In this document: positions 1 to 64,000 of the stretch, piece by piece | Position numbering within the stretch: position 1 is the stretch's first letter | Layout of the letters: every line of letters starts with the position of its first letter | DNA from: Wenzhouxiangellaceae bacterium | GTDB lineage: Bacteria > Pseudomonadota > Gammaproteobacteria > Xanthomonadales > Wenzhouxiangellaceae | DNA: 64,000 bases | Assembly: GCA_018334995.1 (NCBI GenBank) | Contig: JAGXKW010000001.1 | Location: 13,536-77,535, forward strand | Direction of reading: 5' to 3' | The notes under the pieces: generated by a model | What the model saw: the letters and a program-made list of their open reading frames with translations, nothing else | Told to the model about the DNA's origin: nothing | The model's database searches: none | Program-made: the position numbers and the translations under genes

Positions 1-1
1 G

Positions 2-826
2 GCCGAACTCGACGATGTGCTCGCGCTGTGGTCGGGTCTCGGCTATTACGCCCGCGCCCGCAATCTGCATTCGGCCGCGCGCGAAGTCCGGGAAAGGTTC
101 GACGGGGCGCTTCCGGCCGACGCGGACGCCCTGGCGCAGTTGCCCGGCATCGGCCGTTCTACCGCCGCCGCGATCGTGGCTCAGGCCTTCGATCGACGCG
201 CGGTCATCCTCGACGGCAACGTCAAGCGCGTGCTCGCGCGTCATGCGGCGATCCAGGGCTGGCCGGGCGCATCCGCAGTCGAGCGTGAACTCTGGCAGGC
301 CGCCGATGCGCGCACGCCGGTCGAGGATGCCGCCGACTATACCCAGGCGATCATGGATCTGGGCGCGACCCTGTGCACGCCCCGCTCGCCGGCCTGCGAC
401 GCCTGTCCGGTGGCCGCGGACTGCCTCGCCCTCCAGCACAAACGGCAGCACGAACTGCCCACGCCCCGGCCCACGCGCAAGCTTCCCGAGCGTGCATCGC
501 GCTACCTGCTCGCGCGTGACGGATCGGACCGGGTGCTGCTCGTGCGGCGTCCGCCCAGCGGTGTCTGGGGCGGATTGTGGTGCCTGCCCGAGGCCGGCGA
601 CATCGAGATCGAGGCGCTGGAAGTGCTGCCGGAACCGCGCGCTATCCGCCACGTCTTCACGCATTTCGCTTTGCAGATGTCGTTCGAGCACGTGCGCGTC
701 GGCACGACTCCGGCGAATGTTTCCGAGGGAGCGGGCCGGCAATGGTTCACGCCGGAACAGGCGCTGGCCGCCGGGCTGCCGCAGCCGGTGCGCAGAGTGT
801 TGAAGGCGCTGTCGGATCACGTCTGA
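2..826 (+). CDS. mutY: Adenine DNA glycosylase MutY, 5'-truncated by the window edge
   Basis: Removes adenine mispaired with 8-oxoguanine or guanine in base excision repair. The reading frame is open from base 2, so the N-terminus lies outside the window. Visible are the HhH motif LPGIGRST near base 140, the catalytic Asp in ILDGNVKR near base 212, and the iron-sulfur cluster cysteines with C-x6-C-x2-C-x5-C spacing at about 374-424. A NUDIX-like C-terminal domain that recognises 8-oxoG follows, from about base 500 to the stop. MutY is normally about 350 residues and about 275 are present. It converges with coaE, leaving only 71 bases between the two stops. The assignment is secure. Confidence 0.96.
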   Translation, partial: AELDDVLALWSGLGYYARARNLHSAAREVRERFDGALPADADALAQLPGIGRSTAAAIVAQAFDRRAVILDGNVKRVLARHAAIQGWPGASAVERELWQAADARTPVEDAADYTQAIMDLGATLCTPRSPACDACPVAADCLALQHKRQHELPTPRPTRKLPERASRYLLARDGSDRVLLVRRPPSGVWGGLWCLPEAGDIEIEALEVLPEPRAIRHVFTHFALQMSFEHVRVGTTPANVSEGAGRQWFTPEQALAAGLPQPVRRVLKALSDHV

Positions 827-897
827 AGCGCAGCGGTAACAGCGCGTCCGGCGACTACCCGGGTTCGCGCGCGAAGATGTCCTGGCGGCCGGGAAAG

Positions 898-1491
898 TCA
901 GCCCGTCGCAAGCTCGCGGTACTTCTCGTCCAGCGCGCGGATCGCGCTGTACAGCGATTCCAGCGTGCCGGTGTTTTCGATGACGTCGTCGGCTTGTGCC
1001 AGGCGTCGTTCGCGGCTTGCCTGGGCGGCGAGCATGGCTTCGGCCTGTTCGCGCGTGCTGCCGTCGCGTTTCATCAGGCGCTCGATCTGCACCTCTTCGG
1101 GCACGTCGACGACCAGCACCCGGTCGGCATCCTCGAAAAGACCGGACTCGACCAGCAGCGGTACGACCAGAATCGCGTAGGGAACATCCAGCGCAGCCAG
1201 CTGACGGCGCGCAGTGTCGGCGATGCGGGGATGGAGGATGTCCTCGAGTCGATCGCGTGCCGCGGGATCATCGAATATTCTCCGTCGCAGCGCCGCACGC
1301 TCCAGATCGCCGCCGGGGCCGATCATCTCCGGCCCGAAGGCTGCCGCCACCTCGGCCAGCCCCGGCGAGCCGGGCGCCACGGCTTCGCGCGCCAGCAGGT
1401 CGGTATCGACGACCGGCACGCCCAGGTCGGCGAAGCGATCGGAGACCGCGGTCTTGCCGCTGGCCACGCCGCCGGTCAATGCGACGATCAT
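898..1491 (-). CDS. coaE: Dephospho-CoA kinase
   Basis: Catalyses the last step of coenzyme A synthesis, phosphorylating the 3'-hydroxyl of dephospho-CoA in the cytosol. The P-loop GGVASGKT lies at residues 7-14, followed by the VVDTDLLAR segment and the HPRI and VPLLVESG motifs of the family. From the ATG at 1491 the protein is 197 residues, typical of CoaE. An in-frame ATG at 1524 would add 11 residues (208 in all). Neither start has a clear Shine-Dalgarno sequence, so the start is uncertain. It stands alone rather than next to the pil genes that often accompany coaE in this class. Confidence 0.93.
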   Translation of the reverse strand: MIVALTGGVASGKTAVSDRFADLGVPVVDTDLLAREAVAPGSPGLAEVAAAFGPEMIGPGGDLERAALRRRIFDDPAARDRLEDILHPRIADTARRQLAALDVPYAILVVPLLVESGLFEDADRVLVVDVPEEVQIERLMKRDGSTREQAEAMLAAQASRERRLAQADDVIENTGTLESLYSAIRALDEKYRELATG

Positions 1492-1524
1492 CGGTTTGCT
1501 GGTTTTCACGAGTTTTGTGTCCAT

Positions 1525-1750
1525 CCCATGGTCGATGGATGTTAACCCGATGGGGGCGGGCCTGACGCCTGCCGGCGTTGTCCGCGTCGCGGCTGCCCCA
1601 CTGGTCGCCATGCGGCGCGCGTCGCCGGTGCCGACCGAAAGCGCCCGGGGAGCACACTCCGAATCCGGCCAGGCTGGTCGCGGCGGATTCCGCCGCCCGC
1701 AGAGCCAATCGGCCATCCAGCGGGAGCCCATTCGCATTACCATTGGCGCC
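1525..1750. other. Non-coding spacer between coaE and the TPR lipoprotein gene
   Basis: A 226-base divergent spacer. Long open frames cross it on both strands, but they are only extensions of neighbouring frames in GC-rich DNA and have no recognisable product. It should hold the promoters of both flanking genes, but I see no convincing -10/-35 pair and no strong hairpin. Confidence 0.5.
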
Positions 1751-2284
1751 ATGCACCGAGACAAACGAATTTCCCGAGTCGTCGGCGTCGCGCTAACCGC
1801 TGCGATCGCGCTGGCCCTGGGTGCCTGCGCTTCGCCGGCACCGCCGCCCGTGCCCGCTCCCGGCGAAGATCGGGTGGTCGAGGAACGGGTGCGTGCGCCC
1901 TCGGGCGGGGACAGCCAAGAACTGCAGGTGTTCGGCGTGCGAAACGCGGCGGTCGTTGCGCTGGGCCGCCAGGCGATGGAAGCCGAAGAGACCGGCAACC
2001 TGGAGCGCGCCGAAATGCTGCTGGAGCGCGCGCTTCGCATCGACGGGCGCGATCCGGCCATCCTGCAGCAGATGGCCGAGGTGCAGCTCGCGCGTGGGCA
2101 ACTGGGCCAGGCCGGCAGCTTTGCCCAGCGATCGTTCGAGCTGGGTCCCCAGGTCGGCGAGATCTGCCAGCGCAGCCTGCGCACGCTCATCGTGGTGCAC
2201 GAGCGAAGCGGCGAGTGGGAGCGGGTGCGAAAGGCAAGAGAAGGCCTGGACGGTTGCCGCGTCGCGCCGCCGGAAAGGTTCTGA
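1751..2284 (+). CDS. TPR-containing outer-envelope lipoprotein
   Basis: A 177-residue predicted lipoprotein. A basic N-terminus and hydrophobic stretch end in the lipobox LALGAC, with Cys26 as the lipidation site. A Pro/Ala linker follows, then an alpha-helical part at about residues 65-150 with TPR-like spacing (AMEAEETGNLERAEMLLERA and the next helix pair), so it probably scaffolds protein contacts in the periplasm. The ATG at 1751 was chosen because it gives a complete signal peptide; the frame stays open far upstream. Two cysteines near the C-terminus could form a disulfide. It lies 12 bases upstream of yoaA. Its specific function is unknown. Confidence 0.8.
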   Translation: MHRDKRISRVVGVALTAAIALALGACASPAPPPVPAPGEDRVVEERVRAPSGGDSQELQVFGVRNAAVVALGRQAMEAEETGNLERAEMLLERALRIDGRDPAILQQMAEVQLARGQLGQAGSFAQRSFELGPQVGEICQRSLRTLIVVHERSGEWERVRKAREGLDGCRVAPPERF

Positions 2285-2296
2285 ACGGCTTCCGAT

Positions 2297-4201
2297 TTGA
2301 AGCACCTCGCGCAGCAATTCGAGCATGACGGTCGCCTGGCCGAGTTGCTGGAGGATTTTCAGCCGAGGCCGGGCCAGCTCAAGCTGGCCGACCGCATAGT
2401 CGATTGCCTGGATTCCGGCACCGACCTGGTGGCCGAAGCGGCGACCGGTACCGGCAAGACCCTGGCCTACCTGCTGCCGGCGCTGGCCGGGACCGACAAG
2501 GTCATCATTTCCACCGGTACGCTGAACCTTCAGGACCAGTTGTTCGGCCGCGACCTGCCGCTGGCGTTGAAGGCGGTCGGCGTCGAAAAGTCGGTGGCGC
2601 TGCTCAAGGGACGGGCGAATTACCTGTGCCCGCAGCGCATGGACAAGGCCGAAGACGGGCCCGGCACGCTGGACGACGAGACGCACGAGCATCTTGAGCG
2701 GGTCCGGCGCTGGTCGCGTCGGACCACCACCGGCGAAATCCGCGAACTGGCCGAGATTCCGGAGCGCGCCCGGGTCTGGCCGCTGGTGACGTCGACCGTG
2801 GACAACTGTCTGGGCTCGGAATGTCCGCGCATCAACGACTGCCCCGTGCTCAAGGCGCGCCGCCACGCGCAGGACGCCGACGTTGTGGTGGTCAATCATC
2901 ACCTTCTTTTCGCCGACCTGGCGCTCAAGCAGACCGGCTTCGGCGAAGTGCTGCCGGGTGCCGACGCAATCATTGTCGACGAAGCCCACCAGATTCCCGA
3001 CGTGGCGACCCGCTTTTTCTCGCGCAGCGTCAGCGCCTGGCAGGTCGCCGACCTGGCGCGCGACACACTGACCGCCACCGCTGATTCCAGCGGCAGCCTC
3101 AAGGTGCTGCGCGAACCGGTGGAAAATCTGAAACAGCGCCTGGCTCAACTCGGCAGCCGGGCGCACAACCTCCCCGAGCGTGGTGACTGGCGGCGGCTTG
3201 CGTCCGTCACGCGCGAGCTCGAGGCCTTGTCGGAGGCGCTGTCGGCACTGGCCGCCGCCACCGACGCGCTGCAGTCGCAGTCGCGCGAACTGGCAGCCTG
3301 CCACGATCGGGCCGCTGCGCTTTCGGAGACGCTGGCAACGCTGCTTGCAGGCGAAAGCGAGCAGGGCGTGCGCTGGTTCACCTGCCGCCGCGGACGCCTG
3401 TCGTTGACGCTGACGCCGCTGGATATCGCCGAGCCGTTCGCGAAATTGCGTGCCGAACTGCCGTCGACCTGGATCATGACCTCGGCCACGCTGGCGGTGA
3501 ACGGCGACTTCGATCATTTCACCAAGCGGCTGGGGCTCGTCGAGCCGGCCACCGAGCTGATCCCCAGCCCGTTCGACTATCGCGAGCAGACCCGGATGTG
3601 GCTACCGGGCGGGCTGCCCGAGCCGGGCGATCCGCAACACACCGAAAAGCTGCTGGAGGCGGTCAGCCCGCTGTTGCAGGCCAGCCGCGGCCAGGCCTTC
3701 CTGCTGTTTACTTCGCATCGGGCCCTGAACCGCGCGGCCGGCTGGCTGCGCGCCAAAACCGACTTCCGCCTGCTGATTCAGGAAGACGCCCCGCGCGACG
3801 TGCTGCTGGAAGAGTTTCGGGCCCGACCGGGCAGCCTGCTGCTGGGGGCGGCCAGTTTCTGGGAAGGCGTGGACGTGCGCGGCGAGGCGCTTTCGGTGGT
3901 CGTCATCGACAAGCTGCCGTTCGCCTCTCCGGACGACCCGGTGCTTTCGGCAACGATCCGAGCGACTCGCGAGCGCGGCGGCAACCCGTTCTCCGAACTC
4001 CAGGTTCCGGCCGCGGTCCTGGCGCTCAAGCAGGGCGCCGGCCGGTTGATCCGGCACGCCGGCGACCGTGGCGTGCTGGTGCTGGGCGATCCCAGGCTGA
4101 CCTCCAAGGGCTACGGCAGGGTCTTCGTCAACAGCCTGCCGCCGATGCCGCGCTGCGGCGGCGTGGACGAAGCTGCCGCCTTTGTTCGGGGTATGGAATG
4201 A
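2297..4201 (+). CDS. yoaA: ATP-dependent DNA helicase YoaA (DinG/XPD-like, iron-sulfur)
   Basis: A superfamily 2, 5'-3' DNA helicase of the DinG/XPD type, acting on damaged replication or recombination intermediates. Walker A ATGTGKT is at residues 49-55 and the DEAH box at 228-231. Four cysteines between them (C111, C171, C176, C182) match the XPD-type 4Fe-4S site. C-terminal helicase motifs include a SATLAV segment, QGAGRLIR and the GSLLLGAASFWEG region. At 634 residues it is full length. The start is a TTG codon; the N-terminal LKHLAQQFEHDG aligns in style with YoaA starts, and no closer ATG exists. The last bases overlap tsaB as ATGA, indicating translational coupling. Confidence 0.95.
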   Translation: MKHLAQQFEHDGRLAELLEDFQPRPGQLKLADRIVDCLDSGTDLVAEAATGTGKTLAYLLPALAGTDKVIISTGTLNLQDQLFGRDLPLALKAVGVEKSVALLKGRANYLCPQRMDKAEDGPGTLDDETHEHLERVRRWSRRTTTGEIRELAEIPERARVWPLVTSTVDNCLGSECPRINDCPVLKARRHAQDADVVVVNHHLLFADLALKQTGFGEVLPGADAIIVDEAHQIPDVATRFFSRSVSAWQVADLARDTLTATADSSGSLKVLREPVENLKQRLAQLGSRAHNLPERGDWRRLASVTRELEALSEALSALAAATDALQSQSRELAACHDRAAALSETLATLLAGESEQGVRWFTCRRGRLSLTLTPLDIAEPFAKLRAELPSTWIMTSATLAVNGDFDHFTKRLGLVEPATELIPSPFDYREQTRMWLPGGLPEPGDPQHTEKLLEAVSPLLQASRGQAFLLFTSHRALNRAAGWLRAKTDFRLLIQEDAPRDVLLEEFRARPGSLLLGAASFWEGVDVRGEALSVVVIDKLPFASPDDPVLSATIRATRERGGNPFSELQVPAAVLALKQGAGRLIRHAGDRGVLVLGDPRLTSKGYGRVFVNSLPPMPRCGGVDEAAAFVRGME

Positions 4202-4854
4202 GAATGCTGGCGATCGAAACCGCAACCGAGGCCTGTTCGGTGGCTTTGCTCGATGGCGATCGGCGCCTGCAGCGACTGGAAACCGGAGCGCGCATTCACG
4301 CCGAGGCATTGCTGCCGTGGATCAGGGAATTGCTGGGCGAGGGCGGACTCGCCTATCAGGATCTCGACGGGATTGCCGTCGATCGTGGTCCGGGCGGATT
4401 CACCAGCCTGCGGCTCGGCCTGGGCGTGGCCCAGGGCATCGGCCTGGCCTGTGACCTGCCGGTCCGCCCGGTGTCCAGCCTGGCCGCGCTGGCGCACGCG
4501 GCGCGCCCGGATGGGTACCGCGGCCGCATGCTTGCGGCCCTGGACGCCCGTATGGGCGAGATCTACGCGTGCTGGTTCGACTTCGGAAATGACCGACCCG
4601 AGGCGATGGGTCAGGAAATTCTGTGTTCGCCCGGGGCGCTGGCGCCGCTGGACGGTGAATCTTTCCTGGCGGCCGGCAATGCATTTTCAAGCTACGCCGG
4701 AGAACTTCGCGCGAGCCTGGGCGAGGCCCTGGCCCGCATCGATGCCGAGGCCCGGCCGACCGCGCTGGCCGTGGCCGACGTTGCACCGTACTCAGCCTCC
4801 GTGGCGGCCCACGAGCTGGAACCGACCTACCTTCGCGACCGGGTTGCGAATTGA
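4198..4854 (+). CDS. tsaB: tRNA threonylcarbamoyladenosine biosynthesis protein TsaB
   Basis: Partner of TsaD and TsaE in making the t6A37 modification of ANN-decoding tRNAs; TsaB is the ASKHA-fold subunit without the full active site. Seen are the N-terminal MLAIETATEACSVAL strand-loop, the IHAEALLPWI helix and DRGPGGFTSLRLGLGVAQG, all hallmarks of the family. At 218 residues it is near the usual 220-230. The first ATG (4198) overlaps the yoaA stop; the second ATG at 4204 is also possible. The order yoaA-tsaB is common in gammaproteobacteria. Confidence 0.95.
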   Translation: MRMLAIETATEACSVALLDGDRRLQRLETGARIHAEALLPWIRELLGEGGLAYQDLDGIAVDRGPGGFTSLRLGLGVAQGIGLACDLPVRPVSSLAALAHAARPDGYRGRMLAALDARMGEIYACWFDFGNDRPEAMGQEILCSPGALAPLDGESFLAAGNAFSSYAGELRASLGEALARIDAEARPTALAVADVAPYSASVAAHELEPTYLRDRVAN

Positions 4855-4909
4855 CCTGCTACCGGCGGCGAGGGCGGTCTTGGCGGTTTGCATCTTTTCG
4901 GGCTCGGCG

Positions 4910-5248
4910 TCAATCCAGTTCCTCCACTACCTTGCCGTCCGGGCCGTCGGCCCAGATCCTGAGCGGGTGGCTGCCGAGCATCAGCACGCCGCCCGGCATC
5001 CTGCTGGAGCCGTCGGGGCAGAAATCAAAGCGGTAGCGGCGCACCAGCTCCAGGCCGAAACCGCCGCGGCGGGCGTAGGTGGACTGGACGCTTACTGTCT
5101 GATCGAGCAGCTGCCATTGCTGGCGCTGGCAGAACTTGCGCGCGATCTGTCGCGCCCGGTCCAGCGCCTGGACCGAGGCGTGCCACCAAAGGCCCAATGC
5201 GCCAAGCAACAGCAGCGCCGGGATCACCGAGGCGCCGGTCTCGTTCAT
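4910..5248 (-). CDS. DUF3301 family membrane-anchored protein
   Basis: A 112-residue protein with one N-terminal hydrophobic segment (about residues 8-25) and a short basic-rich soluble domain. The pattern of conserved blocks (LLDQTV, then LVRRYRFDFCPDGSSR, then GGVLMLGSHP) matches the DUF3301 family. No enzymatic motif is present and its function is unknown. Its start codon overlaps the Smr gene stop by four bases, so the two are probably co-translated. Confidence 0.8.
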   Translation of the reverse strand: MNETGASVIPALLLLGALGLWWHASVQALDRARQIARKFCQRQQWQLLDQTVSVQSTYARRGGFGLELVRRYRFDFCPDGSSRMPGGVLMLGSHPLRIWADGPDGKVVEELD

Positions 5249-5778
5249 TTGGAATGCTTCAGGAGCACATAGACGGCGCCGGTGCCACCGTCGGTGGGCG
5301 GCGCGGAAGCGAACGCCAGCACCCTGGGATGGCGGCTGAGCACCCGGGCGGTTACGGTCTTCAGGCGCGGGCCGGCCGGTCCGGAGCGCAGGCCCTTGCC
5401 GTGAATGACCCGGATGCAGCGCTTGCCCGAGGCGAGCGCTTCGTCGATGAAGATCCGGATCGAGCGCGTCGCCGCTTCGGTATTCATCTGGTGCAGGTCG
5501 ATTTCATCCTGCACGCTCCAGTAGCCCCGCCGCAGCCGGCGCAGCACCCGGCTCTGGATGCCCGGCCGAAGCCAGCACAATTCCTCGCCGGTTTCCAGCT
5601 CGTAGTCGAACGGGCGCGCTTCGCTCAGTTCGTCGACGACGCGCCGTTCGTCGGCTTCGCGCATGCGCGGCGTGGCCCGGATGCGCTGGCGTTCGACTTC
5701 GGCGCGAGTGGAGCGAATTCGGCGCACCCCCCCGACGCTTTCGCGGAACAGCTCGAAATCGTCCTTGTCGTCGCTCAT
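5245..5778 (-). CDS. Smr-domain protein (SmrA/SmrB-like nuclease)
   Basis: A 177-residue protein with a charged N-terminal half and a C-terminal Smr domain from about residue 90. The domain signatures are DEIDLHQMNTEAA, RVIHGKGLRS and GGTGAVYVLL. Small MutS-related domains of this type cut nucleic acids; bacterial SmrB cleaves mRNA at collided ribosomes, whereas SmrA-like proteins are less defined. I cannot decide between SmrA and SmrB from the sequence, so no symbol is given. It is the first gene of a two-gene minus-strand unit with the DUF3301 gene and is divergent from surE. Confidence 0.88.
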   Translation of the reverse strand: MSDDKDDFELFRESVGGVRRIRSTRAEVERQRIRATPRMREADERRVVDELSEARPFDYELETGEELCWLRPGIQSRVLRRLRRGYWSVQDEIDLHQMNTEAATRSIRIFIDEALASGKRCIRVIHGKGLRSGPAGPRLKTVTARVLSRHPRVLAFASAPPTDGGTGAVYVLLKHSK

Positions 5779-5849
5779 GCTGCGTCTCCTCCGCGTGCGA
5801 GCCGGGGCGCTTCCCGGGATCGCGTCGCGTAATCTTTCAGATCAGGCAT

Positions 5850-5855
5850 TATAGT
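5850..5855 (+). promoter_or_regulatory. Candidate -10 element for surE-pcm-yqaA-nlpD
   Basis: TATAGT lies about 47 bases upstream of the surE ATG in the 123-base divergent spacer, in locally AT-richer DNA. No good -35 is visible at 16-18 bases, so this is only a candidate. Confidence 0.3.
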
Positions 5856-5901
5856 GAGTGGCTGCAAATCAATCGTCCATGAATCGGACAAAAAGGGCAC
5901 G

Positions 5902-6678
5902 ATGCACATTCTCATCAGCAACGACGACGGTCTGGACGCCAAGGGCATTCGCCACCTCGCCGAGCGGATCGGCGAGCAGGTCGACCGCGTGACCATCATC
6001 GCACCGGACCGCGATCGATCCGGCGCCAGCAATTCGTTGACCCTGGACCGCCCGATCCGGGTCGACCAGCGTGACGAAAACGTGTTCAAGGTTTTCGGCA
6101 CGCCGACCGATTGCGTGCACATCGGGATCACCGGGCTGTTGGGCGAGGAGCCCGATATGGTGATTTCCGGCGTCAACGCCGGCGCCAACATGGGTGACGA
6201 CGTGATCTACTCGGGTACCGTGGCGGCGGCCATGGAAGGCCGTTTCCTGGGTTCGCCGGCCATGGCGGTATCGCTGGCCTACGAGAATTCGCGCCCGACC
6301 AACTACGCGAGCGCGGCGCGCGCGGCCGGGGTGCTGATGAATCGCCTGCACGAAGAGCCGCTGCCGGCCGACACGATTCTCAACGTCAACGTGCCGGACC
6401 TTCCCTGGGAAGAGATCAGGGGCTTCGAAACCACGCGGCTGGGGCACCGGCACCGTTCCGAGGACGTGATCCCGCTGGAAGACCCGCGCGGCCGGCAGTT
6501 CTACTGGATCGGCGCGCCCGGCGGCGAGGAAGACAACGGCCCGGGTACCGATTTCAACTCCATCCGGCGCGGCTACGTCTCGGTCACGCCCATCCATGTC
6601 GACCTGACCCGCTACCAGGCGCTGGATCCGGTCGGGCAGTGGGTGCAGAATATCCGGCGCGACGAGGATGCGGCCTGA
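5902..6678 (+). CDS. surE: 5'/3'-nucleotidase SurE
   Basis: A metal-dependent nucleoside monophosphatase (also exopolyphosphatase) linked to stationary-phase survival. The N-terminal ILISNDDG carries the metal-binding Asp8-Asp9 pair; APDRDRSGASNSLT and SGVNAGANMGDDVIYSGTV complete the active site. It is 258 residues, as usual for the family. An upstream in-frame ATG at 5854 was rejected because homologues begin right at the MHILISNDDG strand. It is the first gene of surE-pcm-yqaA-nlpD; pcm starts within or just after its stop. Confidence 0.96.
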   Translation: MHILISNDDGLDAKGIRHLAERIGEQVDRVTIIAPDRDRSGASNSLTLDRPIRVDQRDENVFKVFGTPTDCVHIGITGLLGEEPDMVISGVNAGANMGDDVIYSGTVAAAMEGRFLGSPAMAVSLAYENSRPTNYASAARAAGVLMNRLHEEPLPADTILNVNVPDLPWEEIRGFETTRLGHRHRSEDVIPLEDPRGRQFYWIGAPGGEEDNGPGTDFNSIRRGYVSVTPIHVDLTRYQALDPVGQWVQNIRRDEDAA

Positions 6679-7345
6679 AATGAATGCCGGAACCCTGTCG
6701 CGCGGCATCGGGATGACCTCTGAGCGCACGCGCCGGCGCCTGATCGAGAAACTTCGCGAGCAGGGCATTACCGACGAACGTGTGCTCAGCGCGATGACCG
6801 CGACCCCGCGCCACATGTTCGTCGACGAGGCGCTTTCCAGCCGCGCCTACGAAAACAGCGCCCTGCCGATCGGCCGCGGCCAGACCATCTCGCAGCCGCT
6901 GGTCGTGGCCATGATGAGCGCGGCGGCCATGGCCGCTCCACGGCGCGAAAAGGCGCTTGAAATCGGCACCGGTTCCGGCTACCAGGCCGCGGTGCTGGCA
7001 CGCCTGTTCCACAAGGTATTTTCCACCGAGCGCATCGGCGAACTGGCCCGGCTCGCGCGCCAGCGGTTGCATGCGCTGAAGATTCACAACGTCTATGCGC
7101 GCCATGCCGACGGCCTGGAGGGCTGGCCGGGCCAGGCGCCGTTCGATGCCATCCTGGTCACCGCCGGCGGCCGCATTCCCGAGGCGCTGTTCGAACAGCT
7201 GGGTGAGGGCGGCGTGCTGGTCGCGCCCATCGACGAATCCGGCGGCGTCCAGCAGCTGGTGCGATATACCCGCAACGGCGACGAGTTCGAGCGCGAGAAT
7301 CTTGGAGGCGTGAGCTTTGTGCCGTTGCTGGAGGGGCTTGACTGA
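6668..7345 (+). CDS. pcm: Protein-L-isoaspartate O-methyltransferase
   Basis: Repairs isoaspartyl residues in aged proteins using S-adenosylmethionine. SAM-binding motif I is ALEIGTGSGYQAAVLA, preceded by the substrate-loop region ALPIGRGQTISQP and followed by the FDAILVTAGG strand. It is 225 residues from the ATG at 6668, which overlaps surE by 11 bases; the ATG at 6680 is an equally credible start and has a better-placed purine tract. It belongs to the surE-pcm-nlpD stress-survival block. Confidence 0.95.
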   Translation: MRPEMNAGTLSRGIGMTSERTRRRLIEKLREQGITDERVLSAMTATPRHMFVDEALSSRAYENSALPIGRGQTISQPLVVAMMSAAAMAAPRREKALEIGTGSGYQAAVLARLFHKVFSTERIGELARLARQRLHALKIHNVYARHADGLEGWPGQAPFDAILVTAGGRIPEALFEQLGEGGVLVAPIDESGGVQQLVRYTRNGDEFERENLGGVSFVPLLEGLD

Positions 7346-7431
7346 TGCGCCCGGATCGAACCGGCACTGAACCGTCCGGGCGGTATTCGGACGGAGCTGC
7401 CGGTACGCAACGCATCGCGCAAGCTGCCTAG

Positions 7432-8007
7432 ATGTTCCGGGGACTGTACGACCGGGTTTTGATCTGGTCCGGGCACCGTCATGCGCCGCGCTACCTGGCC
7501 GGTCTGAGCTTTGCCGAGGCGACCTTCTTCCCGATTCCGCCCGACGTGATGCTGGCACCCATGGTGCTGGCCGACCGCAACCGCGCCTGGGCGCTGGCTT
7601 TGCTGACGACGCTTGCGTCCGTCGCCGGCGGCGTGGTCGGTTACCTGATCGGCTGGCTGGGGCTGGAACTGATTTATCCGCTGATCGAGCGCATCGGTTA
7701 TGTCGAACATTATCAGCGGGCCGTGCAAGCCTTTGCCGAATACGGGATCTGGTTCGTGATCGTGGCCGGCTTCACCCCGATCCCGTTCAAGATCATCACG
7801 ATTGCCGCGGGAGCCTTGCTGATGCCGCTGCCCGGCTTCATACTCGGCAGCGTGATCGGCCGCGGGGCGCGGTTCTTTCTGGTCGCCGGGTTGGTCTGGG
7901 CCGGTGGCGAACGGATGGCCGAGCGGTTGCGCAACTGGGTGGACGCAATCGGCTGGGCGGTGATTGTCGTGATTGCGCTGGCGGGATTGTTCTACTTGTT
8001 CCGATGA
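7432..8007 (+). CDS. yqaA: DedA/YqaA family inner-membrane protein
   Basis: A 191-residue multi-spanning membrane protein. Family marks are FAEATFFPIPPDVMLAP near the N-terminus, a hydrophobic segment with VAGGVVGYLIGW, and GFTPIPFKIITIAAG, the re-entrant-loop proline motif of DedA proteins, which help flip or recycle membrane lipids. Four to five hydrophobic stretches are visible. It sits between pcm and nlpD, a position seen in other gammaproteobacteria, and its stop overlaps the nlpD start by four bases. Confidence 0.9.
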   Translation: MFRGLYDRVLIWSGHRHAPRYLAGLSFAEATFFPIPPDVMLAPMVLADRNRAWALALLTTLASVAGGVVGYLIGWLGLELIYPLIERIGYVEHYQRAVQAFAEYGIWFVIVAGFTPIPFKIITIAAGALLMPLPGFILGSVIGRGARFFLVAGLVWAGGERMAERLRNWVDAIGWAVIVVIALAGLFYLFR

Positions 8008-8978
8008 ACTCGAAAGGCCATCAGCTTGGAGTGCGATGCGGCGTGCGTCTGATGACGGCCGTCGTGCTCAGCGCGTGGCTGGTCGGTTGCGGCGCGCCGG
8101 GGCCGCTGATGCCCGACCAGCAGCCTGTCGGCGATTCCGGCAATCGACCGCCGCCCGCGCCCGAGGCGGTCCGCGTCAGTCGCGGCGACACGTTGTACTC
8201 GATTGCGTTCCGCTATGGCCTGGACTGGCGCGACGTGGCCGGATGGAACGGCATCGCCGCGCCGTATACCATCCACGTCGACGACTGGATCCGGCTCCAG
8301 CCGCAGCCGGACATGCGCCCGGCCGTGGTCGCCGCCACACCTTCGCCGCCCGTTGCCGGGCGCTCCGCCGGGTCCGCCCCAGCGCCAGGTTCTCAGGCGC
8401 CCGCCGAAACCGCGTCGCGGCCCGATTCGGAGCCGGATACGGATCAGTCGGGCGCGGCCTCGGCGAATGCGCCCGAGGATCCCGGCACCTCGGGCGCCGA
8501 CGCCGGCGAACAAGCCCCGCCTGAACCGGAGCCGGCGGTGCGCGAGCCCCCACGGACGCGGCCGGATGCGTCGGTCGAGCCGCCTTCGGGGCCGACGCGC
8601 AGCGTTGCCGGCGTGACCTGGCGCTGGCCGACCCGCGGCCGGATCACGCGCCGGTTCGACGCCGGCGCCTCGCGCAAGGGCATTCTGATCGCAGGTGAAC
8701 TCGGGCAGCAGGTCCGGTCCGCTGCACGGGGCGAAGTCGTCTACAGCGGCAACGGCCTGATCGGATACGGCGAACTGATCATCATCAAGCATTCCGATCG
8801 CATGCTGTCGGCATATGCGCACAATCGGGAGCGCCTGGTTGCCGAGGGCGAGCGTGTAGCGTCCGGGCAATTGATCGCGCGCATGGGCAGCAACGAGCGT
8901 GACGAGACCGTCCTGCACTTCGAGATCCGGCAGGACGGCAAGCCGAGCGATCCCGTGAACTACCTGCCGCGCAGGTAA
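8004..8978 (+). CDS. nlpD: NlpD-type LysM/LytM lipoprotein
   Basis: An envelope lipoprotein that activates an amidase (AmiC in E. coli) at the division septum. It has a signal peptide ending in LVGC (lipid Cys29), a LysM peptidoglycan-binding domain at about residues 56-99 (RVSRGDTLYSIAFRYG), a low-complexity Pro/Ala/Glu linker to about 200, and a C-terminal M23-fold domain. The M23 metal sites are degenerate: the first His/Asp motif reads RKGILIAG and the second YAHN, although LHFEIR remains. This matches NlpD as a non-catalytic activator. rpoS, which usually follows nlpD, is absent; the next gene is on the other strand. Confidence 0.93.
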   Translation: MNSKGHQLGVRCGVRLMTAVVLSAWLVGCGAPGPLMPDQQPVGDSGNRPPPAPEAVRVSRGDTLYSIAFRYGLDWRDVAGWNGIAAPYTIHVDDWIRLQPQPDMRPAVVAATPSPPVAGRSAGSAPAPGSQAPAETASRPDSEPDTDQSGAASANAPEDPGTSGADAGEQAPPEPEPAVREPPRTRPDASVEPPSGPTRSVAGVTWRWPTRGRITRRFDAGASRKGILIAGELGQQVRSAARGEVVYSGNGLIGYGELIIIKHSDRMLSAYAHNRERLVAEGERVASGQLIARMGSNERDETVLHFEIRQDGKPSDPVNYLPRR

Positions 8979-9030
8979 ACCGGGGGTCCCGCTCGAGACT
9001 CGCGCGCCACGCTGGCAAGCTCGCAGCCGT

Positions 9031-9414
9031 TCAGCGGCTTGCGCTTTCCCAGATCAAGGCCGCCACGACGCGCCGGTCTTCGCTGGCCAGCACGTTGAAC
9101 GTGCGCGCAGCCGCTTCCAGGGTCATCACCTCGAGCCCGATGTTGTTGCGCAGCATCTCGATCTGAATCGATCGATCGGGAAAGCGCTGGCGGCGTCCGG
9201 TTGCCAGCAGCACGACGTCCGGCTGCCAGGCCAGAATCGGCTGCAGGTGATCCGTCTCGAGTTCCGAGACGCTGGCGACCGGCCATCTGGCCACGCCCTG
9301 GTCCGGGGACAGGATCAGGCTGTAGTCGTACCGGGTCTCCACGATCTGGATCGCGTCGGCGCCCAGCGAATGGACATAATACTGCTGTTCCGGGTTGTAC
9401 TCGTCGAGCTGCAT
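9031..9414 (-). CDS. Mth938-like (DUF498) domain protein
   Basis: A 127-residue single-domain protein of the Mth938/DUF498 fold, related to NDUFAF3-type assembly proteins in other organisms. Typical blocks are the ADAIQIVETRYDYSLILSP strand region, QPDVVLLATGRRQRFPD and the C-terminal ASEDRRVVAALI. No catalytic residues can be proposed. The start at 9414 overlaps the yhbY stop as ATGA, so it is probably translated with yhbY. The longer in-frame start at 9462 lies inside yhbY and is less likely. Confidence 0.85.
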   Translation of the reverse strand: MQLDEYNPEQQYYVHSLGADAIQIVETRYDYSLILSPDQGVARWPVASVSELETDHLQPILAWQPDVVLLATGRRQRFPDRSIQIEMLRNNIGLEVMTLEAAARTFNVLASEDRRVVAALIWESASR

Positions 9415-9704
9415 CAGTTCAGGGTGATCTTGCGGTTCCGGGGGTTGGGGCGATAGAAGCACGCGACCTGGCCGATCTTCTGTACCAGCTCGGCCGATGT
9501 TTCATCGATGATGGAATCGATCCAGGCCTTGCGCTGCTCTCGCTCGGCGCGCAGTTTGACCTTGATCAGCTCGTGACTGTCGAGCGCACCCTGGATCTCG
9601 GCCCGCACGTTCTCGCTCAGTCCCTTGTCGGCCACCATGACGACGGGCGACAGCTCGTGGCAGAGACTGCGCAGATAACGGATCTGACGATTGCTGAGCG
9701 ACAT
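9414..9704 (-). CDS. yhbY: Ribosome assembly RNA-binding protein YhbY
   Basis: A 96-residue CRM-domain protein that binds pre-50S ribosomal particles. It starts MSLSNRQIRYLRSLCHEL, continues with VVMVADKGLSENV, which carries the GKGG-like loop in a variant form (DKGLS), and ends in a basic helix-rich segment. The start at 9704 was chosen on homology; the frame is open to 9836. It is divergent from rlmE, a classical neighbour arrangement (yhbY opposite rlmE-ftsH). Confidence 0.93.
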   Translation of the reverse strand: MSLSNRQIRYLRSLCHELSPVVMVADKGLSENVRAEIQGALDSHELIKVKLRAEREQRKAWIDSIIDETSAELVQKIGQVACFYRPNPRNRKITLN

Positions 9705-9734
9705 GCTTTTTCCGACCGGGAAAGACAACTCGAA

Positions 9735-9740
9735 AGCATA
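9735..9740 (-). promoter_or_regulatory. Candidate -10 element for yhbY
   Basis: On the minus strand the spacer reads TGTTATGCT, an extended -10 (TG-n-TATGCT) about 31 bases upstream of the yhbY ATG. No clear -35 is visible. Low certainty. Confidence 0.35.
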
Positions 9741-9788
9741 ACATCGTCCCGTCGATCTTCCGGTGTTTGCGGCCTGTCGCATGGACAA

Positions 9789-9797
9789 TGCGATAAT
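9789..9797 (+). promoter_or_regulatory. Candidate extended -10 promoter for rlmE-ftsH
   Basis: TGCGATAAT is a good extended -10 (TG-n-GATAAT) about 29 bases upstream of the rlmE ATG. A TTGCGG lies 19 bases further upstream, at rather wide spacing. Transcription would begin near 9804. Confidence 0.45.
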
Positions 9798-9825
9798 CGA
9801 GCCGATTGACAGGCGAGAATCGTTC

Positions 9826-10434
9826 ATGAGCTCCAATCGCTGGCTATCCAGGCAGGCCTCGGATCCCTACGTGAAGCAGGCGCGCAGTCGCGGCTATCGA
9901 TCGCGCGCGGCGTTCAAGCTGATCGAGCTCGACGAGCGCGACCGGTTCTTTCGGTCCGGACAGAAAGTGGTGGATCTGGGGGCGGCGCCCGGAAGCTGGG
10001 CCCAGGTGGCGATGGAGCGGGTGGGGCCGAACGGGCGAGTGGTGGCGCTGGATATCCTGCCGATGGCGCCGCTGGACGGGGTGGAGTTCGTCCAGGGCGA
10101 CTTCCGCGAGCCCGGGCCGCTGGAGCAGCTCGAAGCGCTGGTGGGCGAGAAATTCGACCTTGTACTGTCGGACATGGCCCCCAATATCTCCGGCATCGCG
10201 GCATCCGACCAGGCCCGCAGCATGGACCTGGCGGAACTGGCGCTGGAATTCGCCCGCGATTGGCTGAAGCCCGGCGGCGGTTTTGTGGTCAAACTCTTCC
10301 AGGGCGAAGGGTTCGACGCGTTCGTGCGCGAGGCGCGTCAAACATTCAAGCACGTTCGATTGCGCAAACCGGCCGCATCGCGCAAGCAGAGTCGTGAAAT
10401 TTACCTGGTCGCCGATTCACGGCAATCCATGTAA
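9826..10434 (+). CDS. rlmE: 23S rRNA 2'-O-methyltransferase RlmE (FtsJ)
   Basis: Methylates U2552 of 23S rRNA late in 50S assembly. The KDKE catalytic tetrad can be followed: Lys in SRAAFKLIE, Asp in LSDMAPN, Lys in [10 protein letters not shown] and Glu in SREIYLV. SAM motif [15 protein letters not shown] is intact. It is 202 residues from the ATG at 9826; the frame extends upstream to 9763, but homologues begin around MSSNRWL. It is followed after 48 bases by ftsH, the conserved rlmE-ftsH heat-shock pair. Confidence 0.97.
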
Positions 10435-10482
10435 AGTACTCGTCTACCGGAGCAGGCGCTCGATCGAGACAGGAGCAGATTT

Positions 10483-12420
<1,938 letters not shown>

Positions 12421-12501
12421 GCAGATCTGGCAACGAGGATCCGGGAGGGAGCGCGGCGCTGGATAGCCGCTGCTCCATCGGTGCTGTCGGCGGCGGTTTT
12501 G

Positions 12502-13281
12502 TCAATCGTCGTCGGAAAGCCAGCCGATTTCCCGGGCGGTCTGCGGCCCGATGACTACCTGCGCCAGGCTTTCCGCCTGGTGCGCGCTTGTTTCGCTGGA
12601 CGCTATTCTGCCGGCCATCAGCTCGGCCTGGCGCTGCGGGTAAAGCGGCTGCTGGCTCGGCTGGGCGAAGCCGTGCGGGTAAAGCGGAAGGCCGGTCGAC
12701 GGGTCGTATTTGTCGGTTGCCCCGACCGTATGCAAAACCTCGTGCGTCAGAACGACCTGGTTCGCCCCCTGCATCGCCTTGCTTGCAAACAGGTTCGCGA
12801 TCGCGATCCTGATCCGCTCCACGCCAGTGGAGTGCGGAAGCTGTCGCTGTCGTCCGGACGGATCGAAGAAGCGCGCCAGCACGACGATGTCCGGGTCCAT
12901 CCCCTGAGTGTCGAAACGCCATCGCCACCAGCGCATCCGGGCGATCCAGGTGGCGCGCTGCAGGTAATTCCCGCCGATCGGCGGCGCCGGCGGCGATTCC
13001 GCGACCGGCGCCGCCAGCTGGACGTAGATCGGCCGCTCCAGGCCGATCTCATAGCGTTGCGCCTCGCCCCGGACGAAGCGCTCGATTTCTTCGAAATCGC
13101 GTTCCTCCAGGTGCTGGACATGATGTTCGGCGGGTTCGCTGCCGTCGGCATTGATCGGGTAGACCGCGATGAACAGCGGGGTCGACCAGCTCGCGATTCG
13201 CGCCCGGTCATTGAACTGGTGGTGTACGACCAGCAACAGGAGCAGCAGTAGCAGGGCGATGCGGAGGCGTTTGAACGTCAA
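12502..13281 (-). CDS. Putative membrane-anchored zinc metalloprotease (metzincin-like)
   Basis: A 259-residue protein of no family I can name. A basic N-terminus and a strong Leu/Val-rich hydrophobic stretch (residues 8-19) act as a membrane anchor or uncleaved signal; the rest would be periplasmic. Residues 180-190 read HEVLHTVGATD, fitting the metzincin zinc signature HExxHxxGxxD (as in snapalysin, with Asp as third ligand). A Met at residue 212 in AELMAGR could be the Met-turn. A Trp/Arg-rich block (residues 112-122) precedes it. It converges with ftsH and lies upstream of nothing obvious. Protease activity is inferred from the motif only. Confidence 0.68.
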   Translation of the reverse strand: MTFKRLRIALLLLLLLLVVHHQFNDRARIASWSTPLFIAVYPINADGSEPAEHHVQHLEERDFEEIERFVRGEAQRYEIGLERPIYVQLAAPVAESPPAPPIGGNYLQRATWIARMRWWRWRFDTQGMDPDIVVLARFFDPSGRQRQLPHSTGVERIRIAIANLFASKAMQGANQVVLTHEVLHTVGATDKYDPSTGLPLYPHGFAQPSQQPLYPQRQAELMAGRIASSETSAHQAESLAQVVIGPQTAREIGWLSDDD

Positions 13282-13353
13282 AGCTGTCGATCCCCGGCTG
13301 GCGTGATTGACTGACGGCTCAACGCCAAGCCTGATGCGGCGAGCCGGAACGGC

Positions 13354-13794
13354 CTACTTGATGACCTTGAGATCGGGCTTTCCGCGCTTGCCGCGCCCGG
13401 CTTCGTCCTTTTCGGCAGGCGTTTCGCCGGCCTTCTCGGACGGCGCCTCCCCGCTGTTTTCGCGATCGGCTTCCGGGAACATCATGCCCTGGCCGTTTTC
13501 CCTGGCATAGATCGCCTGCACGGCCTCGATCGGGACCAGCACGCCGTGCGAGACACCCGCGAACCGAGCGACAAAGCTGACGTATTCATTGTCGATCTGC
13601 AGATCCCTGACGGCCGTCGGTGAAATGTTCAGAACGACTTTGTCCTGGGCGCGTACCGAGTCCGGAATCTCCAGCTCGGGATGTGCGCTGTCGACGAGGA
13701 TCTGGGGCGTGGCACCGTTGTCGACGATCCAGTCATTCAGCGCCCGCAGGAGATAGGGCTGACTCGAGCTCATTGTCGCCTGGGAATCACTCAT
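13354..13794 (-). CDS. sspB: ClpXP protease specificity-enhancing factor SspB
   Basis: An adaptor that delivers ssrA-tagged and other substrates to ClpXP. The N-terminal domain begins around SSSQPYLLRALNDWIVDNG and continues with VVLNISPTAVRDLQIDNEYVSF and the GVLVPIEAVQAIYAREN strand. It ends in a long charged linker and a basic C-terminal tail (PDLKVIK) resembling the ClpX-docking tail of SspB. It is 146 residues from 13794; an internal ATG at 13773 could also be used. It overlaps sspA by eight bases, so they are translationally coupled. Confidence 0.93.
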   Translation of the reverse strand: MSDSQATMSSSQPYLLRALNDWIVDNGATPQILVDSAHPELEIPDSVRAQDKVVLNISPTAVRDLQIDNEYVSFVARFAGVSHGVLVPIEAVQAIYARENGQGMMFPEADRENSGEAPSEKAGETPAEKDEAGRGKRGKPDLKVIK

Positions 13795-14404
13795 CCTCTT
13801 CGCGACAGGCCCGTTCGGATTCGGTCAGGCTTCGCTGGAAGGCGTCGCGGCTGAACATGCGATCCATGTAGCGGTGCAGGTGAACGGTGGATTTCGCCGG
13901 AAGCTCGATACCGTAGGCGGGAAGCCGCCACAGCAATGGAAGCAGCGCGCAGTCGACCAGGCTCAGCTCATCGTTGAGCAGGAACGGCGACAGGCCGAAC
14001 AGCGGGTCGGACTCGATGATGTTGTCGCGCAACTGCTTGCGCGCTGTCTCGATGCGCTTGGGCCCGCTCGAGGTCTCGATGATTCGGCCGTTTTCGATCC
14101 AGTCGCGCTGGATGCGATAAAGCGCCAGGCGGAGCCTGGATCGGGAAACCGGGTCGACTGGCATCAGGGGCGGATGCGGGTAGCGCTCGTCGAGGTACTC
14201 GGTCACGACCCATGTCCCGTAAACCACCAGGTCGCGATCCACCAGGGTCGGGGGTTCGCCATAGGGGCTGAGCTCGGCGAGATCGGCAATGGCCGAACGA
14301 TCCTGCTCGATGTGGATGATTTCCACATTGAGACCCTTTTCAGCCAGCACTACGCGCACGCGATGGCAGTCCAGGCAGTTTTCGGAGGAATACATGGTCA
14401 TCAT
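13787..14404 (-). CDS. sspA: Stringent starvation protein A
   Basis: A glutathione S-transferase-like RNA polymerase-associated regulator acting in stationary phase and acid stress. It has an N-terminal thioredoxin-like domain with MYSSENCLDCHRVRVVLAEKG and the PPTLVDRDLVVYGTWVVTEYLDERYP region, then an all-helical C-terminal domain. It is 205 residues, as in E. coli. It lies downstream of petABC and upstream of sspB, the conserved gammaproteobacterial order petA-petB-petC-sspA-sspB. Confidence 0.95.
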   Translation of the reverse strand: MMTMYSSENCLDCHRVRVVLAEKGLNVEIIHIEQDRSAIADLAELSPYGEPPTLVDRDLVVYGTWVVTEYLDERYPHPPLMPVDPVSRSRLRLALYRIQRDWIENGRIIETSSGPKRIETARKQLRDNIIESDPLFGLSPFLLNDELSLVDCALLPLLWRLPAYGIELPAKSTVHLHRYMDRMFSRDAFQRSLTESERACREEDE

Positions 14405-14444
14405 TGGGCCGGGTACCTCCGGTCAGCGCTGTGCGGGCAGACGA

Positions 14445-15176
14445 TCACTTCTTGACGTCCCGCCAGTATTCCTTGTAAAGCAACCACGACAGGAAAGTGA
14501 ATACCACGAGGAAGAGAAGAACCCATACCCCCAGGCTTTCTCGCTTCAGCACCGCAGGTTCGGCCAGGTAGACCATGAACGCAGTGAGATCGCGCAACGC
14601 CAGGTCATATTCTTCCGGCGACATGCTGCCGGCCTGGTCGACCTGCAGTTCGGCGATACGCGTCTCTTCCTCGCCGTTTTCGTTGGTGTAGGTTTCCATC
14701 ACCGGGCGTTGAATGCCCTGCAGTTCCCACAGGACGTGCGGCATGGAAGCGTTGGCCAGAACGGTGTTGTTCCAGCCGTCTCCGGTCAGGTAGAAACCCT
14801 TGAGAAACGAATAGATCCAGTCCGCGCCGCGCGAGCGTGCCGTCAGGGTGAGGTCCGGCGGTTTTTTCCCGAACCACTGCTCCGATTCCGCCGGCATCGC
14901 GGCCTTCATGTAATCGGTGATCTCGCCGCTTCCGAGGATGAGGTTTTCCTGTACCTGCTCCTCGGTCAGTTCGAGATCCTGAGCCAGGCGCTGATAACGC
15001 ATGTATTCCGCCGAATGGCAGGAATGGCAGTAGGTCACGAACATGGCCGCGCCGCGCTGGACCGAAGCAAGGTCGTGGACGTTGGCGCCCGATTGTTCCA
15101 GGCCTTCGCCCCCGGCGGCCGGCCAGGCGGTCTGGGCGGCGGCCAGGAGTGCGATGGTGAATGCGATTCGAATCAT
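14445..15176 (-). CDS. petC: Cytochrome c1, bc1 complex subunit
   Basis: A c-type haem subunit of ubiquinol-cytochrome c reductase, passing electrons from the Rieske protein to soluble cytochrome c. It has a signal peptide (residues 1-20), the haem site CHSCH at residues 50-54, a probable Met ligand in ANASMPHVLWE, and a C-terminal membrane anchor (about 215-235) ending in a basic cytoplasmic tail. It is 243 residues. Its start overlaps the petB stop by four bases. It is the third gene of petABC. Confidence 0.95.
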   Translation of the reverse strand: MIRIAFTIALLAAAQTAWPAAGGEGLEQSGANVHDLASVQRGAAMFVTYCHSCHSAEYMRYQRLAQDLELTEEQVQENLILGSGEITDYMKAAMPAESEQWFGKKPPDLTLTARSRGADWIYSFLKGFYLTGDGWNNTVLANASMPHVLWELQGIQRPVMETYTNENGEEETRIAELQVDQAGSMSPEEYDLALRDLTAFMVYLAEPAVLKRESLGVWVLLFLVVFTFLSWLLYKEYWRDVKK

Positions 15177-16417
15177 TTGGTTACACGCTCCGGTTCCGGC
15201 CTGGTCTTTTCGTACTTGGTCACGAACGGCATGAGAATGAAGAACCCGAAATAGGCAAACGTCCAGATGCGGGCTTCGATGGTCTGGATATAGGTCCCTT
15301 CACCCATTCCGAGCATGCCGAGACGGATGAATGTGACGGCGAATACCGCCAGCATGATCTTGCTGCCGATTCCCTTGTAGCGGATGGACCTGACCTTGGA
15401 GCGATCCAGCCAGGGCAGGGCGAACAATACCATGATCGCGAGCCCCATCAGCACCACGCCGGCAAGCTTGTCCGGGACGGCCCGCAGAATTGCGTAATAG
15501 GGGGTGAAATACCATACCGGAACGATATGTTCGGGCGTCACCAGCGGGTCGGCCGGGTTGAAGTTGTCCGGCTCCAGGAACAGGCCGCCGAACTCCGGCG
15601 CGTAGAAGATCACGAACGCGAACAGCGTCAGGAATACGCCGACGCCGAAAATGTCCTTGACCGTGTAGTACGGGTGAAACGGAATGCCGTCCAGCGGCCG
15701 GCCCTTGCTGTCCTTTTTCTTCTTGACGTCGACGCCGTCGGGATTGTTGGAGCCCACCTCGTGCAGCGCCGCCAGGTGAAGGACGACCAGCAACAGCAGC
15801 GCCAGCGGCACGGCGATCACGTGCAGGGCGAAGAACCGGTTCAGCGTGGCGTCGGAGACGAAGAAGTCGCCGCGTATCCATTCGACCAGCGCATCGCCGA
15901 TTACCGGAATTGCCCCGAACAGGGAGATGATGACCTGAGCTCCCCAGTACGACATTTGCCCCCAGGGCAGCACATAGCCCATGAAGGCCTCGGCCATGAG
16001 CACCAGGTAGATGAAAACACCCAGGATCCAGACCAGTTCGCGCGGCGATTTGTACGAGCCGTACATCAGCCCGCGGAACATGTGCAGATAGACGACGATG
16101 AAGAAGAACGACGCCCCGGTCGAATGCATGTACCGGATCAGCCAGCCCCATTCCACATCGCGCATGATGTATTCGACCGATGCAAAGGCTTCGGATGCAT
16201 CGGGCTTGTAGTGCATGGTCAGGAAAATGCCGGTGACGATCTGCAGCACCAGCACCAGCATGGCCAGCGAGCCGAAAAAGTAGAAGAAGTTGAAGTTCTT
16301 CGGCGCGTAGTACTCGCTGATGTGCTTTTTCCAGAATTCGGAGACCGGAAGCCGCTGGTCGATCCAGGCGCCCGCATTCGCAAGCTGGCGCGAGGTATTG
16401 CTGGCTGGTTTTGCCAT
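15173..16417 (-). CDS. petB: Cytochrome b, bc1 complex subunit
   Basis: The di-haem membrane subunit of the bc1 complex, carrying the Qo and Qi quinone sites. Eight hydrophobic segments can be traced. Haem-ligand histidines lie in YMHSTGASFFFIVVYLHMFRG and in HVIAVPLALLLLVVLHLAAL, and the Qo-site PEWY-type loop is present as VPVWYFTPYYAILR. It is 414 residues from the ATG at 16417; the longer frame upstream runs into petA and was rejected. Two bases separate it from petA. Confidence 0.96.
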   Translation of the reverse strand: MAKPASNTSRQLANAGAWIDQRLPVSEFWKKHISEYYAPKNFNFFYFFGSLAMLVLVLQIVTGIFLTMHYKPDASEAFASVEYIMRDVEWGWLIRYMHSTGASFFFIVVYLHMFRGLMYGSYKSPRELVWILGVFIYLVLMAEAFMGYVLPWGQMSYWGAQVIISLFGAIPVIGDALVEWIRGDFFVSDATLNRFFALHVIAVPLALLLLVVLHLAALHEVGSNNPDGVDVKKKKDSKGRPLDGIPFHPYYTVKDIFGVGVFLTLFAFVIFYAPEFGGLFLEPDNFNPADPLVTPEHIVPVWYFTPYYAILRAVPDKLAGVVLMGLAIMVLFALPWLDRSKVRSIRYKGIGSKIMLAVFAVTFIRLGMLGMGEGTYIQTIEARIWTFAYFGFFILMPFVTKYEKTRPEPERVTK

Positions 16418-16419
16418 GG

Positions 16420-17043
16420 TCACGCTGCTCCTTCGGGATGAACGCCGATGACGACATGATCGTTGTCGGCAAAATTGTAGGGCGGCACGACGAGATTCGA
16501 CGGCGCCGGGACGCCGCCGTAGACCCGGCCGGCCAGGTCGAACTTGGATTTGTGGCACGGACAGAAGAACCCGCCCTTCCAGTTTTGCTCGAACGGTTGC
16601 GCACCGACTTCCGGAATGAACTCCGGGACGCAGCCCAGGTGCGTGCAATGGAGGTTCAGGACCAGGATTTCGGGGCGGATGGAGCGATGCTGGTTGGCCG
16701 CGTAGGGCGGCTGCTGATCGGCGACTTCGGACTCCGGATCACGCAGGTCGTCATTGATTTCGGAAAGATTGTCCACCATTTCATCGGTGCGGCGCATGAT
16801 GCCGATGGTCTGGCCACGCCAGACAAGCCGCATCAGTTGCCCCGGTTCGAGGTCGCCGATGTAGGCCTCGACCGGTGCGCCGACGACGCGCGCGCGCGCG
16901 CTCGGGTTCCAGGAGGCCAGAAATGGCCACGCCGCAAAGCCGACACCAACCGCGCCCACGGCCCCGGTGCCGGCAAGAAGCAGCATGCGACGGCCCTTGT
17001 CGGCAACCGGTTCGACCGACTCGAGCGATTCTTTTTCGGACAT
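16420..17043 (-). CDS. petA: Ubiquinol-cytochrome c reductase iron-sulfur (Rieske) subunit
   Basis: The high-potential 2Fe-2S protein of the bc1 complex. It has a twin-Arg-like, basic N-terminus (GRRMLLLAGTGAVG) with a single membrane anchor, then the soluble domain with cluster motifs CTHLGC (residues 133-138) and CPCHKSKFD (161-169). It is 207 residues from the ATG at 17043, which has AGGAG nine bases upstream; the frame extends to 17136 without a better start. It is the first gene of petABC-sspAB. Confidence 0.95.
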   Translation of the reverse strand: MSEKESLESVEPVADKGRRMLLLAGTGAVGAVGVGFAAWPFLASWNPSARARVVGAPVEAYIGDLEPGQLMRLVWRGQTIGIMRRTDEMVDNLSEINDDLRDPESEVADQQPPYAANQHRSIRPEILVLNLHCTHLGCVPEFIPEVGAQPFEQNWKGGFFCPCHKSKFDLAGRVYGGVPAPSNLVVPPYNFADNDHVVIGVHPEGAA

Positions 17044-17266
17044 GAACAGTGACTCCTGATTCGGAACGGCGATTGCCGTTCGGCAAAACTCTCCGCGCGA
17101 GCGAACTGCCGGTAGCGACTCGGCCGCCGCACTCAAACGCCAATTTTACCGAATTTTAATTCAGTGCTGCTTCACTTCGCGCCAATATGCGTGATTGCGG
17201 AAACGGGTGAGGACGCTGGACGTCCATACCTCTAAAATACTTGATCGATCGAATTTTTGCCGGCCC

Positions 17267-18364
17267 ATGAAACGAAGCGTTCAATTTCTGCTGCAGGCCA
17301 CCGTGCTGGGCCTGGCCATTGCCTTCGTGCTGGTCTGGTTCCGCCCGGGATTCCTGCCGCTGGAAACCGCCGACGGCGGCTTCCAGGCGACCGGATCCTA
17401 TGCCGACGCGGTCAATCGCACCGCGCCATCGGTGGTCAGCATCTATACCCGCACCATGGTCAGCGAGCCCATGATCGGCGAGAGCGCCGATCCGCTGTTC
17501 CAGCGCCTTTACGGCGACCGCAGGGTGCTGCGCCCACGCAGCGGGCTGGGCTCCGGCGTCATCGTCTCCGCCGACGGTCTGATTCTGACGACTGCGCACG
17601 TGATCAACGGAGTGGACAACATCTTCGTCGCGCTGTTCGACGGCAGCGTCGCCGAGGCGCGGGTCATCGGCACCGATCCCGGGACCGATCTGGCCGTGCT
17701 CAAGATCGCGCTGGATGGCTTGCCGGCGGCAAGTTTCAACACCACGACCCGACATCGACCGGGCGACGTGGTGCTGGCCATCGGCAATGCGTTCGGCCTG
17801 AACCACACCGTGACCGCCGGCATCATCAGCGCGACCGGGCGGGGCGACCTGAACCTGGCGACGTTCGAGGACTTCATTCAGACCGACGCGGCGATCAATT
17901 CCGGCAACAGCGGTGGCGCCCTGATCAACGCCCGCGGCGAGGTCATCGGCATCAACTCGGCCTCGCTCAGCCAGGAAACCGGCGCCCAGGGCATCAGCTT
18001 TGCCATTTCCGCCCGGCTCGCAACCGAGGTCATGCGCCAGATCATCGAATTCGGAGACGTGCGGCGGGGCTGGCTGGGGGCGAACGTGACCGACCCGCCG
18101 CTGATGAGCCTGGAAGGCGACGATCAGCCCGGCGGCGTCCAGGTCGCGCAGATTTATCGCGGCGGTCCGGCCTGGCAGGCCGGCCTGCGGCCCGGCGACA
18201 TCCTGCTTTCGGCCGACGGCGAGCCGGTGGGCAGCGCGCGTGAATTCATGCTTACCATGGCCGAAGAAGCGCCTGGGTCCGAAATCGAACTGGTCGCGAT
18301 GCGAAACGGGCAGCGGTTCACCACTTCGGTGACGTTGATCCAGCAGCCGCCTTTGCAGGGCTGA
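17267..18364 (+). CDS. degS: DegS/AlgW-type periplasmic serine protease with one PDZ domain
   Basis: A 365-residue HtrA-family protease anchored by one N-terminal transmembrane segment (about residues 7-25). The triad is visible as His111 in LTTAHVING, Asp141 in GTDLAVLK and Ser215 in NSGNSGGAL. A single PDZ domain covers roughly 260-355. One PDZ plus a membrane anchor fits DegS/AlgW, which trims anti-sigma factor RseA/MucA in response to outer-membrane stress, better than DegP/DegQ. The ATG at 17267 gives the anchor directly. It is divergent from petA, and no rseA/mucA is nearby. Confidence 0.9.
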   Translation: MKRSVQFLLQATVLGLAIAFVLVWFRPGFLPLETADGGFQATGSYADAVNRTAPSVVSIYTRTMVSEPMIGESADPLFQRLYGDRRVLRPRSGLGSGVIVSADGLILTTAHVINGVDNIFVALFDGSVAEARVIGTDPGTDLAVLKIALDGLPAASFNTTTRHRPGDVVLAIGNAFGLNHTVTAGIISATGRGDLNLATFEDFIQTDAAINSGNSGGALINARGEVIGINSASLSQETGAQGISFAISARLATEVMRQIIEFGDVRRGWLGANVTDPPLMSLEGDDQPGGVQVAQIYRGGPAWQAGLRPGDILLSADGEPVGSAREFMLTMAEEAPGSEIELVAMRNGQRFTTSVTLIQQPPLQG

Positions 18365-18689
18365 AAGTTACTGCAAAACTTCTGCGCGCGCGCCTGGCGG
18401 CGTCCGGTGGTGCTCGTAATCCTGATGTACACAGCACTACACTGCGGTTTCCGCGCTCCGGCGGCCACCGCCGCCCACGCGCTCGCTGCGTTTTCCACCG
18501 ATTTTCCCAGTAGCGCGGGTCGGGGCGCCGTCCCGACGAATCGATCATCGATGCCCTCGAAGGGGGGTAAACGTTAAATACAGTGAATGGCAACCGAGGG
18601 TTCCGCCAACCCGCGGTGGCCGGATCAGGCCCTCGTCTGCCATTTACCATTCACTATTTGCCATTATTTGCCATTTACACCTTTCCCGG
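18365..18689. other. 325-base spacer between convergent degS and dcd, no gene
   Basis: The first 190 bases are GC-rich with several short inverted repeats (for example GGCGG-CCAC-CGCC near 18460) and no convincing coding frame; an open minus-strand frame here (18154-18498) overlaps degS and has no credible start or product. The last 125 bases hold the AT-richer inverted-repeat element listed separately. No T-run terminator is obvious for degS. Confidence 0.6.
18562..18686. repeat. Inverted-repeat element A (heptamer-type arms)
   Basis: The left arm (about 18562-18600) contains GTAAACG, TTAAATA and AGTGAATGGCAA. The right arm (about 18631-18686) is a run of degenerate 7-mers, ATTTACC, ATTCACT, ATTTGCC and ATTTACA, whose reverse complement contains AAATAGTGAATGG and CGAGG, matching the left arm. 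The loop is about 30 GC-rich bases. The element sits between two convergent genes and is much AT-richer than its surroundings. Confidence 0.65.
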
Positions 18690-19256
18690 TCACGCCTTAG
18701 GAAGCGTGACGCCGCGTTGTCCCTGGTACTTGCCGGCGCGGTCGGCGTAGCTGGTTTCGCATTGCTCGTCGGATTCCAGGAACAAGAACTGCGCCACGCC
18801 CTCGTTGGCGTAGACGCGTGCCGGCAGTGGGGTGGTGTTGGAAAATTCCAGCGTCACATGGCCTTCCCACTCGGGCTCCAGCGGGGTGACGTTGACGATG
18901 ATGCCGCAGCGCGCGTAGGTCGATTTGCCCAGGCAGATTGTCAGCACGTTGCGTGGAATGCGGAAGTATTCCACCGTGCGCGCCAGCGCGAACGAATTGG
19001 GCGGGATGATGCAGGCATCGCCCTTGAAATCGACGAAACTGTTGCTGTCGAAATGCTTCGGATCGACGACGGCCGAATTGATGTTGGTGAAGATCTTGAA
19101 CTCATCGGCGCAGCGGACGTCGTAGCCGTAGCTCGAGGTGCCGTAGGACACCAGCTGCCGCCCCTCGCGTTCGCGGATCTGCCCGGCCTCGAAAGGTTCG
19201 ATCAGGCCTTTTTCTGCGGCCATGCGCCGGATCCAGCGGTCGGATTTGATGGTCAT
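18690..19256 (-). CDS. dcd: dCTP deaminase
   Basis: Deaminates dCTP to dUTP, feeding thymidylate synthesis. The family core is intact: [55 protein letters not shown] and [16 protein letters not shown], which includes the catalytic Glu. It is 188 residues from the ATG at 19256; upstream in-frame codons to 19586 antisense neighbouring coding DNA and are not part of the protein. It is 55 bases downstream of apbC on the same strand, a common pairing in this group. Confidence 0.96.
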
Positions 19257-19311
19257 CGATGCGTTGCCAGCCTGTGTGGTCGGTTCGGGTCCGAGAGTGA
19301 TGGGGTCGAAT

Positions 19312-20394
19312 TCAGTCGGTGATCTTGATCTTGGGCATCCGGATCTCGGTATTGACCGCCTGTCGGGCGAGACGACCCGCGGTGCGCCGGGCGATTTCAC
19401 GGAAGCGTTTCGCGGCAGCGTTTTCCGGGTCGCCGGCGATGATCGGCGCGCCCTCGTCGGTCGAACGCCCAAGCGCGGTTTCCAGCGGCAGCTGGCCGAG
19501 CAGCGGAAGACCCGTTTCGGTGGCCATGCGCTGTCCGCCCCCCTGGCCGAATACGGCCTCCTCGAAACCGCAGTTCGAACACACATGGGTGCTCATGTTC
19601 TCGACGATGCCCAGTACCGGCACCTTCACCTTGCGAAACATCGACACTGCGCGCCGGACATCGTCCAGCGCCACGTCCTGGGGCGTGGTCACGATGACGG
19701 CGCCGGCGACTGGAATGCGCTGGGCCAGCGTCAGCTGGACGTCGCCGGTGCCCGGCGGCAGGTCTATGATCAGGTAGTCCAGGTCCTGCCAGAGCGTCTC
19801 CGACAGCATCTGGTTGAGCGCCTGGGTGGCCATGGGGCCGCGCCAGATCATCGCCTGGTCGGTGTCCACCAGCACGCCGATGCTCATGGCCTGGATGCCA
19901 TGGGCGCGCATCGGCAGGATGCGCTTTTCGCTGGTCGTTTCCGGCTGGCCGGAAAGACCCAGCATGCGCGGCTGGCTGGGGCCGTAGATATCGGCGTCGA
20001 GCACGCCGACCGATGCGCCCTCGGCGTTCAGCGCCAGCGCAAGGTTTGCGGCGACGGTCGACTTTCCGACGCCGCCCTTGCCCGAAGCGACCGCAATGAT
20101 GTTCTTGACCCCTTCCTGGGGCTGCAGCCCGCCCTGTACGGCATGGGCAGGAATGAACTGGTCGATCTCCACGGTCACCGAATCCACGCCGTCGAAGCCC
20201 TCCAGCCGAGCGCGCAGCATGCTTTCGAGTTCGGCGTGCCACCCGGCGGCCGGGTAGCCCAGCCGGATATCCACGGCGACCCTGCGGCCGGAAACCGCAA
20301 CGCCGCTTACCGCATCGCCCAGCGGCGCACCGGTATTGGGGTCTTCGACTTCGCGCAGTTCGGCCTTGAGTTGTTCGGGATCGATGTCGGCCAT
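19312..20394 (-). CDS. apbC: Iron-sulfur cluster carrier protein ApbC/Mrp
   Basis: A P-loop ATPase that binds and transfers Fe-S clusters. An N-terminal DUF59/MIP18-like domain spans residues 1-80; the deviant Walker [10 protein letters not shown] is at about 105-113, followed by [14 protein letters not shown] and [13 protein letters not shown]. The CxxC that binds the cluster is seen in [11 protein letters not shown]. It is 360 residues, full length. It is co-directional with dcd and one base from the DUF502 gene stop, so probably one operon. Confidence 0.95.
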
Positions 20395-20395
20395 C

Positions 20396-21031
20396 TCAGT
20401 GATTTTCCTTGGGTCGGATCTTGCGCCGGGACATGGCTGCGGTCAGCATCAGTCGAATCGATTCCTCGAACGGCAGATCGATGGGTTCCAGCCACTCGCG
20501 CGGAACGAAAATGGTGTAGCCGGCGATCTGGTAACTCAATGGCAGATAGACCGCCACCTCGCCCTCCTCGCCGAACGGCAGTTCGGAGAAATCCTCCCGG
20601 GTGACGAATCCCATCACGCCGATCTTGAGTTCCGGATGGCGCACCATGACCGCCTGGCCGAAGCGGCTGCCGTCCTCACTGCTGAAATAGTCGACGAAGT
20701 CCTTGGTGGCGCGGAACACGGACTTGACCAGCGGCATGCGCTCGAGAGCGCCTTCACCGAACTCGATCAGCTTGCGGAAAAGCCAGACCTGGCTGAGCAG
20801 GCCGATCGCCATGACCAGCGCAATGCCCCCGACCAGCCCCATCCCCCGGATATACAGGCTTTCGGGCAGGACCAGCTTGATCAGAAAACCGACGCCGTTC
20901 TCGGCCAGTCCGGCCAGCCAAAGGACGATCAGCAGGGTGAGGGCAATCGGGATGATCGTCGCCAGCCCTTTGAGGAACAGGCGCACCAGGCGCTGTATGG
21001 TCACATCGTTTTCAGGGTTTTGCGCGTTCAT
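20396..21031 (-). CDS. DUF502 family inner-membrane protein
   Basis: A 211-residue membrane protein with two hydrophobic segments (about residues 20-42 and 62-85) and a cytoplasmic C-terminal domain. Family blocks are LATIIPIALTLLIVLWL, RMPLVKSVFRATKDFVDYFS and GEEGEVAVYLPLSYQIAGYTIFVP. The function is unknown; homologues are widespread in bacteria. It overlaps the next upstream small gene by four bases and is immediately upstream of apbC. Confidence 0.88.
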   Translation of the reverse strand: MNAQNPENDVTIQRLVRLFLKGLATIIPIALTLLIVLWLAGLAENGVGFLIKLVLPESLYIRGMGLVGGIALVMAIGLLSQVWLFRKLIEFGEGALERMPLVKSVFRATKDFVDYFSSEDGSRFGQAVMVRHPELKIGVMGFVTREDFSELPFGEEGEVAVYLPLSYQIAGYTIFVPREWLEPIDLPFEESIRLMLTAAMSRRKIRPKENH

Positions 21032-21246
21032 TCGAGGTCGTCGATTCTGCGCGCCAGCGATTCGCTGTCGTCGGTGACGATTCTTTCCAGCGTTCTGACC
21101 CGGGTTTCCAGGCGTTCGATTTCGGCCTTGCGCTGCTCGGCTTCTGCTTCGGAAGACCCGTCGCGGCGCGCAGCCAGCCAGTGCTGGGTGACCTTCACGA
21201 CGGCCCAGATGGCGAATACGGCAACAAGAGCGGAATAAAGATTCAT
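21028..21246 (-). CDS. Small membrane protein with coiled coil (PspB-like organisation)
   Basis: 72 residues: an N-terminal transmembrane helix (about residues 3-23) followed by a heptad-rich, highly charged helix (AEAEQRKAEIERLETRVRTL and on). The layout resembles phage shock protein B or LapA-type small anchors, but I cannot assign it to either with confidence. Its ATGA overlap with the DUF502 gene supports it being real and translated with it. Confidence 0.72.
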   Translation of the reverse strand: MNLYSALVAVFAIWAVVKVTQHWLAARRDGSSEAEAEQRKAEIERLETRVRTLERIVTDDSESLARRIDDLE

Positions 21247-21286
21247 GCGGGTTCAGGCGACCGGGATATGCTGCGATTGTAGCGCG

Positions 21287-22399
21287 TCAGGGGGCATTTT
21301 CCGGGAGTTTGGGTTGAGCCGATTCGCGTTCGGGCCGATGGTGCAGCCGCATCCGCTCCATCAGGTAGCACAGGCAGTCCTGGCGTACCGCCTCGACGTC
21401 GGTGGTCAGCATGGCCGGCATGGCGGTACGCTGCAGCACCACCCGGTCATCGTCCCGACGAAACCAGTGATCCGTGCGGTCGGTGCCTTCGGTATCCAGG
21501 GCCCGCAGTGCAGCATTCGGCGTCGTCGCTTGAGCCAGGTGCGTGCCGGGCGGCAGTTCGGTAAAGTTCAGGCGGTCCAGCCGGGCGTCGAAACGCAGAT
21601 CGATATCGGCATCGCCGTCGGAATTGCCGAAGCGAAACCGTATCGGCTCGGGAACCTGCACGACGGTGGTCACCTGGAACAGATCCAGGTCTTCCGGCTG
21701 GGGCCATTGCTCGTGCAGCTCGTCGAGGTTGAGCGCATTTTCCAGGTAGGCCATCGCGTGATCCGTGCCGCCGCGCTTGCCGGGCGGGCCGCATTCCAGG
21801 GTGACCGCCGGACAGAACTCCCCGAACGCAGCGGACTGCACCCCGGAAGGCTCGGTGAAATAAATCACGGTGCGCGAAAAACGGCTGGCCAGGTTCAATG
21901 CGCGCGCATCGATCCGATTGACGGCCGCGTAGTGCGGGTTCTCGCCGGTATTGTTGTGCACGTCGATGCTGGCAAAGGGCTTGAGCGTTCGCACGTGCCG
22001 CGTGACGTCGGCCAGCATGTCGTGCCAAGGTGTTCGGACGTGGCGCGAGCCCGGCCAGCAGCGGTTCATGTCCGGCTGGTCGGAAAGATGGCGCCGATCG
22101 GCCGCGGCCGCCTCGATGTTGCCGATGAACAGCGTCAGGCTGCGCGGCAGCGGGTCGCGCTGGTAACGCCCGGTCAGCAGTCGCCGCACCGCGTCCCAGC
22201 CCGACGGCTCGTTGCCGTGCTGCAGGACGGAAACGAACAGCGGATTGGGCTTGCGGCCGGGCAGGTGAATGAGCGTGGGTCCTTCCAGGTACCTGGCCAG
22301 TGCCGCGGCGGGGTGTTGCAGCAGCCGTGAAGGCATGTGATCCAGGATTACGGGTTGCATATGCGCGGCTCGTTCCTCTGATAGCATCGCGGCCAGCAT
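21287..22399 (-). CDS. M14-family metallopeptidase, AstE/aspartoacylase-like
   Basis: A zinc hydrolase of the succinylglutamate desuccinylase/aspartoacylase branch of M14. Zinc ligands are His61 and Glu64 in LQHGNEPSG and His148 in IDVHNNTG; the NRxxPG motif appears as NRCWPG (112-117), and the probable catalytic Glu lies in AVTLECGPPG. It is 370 residues from 22399; an ATG at 22360 (MQPVILDHMP) has an AGAGGA upstream and may be the true start. It has no signal peptide, so it is cytosolic. The substrate is unknown; no arginine-catabolic ast genes are nearby. Confidence 0.8.
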   Translation of the reverse strand: MLAAMLSEERAAHMQPVILDHMPSRLLQHPAAALARYLEGPTLIHLPGRKPNPLFVSVLQHGNEPSGWDAVRRLLTGRYQRDPLPRSLTLFIGNIEAAAADRRHLSDQPDMNRCWPGSRHVRTPWHDMLADVTRHVRTLKPFASIDVHNNTGENPHYAAVNRIDARALNLASRFSRTVIYFTEPSGVQSAAFGEFCPAVTLECGPPGKRGGTDHAMAYLENALNLDELHEQWPQPEDLDLFQVTTVVQVPEPIRFRFGNSDGDADIDLRFDARLDRLNFTELPPGTHLAQATTPNAALRALDTEGTDRTDHWFRRDDDRVVLQRTAMPAMLTTDVEAVRQDCLCYLMERMRLHHRPERESAQPKLPENAP

Positions 22400-22496
22400 A
22401 AGTGATCTGACCCGTGGATATGATGCGGTCCCTTGATTTTGTTCCGGGCTGTCCCCAATCCGCGAAACATCGTCATCCAGGCGTGGAGAACAATCA

Positions 22497-23429
22497 ATGA
22501 TCGAGGCGAAAAAGTTGACCCGGTGCTATGGCGATTTTACCGCCGTGGACCGGTTGAGCTTTAGCGTGGAACCGGGCACGGTGCTCGGCTTCCTGGGCCC
22601 GAACGGGGCCGGAAAGTCGACCACCATGAAGATGCTGACCGGTTTTCTTCCGCCCACTTCGGGGACCGCCTCGATTCACGGCCACGATATTGTCGCCGAC
22701 TCACTGGCCGCCCGGCGCCTGATCGGCTACCTGCCCGAGGGTGCGCCATTGTACGGCGAACTGGGCGTTGCCCGCTTTCTCGAATTCGTGGCCGGCGCGC
22801 GCGGTTATCGCGGCGACGAAGTCATGCGCCGAGTCGGGCAGGTCGTCGAGCGCCTGCAGCTCGAGGAGGTGCGCATGCAGACCATCGAAACCCTCTCGAA
22901 AGGCTTCAAGCGGCGTGTCGGCCTGGCACAGGCGATCATTTCCGATCCGCCGGTACTGGTGCTGGACGAACCGACCGACGGGCTGGATCCGAACCAGAAG
23001 CAGCAGGTCCGCCGGCTGATCCGGGAAATGGCGCCCGACAAGATCACCATCATTTCCACCCATATCCTGGAAGAAGTCGACGCGCTGTGTTCGCGCGCCA
23101 TGATCATCGCGCGCGGCAAGCTTCTGGCCGACGACAGCCCGGCCTCGCTGCTGGCCCGGTCGCGCTACGCACGCGCCGTCAGCCTGGCCTGCGACGACCT
23201 GCAGGGCGCGGCCTCGGCCCTCAGCGAATTGCCCGAGGCCGGCGAGGTCGAGGTCCGGCGCGGTCTCGTCACGGCGTTTCCGTCGGGTCACGGCGACCTG
23301 TTCCAGGCGGTATCGAAACTGGCGCGCGAGCGCGGCTGGCGGGTCTCCAGGCTGCAGCTCGAAGCCGGGCGGCTGGACGACGTGTTCCGGCGCATCACAC
23401 GCACCGAAACCACGGAGGAAGCGGCATGA
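22497..23429 (+). CDS. ABC transporter ATP-binding protein (GldA-like)
   Basis: The nucleotide-binding subunit of an ABC-2 type export system. Walker A GPNGAGKST is at residues 34-42, the signature segment is TLSKGFKRRVG, and Walker B is VLVLDEPTDGLDPNQ followed by the ISTHILEEVDALCSR switch region. A divergent C-terminal domain follows from about 220. It is 310 residues. It overlaps the permease gene as ATGA and is the first of four tightly linked genes that together look like GldA-GldF-GldG plus DUF4340. Confidence 0.93.
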   Translation: MIEAKKLTRCYGDFTAVDRLSFSVEPGTVLGFLGPNGAGKSTTMKMLTGFLPPTSGTASIHGHDIVADSLAARRLIGYLPEGAPLYGELGVARFLEFVAGARGYRGDEVMRRVGQVVERLQLEEVRMQTIETLSKGFKRRVGLAQAIISDPPVLVLDEPTDGLDPNQKQQVRRLIREMAPDKITIISTHILEEVDALCSRAMIIARGKLLADDSPASLLARSRYARAVSLACDDLQGAASALSELPEAGEVEVRRGLVTAFPSGHGDLFQAVSKLARERGWRVSRLQLEAGRLDDVFRRITRTETTEEAA

Positions 23430-24172
23430 CGGGCGGATTCGCAAGCCTTCCGGTCATTCTCAAGCGGGAGTTGACCAGCTATTTCGCGACACCGGTAGCG
23501 TATGTCTTCATCGTGATCTTCCTGGTCATGGCCGGCGCGTTCACGTTCTACCTGGGCAATTTCTACGAGCGCGAGATCGCCGACCTGCAGCCGTTCTTCC
23601 AGTTCCACCCCTGGCTGTACCTTTTCCTGGTCCCGGCGATCGGCATGCGGCTGTGGGCGGAGGAGCGGAAGTCGGGCACCGTCGAACTGTTGCTGACCCT
23701 TCCGGTCACGGTGACCGAAGCGGTGGTGGCGAAGTTCCTGGCCGCGTGGCTCTTCGTCGGACTGGCGCTGGCGCTGACGTTTCCGATCTGGATCACGGTC
23801 AACGTCCTCGGCGACCCGGACAACGGCGTGATCGTGGCCGGCTATCTCGGCAGCTGGCTGATGGCCGGCGGCTTTCTGGCCATCAGCGCCTGCATCTCGG
23901 CCCTGACGCGCAACCAGGTGGTCGCCTTCATCATCTCGGTGGTGGTGTGTTTCGGCTTTCTGTTTTCGGGCCTGCCCATGGTGCTCGACATCTTCCGCGG
24001 CTGGCTGCCGCAGACGGCGGTCGACGCGGTCGCCAATCTGAGTTTCCTGGGCCATTTCAACTCGATCTCGCGCGGCGTCGTGGATCTGCGCGACCTGGTG
24101 TACTTCGCACTGGTGATCGGCTTCTGGCTGACCGCCAACCGCATCCTGGTTGAAATCAAGAAGGCGCAATAG
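23426..24172 (+). CDS. ABC-2 type permease (GldF-like)
   Basis: A 248-residue integral membrane subunit with about six hydrophobic segments and the family stretch RLWAEERKSGTVELLLTLPV after the second helix, typical of ABC-2 permeases of the GldF/NosY kind. It starts with an ATGA overlap with the ATPase gene and ends two bases before the GldG-like gene. The substrate is unknown. Confidence 0.92.
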   Translation: MTGGFASLPVILKRELTSYFATPVAYVFIVIFLVMAGAFTFYLGNFYEREIADLQPFFQFHPWLYLFLVPAIGMRLWAEERKSGTVELLLTLPVTVTEAVVAKFLAAWLFVGLALALTFPIWITVNVLGDPDNGVIVAGYLGSWLMAGGFLAISACISALTRNQVVAFIISVVVCFGFLFSGLPMVLDIFRGWLPQTAVDAVANLSFLGHFNSISRGVVDLRDLVYFALVIGFWLTANRILVEIKKAQ

Positions 24173-24174
24173 AC

Positions 24175-26025
24175 ATGAAGAACCTGTATTCATCGAGCGC
24201 CCTGGCCGTGCTGGCCGTACTTTTCGTGGTGCTGACCATGCTCAGCGGCATCCTGTTCAAGGGCTGGCGGCTGGACCTGACCGAGAACAACGCCTACACG
24301 CTGTCGGAAGGCACGCGCAATATCGTCGAATCGCTGGATCAGCCGATCCGGCTGCGGCTGTACTTCAGCGATTCGGCCAGCGAGGATCTGCCGCAGATCC
24401 GTAGCTACGCCGAGCGCGTCTGGGAACTGATGCAGGAACTGGCGGCGACTTCCGGCGGCATGATCGAGCTCGAACGCATCGATCCCGAACCGTTCTCCGA
24501 GGCCGAGGACGACGCGGCACGCTACGGGCTGGAGGCCGTGCCGCTGAACCAGGCCGGCGACGTGCTCTACCTGGGCGTGGTCGGCACCAACGCGGTCGAC
24601 GGGCTGGAAGTGCTGCCGTTCCTGTCGCCGAACCGCGAGTCGTTGCTGGAATACGACCTTGCGCGCATGGTGTCGACGCTGAACCAGCCCGACCTGCCGC
24701 GCGTGGGCCTGATCACCGGCCTCCCGCTGTCCGGCGGTCTGGATATGCAGACCGGCCAGCGCGCCCCGAGCTGGGCGGTCTACGACCAGTGGAACGAATT
24801 GTTCGACCTGACTCCGGTCGAGCCCGGCGCGAACGCGCTCCCGGACGATCTCGATGCCCTGGTGGTGGTGCACCCGAAGGACCTGTCGGAGGATATGCTG
24901 CTGGCCATCGATCAGTTCGTGCTCGACGGCGGTCGCCTTCTGGCCTTCGTCGATCCCTACGCCGAAGCCGATCCGGGCGAAAACCCAGGCGATCCGGCGG
25001 CCCGCTTCACGGCCGAGCGAACCTCGACGCTGGGCCCGCTGTTCGAGGCCTGGGGCATCGCCATGGATACCGAGCAATTCGTCGCCGACCTGGGCCGGGC
25101 GCTGCAGGTCACGGTTCAGCAGGGCCAGCCGCCGGTGCGCCATCCGGCCATCCTGGGCCTGACCGGCGATGACTTGAGCGATCGCGACATCGTGACCGGC
25201 GATCTCGAGTCGGTCAACGTGGCCAGCGCCGGCGCACTCGTCGACGAGGATGCCGAAGCCGGAGTCGGCTTCGAAGTCCTGATGCGTTCCAGTGACCGGT
25301 CGGGCCTGCTGGCCACCGAGCGCCTGCGCATGGCCAACGACCCGTCTTCGCTGATCGGCGAGCTCGGCCTGGACGAGCGGAGCCACGTACTGGCCGCGCG
25401 TCTGACCGGTGAAGCCGACAGTGCATTTCCGGATCGCATCGACGATGCCGGTACCCGGAGCGGCCCGGTCAACGCCATCGTCGTGGCCGACACCGACCTT
25501 TTGTCGGACAATATGTGGGTGCAGCGCCAGCGCTTTCTCGGCAGCGCCATCCTCAATCCGTTCGCCGACAACGGTGCCCTGGCGGTCAACGCGCTGGAAA
25601 ACCTCCTCGGTGACGCCGAACTGATCAGCATCCGCAGCCGCTCGACTTCGATCCGGACGTTCGACCTGGTCGAGGACCTGCGGCGCCGGGCCGAGGCGCG
25701 TCTGCGCGAGACCGAACAGCAACTGGAAGCCGAACTGCGCGAGGCCGAGAATCGCCTGACCCAGCTTCAGCAGGGGCGCGGCGACTCCGACCTCAGCATC
25801 CTGACGCCGGAGCAGGAAGCCGAGATCGACCGGTTCATGGAACAGCGGCTGGAGATCCGGCGCCAGCTGCGCCAGGTCCGGCGCGAGCTGGACGAGGAAA
25901 TCGAAGCCCTGGGTACCCGGGTCAAGATCATCAACATCGTGCTGGTGCCGCTGCTGGTGACCGCCATTGCCCTGTTCGTGGCCTGGCGGCGGCGCCGGCA
26001 GCAGCATGGAGCGAACAACGCATGA
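24175..26025 (+). CDS. GldG-like ABC transporter auxiliary protein
   Basis: A 616-residue protein with an N-terminal membrane helix (residues 7-25), a large extracytoplasmic domain of the ABC-type auxiliary/GldG family (DLTENNAYTLSEGTRNIVESL, a family hallmark, follows the helix), and a second helix near the C-terminus (about 583-605). A predicted coiled coil covers about 500-580 (RRRAEARLRETEQQLEAELR and on). It sits between the permease and the DUF4340 gene, overlapping the latter by four bases. It probably works with the permease in the periplasm; its substrate is unknown. Confidence 0.9.
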   Translation: MKNLYSSSALAVLAVLFVVLTMLSGILFKGWRLDLTENNAYTLSEGTRNIVESLDQPIRLRLYFSDSASEDLPQIRSYAERVWELMQELAATSGGMIELERIDPEPFSEAEDDAARYGLEAVPLNQAGDVLYLGVVGTNAVDGLEVLPFLSPNRESLLEYDLARMVSTLNQPDLPRVGLITGLPLSGGLDMQTGQRAPSWAVYDQWNELFDLTPVEPGANALPDDLDALVVVHPKDLSEDMLLAIDQFVLDGGRLLAFVDPYAEADPGENPGDPAARFTAERTSTLGPLFEAWGIAMDTEQFVADLGRALQVTVQQGQPPVRHPAILGLTGDDLSDRDIVTGDLESVNVASAGALVDEDAEAGVGFEVLMRSSDRSGLLATERLRMANDPSSLIGELGLDERSHVLAARLTGEADSAFPDRIDDAGTRSGPVNAIVVADTDLLSDNMWVQRQRFLGSAILNPFADNGALAVNALENLLGDAELISIRSRSTSIRTFDLVEDLRRRAEARLRETEQQLEAELREAENRLTQLQQGRGDSDLSILTPEQEAEIDRFMEQRLEIRRQLRQVRRELDEEIEALGTRVKIINIVLVPLLVTAIALFVAWRRRRQQHGANNA

Positions 26026-27152
26026 ACAGAAACCGTTTCCTGATGCTGGTCGCCGTGACGCTGGCGGCCGCCGTGCTGGTGGCGCTGCTGGACCGGCCGG
26101 AACGCTCGAATCCCGAGGAAATTCCGGCAACTCTGCTGCCCGGCCTGGACGAGGCGGTCAACCGGATCGCCGCGGTCGACGTTGTCGCGCCCGGCGGCAA
26201 GATCGCAGTAAGCCTGCGGCGAGACGAAGACCGCTGGCGCGTGCCCGAAAAGGACGGTTACGAGGCCGATTTCGCGCAGGTCGTCGCGTTTCTTCGAACG
26301 TTGGCCGAGGTCGGTGCGGAAGCGCCGAAGACCGACGATCCGGACTGGTATTCGCGTCTCGGGGTGCAGTCCGTCGAAGCGCCCGACGCGACCGGCCGGC
26401 GCATCGACTTTCCGGGTCGCGAATTCGCCTCGGTGATCATCGGCCAGGCCGATCCGTCCGGCGAGGGCAGCTATGCCCGGCGCGCCGGCGAGCAACGGAG
26501 CTGGCTGCTCGACCGCATCGTCGAAGTGCCGGTGGACCCGGTCGCATGGCTGGAGCCCGGCATCATGGACATTCCGTCGTCCGACATCGCCAGGGTGGTG
26601 ATCCGTCATGCCGATGGCGCAGTCGTGCGGCTGGACCGCGCCGGGGACTCGGATCCGGTATTCGTGCTGCGCGACGTGCCCGAAGGGCGCGAGGCCGGCG
26701 GCGAGTGGAAGCGCAACGCCATCGCCAACGGGCTCAGGGGCCTCAACCTCGAAGACGTGCGCCGGTTCGAACCGCCGTTGCCGGAAGACGCGACACGCGT
26801 GTTGTTTACAACCACCGACGGGCTGAACTTCGTCGCCGCGCTGTTCGAGCGCGATGACGCGCACTGGGTGCATTTCACCGTCTCGGCCGAAAACGCCGCC
26901 GAGCCGGCCGAGGCCGCGACGGATCCCGCGCAGTCGATGCCGGATGCAGACGAGGTCGATGCTTCCGGCGACGGTGAAAAAGCCGCCGGAGAGCGCCTGG
27001 CCAATGCAGTTGGCGTCGATTCGAGGCTGTCGCCGTGGCTGTTCGCCATCCCCGAGCGCCGCTACGATGACCTTACCCGGCGCATGGAGGACCTGTTGGC
27101 GCCGTTGGAAGACGAGCAGGTCGGGGCTGCATCCCCGGCGGACGTGCCGTAA
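26022..27152 (+). CDS. DUF4340 domain protein, last gene of the ABC cluster
   Basis: A 376-residue protein with an N-terminal hydrophobic anchor (residues 5-21) and a periplasmic beta-rich domain. The blocks WRVPEKDGYEADFAQVVAFL and YSRLGVQSVEA match DUF4340, a family repeatedly found beside GldG-type genes. An acidic Ala/Glu/Asp-rich insert lies at about 288-325. It overlaps the GldG-like gene by four bases. Function beyond association with this transporter is unknown. Confidence 0.88.
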   Translation: MNRNRFLMLVAVTLAAAVLVALLDRPERSNPEEIPATLLPGLDEAVNRIAAVDVVAPGGKIAVSLRRDEDRWRVPEKDGYEADFAQVVAFLRTLAEVGAEAPKTDDPDWYSRLGVQSVEAPDATGRRIDFPGREFASVIIGQADPSGEGSYARRAGEQRSWLLDRIVEVPVDPVAWLEPGIMDIPSSDIARVVIRHADGAVVRLDRAGDSDPVFVLRDVPEGREAGGEWKRNAIANGLRGLNLEDVRRFEPPLPEDATRVLFTTTDGLNFVAALFERDDAHWVHFTVSAENAAEPAEAATDPAQSMPDADEVDASGDGEKAAGERLANAVGVDSRLSPWLFAIPERRYDDLTRRMEDLLAPLEDEQVGAASPADVP

Positions 27153-27210
27153 TCAAGGATATTGATGCATCGTGCATCTCGTGAATCCTTTCCATCACGC
27201 TGTGCGTCGG

Positions 27211-27795
27211 TCAACCCGGTTTCTTGACCGAGCTTTGCCCGTGCGTGACGGCGGTCAGTTCGTCGACGAACCTGTCGGCCGCGACGCGCGCAATTTCCAG
27301 GGTGAGTTCGAGGCCGCATTCATCCCAGTGCTCGTTGCGCTTGTTCGCGCCGGCGCGTTCGGCCAGCTGGTGCACCTCGCCGGCCGAATCGAACGGCACG
27401 CGGCATTCGAGCACCACGGTTTCGATGATCGGCTCGGTCCCGGCATCGGCGATGGCCTGCATGGCGGTCCCGCCGTAGGCCCGCGCCAGCCCCCCGGTAC
27501 CGAGTTTCACGCCGCCGAAAAAACGGCTGACCACGACCACCGAGAAATCCAGTTCATGGTGGTCCAGTGCCGCCAGCATGGGCCGGCCGGCGGTGCCGCC
27601 CGGTTCGCCGGCGTCGTCGAAGCGCACGCTGTCGCCGCAGCGCAGGGCGAAGCAGACGTGGCGGCAGCCGGCCTCGCCCCGGTCGCGCACGAATTCGCGC
27701 GCCGCGGCCTCGTCCCGCGCCGGGCCGGCCACCCCGATGAAGCGGCTGTTGCGAATGGTCTGTTCGAAGTGGCCGGTCCGGACGATGCGGTTCAT
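27211..27795 (-). CDS. yigZ: YigZ/IMPACT family protein
   Basis: A 194-residue protein of the IMPACT/YigZ family (UPF0029). Signature segments are SRFIGVAGPARDEAAAREF, FDDAGEPGGTAGRPML and VVVSRFFGGVKLGTGGLARAYG. A C-terminal ferredoxin-like domain follows. Its role is poorly known, linked to translation or nucleic-acid binding in homologues. It overlaps xseA by four bases on the same strand. Confidence 0.93.
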   Translation of the reverse strand: MNRIVRTGHFEQTIRNSRFIGVAGPARDEAAAREFVRDRGEAGCRHVCFALRCGDSVRFDDAGEPGGTAGRPMLAALDHHELDFSVVVVSRFFGGVKLGTGGLARAYGGTAMQAIADAGTEPIIETVVLECRVPFDSAGEVHQLAERAGANKRNEHWDECGLELTLEIARVAADRFVDELTAVTHGQSSVKKPG

Positions 27796-29180
27796 TTGTC
27801 GGGAGAATCCGGCCCCGGCAACGGCGGCGCGTCGGTCACGCGCCGGATTTCGGATTCGATGCGAAGATCTCGCACCCGGGTAAAAATCGCCTGGCCTCGG
27901 GTGAAATCCTCGCGCCGCGACAGCACCCTGCCTTTATTGTCCTCGATCAGGGCATAACCGCGCGCCAGCACGGCCAGCGGGCTGACGTTGTCCAGGGCCC
28001 GGGCGGTTTCGGAAAACCGGGCCGAATGGCGGGCCAGTTCGGCGTCGAACGCACGCAGCAGCCGTTTCCGCGCCGTCTGGCGCTGCTGCTCGAATTCGTC
28101 CACTCGGCGGCTCGGGTGACGCGCGAGGAGGCGTTGGCGGAGCGTCGCTTGGTCGGCGCGCGCCTGTTTCAGCGCCGTCTCGCCGGCGCGCCGGGCGCGT
28201 CGGATCAAGCCTGACAGCCGCGTGGCGGCTTCGGCGAGCCTGCGCGCCGGATGCTGGCCGGCCAGTCGCCGGTCCAGCGCATCGAGCCGTTGCCAGTTTT
28301 GTTGCAGCTCGCGCGCCGGCGCGCGGATCAGGCGCTGCTGCAATGCATCGACCTGCCGCAGCAGCGCCGGGCCGTCCGGGGTGGCCGCCTCGGCGGCCGC
28401 CGTGGGTGTCGCTGCGCGCGCATCCGCGGCGAAATCGGCGATGGTGAAATCGGTTTCATGCCCCACGCCGCTGACCAGCGGCATCCGCATGGTTCGGATG
28501 CGCCGCGCCAGCGTTTCGTCGTTGAATGCCCAGAGATCTTCCAGCGAACCGCCGCCGCGGGCGAGGATGACGACGTCGGCCGTGCCGTCTCGATCGACCG
28601 CGTCCAGTGCGCGCAAGATTGCCGGCGCCGCCTGTTCACCCTGGACCTGGGTCTTGTACAGCTGAACGCGCGCAGCCGGCCAGCGGCGCGCGAGCGTGGT
28701 CGTGATGTCGCGCACCGCGGCGCCGGTGGGAGAGGTCACAACGGCGATCGTGCCCGGGTAGCGCGGAAGCGCGCGCTTGGCGGCCGGGTCGAACAGGCCT
28801 TCGGCCTCGAGTTTTTTCTTCAGCGCGTCAAAGGCCTGCTGCAGCGCGCCGCTGCCGGCCGGCAACATCGCGTCGGCGATCAGCTGGTAGTCGCCGCGTG
28901 CCTCGTACAGGCTCAGGCGGCCGCGTACCAGCACCTGGTCGCCGTTTTCGGGCCGGCCGTCGACGTTGCCGCGCTGGCCGCGAAAAAGCGCGCAGCGAAG
29001 CTGGGCGCGGTCGTCCTTGAGCGTGAAATACCAGTGGCCGGACGCCGGGCGCGCCAGGTTCGATATCTCTCCGGCGATCCACAGGCGCGGAAAGCCGGCT
29101 TCCAGGTGCAACCGGACTTCCCGGTTCAGCTCGACGGGCTGATAGACGCGTGTTTCGGGTCCGGGCGCGGGTACGGGCAT
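27792..29180 (-). CDS. xseA: Exodeoxyribonuclease VII large subunit
   Basis: The catalytic large subunit of ExoVII, which degrades single-stranded DNA. It has an N-terminal OB-fold (RLWIAGEISNLARPASGHWYF), then the nuclease domain with TSPTGAAVRDI, ARGGGSLEDLWAFNDE and GVGHETDFTIADFAAD. The C-terminal third is a long coiled coil rich in Arg/Ala. It is 462 residues. The small subunit xseB is not in this window. A TATAAT lies almost directly upstream of the start. Confidence 0.96.
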   Translation of the reverse strand: MPVPAPGPETRVYQPVELNREVRLHLEAGFPRLWIAGEISNLARPASGHWYFTLKDDRAQLRCALFRGQRGNVDGRPENGDQVLVRGRLSLYEARGDYQLIADAMLPAGSGALQQAFDALKKKLEAEGLFDPAAKRALPRYPGTIAVVTSPTGAAVRDITTTLARRWPAARVQLYKTQVQGEQAAPAILRALDAVDRDGTADVVILARGGGSLEDLWAFNDETLARRIRTMRMPLVSGVGHETDFTIADFAADARAATPTAAAEAATPDGPALLRQVDALQQRLIRAPARELQQNWQRLDALDRRLAGQHPARRLAEAATRLSGLIRRARRAGETALKQARADQATLRQRLLARHPSRRVDEFEQQRQTARKRLLRAFDAELARHSARFSETARALDNVSPLAVLARGYALIEDNKGRVLSRREDFTRGQAIFTRVRDLRIESEIRRVTDAPPLPGPDSPDK

Positions 29181-29188
29181 GCGTCCGG

Positions 29189-29194
29189 ATTATA
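29189..29194 (-). promoter_or_regulatory. Consensus -10 TATAAT for xseA, nearly abutting the start codon
   Basis: On the minus strand a perfect TATAAT ends nine bases before the xseA ATG, so transcription would start about two bases upstream of the codon. That would make a near-leaderless transcript. No matching -35 is visible, so chance occurrence is possible. Confidence 0.4.
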
Positions 29195-29295
29195 CGGTGC
29201 CGGACCCGTTCCGGCCGCATGCCCGGCTTGCACGCCGATCATGGACAATGGATCGGTGACCGAACCGGGTCGCGCGAGGCGCACCCACCCAAGCA

Positions 29296-30705
29296 ATGGC
29301 CGAGGACGCTCGCGACCGCCACCCAACCGAGAATGACCGGCGGGATCTGACCTCGGGACGAGTCTGGTTCAACCTGCTGCAGCTGGCCGGCCCGATGCTG
29401 GTCGGCATTGCCGCGGTGATGTCGGTGCAGCTTGTCGATACCTATTTCGTCGGGCGGCTGGGTACCGCTCCGCTGGCTGCACTGTCGTTTTCGTTTCCGA
29501 TCGCGCTCACGCTGGCCAGCCTGTCGATCGGCCTGTCGGCGGGCGCCGCTTCGGTGATTGCGCGCGCGGTCGGGCGCGGTCATCGGCGGCGCACGAAACG
29601 CCTGGCGACCGATTCGCTGTTGCTCACGATCGTCATCGTCGTGCTGATGACGACCGCCGGCCTGCTGACGCTGGATCGCGTCCTCCGGCTGCTGGGCGCC
29701 GACGCCGGCATTCTCGACATGGCGCTTGCGTACATGCGAATCTGGTACCTGTCGCTGCCGTTTCTCGTCGTGACGATGGTTTCCAACGCGATGGTTCGCG
29801 CCAGCGGCGACGCTTTCTGGCCCAGCGCGATCATGGTCACGTCGGCGATGCTCAACGTCATCGCCACGCCGATCCTGGTATTCGGGATCGGTCCGGTTCC
29901 GCCGCTGGGCATCGAGGGCGCGGCGCTGGGCACCCTGTTTGCGCGCATGGTCTCGGCGGTGCTGGCGCTGTATCTGGTGATGTGGCGCGATCGGCTCGTG
30001 GTCTCGGTCCGGCGCGGCCTGCGACGGTTTTTCAGATCGGCGGGCCAGGTGCTGGCCATCGGCCTTCCGGCGGCGATCGGCAATGCATCCAATCCCGCAG
30101 GCATCGCCGTTGCAACGGCCGTCATCGCCGTACTGGGCTCCGAAACCGTGGCGGGGTTCGGCGTCGCGACGCGCCTGGAGGCATTCGCGATACTGCCGAT
30201 GCTGGCGCTTTCCGCATCGATCGGGCCGGTGGTCGGCCAGAACTGGGGCGGCGGTCGTGCCGATCGGGTCGAGCTTGCGCTGAAGACCGCCTACGCGCTG
30301 GGCGCCGGATGGTCGCTGTTGCTCGCGCTCCTGTTCTGGAGTTTCGGCGCGCCGATCGCCGCGGCATTCGCCTCCGAGCTCAGCGTGGCGGAGGAGGCCG
30401 CGCGCTATCTGTGGATCGTTCCGGTCAGCCTCTGGGGCTACGGAATCTCGATCATTGCCGCCGGCGCCTACAACGCGCTGGGCAAATCGTTGACCGGTTT
30501 GAGCTACTCGCTGACCCGCACGGCGGTCTTCTACGTGCCGCTGGTCTGGGTCGCGTCGCGCGTGGACGGTTCGACCACGGTCTACGGCGCCATTGCCGCA
30601 GCCAACGCGCTGGCCGGAACGCTTGTCGCGGCCGATTCCCTGTTCCGGATTCGGCGCCTCGCGAACGCCCGGGACCAGCGCGACGCGGTGCGGCACGATC
30701 GCTGA
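29296..30705 (+). CDS. MATE family efflux transporter
   Basis: A 469-residue membrane protein with about 12 hydrophobic segments, in two similar halves. The first half has QLAGPMLVGIAAVMSVQLVDTYF and RASGDAFWPSAIM, and the second GLPAAIGNASNPAGIAVATA and GPVVGQNWGGG, all characteristic of MATE proteins. These export cationic compounds in exchange for Na+ or H+. The substrate is unknown. The start ATG at 29296 gives a 20-residue hydrophilic lead before helix 1. It is divergent from xseA and converges with the glycosyltransferase gene, leaving 15 bases. Confidence 0.92.
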   Translation: MAEDARDRHPTENDRRDLTSGRVWFNLLQLAGPMLVGIAAVMSVQLVDTYFVGRLGTAPLAALSFSFPIALTLASLSIGLSAGAASVIARAVGRGHRRRTKRLATDSLLLTIVIVVLMTTAGLLTLDRVLRLLGADAGILDMALAYMRIWYLSLPFLVVTMVSNAMVRASGDAFWPSAIMVTSAMLNVIATPILVFGIGPVPPLGIEGAALGTLFARMVSAVLALYLVMWRDRLVVSVRRGLRRFFRSAGQVLAIGLPAAIGNASNPAGIAVATAVIAVLGSETVAGFGVATRLEAFAILPMLALSASIGPVVGQNWGGGRADRVELALKTAYALGAGWSLLLALLFWSFGAPIAAAFASELSVAEEAARYLWIVPVSLWGYGISIIAAGAYNALGKSLTGLSYSLTRTAVFYVPLVWVASRVDGSTTVYGAIAAANALAGTLVAADSLFRIRRLANARDQRDAVRHDR

Positions 30706-30720
30706 CCGATCCGGTCGGGG

Positions 30721-31818
30721 TCACGGGGCGGCCGCGGCGTTTTCCGGCGGCTGCAGGTCACGCGCCGGTTCGGTCCGGCGTTCGCTTGAGGGCGTTTCGC
30801 CAAGATCGTCCGTGTGGCCGGAGACCGCCGGGACCAGCAGTTCAAGGAACCGCGCCGTGCTGCGCTGCCAGGAAAACCCGGCGGCGAAGTCTACGCAGTG
30901 ATCCGACGCGACCGCCAGTGCCCGGAATACCGCCTCGCGCAGGTCTTCGTCCAGCGCACCGTTGCCGCCGTCGACGACCAGGTCTTTCGGCCCGGGCACT
31001 GGAAAGGCAGCCACCGGGACGCCGCAGGCCATGGCTTCCAGCATCACCAGTCCCAGCGTGTCGGTCAGGCTGGGAAACACGAACACGTCGGCGGCCGCCA
31101 GCAGTCTGGCCAGTTCTTCGCCGTGCCTGTAGCCGAGAAAATGCGCATCCGGAAACGCGCGCCGGTAGCGTTCCAGTGCGGGGCCGCCGCCGACCACGAC
31201 CTGCGAGCCGGGCAGGTCAATGTCCAGGAACGCCTCCAGGTTCTTCTCCGGCGCCACCCGGCCCATGTACATGCTGATCGGACGCGGCAGGTTCAGGGCG
31301 TTCTTGCCGCAAGGTCGGAACAGCCCCGTATCGACCGCGCCGGGCCATACGTAAAGATTGCGAAAACCGCGCTGTGCCAGCACGCCCTTCTGTGTTTCGG
31401 TTCGAACAAGCGTGCGCTCGGCGGCCGAATGAAACCAGCGCATCATGCTGTAGCTTGCTGTCAGCGGCACCGGCGCGCGCAGTTGGAGGTACTCGGGGAA
31501 ACGGGTGTGACAGGAGCTGGTGAATCGCAGTCCGTTGAGTCGGCACCAGCGCCGTGCGGCCATTCCAAGCGGGCCTTCGGTTGCGATGTGAATTGCATCG
31601 AACCGCGAGCCTGCCAGGCACTCGCGGGCAGCCCGGCGCGGCCTGAGGGTCAGCCGAATCTCGGGATAGCTGGGGCAGGCCAACGTGGCGCGGGATGCAG
31701 GCGACAGTACGGTGACCGCATGGCCTTCGAGTTCGAGCTGGTTGCGGGTTTTCGTCAGCGAACGCACGACGCCGTTGACCTGCGGCGCCCAGGCATCGGT
31801 GACCAGCAGGATCTTCAT
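30721..31818 (-). CDS. Glycosyltransferase family 1 (GT4-type)
   Basis: A 365-residue retaining GT-B glycosyltransferase. N-terminal KILLVTDAWAPQVNGVVRSL holds the nucleotide-sugar loop, followed by the YMGRVAPEKNLEAFLDI hinge, FVFPSLTDTLGLVMLEAMACG (EX7E-like donor site) and VPVAAFPVPGPKDLV. Related proteins transfer mannose or glucose to lipids. It overlaps the metallophosphoesterase gene by four bases, and this pair is conserved in several gammaproteobacteria, hinting at glycolipid synthesis. The extended frame to 32145 is antisense to its neighbour and was discarded. Confidence 0.9.
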   Translation of the reverse strand: MKILLVTDAWAPQVNGVVRSLTKTRNQLELEGHAVTVLSPASRATLACPSYPEIRLTLRPRRAARECLAGSRFDAIHIATEGPLGMAARRWCRLNGLRFTSSCHTRFPEYLQLRAPVPLTASYSMMRWFHSAAERTLVRTETQKGVLAQRGFRNLYVWPGAVDTGLFRPCGKNALNLPRPISMYMGRVAPEKNLEAFLDIDLPGSQVVVGGGPALERYRRAFPDAHFLGYRHGEELARLLAAADVFVFPSLTDTLGLVMLEAMACGVPVAAFPVPGPKDLVVDGGNGALDEDLREAVFRALAVASDHCVDFAAGFSWQRSTARFLELLVPAVSGHTDDLGETPSSERRTEPARDLQPPENAAAAP

Positions 31819-32624
31819 GCGGCCAACTCCGGCCGGATCGGCTCCATGCGCTTGAGTACCTGCGCTTCGTCGGTCAGTTTCAGCAGTTCGATCGTGCCGT
31901 CGTGGTGTTCGACCAGTGCGGTGCAGCTTTCGACCCAGTCGCCGCAGTTCATGTAGGTCACGCCGTCCAGTCTCGTCAGCTCGGCGCGGTGGATATGGCC
32001 GCAGATCAGGCCGTCGACCTGCTGCCGGTGCGCTTCGTGGGCGACGGCCTGCTCGAAGTTGGAGATGTACTTGACGGCCTTTTTCACCTTGTGCTTGGTC
32101 GCGGCGGCCAGCGACCAGTAGTCCAGGCCCATCCGCTCTCGCCACCAGTTGACGTATCGGTTCATTCGCAGCAGCAGCTCGTAGGCCGACGACCCGATGA
32201 GCCCGATGAATTTCGAATTGACCACCGCCGAATCGAACTGGTCGCCGTGCATCACCAGCAACCTGCGGCCGTCGGCGGTCTCGTGGATGATGCGGTCATG
32301 GATTTCGACGTTGCCCAGGGTCAGGCCGGCGTATTCGCGCATGGCCTCGTCGTGGTTGCCGGGCACGTAGATCACCCGCGTGTCGTGCTTGGCCTTGCCC
32401 AGGATGGATCGGACCACGTTGTTGTGCGCCTGCGGCCAGTAGCGTTTTTTCTTCAGCGCCCAGAAATCGATGATGTCGCCGACCAGGTAAAGCCGCTCGC
32501 AGCGCATGTCGCGGATGAACGCCAGCAGGTAATCGGCGCTGCAGCCGGGAAAGCCCAGATGAACATCGGAAATCCAGATTGTGCGAACATTGCGCTTGAT
32601 TCGGATCCTGTCGGAAGTCTGCAT
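31815..32624 (-). CDS. Metallophosphoesterase, UDP-2,3-diacylglucosamine diphosphatase-like
   Basis: A 269-residue calcineurin-like phosphoesterase. Metal-binding motifs in order are ISDVHLG, VGDIIDFW, VPGNHDE, MHGDQFD and CGHIHRAE. The arrangement fits the LpxH-related group often annotated as UDP-2,3-diacylglucosamine diphosphatase, but many members near glycosyltransferases have unproven substrates, so no symbol is given. It is the first gene of a two-gene unit with the glycosyltransferase. Confidence 0.85.
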   Translation of the reverse strand: MQTSDRIRIKRNVRTIWISDVHLGFPGCSADYLLAFIRDMRCERLYLVGDIIDFWALKKKRYWPQAHNNVVRSILGKAKHDTRVIYVPGNHDEAMREYAGLTLGNVEIHDRIIHETADGRRLLVMHGDQFDSAVVNSKFIGLIGSSAYELLLRMNRYVNWWRERMGLDYWSLAAATKHKVKKAVKYISNFEQAVAHEAHRQQVDGLICGHIHRAELTRLDGVTYMNCGDWVESCTALVEHHDGTIELLKLTDEAQVLKRMEPIRPELAA

Positions 32625-32760
32625 GCGGCTGTTCCTTGGCGCGGGTTTCCACGATCATCGGAAGACTGGCTTGCAGCCCGATGACAGGCAGTTGACGGAA
32701 CAATGACATTCCATCGGCGCCATCGGCGGCGTATTCGCGACGCCCGGCGCCGGCTGACTC

Positions 32761-32774
32761 AGGAGGAAATCAGG
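32761..32774 (+). promoter_or_regulatory. Strong Shine-Dalgarno that sets the amidohydrolase start
   Basis: AGGAGG at 32761-32766 lies eight bases upstream of the ATG at 32775 and decides between this start and the upstream in-frame ATG at 32703. Confidence 0.75.
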
Positions 32775-34442
32775 ATGCGATTCCGCTTCTCAGCAGCATG
32801 CATGCTGCTCGCGCTCGTTGCGCAGACGCTGGCGGCCCAGCCGGCCGGCCTGGCCGTCAACGGCCAGATCTACACGATGAATCCGGACCAGCCCCTGGTC
32901 GAAGCGATGGCGTGGGACGCCGAAGGCCGGATCGTGGCGCTGGGCGGATCCGAGGCGCTTGTCGGGCGCTGGCCGGAGGTCGCGGCCACCGAACTCAAAG
33001 GGCGCACCGCGATTCCCGGCCTGATCGACGCGCACGGTCATGTCATGGGGCTGGGCTTTGCGCTTCTCGATGCCGACCTCGTCGGCGCCGCCGATGTCGA
33101 CGAGGTGGTGCAGCGGCTGCAGGCGCATGCGGCCGATCTGCCCGAGGCCGCATGGCTGCGCGGCAGGGGCTGGGACCAGACGCGCTGGCCGGGCGCGGAG
33201 TTTCCGTCCGCGGTCGATCTCGACGCGGCGTTTCCCGACCGCCCGGTGCTGCTCGAACGCATCGACGGTCACGCGGTCTGGGCGAATTCGGCTGCCATGG
33301 GCCGGGTCGAAGTCGACCTGACCGGCGACTGGCAGCCCGAGGGCGGCTTCATCCATCGCGACGATGAGGGCAATCCGACCGGCGTGTTCATCGATCGCGC
33401 CGAAGACGTGTTCGAAGCGGTGATCCCGCCGCCGACCGAAGCGGAGAAGGCGCTGGCGCTGGATCGCGCGCTGGAGCGCATGAGCTCGCTGGGCCTGACC
33501 GGCGCGCACGACGCCGGCACGTCGCTGGACGACCTGCGCCGCTTTCTGCATCGCGAAGCCGCAGGTGAGCTGCCGATCCGCATTCATGCGCTGGCAGACG
33601 GCGACGAGCAGGCGCTGGCCGCGTTGTGTCGAATGGGCACCGTCGATACGCCGCGCGTCACCGCGCGCGGCGTCAAGTTCTACGCCGACGGCGCGCTGGG
33701 CAGCCGCGGCGCCGCGCTGCTCGACGCATACAGCGACGACCCCGGCAACCAGGGCCTGCTTTTCGAGACCGATGAAGCGCTGCAGGCCATGGTCGACAAG
33801 GCCATGGGCTGCGATCTGCAGGTGGCCATACACGCCATCGGCGACCGCGCCAACCGCCAGGTGATCGACGCACTGATCGAAGGCCAGCAACGGTTCGACG
33901 GCAACCCCGGCCGTCATCGCGTCGAGCATGTCCAGATCATCCATCCCAAAGACATTCCGCGCCTGGCCGGAGCCGGTATCATCGCCAGCATGCAGCCCAC
34001 CCACGCGACCTCCGACATGCGCTGGGCCGAGGATCGCCTGGGCGAGCAGCGGCTGTTCGGCGCCTACGCCTGGCAGCGCCTGCGCCAGGCCGGCGCCCAC
34101 CTGGCGTTCGGCTCGGATTTCCCCGTCGAGCAGGTCGACCCGATGCTGGGCATATACGCGGCGGTCACCCGCCAGGATCTCGACGGCGAACCGCCCGGCG
34201 GCTGGTTGCCCGACCAGCGCGTGACCGTCGAGGTCGCCGTCTCCGGATTTACCGTGGACGCCGCCTGGGCCGGCTTCGCCGAGGACGAAGTGGGCAGCCT
34301 GGAAATGGGCAGGCGCGCCGATTTCGTCGTGCTCGATCGCAACCTGTTCGAGATCGACCCTGCCGACATTCCGGACACCAAGGTACTTGCGACGTATCTC
34401 GACGGGCAGGCGGTTTATCGGGCGGAAGGGGCGTCAATGTGA
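32775..34442 (+). CDS. Secreted amidohydrolase (YtcJ-like)
   Basis: A 555-residue metal-dependent hydrolase with a cleavable signal peptide (residues 1 to about 21, ending AQTLAAQ). The amidohydrolase HxH motif appears as LIDAHGHVMGL, with later metal-site histidines in IHAIGDRAN and HRVEHVQI and the Asp in FGSDFPVEQVDP. The family (YtcJ-like, amidohydrolase 3) includes exported enzymes of mostly unknown substrate. The start is fixed by AGGAGG upstream. It is monocistronic as far as I can see, followed by repeat element B. Confidence 0.9.
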   Translation: MRFRFSAACMLLALVAQTLAAQPAGLAVNGQIYTMNPDQPLVEAMAWDAEGRIVALGGSEALVGRWPEVAATELKGRTAIPGLIDAHGHVMGLGFALLDADLVGAADVDEVVQRLQAHAADLPEAAWLRGRGWDQTRWPGAEFPSAVDLDAAFPDRPVLLERIDGHAVWANSAAMGRVEVDLTGDWQPEGGFIHRDDEGNPTGVFIDRAEDVFEAVIPPPTEAEKALALDRALERMSSLGLTGAHDAGTSLDDLRRFLHREAAGELPIRIHALADGDEQALAALCRMGTVDTPRVTARGVKFYADGALGSRGAALLDAYSDDPGNQGLLFETDEALQAMVDKAMGCDLQVAIHAIGDRANRQVIDALIEGQQRFDGNPGRHRVEHVQIIHPKDIPRLAGAGIIASMQPTHATSDMRWAEDRLGEQRLFGAYAWQRLRQAGAHLAFGSDFPVEQVDPMLGIYAAVTRQDLDGEPPGGWLPDQRVTVEVAVSGFTVDAAWAGFAEDEVGSLEMGRRADFVVLDRNLFEIDPADIPDTKVLATYLDGQAVYRAEGASM

Positions 34443-34473
34443 GGTTGGGAATAGAAAAAAGACTTTTTATCGG

Positions 34474-34622
34474 AACCGCAAATGGATGCGAATGAACGCA
34501 AATTCTGACGAGTAAGAGAATGCGATCTGATCTGCTCTTTATCTTGGCCTCTTGACTCCAGAAAAATCAGGTTTGATTCGGCATCAGGCATTATTTGCGT
34601 TCATTCGCGTTCATTCGCGGTT
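34474..34622. repeat. Inverted-repeat element B (decamer-type arms)
   Basis: The left arm at 34474-34503 and the reverse complement of the right arm at 34593-34622 agree at 27 of 30 positions. Both are built from 10-base units (GCAAATGGAT, GCGAATGAAC, GCGTTCATTC). The 89-base loop is AT-rich for this genome and has no coding frame. The whole 231-base spacer between the amidohydrolase and the GNAT-nitrilase gene, both on the plus strand, contains nothing else I can name. Confidence 0.8.
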
Positions 34623-34673
34623 CAAACGGTTTTTCGAGTCAACCATCTCAATCCAGGAAAATACGACCCCTTC

Positions 34674-36212
34674 ATGCCCCAGCAATCCGAAACCGACTCC
34701 CACCGGCTGATCCTGCGCCAGACCCGGCCGGAAGACTATGCCGATATCGCGGAAATCATGGAGCGAGTGTATGCCGGCGACCTGGAAGGCGCCTGGACGC
34801 GCGAACAGTTCGAATCGCAGATCCGGCGCTTTCCCGAGGGCCAGTTGTGCATCGAGGACAACGGCAAGGTGGTGGCCGCGGCGATCTCGCTGATGGTCAA
34901 GTACAGTCGCTGGGGGCATGATCACCGCTACTGGGACATTGTCGGCGACGGCTACCTGACCACCCACGACCCCAAGGGGGACGTGCTTTACGGCGTCGAT
35001 GTGTTCGTCCATCCCGACTACCGCGACCTGCGATTGGGTCGGCGTCTGTACGACGCGCGCAAGGAGTTGTGCGAGCGGCTGAACCTGCGCGGTATCGTCG
35101 CCGGGGGGCGCATTCCCGGATATGCGAATCACCGCGACGAAATGACCCCGCAACAATATGTGGCCAAGGTCCGCGCGCGCGAGCTGGTGGACCCGGTGCT
35201 GACCTTCCAGTTGTCGAACGATTTTCAGGTGCGCAAGATCGTCAAGGGCTACCTGCCCGACGATCGCAGGTCATCCGGCTACGCGACCCTCCTGGAATGG
35301 GTGAACATCTATTTCGAGGAACCCGGCACCGGCCTGATCGGCGGACGGCCGTCCGACGTTCGCGTCGGCGCGGTGCAGTGGCAGATGCGCCCGACGCATT
35401 CTCTTGAAGATCTGTACGGCCAGATGGAGTACTTCGTCGACGCCGTGTCCGGCTACCAGGCCGACGTGGTGCTGTTTCCCGAGTTCTTCAACGGGCCGAT
35501 GATGGCGCCGTGGAACGACCAGGGTCCGGCCGAGGCGGTCCGCCAGCTGGCCGGATACACCGAGCAGGTGCGCGACGAGATGCTCCGGCTGGCGGTGTCC
35601 TACAACATCAACATCGTGGCCGGCTCGATGCCCGAGTACGACGGCGAGCAGCTGCGCAACGTCTGCTACCTGCTCCGGCGCGACGGCACCTGGGACAAGC
35701 AGTACAAGATCCACGTCACGCCCGACGAGGTCGGCTACTGGGGTCTGACCGGCGGCGACAGGGTGCGCGTGTTCGATACCGACGTCGGCCGCATCGGCAT
35801 CCTGATCTGCTACGACGTGGAGTTTCCCGAACTGCCGCGGCTGATGGCCGAAAGCGGCATGAACATCCTGTTCGTGCCGTACTGGACCGACACCAAGAAC
35901 GCCTATTTGCGGGTGCGGCTGTGCGCCCAGGCGCGCGCCGTGGAAAACGAATGCTACGTCGTCATCTCCGGCTCGGTGGGCAACCTGCCGAAGGTCGAGA
36001 ACATGGACATCCAGTACTCGCAGGCGGCCGTGTTCACACCGTCGGACTTCGCCTTCCCGCACGACGCCATCGCCGCCGAAGCGACGGCCAACTCCGAGAC
36101 CATGCTGATCGCCGACCTGGATCTCGACAACCTGCGCGAAATCCGCTCGCACGGCTCGGTGCGCAACCTGGCCGATCGACGGCTGGATTTGTACGAGTTG
36201 AAGTGGAAGTAG
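34674..36212 (+). CDS. GNAT acetyltransferase/carbon-nitrogen hydrolase fusion
   Basis: A 512-residue two-domain protein. Residues about 10-160 form a GNAT N-acetyltransferase domain (RQTRPEDYADIAEIMERVYAG, then GVDVFVHPDYRDLRLGRRLYDAR). Residues about 228-510 are a nitrilase-superfamily hydrolase with the triad Glu270 (FPEFF), Lys345 (YKIHVTP) and Cys379 (ICYDVEFPE). Such fusions occur in several bacteria, but the substrate is undetermined; amide formation or cleavage on small metabolites is likely. The ATG at 34674 has only a weak AGGA upstream. Confidence 0.92.
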   Translation: MPQQSETDSHRLILRQTRPEDYADIAEIMERVYAGDLEGAWTREQFESQIRRFPEGQLCIEDNGKVVAAAISLMVKYSRWGHDHRYWDIVGDGYLTTHDPKGDVLYGVDVFVHPDYRDLRLGRRLYDARKELCERLNLRGIVAGGRIPGYANHRDEMTPQQYVAKVRARELVDPVLTFQLSNDFQVRKIVKGYLPDDRRSSGYATLLEWVNIYFEEPGTGLIGGRPSDVRVGAVQWQMRPTHSLEDLYGQMEYFVDAVSGYQADVVLFPEFFNGPMMAPWNDQGPAEAVRQLAGYTEQVRDEMLRLAVSYNINIVAGSMPEYDGEQLRNVCYLLRRDGTWDKQYKIHVTPDEVGYWGLTGGDRVRVFDTDVGRIGILICYDVEFPELPRLMAESGMNILFVPYWTDTKNAYLRVRLCAQARAVENECYVVISGSVGNLPKVENMDIQYSQAAVFTPSDFAFPHDAIAAEATANSETMLIADLDLDNLREIRSHGSVRNLADRRLDLYELKWK

Positions 36213-36217
36213 AAACC

Positions 36218-36292
36218 CGGTAGTCGGTAGTCGGAAGTCTGAGCGACTCGGTTTTTTTGACCACTGGCTACCGATCACCGACTACCGTTTTT
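36218..36292 (+). terminator. Inverted-repeat element C, also a likely terminator
   Basis: Arms 36218-36243 and 36262-36287 agree at 20 of 26 positions when one is reverse-complemented. They consist of 7-base units (GTAGTCG twice; GGCTACC, GATCACC, GACTACC). On the plus strand the hairpin is followed at once by TTTTT (36288-36292), so it could terminate the GNAT-nitrilase transcript. The 18-base loop also contains seven T. It lies between convergent genes and is homologous to element D. Confidence 0.65.
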
Positions 36293-36310
36293 CCGAAAAC
36301 CCGGAAACCA

Positions 36311-37066
36311 TCACTTCTTCCTGAGCCTTTCGACCACCGCCTCGAGCGTCGCCTGGGTCTCCTTGCGGAACCAGAACTCGGCAAAGCCTTCCGCGTCCAG
36401 CGCCGCGGGGTCGTCGAACAGGCCGGCCAGGTCGGCCCGGCACAGCGTGCGGGTGGCGAGCATGGCGTGCTGCGGCAGGGCCAGGTGGGCGCGGCACCAT
36501 TCCACCGCGCGTTCGACCACTTCGTCTTCCGGCCGGACCTCGTCGACCAGGCCGAGTTCCAGCGCCCGCTCGACCGAAATCATCCGGCCGGCGACCAGGT
36601 GGCGCTCGGCCGGGTAGGCGCCGATCAGCCGCACCAGTGCCTGGTGGATGACCGGGGGCACGACCAGCCCGACCTGGACTTCGTTGAGGCCCAGCTTGTA
36701 ATCGCCCCGGGCCATCACCCGGTAATCGGCGAACAGCGCGATCACGGTGCCGCCGGCCGGGCTGTGGCCGGTAATCGCCGAGGCGCAGGGAATGGGCGAA
36801 CGCGCCAGCGCTTCCAGCAGGCCGAACAGGCTGTCCCAGAAGCCGATCATGCCTGCGCGATCCAGTTCGAGGAGCGCCGGCAGGTCCAGCCCGGCCGAGA
36901 ACAGTCCGGGACTGCCCGACAGCACCAGCGCCCGGGTGCCGTCGGTCTGCGCCGAGCGCACCGCTTCGAGCAGCGTCTCGACCATTTCCGGATTCAGCGC
37001 GTTGACCGGCGGTCGCGTCAGACGCAGTTCGCGGATCTCGTTGTCGTGGTTTCGGATATCGAGCAT
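36311..37066 (-). CDS. Enoyl-CoA hydratase/isomerase family protein
   Basis: A 251-residue crotonase-fold protein. The oxyanion-hole segments are SAGLDLPALLEL and ITGHSPAGGTVIALFADYRVM, with GLNEVQVGLVVPP in the third helix region, as in delta3-delta2 enoyl-CoA isomerases. The two catalytic glutamates of classical hydratases are not clearly placed, so an isomerase-type role is a little more likely. It is monocistronic and converges with the GNAT-nitrilase gene across element C. Confidence 0.86.
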   Translation of the reverse strand: MLDIRNHDNEIRELRLTRPPVNALNPEMVETLLEAVRSAQTDGTRALVLSGSPGLFSAGLDLPALLELDRAGMIGFWDSLFGLLEALARSPIPCASAITGHSPAGGTVIALFADYRVMARGDYKLGLNEVQVGLVVPPVIHQALVRLIGAYPAERHLVAGRMISVERALELGLVDEVRPEDEVVERAVEWCRAHLALPQHAMLATRTLCRADLAGLFDDPAALDAEGFAEFWFRKETQATLEAVVERLRKK

Positions 37067-37133
37067 GGATTCAGTCCGGGTTCAGCAAGGCTTGTCTACA
37101 GTGTAACCGTCAGCACAAATCGAGGAGGTTGAC

Positions 37134-37547
37134 ATGAAGGCGAAATTGATTGCGTTGCTTGTTTCGATGCTCGTCGCGCTCGCCATGGCCGGTGTGGCCG
37201 AGGCTGGTGGATACGGCGGAAAAACCGGCCACTATGGCCATTCCGGCGGATACGGCCATTCGTATCCGGGCTACCGTCACGATCGGCATCGCGGCGACAA
37301 GCACGGCTATCGTCGCGGCGGCTACAAGCATGGCTACCGTGGCCGCGGGCACGATCGCGGAGTTCATCGGCCGCGCCATCGTGCCTACCGTCACGGCTAT
37401 CGCAAGGGCGTGCGGCACGGCTATCGGCACGGTTATCGCAAGCGTTCCTATTATCCGGACGGCTATCGCCATGAACCGGCGCTGGGCCACGTGCGGGGAA
37501 TTTACTTCCCGTATTCGGGTGGCGTATCGCTGCACTTCGGATACTGA
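37134..37547 (+). CDS. Secreted His/Gly/Tyr/Arg-rich repeat protein
   Basis: A 137-residue exported protein of unknown function. Residues 1 to about 24 are a clear signal peptide ending VAEAGG. The mature part is low complexity, with five HGYR tetrapeptides and many GYGH, RHR and KHGY variants, and lacks Cys. A short hydrophobic-aromatic tail (GIYFPYSGGVSLHFGY) ends it. The high His content suggests metal binding, but that is inference. GAGG lies about ten bases upstream of the ATG, and an intrinsic terminator follows the stop, supporting a real single-gene transcript. Confidence 0.8.
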   Translation: MKAKLIALLVSMLVALAMAGVAEAGGYGGKTGHYGHSGGYGHSYPGYRHDRHRGDKHGYRRGGYKHGYRGRGHDRGVHRPRHRAYRHGYRKGVRHGYRHGYRKRSYYPDGYRHEPALGHVRGIYFPYSGGVSLHFGY

Positions 37548-37566
37548 CCAGCAAAATCGGGTAAAT

Positions 37567-37593
37567 GGCCCCGATTCGCTTCGGGGCCTTTTT
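37567..37593 (+). terminator. Intrinsic terminator of the HGYR-repeat gene
   Basis: A perfect 8-bp stem GGCCCCGA/TCGGGGCC with a 6-base loop is followed by TTTTT. It begins 20 bases after the stop codon. Confidence 0.9.
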
Positions 37594-37617
37594 GCCACAA
37601 CGTTGCGTCGGGCGTGC

Positions 37618-39504
37618 TCAGATCTCCACTTCGGCCAGGTTGCCCTTGGCTTCCAGCCAGGTCCGACGATCGGAGGCGCGTTTGCGGGCCAGCAGCATGT
37701 CCATCAGTTCATGGGTGGCGGGATCGTCGTCCACGGTCAGCTGCAGAAGCCGGCGCGAGTTCGGGTCGATGGTCGATTCGCGCAGCTGCATCGGATTCAT
37801 TTCGCCCAGGCCCTTGAACCGGGTCTCGGCGATCTTGCCCTTCATGTTCTCGGCCTGGATGCGCGCAAGCAGCCCGGTGCGCTCGTCGCTGTCGAGCGCG
37901 TAGAAGGTTTTCTTGCCGACGTCGATGCGGTACAGCGGCGGCATGGCGATGAAGATGCGCCCGGCGTCGACCAGCGGTCGGAAGTGACGCAGAAACAGCG
38001 CCGAGAGCAGGGTGGCGATATGCAGTCCGTCCGAATCCGCGTCGGCCAGCACGATGACCTTGCCGTATCGGAGTCGGGTCAGGTCGTTCGAGCCCGGATC
38101 GACGCCGATGGCGATGGCCAGGTCGTGAATTTCCTGCGAACCCAGGACCTGGGCCGGGTCGGTCTCCCAGGTATTCAGAATCTTGCCCCGAAGCGGCATG
38201 ATGGCCTGGAATTCTCGGTTCCGAGCCTGCTTGGCGCTGCCGCCGGCCGAATCCCCCTCGACCAGGAACAACTCGGTCTCCTCAAGATCGGTCGACGCGC
38301 AGTCGGCCAGCTTGCCGGGCAGCGCCGGGCCGGAAACGACCTTGCGCCGGGCGACCTGCTTGCGCTGCCTGGAGCGCTTCAGCGCGTTGTCTATGGCCAG
38401 CCGGGCGATCGCCTCGCCGTCGGCGGTGTTCTTGTTCAGCCACAGCGAGAAGGCATCCTTGACCAGTCCGGCGACGAAGCTGGAGGCCTCCCTGGAAGAC
38501 AGCCGCTCCTTGGTCTGGCCCGAGAACTGCGGCTCGCGCAGCTTGACCGAGAGCACGAAGCTCAGACGCTCCCAGGCGTCCTCGGGCGCCAGCCGCACGC
38601 CCCGGGGCAACAGGCTGCGGATCTCGCAGAATTCGCGCAGCGCTTCGATCAGTCCGGTGCGCAAGCCATTGACGTGCGTGCCGCCCAGCGGCGTCGGAAT
38701 CAGATTGACATAGCTTTCCTGGACCAGTTCGCCCTCGGGCACCCAGCACAGCGCCCAGGACGCCTCGGTCTCGTCGCCGCTGAATTCGCCGGTGAATGGT
38801 TCGGCCGGCACGCGCGCCAGGTCCTCGAGCTCGCCGCTCAGGTAGTCGGTCAGTCCCTGCTCGAAGAACCACTCCTCGCGCTCGTCATTCTGTTCGTCGG
38901 TCAACGTGATCGTCAGGCCCGGGCACAGGATCGCCTTGGCCCGCAACAAGTGTTTGAGCCGCAGGCGCGAGATGTTGGCCGAATCGAAATACGCCGGGTC
39001 GGGCCAGAACCGGATCCAGGTGCCGGTGTTGCGCTTGCCGACTTCGGCGACCGGTTCCAGCGGCGCCACCGTGTCGCCGTTCTCGAACGCCATGGCGTAC
39101 TCGGTGCCGCCGCGCTTGATGCGACATTCCAGGCGCTTCGACAGTGCGTTGACCACCGACACGCCGACTCCGTGCAGGCCGCCGGAAAATGTGTAGTTCT
39201 TGCCCGAGAACTTGCCGCCGGCGTGCAGCCGGGTCATGATCAGCTCCACGCCCGGCAACTTGTGCTCCGGGTGCGGATCCACCGGCATCCCGCGCCCGTC
39301 GTCGGTCACCGCCACCGAGCCGTCGGCGTGCAGCACCACGTCGATGCGCCGGGCGTGCCCGGCCAGCGCCTCGTCGACCGAGTTGTCCACCACCTCGGCC
39401 GCCAGGTGGTTCGGCCGGGTGGTGTCGGTGTACATCCCGGGACGGCGGCGCACCGGCTCCAGCCCCTGCAACACCTCGATATCGGCGGCTTCGTATTTAG
39501 ACAT
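37618..39504 (-). CDS. parE: DNA topoisomerase IV subunit B
   Basis: The ATPase subunit of topoisomerase IV, which decatenates daughter chromosomes. It has an N-terminal GHKL ATPase domain (VVDNSVDEALAGH and GLHGVGVSVVNALS), a transducer domain, and the TOPRIM domain with LVEGDSAGGSAKQ and ADADSDGLHIATLL. It ends with the short QMLWETTMDP-type region in variant form (GLGEMNPMQLRESTIDP), which fits ParE rather than GyrB at 628 residues. parC is not in the window. Element G separates it from fmdB upstream. Confidence 0.96.
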   Translation of the reverse strand: MSKYEAADIEVLQGLEPVRRRPGMYTDTTRPNHLAAEVVDNSVDEALAGHARRIDVVLHADGSVAVTDDGRGMPVDPHPEHKLPGVELIMTRLHAGGKFSGKNYTFSGGLHGVGVSVVNALSKRLECRIKRGGTEYAMAFENGDTVAPLEPVAEVGKRNTGTWIRFWPDPAYFDSANISRLRLKHLLRAKAILCPGLTITLTDEQNDEREEWFFEQGLTDYLSGELEDLARVPAEPFTGEFSGDETEASWALCWVPEGELVQESYVNLIPTPLGGTHVNGLRTGLIEALREFCEIRSLLPRGVRLAPEDAWERLSFVLSVKLREPQFSGQTKERLSSREASSFVAGLVKDAFSLWLNKNTADGEAIARLAIDNALKRSRQRKQVARRKVVSGPALPGKLADCASTDLEETELFLVEGDSAGGSAKQARNREFQAIMPLRGKILNTWETDPAQVLGSQEIHDLAIAIGVDPGSNDLTRLRYGKVIVLADADSDGLHIATLLSALFLRHFRPLVDAGRIFIAMPPLYRIDVGKKTFYALDSDERTGLLARIQAENMKGKIAETRFKGLGEMNPMQLRESTIDPNSRRLLQLTVDDDPATHELMDMLLARKRASDRRTWLEAKGNLAEVEI

Positions 39505-39546
39505 TCGAATATTTTCCGTTCAGACCTGAAAGTTTGAAAGGATGAG

Positions 39547-39673
39547 TTGAAAGCGTCGTGAGCGGATGCGTGAGGGTGGCCGCCGGCGCGCAGAATCGGC
39601 AGTGCACGTGTCGTGTGCATGAGGATTTCGAGCACCGCCGGACGCCCTCACGCATTCGCGCAGCAGCTTTCAA
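39547..39673. repeat. Inverted-repeat element G, overlapping the fmdB stop codon
   Basis: The left arm at about 39547-39588 and the right arm at about 39633-39673 share TTGAAAGC at the outer ends and ATGCGTGAGGG and CCGGCG blocks inside when one is reverse-complemented. The loop of about 44 bases contains a small palindrome around TGCACGTGTCGTGTGCA. The right arm covers the fmdB stop codon. It would form a large hairpin in a fmdB-parE transcript. Confidence 0.65.
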
Positions 39674-39954
39674 TCATTCTTGATGATACCGGGGCCTTTC
39701 CCGGCCGTCTTCTCGTAAACCCCCTTGCCGATCTTCTTGTACTGGGTGAACCCGTGTTTTTCGATGCTGGATTCCTTCAGCTGGTGGGCCTTGCCGGAAA
39801 CCACGGTCGGCGGCGAGATCAGGCGCCTGACCGGCGAGCTGCACTCCGGGCAGGTCGCGAGCGGCTCCTCGCCCAGGCGCTGCAGCACGGTGAAGCGGCC
39901 GCGGCAGTGGTCGCAGCCCGGCCCTTCGGCGTGGATGTATTCGTAAAACGGCAT
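39670..39954 (-). CDS. FmdB-family zinc-ribbon protein
   Basis: A 94-residue small zinc ribbon protein. Two CxxC pairs are visible (C14/C17 and C35/C38) within MPFYEYIHAE-type N-terminal sequence, the hallmark of the FmdB/putative regulatory protein family. The basic C-terminal tail is typical. The function is not established; regulation of transcription has been proposed for the family. It lies upstream of parE on the same strand and is divergent from the SDR gene. Confidence 0.9.
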   Translation of the reverse strand: MPFYEYIHAEGPGCDHCRGRFTVLQRLGEEPLATCPECSSPVRRLISPPTVVSGKAHQLKESSIEKHGFTQYKKIGKGVYEKTAGKGPGIIKND

Positions 39955-40025
39955 GGCAAGCGGATCCCGCAGAGGTTGGCGATAATGTGCGCATGATGAC
40001 GCGTTCTAACAAGGAATGATAGCCA

Positions 40026-40706
40026 ATGGCTGAAGCGGATAGTAAAGTCGCGCTGATCACCGGCGCGGCCGGGGCGCTGGGCAGTGCGCTGGTCGAGCGG
40101 TTGATGCACGAAGGCTGGGACTGCATCGCCCTGGACCGCAAACGGCGCGGCCTGGAGCAGCTCCACGACCGGATGGCCACCGAGGGCCGGGCTCCGCTGG
40201 TGGTGCCGGTGGACCTGGCCGGCGCCGGGCCGCAGCACTTCGAAGAGCTGGCCGAATCGCTGCAGGAACAGTTCGGCCGGCTGGACGCGCTGGTTCACGC
40301 TGCGGCCGAATTCAAGGCGCTGACGCCGCTGGAACATCAGCCGGCCGATGGCTGGATGCAGGTGCTGCAGACCGGCCTGACCGGGCCTTTCCTGTTGTCG
40401 CAGGCGCTGCTCCCGTTGATGCGCCGGACCGCCGGCAGTCGGGTGGTCTGGGTCGCCGACGATCCCGAGGGCCGGCGGAAGGCCTACTGGGGCGCGTACG
40501 GCGTGGCCCAGTCCGGGCGAACCGCGCTGGCGGGGATCATGGCCGCCGAGTGTCGCCGCGACGGCCCGGAAGTCGTCGAGATCGACCCGGGTCCGTTTTA
40601 CAGCCCGCTCAGAAGCAAGGCCTGGCCGGCCGAGAACCCTGACGATCTGCCCACGGCGGCGGATGCGGCGAAAAAGGTGATGGCAGTGGTGACCGGTGGC
40701 CGGTAG
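40026..40706 (+). CDS. SDR-fold protein lacking the catalytic Ser and Lys
   Basis: A 226-residue Rossmann-fold protein related to YciK-type short-chain dehydrogenases. The NAD(P)-binding TGAAGALG lies at residues 13-20. The usual NAG motif is replaced by HAAAE (91-95). The active site reads AYGVAQ at 157-162, so Tyr158 is kept but the YxxxK lysine is Gln162, and the position of the catalytic Ser holds Asp (ADD, 144-146). It is probably a non-catalytic or altered member. The final codons run into the tandem-repeat sequence of element D (GGTGGCCGGTAG). Confidence 0.85.
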   Translation: MAEADSKVALITGAAGALGSALVERLMHEGWDCIALDRKRRGLEQLHDRMATEGRAPLVVPVDLAGAGPQHFEELAESLQEQFGRLDALVHAAAEFKALTPLEHQPADGWMQVLQTGLTGPFLLSQALLPLMRRTAGSRVVWVADDPEGRRKAYWGAYGVAQSGRTALAGIMAAECRRDGPEVVEIDPGPFYSPLRSKAWPAENPDDLPTAADAAKKVMAVVTGGR

Positions 40707-40722
40707 GCGGAAGAAAGAACCG

Positions 40723-40855
40723 GTTTCGGGTTTCCGGTTTCAGGAAAGGCAGGATCGGGAATCGGTGGCCGAAAGTCGGAAGACTGGACCCATTCCGTCT
40801 TTTGCGAACGCTGACCACCGGCTACCGACTACCGGCTACCTGATTTCCGGAAACC
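40723..40855. repeat. Inverted-repeat element D (heptamer-type arms)
   Basis: The right arm at about 40813-40855 has units GGCTACC, GACTACC and GGCTACC followed by TTTCCGGAAACC. Its reverse complement matches the left arm at about 40729-40770 at roughly two thirds of positions, with blocks GGTTTCCGG, TCAGG and CGGTGG. Loop and right arm are homologous to element C (shared TCGGAAG and GACCACYGGCTACC). It occupies most of the 204-base spacer between the SDR gene and hinT. Confidence 0.7.
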
Positions 40856-40910
40856 GTGTTCTCCGCCTCTGCTATCTTTCTACCTCCTCAACTCCAATCG
40901 GAGGCCGACC

Positions 40911-41255
40911 ATGTCCGAAGACTTGTTTGAAAAGATCATCGACCGGGAAATCCCGGCCGATATCGTGTTCGAAAACGACGAGCTGCTGGCGTTTCGCGAT
41001 ATCAACCCGCAGGCCCCGGTGCACGTCCTGATCATCCCGAAGCGCAAGATCCGCACGCTAAACGATCTCGACGAGGATGATGCCGGGCTGGTCGGGCGCA
41101 TGGTGCTGGCCGCCAAGGAAATCGCCGCCAGCGAGGGCATCGCCGAGGATGGCTACCGGTTGAACTTGAACTGCAACGAGCGCGCGGGGCAATCGGTGTG
41201 GCATATCCACCTGCATTTGCTGGGTGGGCGGAAAATGGACTGGCCCCCAGGCTGA
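40911..41255 (+). CDS. hinT: HIT-family hydrolase HinT
   Basis: A purine nucleoside phosphoramidase. The histidine triad is intact as HIHLHLL (His98, His100, His102), with upstream PQAPVHVLIIPK and GYRLNLNCNERAGQSV. It is 114 residues, full length. A GGAGG lies upstream of the ATG at 40911. It stands alone after element D. Confidence 0.95.
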   Translation: MSEDLFEKIIDREIPADIVFENDELLAFRDINPQAPVHVLIIPKRKIRTLNDLDEDDAGLVGRMVLAAKEIAASEGIAEDGYRLNLNCNERAGQSVWHIHLHLLGGRKMDWPPG

Positions 41256-41362
41256 AAAAACCGCCGGAGCGCTGCTGCGCACCCGCGCGGGCGTTCGCGA
41301 CGCGCTCCGCAATTATCGACTGAATCGACCCATGATGCTCCTGGCCGGCCGCACCCGGCGGA

Positions 41363-42223
41363 TCAGGGTGCGATATCACAGGGCTCGGGAAACGGACCGG
41401 TCTGCCGGATGTCGATTTCGATGTCGAGCCGGTCGGCCAGGGCCTGGAGGTCGTCGCGGTCGTCGGGGATGCCGCGCTCGGCCGTTCCGTCGGACGAAAT
41501 CGTCGTCAGCATGGTGAACGGAAACAGCTTTTTGACCAGCGACCGGTTGACCTGGGTCTGGTCGCCGGCCACGGTGAAGCGCGAGGACAGGATTCTGGCC
41601 GTCCCGAGGAAGCCGAACAGTGCACCCAGCCCGCCGGAGGTCGGCTTTCCGCGTATCCCTTCCAGGTTCTCGTAGGCGACGAATTCGCCGAAATCGATCA
41701 GGATGTAGTTGATGACTCGTTCATGGCGCAGCCGCACCGTCGGGTCGGCCATGGTGTCTTCGTAAGTGTAGTGATCGGCCGCATCGGCTGATTGCGGCCA
41801 GCTGATGTGGACGGCCAGCACGTTCTCGACCCGGAGCGAGGCGGGTGAAAGCTGGATGACCGGCCGCGAATCGACGACGAAGCGCTGATTGTATTGCAGT
41901 ACCTTGCGCATGCTTACCGGCGCATCTTCGGCCCGCTCGCCGGTCACGTCCAGCCAGGCCTGGAAGAAGCGTTCCGGTTGTATCTGGAAAGTGCCGGCGG
42001 CGCTTGAAACGTCCGCCCTGGCGGCCAGCCCGAACAGGAAGTCCGCCACGAAGCGCGACTGGTTGATGGCCGCAGCGGTGTTGTAGCCGTCGATGTCTTC
42101 GATGACCGCACGCATGGTTTCGATGTCGACCAGGACGTGCGCGCATTCGGGTCGTACCTCGGCCGCAATCCGGGCAGCGCCCACCGACAGCAGAATGCTT
42201 GCGATGAGGTATCTGGCGATCAT
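41363..42223 (-). CDS. Secreted protein of unknown function
   Basis: A 286-residue protein with an N-terminal signal peptide (residues 1 to about 21, ending IAAEV). I do not recognise a domain. Only two cysteines (about residues 27 and 283) are present and could be linked. The middle contains a Tyr/Asp segment (AADHYTYEDTMADPTVRLR) and a conserved-looking block INYILIDFGEFVAYENLEGIRG. Codon use and GC content match the neighbours. It converges with hinT and is divergent from miaB; no partner gene suggests a role. Confidence 0.75.
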   Translation of the reverse strand: MIARYLIASILLSVGAARIAAEVRPECAHVLVDIETMRAVIEDIDGYNTAAAINQSRFVADFLFGLAARADVSSAAGTFQIQPERFFQAWLDVTGERAEDAPVSMRKVLQYNQRFVVDSRPVIQLSPASLRVENVLAVHISWPQSADAADHYTYEDTMADPTVRLRHERVINYILIDFGEFVAYENLEGIRGKPTSGGLGALFGFLGTARILSSRFTVAGDQTQVNRSLVKKLFPFTMLTTISSDGTAERGIPDDRDDLQALADRLDIEIDIRQTGPFPEPCDIAP

Positions 42224-42357
42224 GCCGGTACGTTCCGATCAGAAGAGTCCGGGAAGACTACCTTGTTGTATGTCACTCGTCCATGAATCAGCGCCGGGTC
42301 CGGGGCGGAAGCGGGCCGTCAGCACACGCGCTGTCGGCGCGTGCGGCCGACGTATTC

Positions 42358-42366
42358 TGATAAAAT
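42358..42366 (+). promoter_or_regulatory. Candidate extended -10 promoter for miaB
   Basis: TG-A-TAAAAT forms an extended -10 about 31 bases upstream of the miaB ATG, in a locally AT-rich patch. No -35 is evident. The transcript would start near 42373. Confidence 0.45.
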
Positions 42367-42397
42367 CAAGTGCTTACTTAAAGCAGATTCAGGACGA

Positions 42398-43735
42398 ATG
42401 GCCGGCAAGCTCTATATCAAGACCCACGGCTGCCAGATGAACGAGTACGACTCCGACCGGATGGCCGAGGTGCTGGCCGTCTCGCACGGCCTGGAGCTGA
42501 CCGAAGACGCGTCCGACGCCGACGTGATCCTGGTCAATACGTGTTCGATCCGCGAGAAGGCTCAGGAGAAGGTGTTCTCGCAGCTCGGCCGGTGGCGGCC
42601 GCTGAAGAAGGCCCGCCCGGACGTGGTCATCGGCGTGGCCGGGTGCGTGGCAAGTCAGGAAGGCGAGGGCATTCTCAAGCGCGCGCCTTACGTCGACCTG
42701 GTATTCGGGCCTCAGACCATCCATCGCCTGCCGAAAATGCTCGATGGGGTGCGCGATTCGGGCAAGCCGGCCGTGGACACCAGCTTCCCCGAGATCGAGA
42801 AGTTCGACCACCTGCCGGCGCCCGGCGCACGCGGGCCCAGCGCATTCGTCTCGATCATGGAAGGATGCTCGAAGTACTGCAGCTTCTGCGTCGTGCCGTA
42901 TACCCGCGGCGAGGAAGTCAGCCGGCCGCTGGACGACGTGATCGCCGAGATCGCGGGGCTGGAAGCCCAGGGTGTGCGCGAGATCAACCTGCTGGGTCAG
43001 AACGTCAATGCCTACCGCGGACCCATGCATGACGGCGGTACGGCGGATCTGGCGATGCTGATCCGCTACGTGGCCGCGTTCGACGGTATCGAGCGCATCC
43101 GCTTCACGACCTCGCACCCGGTGGAATTCTCCGACCGGCTGATCGAGGCCTACGCCGACACGCCCAAACTGGCCAACTATCTGCACCTGCCGGTACAGTC
43201 CGGCTCCGACCGGGTGCTGGCGCTGATGAAGCGCGGGCACACGGTGCTGGAATACAAGGATCGCATCCGCCGGCTGCGCGAGGCGCGGCCGGACATCTCG
43301 CTTTCCTCGGATTTCATCGTCGGTTTCCCCGGCGAGACCCGCGCGGACTTCGACCGGACCATGAAGCTGATCCGCGATCTGAACTTCGACCAGAGCTTCA
43401 GTTTCATCTATTCCGCGCGTCCCGGAACGCCGGCGGCCAGCCTGCCCGACAACGTGCCCATGGATCACAAGAAGGCCCGGCTGAAGGAACTCCAGACCCG
43501 GCTCAACGAGCAGGCAGCCGCCATCTCGGAGGCCATGGTCGGCACCACCGAGCGGGTGCTGGTCGAGGGCCCCAGCCGCAAGGATGCCAACGAGTTGGCC
43601 GGGCGCACCGAAAACAACCGGGTGGTCAATTTTTCCGGACCCGAATCGTTGATCGGCAACTTCGTCGAGCTGCAGATCACCGCGGCCATGGCCAATTCGC
43701 TGCGCGGGCGGATCCCCGCGCGCGAGGTAGCCTAG
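42398..43735 (+). CDS. miaB: tRNA-2-methylthio-N6-isopentenyladenosine synthase MiaB
   Basis: A radical-SAM methylthiotransferase acting on i6A37 of tRNA. It has an N-terminal UPF0004 domain with the first cluster cysteine in [13 protein letters not shown], the radical-SAM motif in [18 protein letters not shown] (CxxxCxxC), and a C-terminal TRAM domain (about residues 380-440). It is 445 residues from the ATG at 42398, which has an AGGA just upstream; the frame extends to 42341. It heads the conserved miaB-phoL-ybeY-corC operon. Confidence 0.97.
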
Positions 43736-43753
43736 ATTGGTTATACAAGCCGC

Positions 43754-44734
43754 ATGAATCAGACCGCATCCCCCGTCACCATAGAGCTCGAACCGGCCGA
43801 CAACGAGCGGCTGGCCAACCTGTGCGGCCCGTTCGATGAACACCTGCGCCTGATCGAAAAGCGCCTGGGCGTCGACATCAACTCGCGCGGGAATATCTTC
43901 GCCATCGAGGGCGAGCCGGACGCCACCCGCGCGGCCCGGCGCGTCATCCGCAAGCTGTTCCGCCAGACCGAGCGCGAGGTGCTCACGTCCTCGCTGGTCA
44001 ACCTCAGCCTGCAGGCCTCCGGGCTGGACGAGGCCGAGGACGATCAGGCCGAGGTTGCCATCCGCACCCGCCGCGGCCTGATTCGCGCGCGCGGGCCCAA
44101 TCAGCGCCGCTATCTGGAGCGAATCGGGCGCGACGACGTCAACTTCGGCGTTGGCCCGGCCGGCACGGGCAAGACTTTCCTGGCCGTGGCCTGCGCCGTC
44201 GACGCGCTGGAATCGGACCGGGTCCAGCGCATCGTGCTGGTGCGTCCGGCGGTGGAAGCCGGCGAGCGGCTGGGCTTTCTGCCCGGCGATCTGGCGCAGA
44301 AGGTCGACCCGTACCTGCGTCCGCTGTACGACGCGCTGTACGAAATGATGGGCTTCGAAAAGGTCGGCAGGCTGATCGAACGCAACGTCATCGAGGTTGC
44401 GCCGCTGGCCTACATGCGCGGGCGCACCCTCAACGATGCCTACGTGATCCTGGACGAGGCGCAGAACACCACGCCGGAGCAGATGAAAATGTTTCTGACC
44501 CGGATCGGGTTCGGTTCCAAGGCCGTGATCACCGGCGACCTGACCCAGATCGACCTTCCGCCGAAGACGCTTTCGGGTCTCAAGCAGGCGATCGGGCTGC
44601 TCAGGGACGTCGAGGGGGTCGGCCAGACTTTCTTCGATGCGCGCGACGTGGTGCGCCATCCGATTGTCCGCCGCATCGTCGAGGCGTATGATCAGGCTTC
44701 CGAAAACGAATCCCCGGACCACCATGCCCGTTGA
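43754..44734 (+). CDS. phoL: PhoH-like ATPase (YbeZ/PhoL)
   Basis: A 326-residue PhoH-family NTPase. Walker A is VGPAGTGKTFLAVA; VRPAVEAGERLGFLPGDL, PLAYMRGRTLNDAYVILDEAQN and KAVITGDLTQIDLP are the family motifs. It is thought to act in RNA metabolism with its partner YbeY. The ybeY start overlaps its end by eleven bases. Confidence 0.95.
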   Translation: MNQTASPVTIELEPADNERLANLCGPFDEHLRLIEKRLGVDINSRGNIFAIEGEPDATRAARRVIRKLFRQTEREVLTSSLVNLSLQASGLDEAEDDQAEVAIRTRRGLIRARGPNQRRYLERIGRDDVNFGVGPAGTGKTFLAVACAVDALESDRVQRIVLVRPAVEAGERLGFLPGDLAQKVDPYLRPLYDALYEMMGFEKVGRLIERNVIEVAPLAYMRGRTLNDAYVILDEAQNTTPEQMKMFLTRIGFGSKAVITGDLTQIDLPPKTLSGLKQAIGLLRDVEGVGQTFFDARDVVRHPIVRRIVEAYDQASENESPDHHAR

Positions 44735-45194
44735 AATTCAGCGCCAGCTCGAGCTGGAAGGCATTCCCGAAGACGACCAGCTACGCAGCTTCGCCGAAGC
44801 GGCGATCGACGACTCGGCGCGGGCCGAAATCTGCCTGAGAATCGTCGACGAGGCCGAGGGCCGGGCGCTGAATCGCCAGTGGCGCGGCAAGGATTCCGCG
44901 ACCAACGTGCTCAGCTTTCCCGGCAGCGTGCCGCCCGGCCTTCCGGCGGGCTCCACGGCTGAACTGATGGGCGACGTCGTACTGTGTGCGCCGGTGGTGG
45001 CGCGCGAGGCCCGGGCCCAGAACAAGCCCCTGGTGCATCACTGGGCGCACCTGGTCGTGCACGGGGTCTTGCACTTGCGCGGCTTCGACCATATACAACC
45101 CCCATCGGCAGCGCTGATGGAACGGCGCGAGCGCGAGATTCTGAACGGGCTGCGCATTCCCGATCCCTATGCTGACGACGACCGCACCGCCTGA
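44724..45194 (+). CDS. ybeY: Endoribonuclease YbeY
   Basis: A metal-dependent RNase for 16S rRNA 3' maturation and 70S quality control. The zinc motif H-x3-H-x5-H appears as HGVLHLRGFDH, and NVLSFPG and MGDVVLC are also typical. It is 156 residues from the ATG at 44724, which overlaps the phoL end; upstream in-frame codons to 44637 lie inside phoL and were rejected. Confidence 0.95.
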   Translation: MPVEIQRQLELEGIPEDDQLRSFAEAAIDDSARAEICLRIVDEAEGRALNRQWRGKDSATNVLSFPGSVPPGLPAGSTAELMGDVVLCAPVVAREARAQNKPLVHHWAHLVVHGVLHLRGFDHIQPPSAALMERREREILNGLRIPDPYADDDRTA

Positions 45195-45257
45195 TCTTTT
45201 CCGTAACCCGTGCGAGTTTCGATGCTTCGGGCTGATTTTCCATACCCATGACTACAG

Positions 45258-46124
45258 ATGAACGACGACCCTCCCAATAGTACGAACGGCTCCGGCGGCA
45301 AGACCTGGCTGGAAAGACTCGGGCGCATGTTCGGCGCAGACCCCCGGAGCCGTGAAGACCTTCTCGATCTGTTGCGCGAGGCCGCCGAAAGCGGCCTGAT
45401 CGAGCTCGAGACGCTGAAGATGATCGAGGGCGCGCTGGAAGTCGATGAACTCCAGGTGCGCGATGCGATGATCCCGCGTTCGCAAATGGTGGTCATCCAC
45501 AAGGGTGACACGCTCGACGAAGTCCTGGCCATGATCATCGAGTCGGGACACTCTCGATTCCCGGTGGTCGGCGAGGACAAGGACGAGATCCAGGGTATCC
45601 TGCTGGCCAAGGATCTGCTGCAGCTGGTAGTGCACAAGAATTCGGAGCTCAAGCTCGCCGATCTGATTCGCGATCCGGTCATCATCCCCGAATCCAAGCG
45701 CCTGAACGTGCTGCTCAACGAGTTCCGCGTCAACAAGAACCACATGGCCATCGTCGTGGACGAGTACGGCGGCGTGGCCGGCCTGATCACCATCGAGGAC
45801 GTGCTCGAGGAAATCGTCGGCGACATCGACGACGAGCACGACGCCGAGACCGTCGAAGACATCCAGGCGCTGGGCGAGGGCCGCTACCTGGTGCAGGCGC
45901 TGACGACCATCGACGACTTCAACGAGGCCTTCGGCGCCGAATTCGGCGACGAGGAATTCGACACCATCGGCGGCCTGGTCGTATCCGAGTTCGGTTACGT
46001 CCCGGAGGTGGACGAGGTCGTCGAACTCGGCGGCTGGCGATTCGAGGTCACGGCCGCCGACGACCGGCGTTTGCACGCGATGCGCGTCGGACCCGCCGAA
46101 GCGCCAGAGACCGTCGAATCCTGA
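45258..46124 (+). CDS. corC: CBS/CorC_HlyC domain protein CorC (YbeX)
   Basis: A 288-residue cytoplasmic protein. An acidic-basic N-terminus is followed by two CBS domains (VRDAMIPRSQMVVIHKGDTL, then NHMAIVVDEYGGVAGLITIED) and a C-terminal CorC_HlyC transporter-associated domain (LGEGRYLVQALTTIDDFNEAF and on). It has been linked to magnesium/cobalt homeostasis and ribosome biology. It ends the miaB-phoL-ybeY-corC unit. The lnt gene that often follows is not here. Confidence 0.94.
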   Translation: MNDDPPNSTNGSGGKTWLERLGRMFGADPRSREDLLDLLREAAESGLIELETLKMIEGALEVDELQVRDAMIPRSQMVVIHKGDTLDEVLAMIIESGHSRFPVVGEDKDEIQGILLAKDLLQLVVHKNSELKLADLIRDPVIIPESKRLNVLLNEFRVNKNHMAIVVDEYGGVAGLITIEDVLEEIVGDIDDEHDAETVEDIQALGEGRYLVQALTTIDDFNEAFGAEFGDEEFDTIGGLVVSEFGYVPEVDEVVELGGWRFEVTAADDRRLHAMRVGPAEAPETVES

Positions 46125-46175
46125 GCACTTCCAGCCGGCCACGGTGTCCGTTCGGATTGTCGATCCCCTGAAAAT

Positions 46176-46189
46176 GTGATATATATCAA
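46176..46189 (+). promoter_or_regulatory. FNR/CRP-family operator upstream of the duplicated-domain protein
   Basis: GTGATATATATCAA matches the FNR/ANR consensus TTGAT-N4-ATCAA at 9 of 10 fixed positions and includes a perfect 12-base palindrome TGATATATATCA. The flanking TGTGA also suits a CRP half-site. It is centred about 65 bases upstream of the ATG at 46248. The AT-rich patch is conspicuous in this genome. Confidence 0.6.
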
Positions 46190-46247
46190 ACCAAGGCAAC
46201 ATTATGTGCCTGCAATCTCATTTTGGAGTCAATCAGGGAGTCGAATC

Positions 46248-47006
46248 ATGAAAACCAACAAGCTGTTACTGGCGCTGAGCGCCACGGCAATGCTGAGCGC
46301 GGGCGCAGTCCCGGCGCAGGAGGAAGATGAAAGCTACATCCTGGAAATGACCGAGGTCGGGGTGAAGCTCGGCCATACGGCAAAGTTTCGGGAAGCCGTG
46401 AAGCCTTACAACGCATGCGTTGCCGAGAACGATTCGGACGCCGACTGGAGCGCGTGGCGTAACGTCGGCGGTGACGGCACCACCTACCATTTCGTTTCGA
46501 CCATGGCCAACTGGGCCGAGATGGACACCCGGGACGAGGCGCTCGAGAGCTGCTGGTCCGGGCATATGGAGAGCATCATGGCTCACGTCGACTCGGTATC
46601 GACCAGTTTCGCCCGGCCGATGACGGCATGGAGCGGCGATGCCGAGGGCTACGACATGGTCCGCCTGCACCAGTTCCGGGTCGACGACGGGGAAGAGTTC
46701 GGCGAAGCCGTGGGTGCGATCACGTCGATCATGAAGGAAGCAGAGTACGAACACGTCGGGTCCTGGTACGACATGATCGGAAACAGCAGCAACGAGCCGG
46801 ATTATTTCGTGGTGTCGCACTACGACAATTTCGCTGCCATGGATGAGGACCGGGCCGGTCCCTACAACGTCGTGAGCGAGCACGCAGGCGAAGAGCGTGC
46901 CGAGGCACTGTGGGACCAGTTCGGTGACGCGTTGAAGGATGACTGGGAATACTTCCACGTCATGCTCCGTCGCGACTCGGAGTTGAGCCACTCCAGCGAC
47001 GAATAA
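46248..47006 (+). CDS. Secreted protein with two similar alpha/beta repeats, function unknown
   Basis: A 252-residue exported protein (signal peptide about residues 1-24, ending VPAQEE). The mature part seems to be an internal duplication: about 30-125 and 135-240 both run through a strand, a helix (AKFREAVKPYN versus EEFGEAVGAITS), a Trp-containing strand and a MANWAEMD versus YDNFAAMD motif. This resembles dimeric ferredoxin-like barrel folds, but I cannot name a family. The protein is very acidic. The start at 46248 has GGGAG seven bases upstream. An FNR/CRP-like box upstream suggests oxygen- or cAMP-linked control. Confidence 0.75.
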   Translation: MKTNKLLLALSATAMLSAGAVPAQEEDESYILEMTEVGVKLGHTAKFREAVKPYNACVAENDSDADWSAWRNVGGDGTTYHFVSTMANWAEMDTRDEALESCWSGHMESIMAHVDSVSTSFARPMTAWSGDAEGYDMVRLHQFRVDDGEEFGEAVGAITSIMKEAEYEHVGSWYDMIGNSSNEPDYFVVSHYDNFAAMDEDRAGPYNVVSEHAGEERAEALWDQFGDALKDDWEYFHVMLRRDSELSHSSDE

Positions 47007-47057
47007 AAAATCGCAGGGCCGCGAGCGGCCGGTCCGGCGATATGCCGGCCGGCCGTC
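47007..47057 (-). terminator. Possible terminator between convergent gcvP and the unknown secreted gene
   Basis: The spacer holds a strong GC stem (GGCCGGTCCGGC with GCCGGCCGGCC around GATAT). On the minus strand a second small hairpin (GGCCGCTCGCGGCC) is followed, six bases on, by TTTTTT, which suits termination of gcvP. The plus-strand side has no good T-run. Confidence 0.4.
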
Positions 47058-47067
47058 TTGCCAGAAC

Positions 47068-49980
<2,913 letters not shown>

Positions 49981-49986
49981 CAGTTC

Positions 49987-50868
49987 CTAGAGTTTCAGAT
50001 AATGGTCTACCAGCAGGATCGCGAACAGCGCCATCAGGTAGAGCACCGAGTAATTGAACATGTCCATCGCCAGGCGATCGCCGCGATTCGTCACCAGGGC
50101 AATCGCATAGCCGAGAAAGCCGATGTTGAGCACGCTCGTGCCGGCCAGGTAAATCAGGCCGCTCATTCCGGTCAGGTATGGCAGCAGCGTGACCATGACC
50201 AGCACGATGGTATAAAAAAGGATTTGCCAGCGCGTGAATTCCACTCCATGGGTTACCGGCAGCATGGGCAGGCCCACGCCGGCGTAGTCGTCGCGCCGGT
50301 AGATCGCAAGCGCCCAGAAATGCGGCGGCGTCCAGGCGAAGATGATCAGGAAGAGAATCAGCGCATAAGCGTGCACTTCGCCGGTAATCGCTGTCCAGCC
50401 AAGCACCGGCGGCGCCGCCCCGGCGGCCCCGCCGATCACGATGTTCTGAGAAGTCGCGCGCTTGAGCCAGACGGTATAGACCACCGCGTAGCCGATCAGG
50501 CTGAAAAACGTCAGCACCGCGGTCAGCGGGTTGACCAGCACGGTCAGGATCAGCATCGACGCCAGCGCCAGCAGCAAAGCAAAGCCGACCGCCTGACGTT
50601 CATTCAGCGTCCCGGTCGGCAGCGGCCGGTGCCGGGTGCGCGTCATGCGCGCGTCGACCCGGCGATCGATGACGTGGTTGAGCGCCGCCGCGCTCGCCGC
50701 GGCCAGCGCGATGCCCAGGCTGCCCCAGAAGAACGGTGCCAGGGGCACCACACCGGGGGTGGAAAGCGCCATGCCGACCATCGCGGTGAACACGATCAGC
50801 GCAACCACCCGCGGTTTGCACAGGTCGAGGAACGCGCTGGCGCGTTGCTGAAGCACCGCCGCCGTCAT
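49987..50868 (-). CDS. ctaB: Protoheme IX farnesyltransferase (heme O synthase)
   Basis: A UbiA-family prenyltransferase converting haem B to haem O. The first Asp-rich motif reads NHVIDRRVDARMTRTRHRPL and the second YRRDDYAGVGLPMLP; about eight transmembrane segments are visible. It is 293 residues from the ATG at 50868, which overlaps the ctaA stop by four bases. It is last in the heme A/assembly operon SURF1-thioredoxin-like-ctaA-ctaB. Confidence 0.95.
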   Translation of the reverse strand: MTAAVLQQRASAFLDLCKPRVVALIVFTAMVGMALSTPGVVPLAPFFWGSLGIALAAASAAALNHVIDRRVDARMTRTRHRPLPTGTLNERQAVGFALLLALASMLILTVLVNPLTAVLTFFSLIGYAVVYTVWLKRATSQNIVIGGAAGAAPPVLGWTAITGEVHAYALILFLIIFAWTPPHFWALAIYRRDDYAGVGLPMLPVTHGVEFTRWQILFYTIVLVMVTLLPYLTGMSGLIYLAGTSVLNIGFLGYAIALVTNRGDRLAMDMFNYSVLYLMALFAILLVDHYLKL

Positions 50869-51866
50869 TCCGACCCGCGCCGTCGCGTCCGGTCGAGCAG
50901 CAGCACCATCATGCCCAGCAGCACGGCGGCCATGCCGTTGTGTGCCACGGCATTGGCCAGCGGCAGCCCGCCGGTGACGTTGTAGATGCCGATGACGAGC
51001 TGTGCCAGCAACACCAGCCCGGTGGCCGCGGCGAGCGCGCGAAGGTCCTCGGCCCGCCACAGCCGCCACAGAAGCCAGCCCATGACGGCGACCACCGCAA
51101 CGGCCCACAGTCGGTGCGCCATCTGGATCGCGATGCGCGCGCGCTCGTCCAGGACGCCGCCTTCGTAATCGACCCCGATGCCCCGCCAGATCCGGAAGCC
51201 CTCGGCGAAATTGGTCGCAGGCCACCATTCACCGTTGCAGGTCGGAAAGCCGGTGCAGGCCAGGGCGGCATAGTTGGTGCTGACCCAGCCGCCGAGCGCG
51301 ATCTGGATGGCCACGACAACGAGTGCGACGATGACCGCCGCATGCTGGGCGCGGGCGGGCAGGGTCGGCGGCCGGGCGCGCGGCGTGACCGAAAGCGCCA
51401 GCCACAGCAACAGCGCGAATGTCGTCATGCCGCCCAGCAGATGAGCCGTCACGATCGCCGGCTTGAGCAGCAGCGTGACCGTCCACATCCCGAGCACGGC
51501 CTGGAAGACGACCAGCCCGAGGATGACGGTTGGCAGAAGAACCGGTTGACCGGCACGCCTGCGGTTTTTCCACGCCAGCGCCGCGAGGGCCAGGATCACC
51601 AGCCCGAGAAACCCGGCCAGATAGCGATGAAACATTTCGCGGAACGCCTTGCCGGATTCGACCATGCGCACGTGGCCCCATTCGGCGTTGGCGCGCTCGA
51701 CGTCATCGGCCTGGCTGGGCCAGGTCTTCATGCCATAGCAGCCGGGCCAGTCGGGGCAGCCGAGCCCGGCATCGGTCAGGCGCACCCAGGCACCGGCGAC
51801 GACCACGATGAGGGTGAGCCCGACGGCGATCCATGCAAGGCGTTTGAAAAAGGAAGACTTGTTCAC
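50865..51866 (-). CDS. ctaA: Heme A synthase (COX15/CtaA)
   Basis: Oxidises haem O to haem A for cytochrome c oxidase. It is 333 residues with about eight membrane helices. Family marks include VRLTDAGLGCPDWPGCYG, the helix with MFHRYLAGFLGL, and HLLGGMTTFALLLW with ligand histidines; the second half repeats the pattern (ALACTGFPTCNGEWWP, then AIQMAHRLWAVAV). It overlaps both neighbours by four bases. Confidence 0.95.
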   Translation of the reverse strand: MNKSSFFKRLAWIAVGLTLIVVVAGAWVRLTDAGLGCPDWPGCYGMKTWPSQADDVERANAEWGHVRMVESGKAFREMFHRYLAGFLGLVILALAALAWKNRRRAGQPVLLPTVILGLVVFQAVLGMWTVTLLLKPAIVTAHLLGGMTTFALLLWLALSVTPRARPPTLPARAQHAAVIVALVVVAIQIALGGWVSTNYAALACTGFPTCNGEWWPATNFAEGFRIWRGIGVDYEGGVLDERARIAIQMAHRLWAVAVVAVMGWLLWRLWRAEDLRALAAATGLVLLAQLVIGIYNVTGGLPLANAVAHNGMAAVLLGMMVLLLDRTRRRGSE

Positions 51867-52441
51867 TGTTGTTCGCGCACCGTCCAGGTCAGAAGTCGAT
51901 CGAGATCCTTGCGCACGCCATTGAGGTCGCTGCCCGGACCGAAACGCTCCATTATATTTGCTTCGGGATCAACGATGTATAAACTGCCGTCGACCGGCTC
52001 GGGCAGACGCCCCGCCAGCGCCTGCCCGGCCTTGCCGTCGAACACCAGCCAGGCCGTATCCGTGTCGGTGATCCGGCGACGGGTTTCCGGCGCCAGTTCG
52101 CGCGCACTCAGCATCATCAGGCCGACGTCGTCCTGGCGACGGTCCTGGGCCAGGCGGATGTTGTGCATCAGCGCCGTGGTCTCGAAACAGTCTTTTGAGC
52201 ACGGCTGGCGCTTGAAAAGAACCAGGTGCCAGCGTCCGAGCAGGTCTTCCAGTCCGCGCGGGGTGCCGCCGGCGTCGGTGTGGTCGAATTCGCCCAGCGG
52301 AACCACCGGCGTGATCAATTCGCCATGGGCCTTTTCCGGCGCGGCGCGCCAGTCCACCCATTCCGAGTGCAGCAAAACGGCGATAAGCATCGGGGTGAAA
52401 AAAAGCGCAAACAGCGCGATCAGCGTGAGCTTGCTTTTCAT
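51863..52441 (-). CDS. Membrane-anchored thioredoxin-fold cytochrome oxidase assembly protein
   Basis: A 192-residue protein with an N-terminal membrane anchor (about residues 5-24) and a periplasmic domain. Cys81 and Cys85 form CSKDC, a CxxxC like the copper site of Sco proteins, but I do not see the distal conserved His, so it is Sco-like rather than Sco. The context (SURF1 upstream, ctaA downstream, four-base overlaps) argues for a role in cytochrome c oxidase assembly, perhaps copper or thiol handling. Confidence 0.8.
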   Translation of the reverse strand: MKSKLTLIALFALFFTPMLIAVLLHSEWVDWRAAPEKAHGELITPVVPLGEFDHTDAGGTPRGLEDLLGRWHLVLFKRQPCSKDCFETTALMHNIRLAQDRRQDDVGLMMLSARELAPETRRRITDTDTAWLVFDGKAGQALAGRLPEPVDGSLYIVDPEANIMERFGPGSDLNGVRKDLDRLLTWTVREQQ

Positions 52442-53166
52442 TGCCTGTCGGTCTCTGTCAACGGTTCATTGCGTCTGCGGATCCGGCGAACGGTCAGCGC
52501 CACCCAGATGATCGCGACCACGATCGCAATCGTGGACCAGGTCATCGCGTAGCCGATATGTCGTTTCGGGCCGAACGTGACGATTTTCCATGCATCTCCG
52601 GTCAGGTGATCGGGATGCGACGGGTCGAGCTGGATTACCGCCGGTTGCAGCGCATCACCGAACAGTTCGGTCAGTATTTCGTGATCGAAATAGGTCGCCA
52701 GGATCGGCCAGTCCCGGTCCAGCGGGAATGCAGGTTCGCCCAGCTGCACGCCGGTTCCCGGCGGAATGTTCAACACGCCGCGAACGTCCGTCTCGCGCTG
52801 CGTTACGGCCGGATCCGGCAATTTCGCCGAGCGCGATGGCCAGTGCGACCAGCCCCGGTTGACCAGAAAGATGCGGCCATCGGGCAGCTTCAACGGGGTG
52901 AGCACGTGCACGCCGGTACGCTGATCGCGAATCCGGTTGTCGATCAGGATCTGGCGGTCGGGATTCCAGATTCCAACCCCGGTGACCGGTTGCGGCAGCG
53001 AAAACGGGGCTTCCACCTCGTTCAGGGCGATCGGCCGCCGATCCTGCCAGCGATCCACGATCTCCCGCTTCTCGCCGGCGCGCTCGACTTGCCACTGTGC
53101 CAGCCAGGCGCAGGCCGCGATCACGCCCAGGGCCGCGAGGTGGGGAACTGCATCGCGCACGTTCAA
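52438..53166 (-). CDS. SURF1 family cytochrome oxidase assembly protein
   Basis: A 242-residue protein with two membrane helices (N-terminal about 8-24, C-terminal about 208-227) around a periplasmic domain. SURF1 hallmarks are the LAQWQVERAGEKREIVDRW start, RQILIDNRIRDQRTGVHVLTPL, FLVNRGWSHWP and the HIGYAMTWSTIAIVVAII end. It assists heme A insertion into cytochrome oxidase. It is divergent from the DUF2909 gene. Confidence 0.92.
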   Translation of the reverse strand: MNVRDAVPHLAALGVIAACAWLAQWQVERAGEKREIVDRWQDRRPIALNEVEAPFSLPQPVTGVGIWNPDRQILIDNRIRDQRTGVHVLTPLKLPDGRIFLVNRGWSHWPSRSAKLPDPAVTQRETDVRGVLNIPPGTGVQLGEPAFPLDRDWPILATYFDHEILTELFGDALQPAVIQLDPSHPDHLTGDAWKIVTFGPKRHIGYAMTWSTIAIVVAIIWVALTVRRIRRRNEPLTETDRQ

Positions 53167-53218
53167 TGACTTGACGCCGATCCGTTACGATATCCGCTCA
53201 TTTTCAACACCCACCGCT

Positions 53219-53458
53219 GTGCTTACCAAAATCATCATCATCGCGTTTCTTCTCGGAATACTCTACAGCCTCGGATCGAGTTTTTATTTTCTGGTTCACG
53301 ACAAAGGTGAAGGCGACCGGACGGTCCGCCGCCTGACCTGGCGGGTCGGACTGTCGCTGCTGCTGGTATTGCTGTTGTTCGCCGGTTTCAAAATGGGCTT
53401 CATCGAGCCGCGGGGCGTCAATCCGGTTACCTACCCGGCGCAGCCGGCCGGCCAGTAG
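53219..53458 (+). CDS. DUF2909 twin-transmembrane protein
   Basis: A 79-residue protein with two hydrophobic helices (about residues 3-20 and 40-58) joined by FYFLVHDKGEGDRTVRRLTWRVG, the DUF2909 pattern found in cytochrome c oxidase clusters. It starts with GTG at 53219; no ATG fits. It is divergent from SURF1 with only 52 bases between the starts. Confidence 0.8.
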   Translation: MLTKIIIIAFLLGILYSLGSSFYFLVHDKGEGDRTVRRLTWRVGLSLLLVLLLFAGFKMGFIEPRGVNPVTYPAQPAGQ

Positions 53459-53487
53459 CCGGAGTCAGGAGCGGATGCGGGGCGGTG

Positions 53488-53982
53488 TCAGGCGCTGGAT
53501 GCGAGGGTCGAAAGGACGTGTTCGGCGCTGGAGACCTGGAATTCGCCCGGGCCTTCGACCAGGACGTCGACGATCTTGCCGTCCTGGACGACGAGCGCGA
53601 AGCGTTGTGCGCGCTGGCCCATGCCGAATGCGCGGCCATCCATTTCCAGTCCCAGCGCCTGGGTGAAATCTGCGTTGCCGTCGGCGGCCATGATGATCTT
53701 TTCGCCGACGCCGGCGCTCTTGCCCCAGGCGTCCATGACGAACACGTCGTTGACGGCCATGCAGACGATGCGGTCGACGCCCCTGCCCAGGATTTCATCG
53801 GCATGTTCGACAAAACCGGGCAGGTGCTGGGCCGAGCAGGTCGGCGTGAAAGCGCCCGGTACGGCAAACAGCACAGTCGTGCCCTCGGCCATCAGCTCGG
53901 CGGCGTCCACCGGCCTGGGGCCTTGCGCCGACATCACGGTCAGCTGCGCGTGCGGAATCCGGTCTCCAGCGGAAATCGTCAT
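53488..53982 (-). CDS. Peroxiredoxin (Prx5-type)
   Basis: A 164-residue thiol peroxidase of the atypical, Prx5-like group. The peroxidatic Cys49 is in VPGAFTPTCSAQHLPGF, and DAWGKSAGVGEKIIMAADG and FALVVQDGKIVDVLVE are typical. No second cysteine of the 2-Cys type is evident near the C-terminus (the other Cys is about residue 74). It reduces hydroperoxides with a thiol or glutathione/glutaredoxin donor. The response-regulator gene ends four bases beyond its start. Confidence 0.92.
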   Translation of the reverse strand: MTISAGDRIPHAQLTVMSAQGPRPVDAAELMAEGTTVLFAVPGAFTPTCSAQHLPGFVEHADEILGRGVDRIVCMAVNDVFVMDAWGKSAGVGEKIIMAADGNADFTQALGLEMDGRAFGMGQRAQRFALVVQDGKIVDVLVEGPGEFQVSSAEHVLSTLASSA

Positions 53983-53985
53983 TTG

Positions 53986-54351
53986 TCAGCTCCCGAGAAC
54001 GTCGTTCATGGCCTTGATCAGCGTCTTCTTGTCGATCGGCTTGGTCAGATAGGCGCTGGCGCCCTGGCGCATTCCCCAGATCCGGTCGGTTTCCTGGTCC
54101 TTGGTCGTCACGAAGATGACCGGGATGTCGGCGGTGCTTGCGTTCTTCGAGATCTTGCGCGTGGCCTGGAAGCCGTTCAGATCGGGCATCACCACGTCCA
54201 TGAGGATCAGGTCGGGCATATGGTCGATCGCCGCCTGCACGCCTTCTTCTCCGCCGCCGGCCTTGATCGCCTCATGGCCGGCGCCTTCAACGATCTGGGA
54301 AAGTGAATACAGGTGAGTCTCGGAGTCGTCGACGATCAGGACCTTGGCCAT
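53986..54351 (-). CDS. PilH-like single-domain response regulator
   Basis: A 121-residue receiver-only regulator. Acidic residues Asp8-Asp9, the phospho-acceptor Asp52 (LILMDVVMP) and Lys104 (LTKPID) are all present. Overall sequence (VLIVDDSETHLYSLSQIVEGA) resembles PilH of the type IV pilus chemosensory system, but no pil or chp genes are here, so it is an orphan. It lies upstream of the peroxiredoxin gene in the same direction. Confidence 0.88.
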   Translation of the reverse strand: MAKVLIVDDSETHLYSLSQIVEGAGHEAIKAGGGEEGVQAAIDHMPDLILMDVVMPDLNGFQATRKISKNASTADIPVIFVTTKDQETDRIWGMRQGASAYLTKPIDKKTLIKAMNDVLGS

Positions 54352-54387
54352 GGGTTTTCCCTTTTTGAATGGTCTGCTGGCGCGGAG

Positions 54388-54393
54388 ACTATA
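54388..54393 (-). promoter_or_regulatory. Candidate -10 element for the PilH-like gene
   Basis: TATAGT on the minus strand, 36 bases upstream of the ATG, in an AT-rich patch of the 82-base spacer. No -35 is convincing. Confidence 0.35.
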
Positions 54394-54433
54394 CTACAAA
54401 ATTCGCGCGCGTCGAAGCCGTGAAGGACGCCGT

Positions 54434-55441
54434 TCAGCCGCCTACGCGCACCAGCACGCGTCCCAGCGAACCGCCTTCCAGTGCGTTCTCGAAGTACCCG
54501 GACAGGCCGTCCAGCGGCGCCTCCGTGTTCTCGATGCGGTCCAGGTGCGCCGGTTTCCAGTCGCCGGCCAGACGCGTCCAGAGTTCCTTCCGGATCGGGT
54601 AGGGGCAGCCGGCCGAATTGATGCCCAGCAGGCCGATGCCGCGAATGATGAACGGCATGACCGTGGTCTTGACGCCGATCCCGCCGGCCATGCCGCACGC
54701 GGCGATGGAGCCCCACGGCTTGATCACGCGGGTCAGCCCCGAGAGCATGTCGCCGCCGACGTTGTCGATGGCCCCGGCCCAGTGGGCCGAATCCAGCGGT
54801 TTTTCGCTCCAGTAGAGCTCGTTGCGGCTCACGCATTGCCTTGCGCCCAGTTCGCGCAGCCAGTCGAACTGCTCGACCTTGCCCGAAATCGCGTGCGCCT
54901 CGTAGCCGGCGCGGGTGAGGATATCGATCGCGATCGAGCCGACGCCGCCGGTCGCGCCGGTGACGACCACCGGCCCCATGTCCGGCCGCTGACCGTTGGC
55001 CTCCAGGCGCCAAAGGCCGAGCGCGGCGGTGAAGCCGGCGGTGCCCAGCAGCATGGCCTCGCGCAGCGTCAGGCCTTCCGGCAGCGGCACCAGCCACTTC
55101 GAAGGCACGCGCAGGTATTCGCTGTAGCCGCCGTCGCGCGTCTCCGAAAGCCCGCATCCGGTGATCAGCACCGCGTCGCCGTCGGCGAATTCTCCGCTTT
55201 CCGAGTGCACCACCGTCCCGGCCGCGTCGATGCCCCCGTTGAGTGGGTACTCGCGCAGAATCTTGCCCTTGCCGGTCGCGGCCAGGGCATCCTTGTAGTT
55301 GATGCCGGACCAGGCCACGCGAATGACGACGTCGCCGGCGGACTGGTCGTCGATGGACTGCTCGACGATCTCGTTGCGGTAGCCGTGCTCGTCGTCGAAG
55401 ATGCGCAGCGCCTTGAAAGTCTCGTTGATACTGTCGGGCAT
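54434..55441 (-). CDS. acuI: Acrylyl-CoA reductase/YhdH-type quinone oxidoreductase
   Basis: A 335-residue MDR-family NADPH-dependent reductase. N-terminal SGINYKDALAATGKG and EYPLNGGIDAAGTVV, the nucleotide-binding VVVTGATGGVGSIAIDIL, and AACGMAGGIGVKTTVMPFI match the YhdH/AcuI group, which detoxifies acrylyl-CoA. The start at 55441 is supported by GGAGAG nine bases upstream; an in-frame ATG at 55477 lies inside repeat element E and was rejected. Downstream of lpdA in the same direction. Confidence 0.92.
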   Translation of the reverse strand: MPDSINETFKALRIFDDEHGYRNEIVEQSIDDQSAGDVVIRVAWSGINYKDALAATGKGKILREYPLNGGIDAAGTVVHSESGEFADGDAVLITGCGLSETRDGGYSEYLRVPSKWLVPLPEGLTLREAMLLGTAGFTAALGLWRLEANGQRPDMGPVVVTGATGGVGSIAIDILTRAGYEAHAISGKVEQFDWLRELGARQCVSRNELYWSEKPLDSAHWAGAIDNVGGDMLSGLTRVIKPWGSIAACGMAGGIGVKTTVMPFIIRGIGLLGINSAGCPYPIRKELWTRLAGDWKPAHLDRIENTEAPLDGLSGYFENALEGGSLGRVLVRVGG

Positions 55442-55453
55442 GGTTAACTTCTC

Positions 55454-55644
55454 TCCACAGATTTCACGGATCTGCACAGATTTCTAAGAGGCGATTCGCT
55501 TGTCGCGCAAAAAGCCGGGTTCATCCTGGGGGCTTGCGCCTGTCGAGCCCGCGCGGAAAAGAGCGGTTCGGAGCTTGAGCTTCCACAGTACATTTTTTCA
55601 ACCTGCTTGCACGCTAATCTGTGTCCATCTGTGTAATCTGTGGA
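55454..55644. repeat. Inverted-repeat element E (ACAGATT-type arms)
   Basis: The left arm 55454-55483 and the reverse complement of the right arm 55615-55644 agree at 24 of 30 positions. The right arm carries three near-copies of ATCTGTG spaced 9-10 bases apart. The loop is 131 bases and non-coding. It fills the 215-base spacer between lpdA and acuI. The acuI Shine-Dalgarno (GGAGAG on the minus strand) abuts the left arm. Confidence 0.8.
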
Positions 55645-55656
55645 TTGCCTTTGGCC

Positions 55657-57084
55657 CTAATTAGCCTTGTGGATCGCGCGCTTGTCGACCGCCAGGGCGG
55701 CTTCGTGCACCGCTTCGGACAGGGTCGGATGCGCGTGGATGATGCGCGCCAGGTCCTCGGCCGAGCCATTGAATTCCATCGCGACCACGACTTCGCCGAT
55801 GAACTCCGATGCGGTCGAGCCCACGATCTGGCAGCCCAGCAGTTCGTCGTTCTCGGCGTCGGCCAGGATCTTGACCTGGCCGGCGGCGTTGCCCATGGCC
55901 AGCCCGCGGCCGGTGGCGGCGAACGGAAAGCTTCCAGTGCGAAATTCGACGCCTTCTTCCTTGAGCTGTGCTTCGGTCTTGCCTACCCAGGCGATTTCCG
56001 GGTCGGTATAGATCACCCACGGTACGGTTTCGAGGTTGACGTGGCCGGCCTGGCCGGCAATGGATTCGGCCACGGCAATGCCTTCCTCGGAGGCCTTGTG
56101 CGCCAGCATGGGCCCGCGCACCAGGTCGCCGATGGCCCAGATGTTTTCGGCGCTGGTGTGGCAGCGGGCATCGACCTCGACCTGGCCCCGATCGGTGACC
56201 TCGACGCCGCTGTCGTCGGCGATCAGATTGTCGGTGGCGGCCTTGCGTCCGACGGACACCAGAAGCCGGTCGAACACTTCCTCGTGGTCTTCCTTGCCGT
56301 CGTTGTAGCTCAGCTTGACCTTGCCGTCGGCGACTTCGGCGCCGTTGACCTTGCAGCCCATCCGGATATCGAGCTTCTGCTTCTTGAACTCGCGCTGGGC
56401 GACCTTGGCCATGTCGCGGTCGACGGCCGGCAGGAATTCCTCGAGCGCCTCGAACAGCACGGTCTCGGCGCCGAGTCGACTCCATACGCTGCCCATTTCG
56501 AGGCCGATGACGCCGGCGCCGATGACGCCGAAGCGCCCGGGCACTTCCGGAATTTCCAGTGCGCCGACGTTGTCGAGAATGTACTCGTTGTCGACTTCCA
56601 CGTCGGGGATGGAAAACGGCACCGAACCGGCCGCCAGCACCACGTGCCCCCCGCTTGCGGTGTACTTGTCGCCGTCGTTGGGGGAAACCTCGACCTGGCG
56701 CTCGGAAAACAGCTTGCCGCGGCCGTTGACGAATTCGACCTTGTTGGCCTTGAACAGCTGGATCAGCCCGGTATTGAGTTGTTTGACTACCTTGCGCTTG
56801 CGCTCCAGCATCTTGTCGATGTCCATGGAAACGCCTTCGGTGCGGATGCCGTGGGCGGTGTAGTCGTGCTGGATATGATGGAAGTGCTTGGACGAGTCCA
56901 GCAGCGCCTTGGACGGGATACAGCCCACGTTCAGGCAGGTCCCGCCCGGAGCCGGCTTGCCGTCTTCACCCTGGCGGTCGTCGATCAGGAGCGTCTTGAG
57001 CCCGAGCTGTCCGGCCCGAATGGCCCCGGCATACCCGCCCGGGCCGCCACCGATGAAGATTACGTCGAATTCGTTGTCTGACAT
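55657..57084 (-). CDS. lpdA: Dihydrolipoyl dehydrogenase (E3)
   Basis: A flavoprotein that reoxidises dihydrolipoamide in 2-oxo acid dehydrogenase complexes. FAD-binding GGGPGGYAGAIRAGQLG at the N-terminus, the redox disulfide in GGTCLNVGCIPSKALL, the NAD-binding GAGVIGLEMGSVWSRLGAE, and the C-terminal interface HAHPTLSEAVHEAALAV are all present. It is 475 residues, full length. It follows sucA-sucB, separated from sucB by repeat element F. Confidence 0.97.
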   Translation of the reverse strand: MSDNEFDVIFIGGGPGGYAGAIRAGQLGLKTLLIDDRQGEDGKPAPGGTCLNVGCIPSKALLDSSKHFHHIQHDYTAHGIRTEGVSMDIDKMLERKRKVVKQLNTGLIQLFKANKVEFVNGRGKLFSERQVEVSPNDGDKYTASGGHVVLAAGSVPFSIPDVEVDNEYILDNVGALEIPEVPGRFGVIGAGVIGLEMGSVWSRLGAETVLFEALEEFLPAVDRDMAKVAQREFKKQKLDIRMGCKVNGAEVADGKVKLSYNDGKEDHEEVFDRLLVSVGRKAATDNLIADDSGVEVTDRGQVEVDARCHTSAENIWAIGDLVRGPMLAHKASEEGIAVAESIAGQAGHVNLETVPWVIYTDPEIAWVGKTEAQLKEEGVEFRTGSFPFAATGRGLAMGNAAGQVKILADAENDELLGCQIVGSTASEFIGEVVVAMEFNGSAEDLARIIHAHPTLSEAVHEAALAVDKRAIHKAN

Positions 57085-57146
57085 TTGGTTACTCGAGTCT
57101 TGTTTGGGTTCGTGCCGCGTCCTGGTTCAGCGGCTTCGGTTGAAGG

Positions 57147-57265
57147 TTTTAAGTTTTAAGTTTTAAGTGTTAGGTTTTATGCGTTACGTGCTTGCACGCG
57201 AATCCGATACTGAAATGACCGATGGCGATGCCTCAAAACTGATGCCTAAAACCTAAAACCTAAAA
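57147..57265. repeat. Inverted-repeat element F (TTTTAAG/CCTAAAA heptamers)
   Basis: The left arm 57147-57179 contains three consecutive TTTTAAG units; the right arm 57233-57265 contains CCTAAAA three times. Reverse-complementing one gives three consecutive TTTTAGG units aligned with TTTTAAG. The loop is 53 bases. This is a very AT-rich patch in the 193-base spacer between sucB and lpdA, which otherwise contains no feature I can name. Confidence 0.85.
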
Positions 57266-57277
57266 CGGGCTTTGAAT

Positions 57278-58558
57278 TCAAAGCCCCAACAGCATCCGAG
57301 CCGGATCTTCCAGAGCTTCCTTGACCGCGACCAGGAATTGCACGGCGTCCTTGCCGTCGATGATGCGGTGGTCGTAGGACAGCGCGATGTACATCATCGG
57401 GCGGACCACGATTTCGCCGTCGATCGCCACCGGGCGTTCCTTGATCGTGTGCATGCCCAGGATCGCGCTCTGCGGCGGATTGAGCAGCGGCGTGGACAGC
57501 AGCGAGCCGAACACGCCGCCGTTGGTGATCGAGAAGGTTCCGCCCTGCAGGTCCTCGAGCTGGATCTTGCCGGCGCGGGCCTGGTCGGCGTACTCGGCAA
57601 TCTGCGCCTCGACCTGGGCCAGGCTCTTGTGGCCCGCGTCGCGCAGTATCGGCACCATCAGGCCGCGGTCGGTGGAAACGGCGATGCCGATGTCCTGGTA
57701 GCCGTGGTAGACGATTTCATCGCCATCGACCGATGCGTTGACCACCGGATGCTTGTCCAGCGCCTCGCAGCAGGCCTTGACGAAGAACGACATGAAGCCC
57801 AGCTTCACGCCGTGGCGCTCGGCGAAGGCGTCCTTGTATCGGCTGCGGATCTGCATGACCTCGTGCAGGTCGACTTCGTTGAACGAGGTGAGGATCGCGG
57901 CGGTGTTCTGCGCTTCCTTCATGCGTTCGGACACGCGCTGGCGCAGGCGCGACATCTTGACCCGCTCTTCCGGGCGCGGACCGCCGGCGCCGCCACCGCC
58001 GCTCGTGCCGATATGGCTGAGCACGTCGCCCTTGGTGATCCGGCCGCCGCGGCCCGAGCCGGAAATCTCGTCCGGGTCCAGCCCGTGTTCGGTCACCAGC
58101 TTGCGCACCGAGGGGGCGAGCTTGTCGGCCCCTTCCGGCGCCTCGTGCGACGCCCGTTCACCACCGGATGCCGCCTGGTCCTGCTTTTGTTCCTTTTCAG
58201 AGGGCTTTTCGCCCTCCGGTTCTTTCTTCGCCGCCTCGTCCCCGGACTCGGGTTCTTCCTTGTATTCGGATGCCTTGCCGTCTTCCTTCCCGCCTTCCGA
58301 GCCGGAATCGTCGCCGGCCTCGCCTTCGGCAATCTTGCCGAGCACGTCGTCGGCGTTGACCGTGTCGCCTTCTTCGGCATCGATGGACTCGAGCACGCCG
58401 TCGGCCGGGGCCGGCACTTCCAGTACGACCTTGTCGGTTTCCAGGTCGACCAGGTTCTCGTCGCGCTTGACGCTGTCGCCGGCTTTCTTGTGCCACTTGG
58501 CGACGGTGGCGTCGGAAACCGATTCGGGGAGGGTAGGGACCTTGACTTCAGTGCTCAT
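57278..58558 (-). CDS. sucB: Dihydrolipoyl succinyltransferase, E2 of 2-oxoglutarate dehydrogenase
   Basis: The E2 core, transferring succinyl groups to CoA. An N-terminal lipoyl domain has the lipoylated Lys in [12 protein letters not shown]. It is followed by a long Glu/Lys-rich charged linker (about residues 78-135), an E3/E1-binding domain ([19 protein letters not shown]), and the catalytic domain with the active-site His/Asp in [14 protein letters not shown]. It is 426 residues from the ATG at 58558; the upstream open frame was rejected because it antisenses sucA spacing. Confidence 0.96.
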
Positions 58559-58598
58559 GGAAATTCCTTGGAAATGCGGTCGTGATTGGTCTGAATCG

Positions 58599-61424
58599 TT
58601 ATTGATCTGAATCGATGTCGCGAACGCCAAGCGCCTGTTCGACAAGGCGTTTCTGCTGCTCGATATGCACCTGATAATAGCCAACCGCCGGCGATGCCGA
58701 AGCCTTGCGGCCGGCATAGCGCAGCGACTGGCTGTCGCCGATGCAGGCCTGCAGGTGATGGCGGATCTGGAACCAGGCGCCCTGGTTCATCGGCTCCTCC
58801 TGACACCAGACGACCTGCTTGGCGCCGGCGTAGCGCTCGACGATTTCGGTCAGTTCCTCGCGCGGGAATGGATAAAGTTGCTCGACCCGGACCACGGCGA
58901 CATCGTTGAACGAATCGTCGGCGTCGGCGCGCGCCTTGGCGATGTCGAAATAGACCTTGCCGGCGCAGAACACCAGCCGTTTGACGTTGTCCGGCTCGGG
59001 CTGTTCGGGGTCGTCGATGACGACCCGGAACTCGCCCGAGGCCAGGTCCTCCAGGCTGGAGACCGAGTCGCGGTGGCGCAGCAGGCTCTTGGGCGTGAAT
59101 ACCACCAGCGGCTTGCGATAGGGCCGGAGCATCTGGCGCCGGATCATGTGAAACATCTGGCTGGGCAGCGTCGGCACGCAGACCTGGATGTTGTTGTCCG
59201 AACACAGCTGCATGAAGCGCTCCAGGCGCGCCGAGGAATGCTCGGGGCCCTGGCCCTCGTAGCCGTGCGGCAGGTACATGACCAGGCCGCAGAGTCGGCC
59301 CCACTTGGCTTCGCCGGAGGTGATGAACTGGTCTATGACCACTTGCGCGCCGTTGACGAAGTCGCCGAACTGGGCCTCCCAGATCACCAGCGTGCCCGGC
59401 TCGCCGGTCGCGTAGCCGTATTCGAAACCGAGCACGGCTTCTTCGCTCAACAGCGAGTCGATGACGGCCACCTTGTGGCGGTCCTCGGCAACGTCGCTCA
59501 GCGGGGTGATGTAGCGGCCGTCTTCCTGGTTGTACAGCACCGCGTGACGATGAAAGAACGTGCCGCGGCCGGAATCCTGGCCGACCAGGCGCAGGGCGTA
59601 GCCGGAATCCAGCAGGCCGGCATAGGCCATGGTTTCAGCAAAGCCCCAGTCCATCGGCGCGTCGCCGGCGGCCATCTTGCGGCGCGCTTCGATGATGCGC
59701 TGGACCTGCTTGTGCAGCTCGAAGTCTTCCGGCAGCGTGGTCAGGCGCTTGGAAAGCGCCCTGATGCTGTCGACAGGCATGCCGGTATCGGCTTCGGCGC
59801 GCCAGTCCGATTCCAGGTAAGGGCTCCAGTCCACGGTCGCCAGCGCGTCTTCCTCGTCGGCCAGTTCCACGACGGTCTCGCCGGCGTCCAGCCGGTCGCG
59901 GAAGCTGCGCTGCCACTGGTCGAGCCGGTCCTGGTCGACCAGCCGGTCGTCGATCAGGCGTTTCGAGTATTGCTTGTAGACCGAGTCCAGCTTGCGGATG
60001 GCCTCGTACATGCGCGGCTGCGTGGCGGCCGGTTCGTCGGCTTCGTTATGGCCCAGCCGCCGGTAGCACACCAGGTCGATGACCACGTCCTTCTTGAATT
60101 CGCGCCGGAAATCCGCCGCCACCCGCGTGATGAACAGGACGGCTTCCGGGTCATCGGCGTTGACGTGGAAGATCGGCGCCTGAACCATCTTGGCCACTTC
60201 GGTGCAGTACAGCGTCGAACGCGCGTCCAGCGGATTGGAGGTCGTGAATCCGATCTGGTTGTTGACCACGATATGGAAGGTACCGCCGACCTTGAATCCG
60301 CGTGCCTGGGACATGTTGAACAGTTCCATGTTCACGCCCTGGCCGGCCAGGGCGGCGTCACCGTGCACCAGCACCGGCAGCACCTGCTCGTGTTGGTAGT
60401 CGGTCAGTCGGTTCTGACGCGCGCGCGCGGAGCCGGCCACCACCGGATTGACGATTTCCAGGTGCGACGGATTGAACGCCAGGGCGAGGTGCATCACGCC
60501 GCCCGGGGTGAGCACGTCGGAGCTGAAGCCCAGGTGATATTTGACGTCGCCGGAGCGGGCCGGATCATCGTGCTGGATCTTGCCCTCGAATTCTGCGAAC
60601 AGGTCGCGCGGCGACTTGCCGAGGATATTGACCAGCACATTGAGCCGGCCGCGATGCGCCATGCCGATGACCATTTCGCGAATGCCCTGGCTGCCCGAAT
60701 GCCGGATCAGCGTGTCGCACAGCGGGATCAGGCTCTCGCCGCCTTCCAGCGAAAAGCGCTTCTGGCCGACATAGCGCGAGTGCAGGTATTTCTCCAGCCC
60801 CTCGGCTGCGCCCAGCTTTTCCAGCAGACGTTTGCGGTCTTCGGCCGGGAATTCGAACGTGCCGCTGGCGCGCTCCAGGCGTTGCTGCAGCCAGCGCCGC
60901 TGATCGGTGTCGGCGATGTGCATGTATTCGACGCCGACGCTGCCACAGTAAGTCTGTTTGCAGATCTCGATGATTTCCGACAACTTGAGGTGGTCGGGCG
61001 CGGCGAGGCTGCCGGTGTGGAATTCAGTATCGAGATCGGCTTGCGAAAGGTTGTGGAAGTCCAGTTCTAGGTCGGGTACTTCCGGCCTTTCGCTGAGGCC
61101 CAGGGGATCCAGTTCGGCGCGCTGGTGGCCGCGCACCCGGTAGGCGTTGATCAGCCGCAGTACGCCGGCCTGCTTGAAATCCTCTGCGGTCGCCGCTGCC
61201 GGCTGGCCGGACGGCTGTCGGCCGAGTGCCTCGAAGTGCGCGGCGATGGCGCGATGGCGGGTGTCGTCGTCGGCGTCTTCGAGCAGTCCGCGGAACGTCT
61301 CGCGCCAGTATTCGGGTACCGACTCGGGGTCGTCGAGAAACTCCTCGTAGAGGTCTTCGATGAAAGCCGCATTGAGGCCGGACAGATGCGACGTCCGGTA
61401 TTTTCGTTCCAGTTCTTCGGTCAT
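58599..61424 (-). CDS. sucA: 2-oxoglutarate dehydrogenase E1 component
   Basis: The ThDP-dependent E1 of the TCA-cycle 2-oxoglutarate dehydrogenase. It is 941 residues, usual length. The N-terminus begins [19 protein letters not shown], the family E1 motif; [31 protein letters not shown] and [11 protein letters not shown] (ThDP region) follow, and the C-terminal part has [20 protein letters not shown]. It heads sucA-sucB-lpdA. Confidence 0.97.
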
Positions 61425-61464
61425 GGGAATTTCAAAAGCCGGGGTTGGCGCGGGCCAGGGCAGA

Positions 61465-61470
61465 ATTATA
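61465..61470 (-). promoter_or_regulatory. Consensus -10 TATAAT upstream of sucA
   Basis: A perfect TATAAT on the minus strand, 41 bases upstream of the sucA ATG, in the 86-base spacer between roxA and sucA. A -35 with normal spacing is poor (CAATAA). The transcript would begin near 61458. Confidence 0.5.
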
Positions 61471-61510
61471 ACGGTTGCAGGCCGGGCTTATTGTCTCCCG
61501 GGGGTGCAGA

Positions 61511-62611
61511 TCAAGGTCGAATCAGTTCGTCCTGTTCGACCAGGTTCTCGACCAGCTTGCGCGCAGCCGCGTCGCTCGGCCATTGGTCGATGCGGCCGTT
61601 GCGGCAAAGCGCCTGCGCGAATTCCGGCGGACACGGCCACTGCTGGCCGTTGACGAACAGCAGGCCTGAATCGCTCCAGGCCAGGCGGGTGCCGGGCGCG
61701 AACACCAGGGGCGTCTCCGGATCCTCATCCGGCGCATCGTCGTCATCGACATCCGGCGACCACTGGCGATAGGCGGTCAGCGTCTGGCCCAGCCAGCTGA
61801 CAAGCGCGGCATCGTCGAGCTGCACCGCCTGGCTCAGCAACCTGCGGGCGTGCTGGAGCAGCGTCTGGTCGATGCGCTCGGCGCGCTCGGTGTCGTATTT
61901 CAGCGGAGTGAGCCGTGGCAGCCGTGCTTCGTGCTCGCCCAGGAACGCGGCCAGTTCGGATAGCAGTTCGGCCGAGGACGGCGCGCGCAGCCCGATCGAC
62001 CAGGTCTGGCTGTTCTGCTGCGCGATTCCGTGGTGGGCGACGCCCGGGGGGATGTAAAGAACGTCGCCGGGCTCGGTCACGCAGCTCGTCTCGGCCTTGA
62101 AATTGCGCAGCACCGCGAGTTCGAAATCCTCGTTGAGATCGGGCTGGAAATTGCCCGCCAGCTCCCAGCGCCGGGCGCCGGCGGCCTGGACCAGGAACAC
62201 GTCGTAGGCGTCGACGTGCGGGCCCACCGACCCGCCCGGTCCGGCCTGGCTGACCATGACGTCGTCGAGCAGCCAGTTCGGCAGGAATCGGAAGGCGTCC
62301 AGCAACTCGGCGACCTGGGCGTATTTCTTGTCCATGTCCTGGACCAGCAGCGACTGGTACGGTCGGTCCAGCGAGGGCAGCTCGTCCTCGGCGAACGGTC
62401 CGTATGCAAGCGTCCAATCCAGGTTCTCGAACGAGCCAACAACCAGCCGCGAGCCGAGCTCGCCGTCGCCGGCCGCCGCGACCATCTGGTCGATGCCCAG
62501 CGCCGCCGGGTTGACCCAGCCGCGAATCAGTAGCGGGGTGTGCTGCCAGTGTTCGTCCAGGAAGCGCCGGTCGTCGAAGCGATCCCACTCGATCAGCTGG
62601 ATCGGTTTCAT
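61511..62611 (-). CDS. roxA: Ribosomal protein L16 arginine hydroxylase RoxA (YcfD)
   Basis: A JmjC-type cupin 2-oxoglutarate oxygenase that hydroxylates an Arg of L16. The Fe(II) site HxD...H appears as PHVDAYD (His132, Asp134) and AHHGIAQ (His193 or 194). An N-terminal cupin domain and a C-terminal winged-helix-like domain fit RoxA. It is 366 residues from the ATG at 62611, overlapping the purB stop by four bases. purB and roxA are near neighbours in E. coli too. Confidence 0.94.
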   Translation of the reverse strand: MKPIQLIEWDRFDDRRFLDEHWQHTPLLIRGWVNPAALGIDQMVAAAGDGELGSRLVVGSFENLDWTLAYGPFAEDELPSLDRPYQSLLVQDMDKKYAQVAELLDAFRFLPNWLLDDVMVSQAGPGGSVGPHVDAYDVFLVQAAGARRWELAGNFQPDLNEDFELAVLRNFKAETSCVTEPGDVLYIPPGVAHHGIAQQNSQTWSIGLRAPSSAELLSELAAFLGEHEARLPRLTPLKYDTERAERIDQTLLQHARRLLSQAVQLDDAALVSWLGQTLTAYRQWSPDVDDDDAPDEDPETPLVFAPGTRLAWSDSGLLFVNGQQWPCPPEFAQALCRNGRIDQWPSDAAARKLVENLVEQDELIRP

Positions 62612-63987
62612 GTGTAGCGTCCCAGGCCGCGCGCCATGGCCGCGGCATTGCCGGTGTAGCCGGAAGGCGTCATTTCCAGCAAGCGCCGGCGTTCGGCCGC
62701 AGGCAGTTCGAGCTGCTCCAGGAATTCCCGGACCTCGTCGGCGCCGATGGTGCGTCCGCGCGTGAGTTGCTTGAGCTTCTCGTAGGGTTCCTCGATGCCG
62801 TGCACCCGCATCACGGTCTGGATGGCCTCGGCCAGCACCTCCCAGGCGTCCTCGACATCTTCCGCGATGCGCGCGCGCGCCGGCTCGATCCGGTCCAGGC
62901 CGCGCTGTATGGAGCGCCAGGCCAGCAGACAGTAGCCGAAGGCCGAGCCGATCGAGCGCTGGACGGTGGAATCGGTCAGGTCGCGTTGCCAGCGCGATAC
63001 CGGCAATTTTTCGGCCAGGTGGCACAGCAGCGCGTTGGCCAGCCCCAGGTTGCCCTCGCCGTTCTCGAAATCGATGGGGTTGACCTTGTGCGGCATGGTC
63101 GAAGAGCCGACTTCACCCTCGACCGTGCGCTGCTTGTAGTAGCCCAGCGAGATATAGGCCCAGCTGTCGCGCGCGAAATCCAGCAGTATCGTGTTGACCC
63201 GCACCAGCGCATGAGACAGCTCGGCGATCATGTCGTGCGGCTCGATCTGGGTCGTGTAGGGGTTCCAGACCAAACCCAGATCCTCGACGAAATCGCGCGC
63301 GGTCGTCGGCCAGTCCAGATCCGGGCAGGCCGCGATGTGAGCGTTGAAGTTGCCCACTGCGCCGTTGATCTTGCCGCTGATCTCGATCCGGTTGAGCGCC
63401 CGGCGCTGGCGGCGCAGCCGGAACACCGTGTTGGCCAGTTCCTTGCCGAGCGTGGTCGGCGAGGCGCTCTGGCCATGAGTGCGCGACAGCATTGCCAGAT
63501 CGGCATGTTGCGCGGCCATGTCTGCAAGGTGTGCGTCAAGCTCGGCCAGCACCGGATCGAGTTCCTCGACCAGCGCCTGGCGCAGGATCAGGCCGTAGGC
63601 GAGGTTGTTGATGTCCTCGGAGGTGCAGGCGAAGTGCACCATCTCGAGCTTGTCGGCCAGGCCCGGGCGCGCGGCCATGCGGTTTTTGATCCAGTACTCC
63701 ACGGCCTTGACGTCGTGGTTGGTGGTCGCCTCGATCTCCTTGACCTCGGCGGCGTCGGCGTCGGAGAAGTCCTCGCCCAGCTGCCGGAGAAACGCGTCGT
63801 CGTCGGGCGCCAGCGGCGGCAGGGCGCCGAATGCTTCGACCCCGGCCAGGTGACGGAACCACGCCACCTCCACTCGTACCCGGTGCCGGATCAGCCCGGC
63901 TTCCGAAAACAGGCGGGCCAGCGGTTCGAGACGCCGGGCGTAGCGGCCGTCCAGCGGAGACAGTGCAGTCAGGGCGTTGGAAGTCAT
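62608..63987 (-). CDS. purB: Adenylosuccinate lyase
   Basis: Catalyses two steps of purine synthesis (SAICAR to AICAR, and adenylosuccinate to AMP). The fumarase/aspartase signature appears as GSSTMPHKVNPIDFENGEG, with catalytic residues in LSRTHGQSASPTTLGKEL and the N-terminal LSPLDGRYARRLEPL. It is 459 residues, full length, with the ATG at 63987 near the window edge. It is the upstream partner of roxA. Confidence 0.97.
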   Translation of the reverse strand: MTSNALTALSPLDGRYARRLEPLARLFSEAGLIRHRVRVEVAWFRHLAGVEAFGALPPLAPDDDAFLRQLGEDFSDADAAEVKEIEATTNHDVKAVEYWIKNRMAARPGLADKLEMVHFACTSEDINNLAYGLILRQALVEELDPVLAELDAHLADMAAQHADLAMLSRTHGQSASPTTLGKELANTVFRLRRQRRALNRIEISGKINGAVGNFNAHIAACPDLDWPTTARDFVEDLGLVWNPYTTQIEPHDMIAELSHALVRVNTILLDFARDSWAYISLGYYKQRTVEGEVGSSTMPHKVNPIDFENGEGNLGLANALLCHLAEKLPVSRWQRDLTDSTVQRSIGSAFGYCLLAWRSIQRGLDRIEPARARIAEDVEDAWEVLAEAIQTVMRVHGIEEPYEKLKQLTRGRTIGADEVREFLEQLELPAAERRRLLEMTPSGYTGNAAAMARGLGRYT

Positions 63988-64000
63988 CGGGAAAGCGTCT

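Follow-up and report, generated by a model that had tools for sequence, protein, structure and literature searches.

Organization of the locus

Within the window, by which we mean the whole 64,000-nucleotide stretch of DNA analysed, an open reading frame at 12502..13281 (minus strand, TTG start, stop codon included) codes for a predicted membrane-anchored, metzincin-like metalloprotease of 259 residues. The initial annotation gave these limits, and the position of the sequence HEVLHTVGATD at residues 180-190, exactly; it did not give the strand. The protein begins with a hydrophobic anchor (about residues 8-22; 13216..13260, minus strand), preceded by positively charged residues and modeled by AlphaFold2 as a helix of residues 3-31. 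Among 93 homologues, the mean net charge is +2.2 ahead of the hydrophobic stretch and +0.8 behind it; the bias is not uniform, being of the N-in type in 60 of the 93 and reversed in 15. From this charge bias we predict an N-in topology, in which the catalytic domain faces the periplasm. An N-terminal anchor and a periplasm-facing domain had been proposed before, and the periplasmic orientation is, as judged from sequence, probable.

The gene is convergent with ftsH (10483-12420, plus strand; Pfam M41/AAA/FtsH_ext), as was originally noted. Upstream, on the same strand as the protease gene, are sspB, after a gap of 72 bp, sspA and petABC. A gene for a DegS/DegP-like protein with trypsin and PDZ domains is found a few genes off, at window positions 17195-18364 (plus strand), and rlmE/yhbY lie farther away. 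A scan for promoters and terminators revealed no promoter-like site in 12380-14480. The convergence with ftsH, the position of sspB and the nearby DegS/DegP-like gene would all suit a protein that partners FtsH, together with the SspB- and DegS-like neighbours, in a single inner-membrane quality-control module. However, the neighbours differ by lineage: they include ilvA/rpiA, genes for Bat-like proteins and, in Acinetobacter, topA, among others, and no conserved operon or partner gene was found across the homologue neighbourhoods. ftsH was seen beside the protease gene in close relatives only, and in two members of the same neighbour cluster (L058 and L114) the stretch inspected is unlike FtsH. 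Moreover, the flanking blocks (ftsH, sspB and petABC) are housekeeping genes, and the protease-rich character of the stretch, with ftsH, the ClpXP adaptor gene sspB and the trypsin/PDZ gene, probably reflects a conserved housekeeping order. Because the ftsH context was observed in close relatives alone, it gives no basis for reading function; the role in envelope quality control that had been derived from it is not retained, and a partnership with FtsH seems quite improbable. FtsH (M41) is also a membrane-anchored zinc protease, of an unrelated family; it is AAA-driven and has a cytoplasmic active site.

Conservation of the predicted active site

The sequence HEVLHTVGATD (12712..12744, minus strand) corresponds to the zinc-binding motif of clan MA(M), HExxHxxG/NxxH/D, in which the Gly may be Asn (PMC12237041). 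Asp as the third ligand is rare among metzincins, and is known from the snapalysins, thuringilysins and igalysins (PMC12237041). About 7e-5 occurrences of HExxHxxGxxD would be expected by chance in a protein of equal length and composition. By itself, the motif is suggestive; the case for a zinc site comes from its conservation. The clan motif was found in all of 102 distinct homologues, and HExxH, whose conservation had been named as a check, is kept in every one of them together with the third-ligand Asp. Three of them have Asn in place of the Gly at position 187, which the other 99 keep. The proteins L010, L011 and L017, which at first seemed to have no motif, form a subclade with HExxHxxN, a variant also reported for the lower pappalysins (PMC12237041).

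In metzincins, the residue that follows the third ligand is family-specific (PMC12237041). Here, K191 and Y192 (12706..12711, minus strand) occupy the two positions after the Asp: the first is Lys in 86 of the 102 homologues and Leu in the other 16, and the second is Tyr in 101. A nearby Tyr can serve as a 'tyrosine switch' (PMC12237041), and Y192, two residues past the Asp, is a candidate for this function.

A candidate Met-turn is formed by A219-E220-L221-M222-A223-G224 (12610..12627, minus strand). The Met of ELMAGR had been proposed for this role at 22 residues from the motif; the residue exists and is invariant in the 102 homologues, but M222 is 32 residues past D190. Across the family the distance is 30-33 residues, and the Met occurs mostly in AE[ILV]M. 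An older convention reserves the term 'Asp-zincin' for enzymes with an Asp ligand and no Met-turn (PMC3890501). Since the candidate Met is invariant, we prefer to call the protein a metzincin, in which the M222 region would form the turn beneath the zinc.

In an alignment of 44 sequences, H180, E181, H184, D190, Y192 and M222 are among the invariant positions. Overall identity between the window protein and its homologues is mostly 35-68%, and that the active-site positions are fixed at such distances suggests selection on the zinc site. Strict conservation of these residues across deep divergence is what would be expected of an active enzyme, and the protein is likely to be one.

Predicted fold

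AlphaFold2, run with the family alignment, gave a metzincin-like model, with a pLDDT of 92.3 and a pTM of 0.89 for the full-length protein and of 94.9 and 0.91, respectively, for the soluble domain. The model has strands at residues 36-44, 85-89, 132-139, 152-154 and 159-165, a helix at 60-76, an inserted helix at 106-123, the active-site helix at 168-184 (12730..12780, minus strand), which ends in H180-E181-x-x-H184 and contains invariant columns, the Met-turn region, and a C-terminal helix at about 246-251 (12529..12546, minus strand), in which E251 is invariant. It thus contains the five-stranded sheet and the backing, active-site and C-terminal helices of the metzincins, and the order of the elements agrees with the published description (PMC12237041).

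A Foldseek search of the PDB with this model returned 59 matches at E<=0.001 (best E 9.7e-6, probability 1.00). No match at or under E 0.001 was obtained with a viral structure library. The best 50 of the 59 are all metzincins, some by their description and others by the family to which they belong. The matches include ADAM17/TACE, ADAM10, ADAM33, ADAMTS-5, snake venom metalloproteinases and OgpA, with the adamalysins ranking first. The TM-scores are moderate (0.36-0.56; 0.37-0.52 when normalized to the query) and identity is about 10%; therefore, the likeness is at the level of the clan. Together with the conservation of the motif, the Foldseek matches support the original proposal of a metzincin with Asp as third ligand. 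Neither of the two findings named at the outset as refuting that proposal, a different fold or a variable HExxH, was obtained, and we make the assignment of both fold and active site with high confidence.

Relationship to known families

Searches of Pfam and of PDB sequences with the window protein gave no match, and searches of Pfam, NCBIfam and the PDB with the 44 homologues detected no metalloprotease family above cut-off. This agrees with the initial annotation, which could not place the protein in a known family. Below the cut-offs, the sole sequence signal that recurs across members is NCBIfam TIGR03296 (M6), which scored 11.8 bits against a cut-off of 110.8. The Reprolysin models PF13583 and PF13574 each matched two of the 44 members (best E 0.11-0.15), and the M7 snapalysin models PF02031 and NF033628 matched one (E 0.05-0.07). 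The PDB profile matched only a DNA glucosyltransferase (E 0.05), which we took as a chance match.

These signals raise the question of whether the protein is a diverged true member of M6 (thuringilysin/immune-inhibitor-A), M7 (snapalysin) or M64 (igalysin), all of which share with it an Asp as third zinc ligand. Weak TIGR03296 matches were found in 41 of the 44 members (best E 0.0037), HExxHxxGxxD is common to both, and in one M6 relative LYD comes after the motif. However, the M6 matches cover the motif region only, and alignment with hhalign to the M6 domains of relatives gave a probability of 1.8%, a weak negative since the alignments are small and shallow; the same holds for the 0.3% obtained with the Reprolysin_4 domains of relatives. 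The window protein also differs from M6 enzymes in being a small, membrane-anchored single domain. M7 was not detected above cut-off by sequence. M64 enzymes have a Tyr two residues past the Asp, as here, but their motif is HExxHxxxGxxD, with an extra residue ahead of the Gly that is absent from the window protein (PMC12237041). Finally, Foldseek places the adamalysins, and not these families, first. Membership of M6, M7 or M64 is thus unlikely.

The adamalysins/ADAM sheddases (M12B), the closest matches by fold, have a metzincin core and a Met-turn, as are predicted for the window protein, and are also tethered to the membrane, via a C-terminal helix. In contrast, the anchor is N-terminal here, the third ligand is Asp rather than His, identity is about 10%, and there are no pro-domain, disintegrin or Cys-rich domains; nor does the protein match the Pfam Reprolysin family above cut-off. 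With no match reaching a cut-off and no profile-profile support, we assign the protein to an unnamed family of the metzincin clan, and not to M6 or M12B. This well-conserved family is without a name in Pfam and NCBIfam. A literature search with the motif string gave no match, and no paper on the family was found by titles and abstracts.

Proposed mechanism

We propose that the protein is, quite probably, a metzincin-clan zinc endopeptidase, with an N-in transmembrane helix and a periplasmic domain that cuts envelope substrates. A single N-terminal helix (type II) would tether one catalytic domain of about 225 residues in the periplasm. In this domain, H180, H184 and D190 would bind the zinc, E181 would act as the general base, Y192 may stabilize the transition state and M222 would provide the floor of the Met-turn. 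As far as can be seen, this mechanism is an ordinary one. Because it has no pro-domain or extra domain, the enzyme is probably active as soon as it has folded, with the membrane tether as the restraint. It could then cleave proteins or peptides of the envelope near the periplasmic surface of the inner membrane, for turnover or shedding, a role that we put forward tentatively. Somewhat more speculative is the idea of a new family of Asp-ligated, inner-membrane-tethered periplasmic 'sheddases' with neither pro-domain nor ATPase; many gamma- and betaproteobacteria, A. baumannii among them, would use these enzymes to release proteins of the envelope or to degrade them. Periplasmic proteolysis has been studied mainly via the Deg proteases, Prc, BepA and FtsH. 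The predicted enzyme is amenable to tests in culturable hosts and merits both annotation and biochemistry.

Distribution

Of 61 genomes of relatives, 22 have a homologue; in a sample of 276 genomes from the class, 59 do. About one fifth of the class genomes sampled therefore carry a protease family that lacks a Pfam or NCBIfam entry and is missing from annotation. From the genome collection, 80 loci were retained. A phylum-wide profile search found the protein in four of 398 genomes, a figure that cannot be used as a frequency because the sample was a different one and at most six candidates were scored per genome. Carriers include Wenzhouxiangella, Denitromonas, Methylobacillus, Methylobacter, Methylophaga, Cycloclasticus, Thiogranum and Sedimenticola; betaproteobacteria and a few metagenome-assembled genomes (MAGs) of Thermodesulfobacteriota and Binatota also have homologues.

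In the class sample, 29 of the 59 carriers have exosortase, and of the 217 genomes without the protease 64 do (Fisher p = 0.008, phylogeny ignored). This mild association could mean that exosortase/PEP-CTERM, or a comparable sorting system, uses the enzyme as its processing protease. The genome of the window, however, has no exosortase match, and neither do 30 of the 59 carriers. The existence of such carriers effectively refutes a requirement for exosortase, and a role in protein sorting of this kind is extremely unlikely.

In A. baumannii, records contain a homologue that is 35% identical and annotated as 'hypothetical protein'. In one of them (L153, CP035931.1) it is located at 5935-6693 and adjoins topA. 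The matching A. baumannii records are filed as plasmids, yet several are chromosome-sized. The genome of the window has a second copy (L025, C116:197-940), 42% identical to the first, which groups apart from the window copy, with paralogues carried by other members of the same bacterial family. A protein from an Actinomycetota MAG (L088) is almost identical to a proteobacterial one (L086), and one of the two MAG contigs may be mis-binned.
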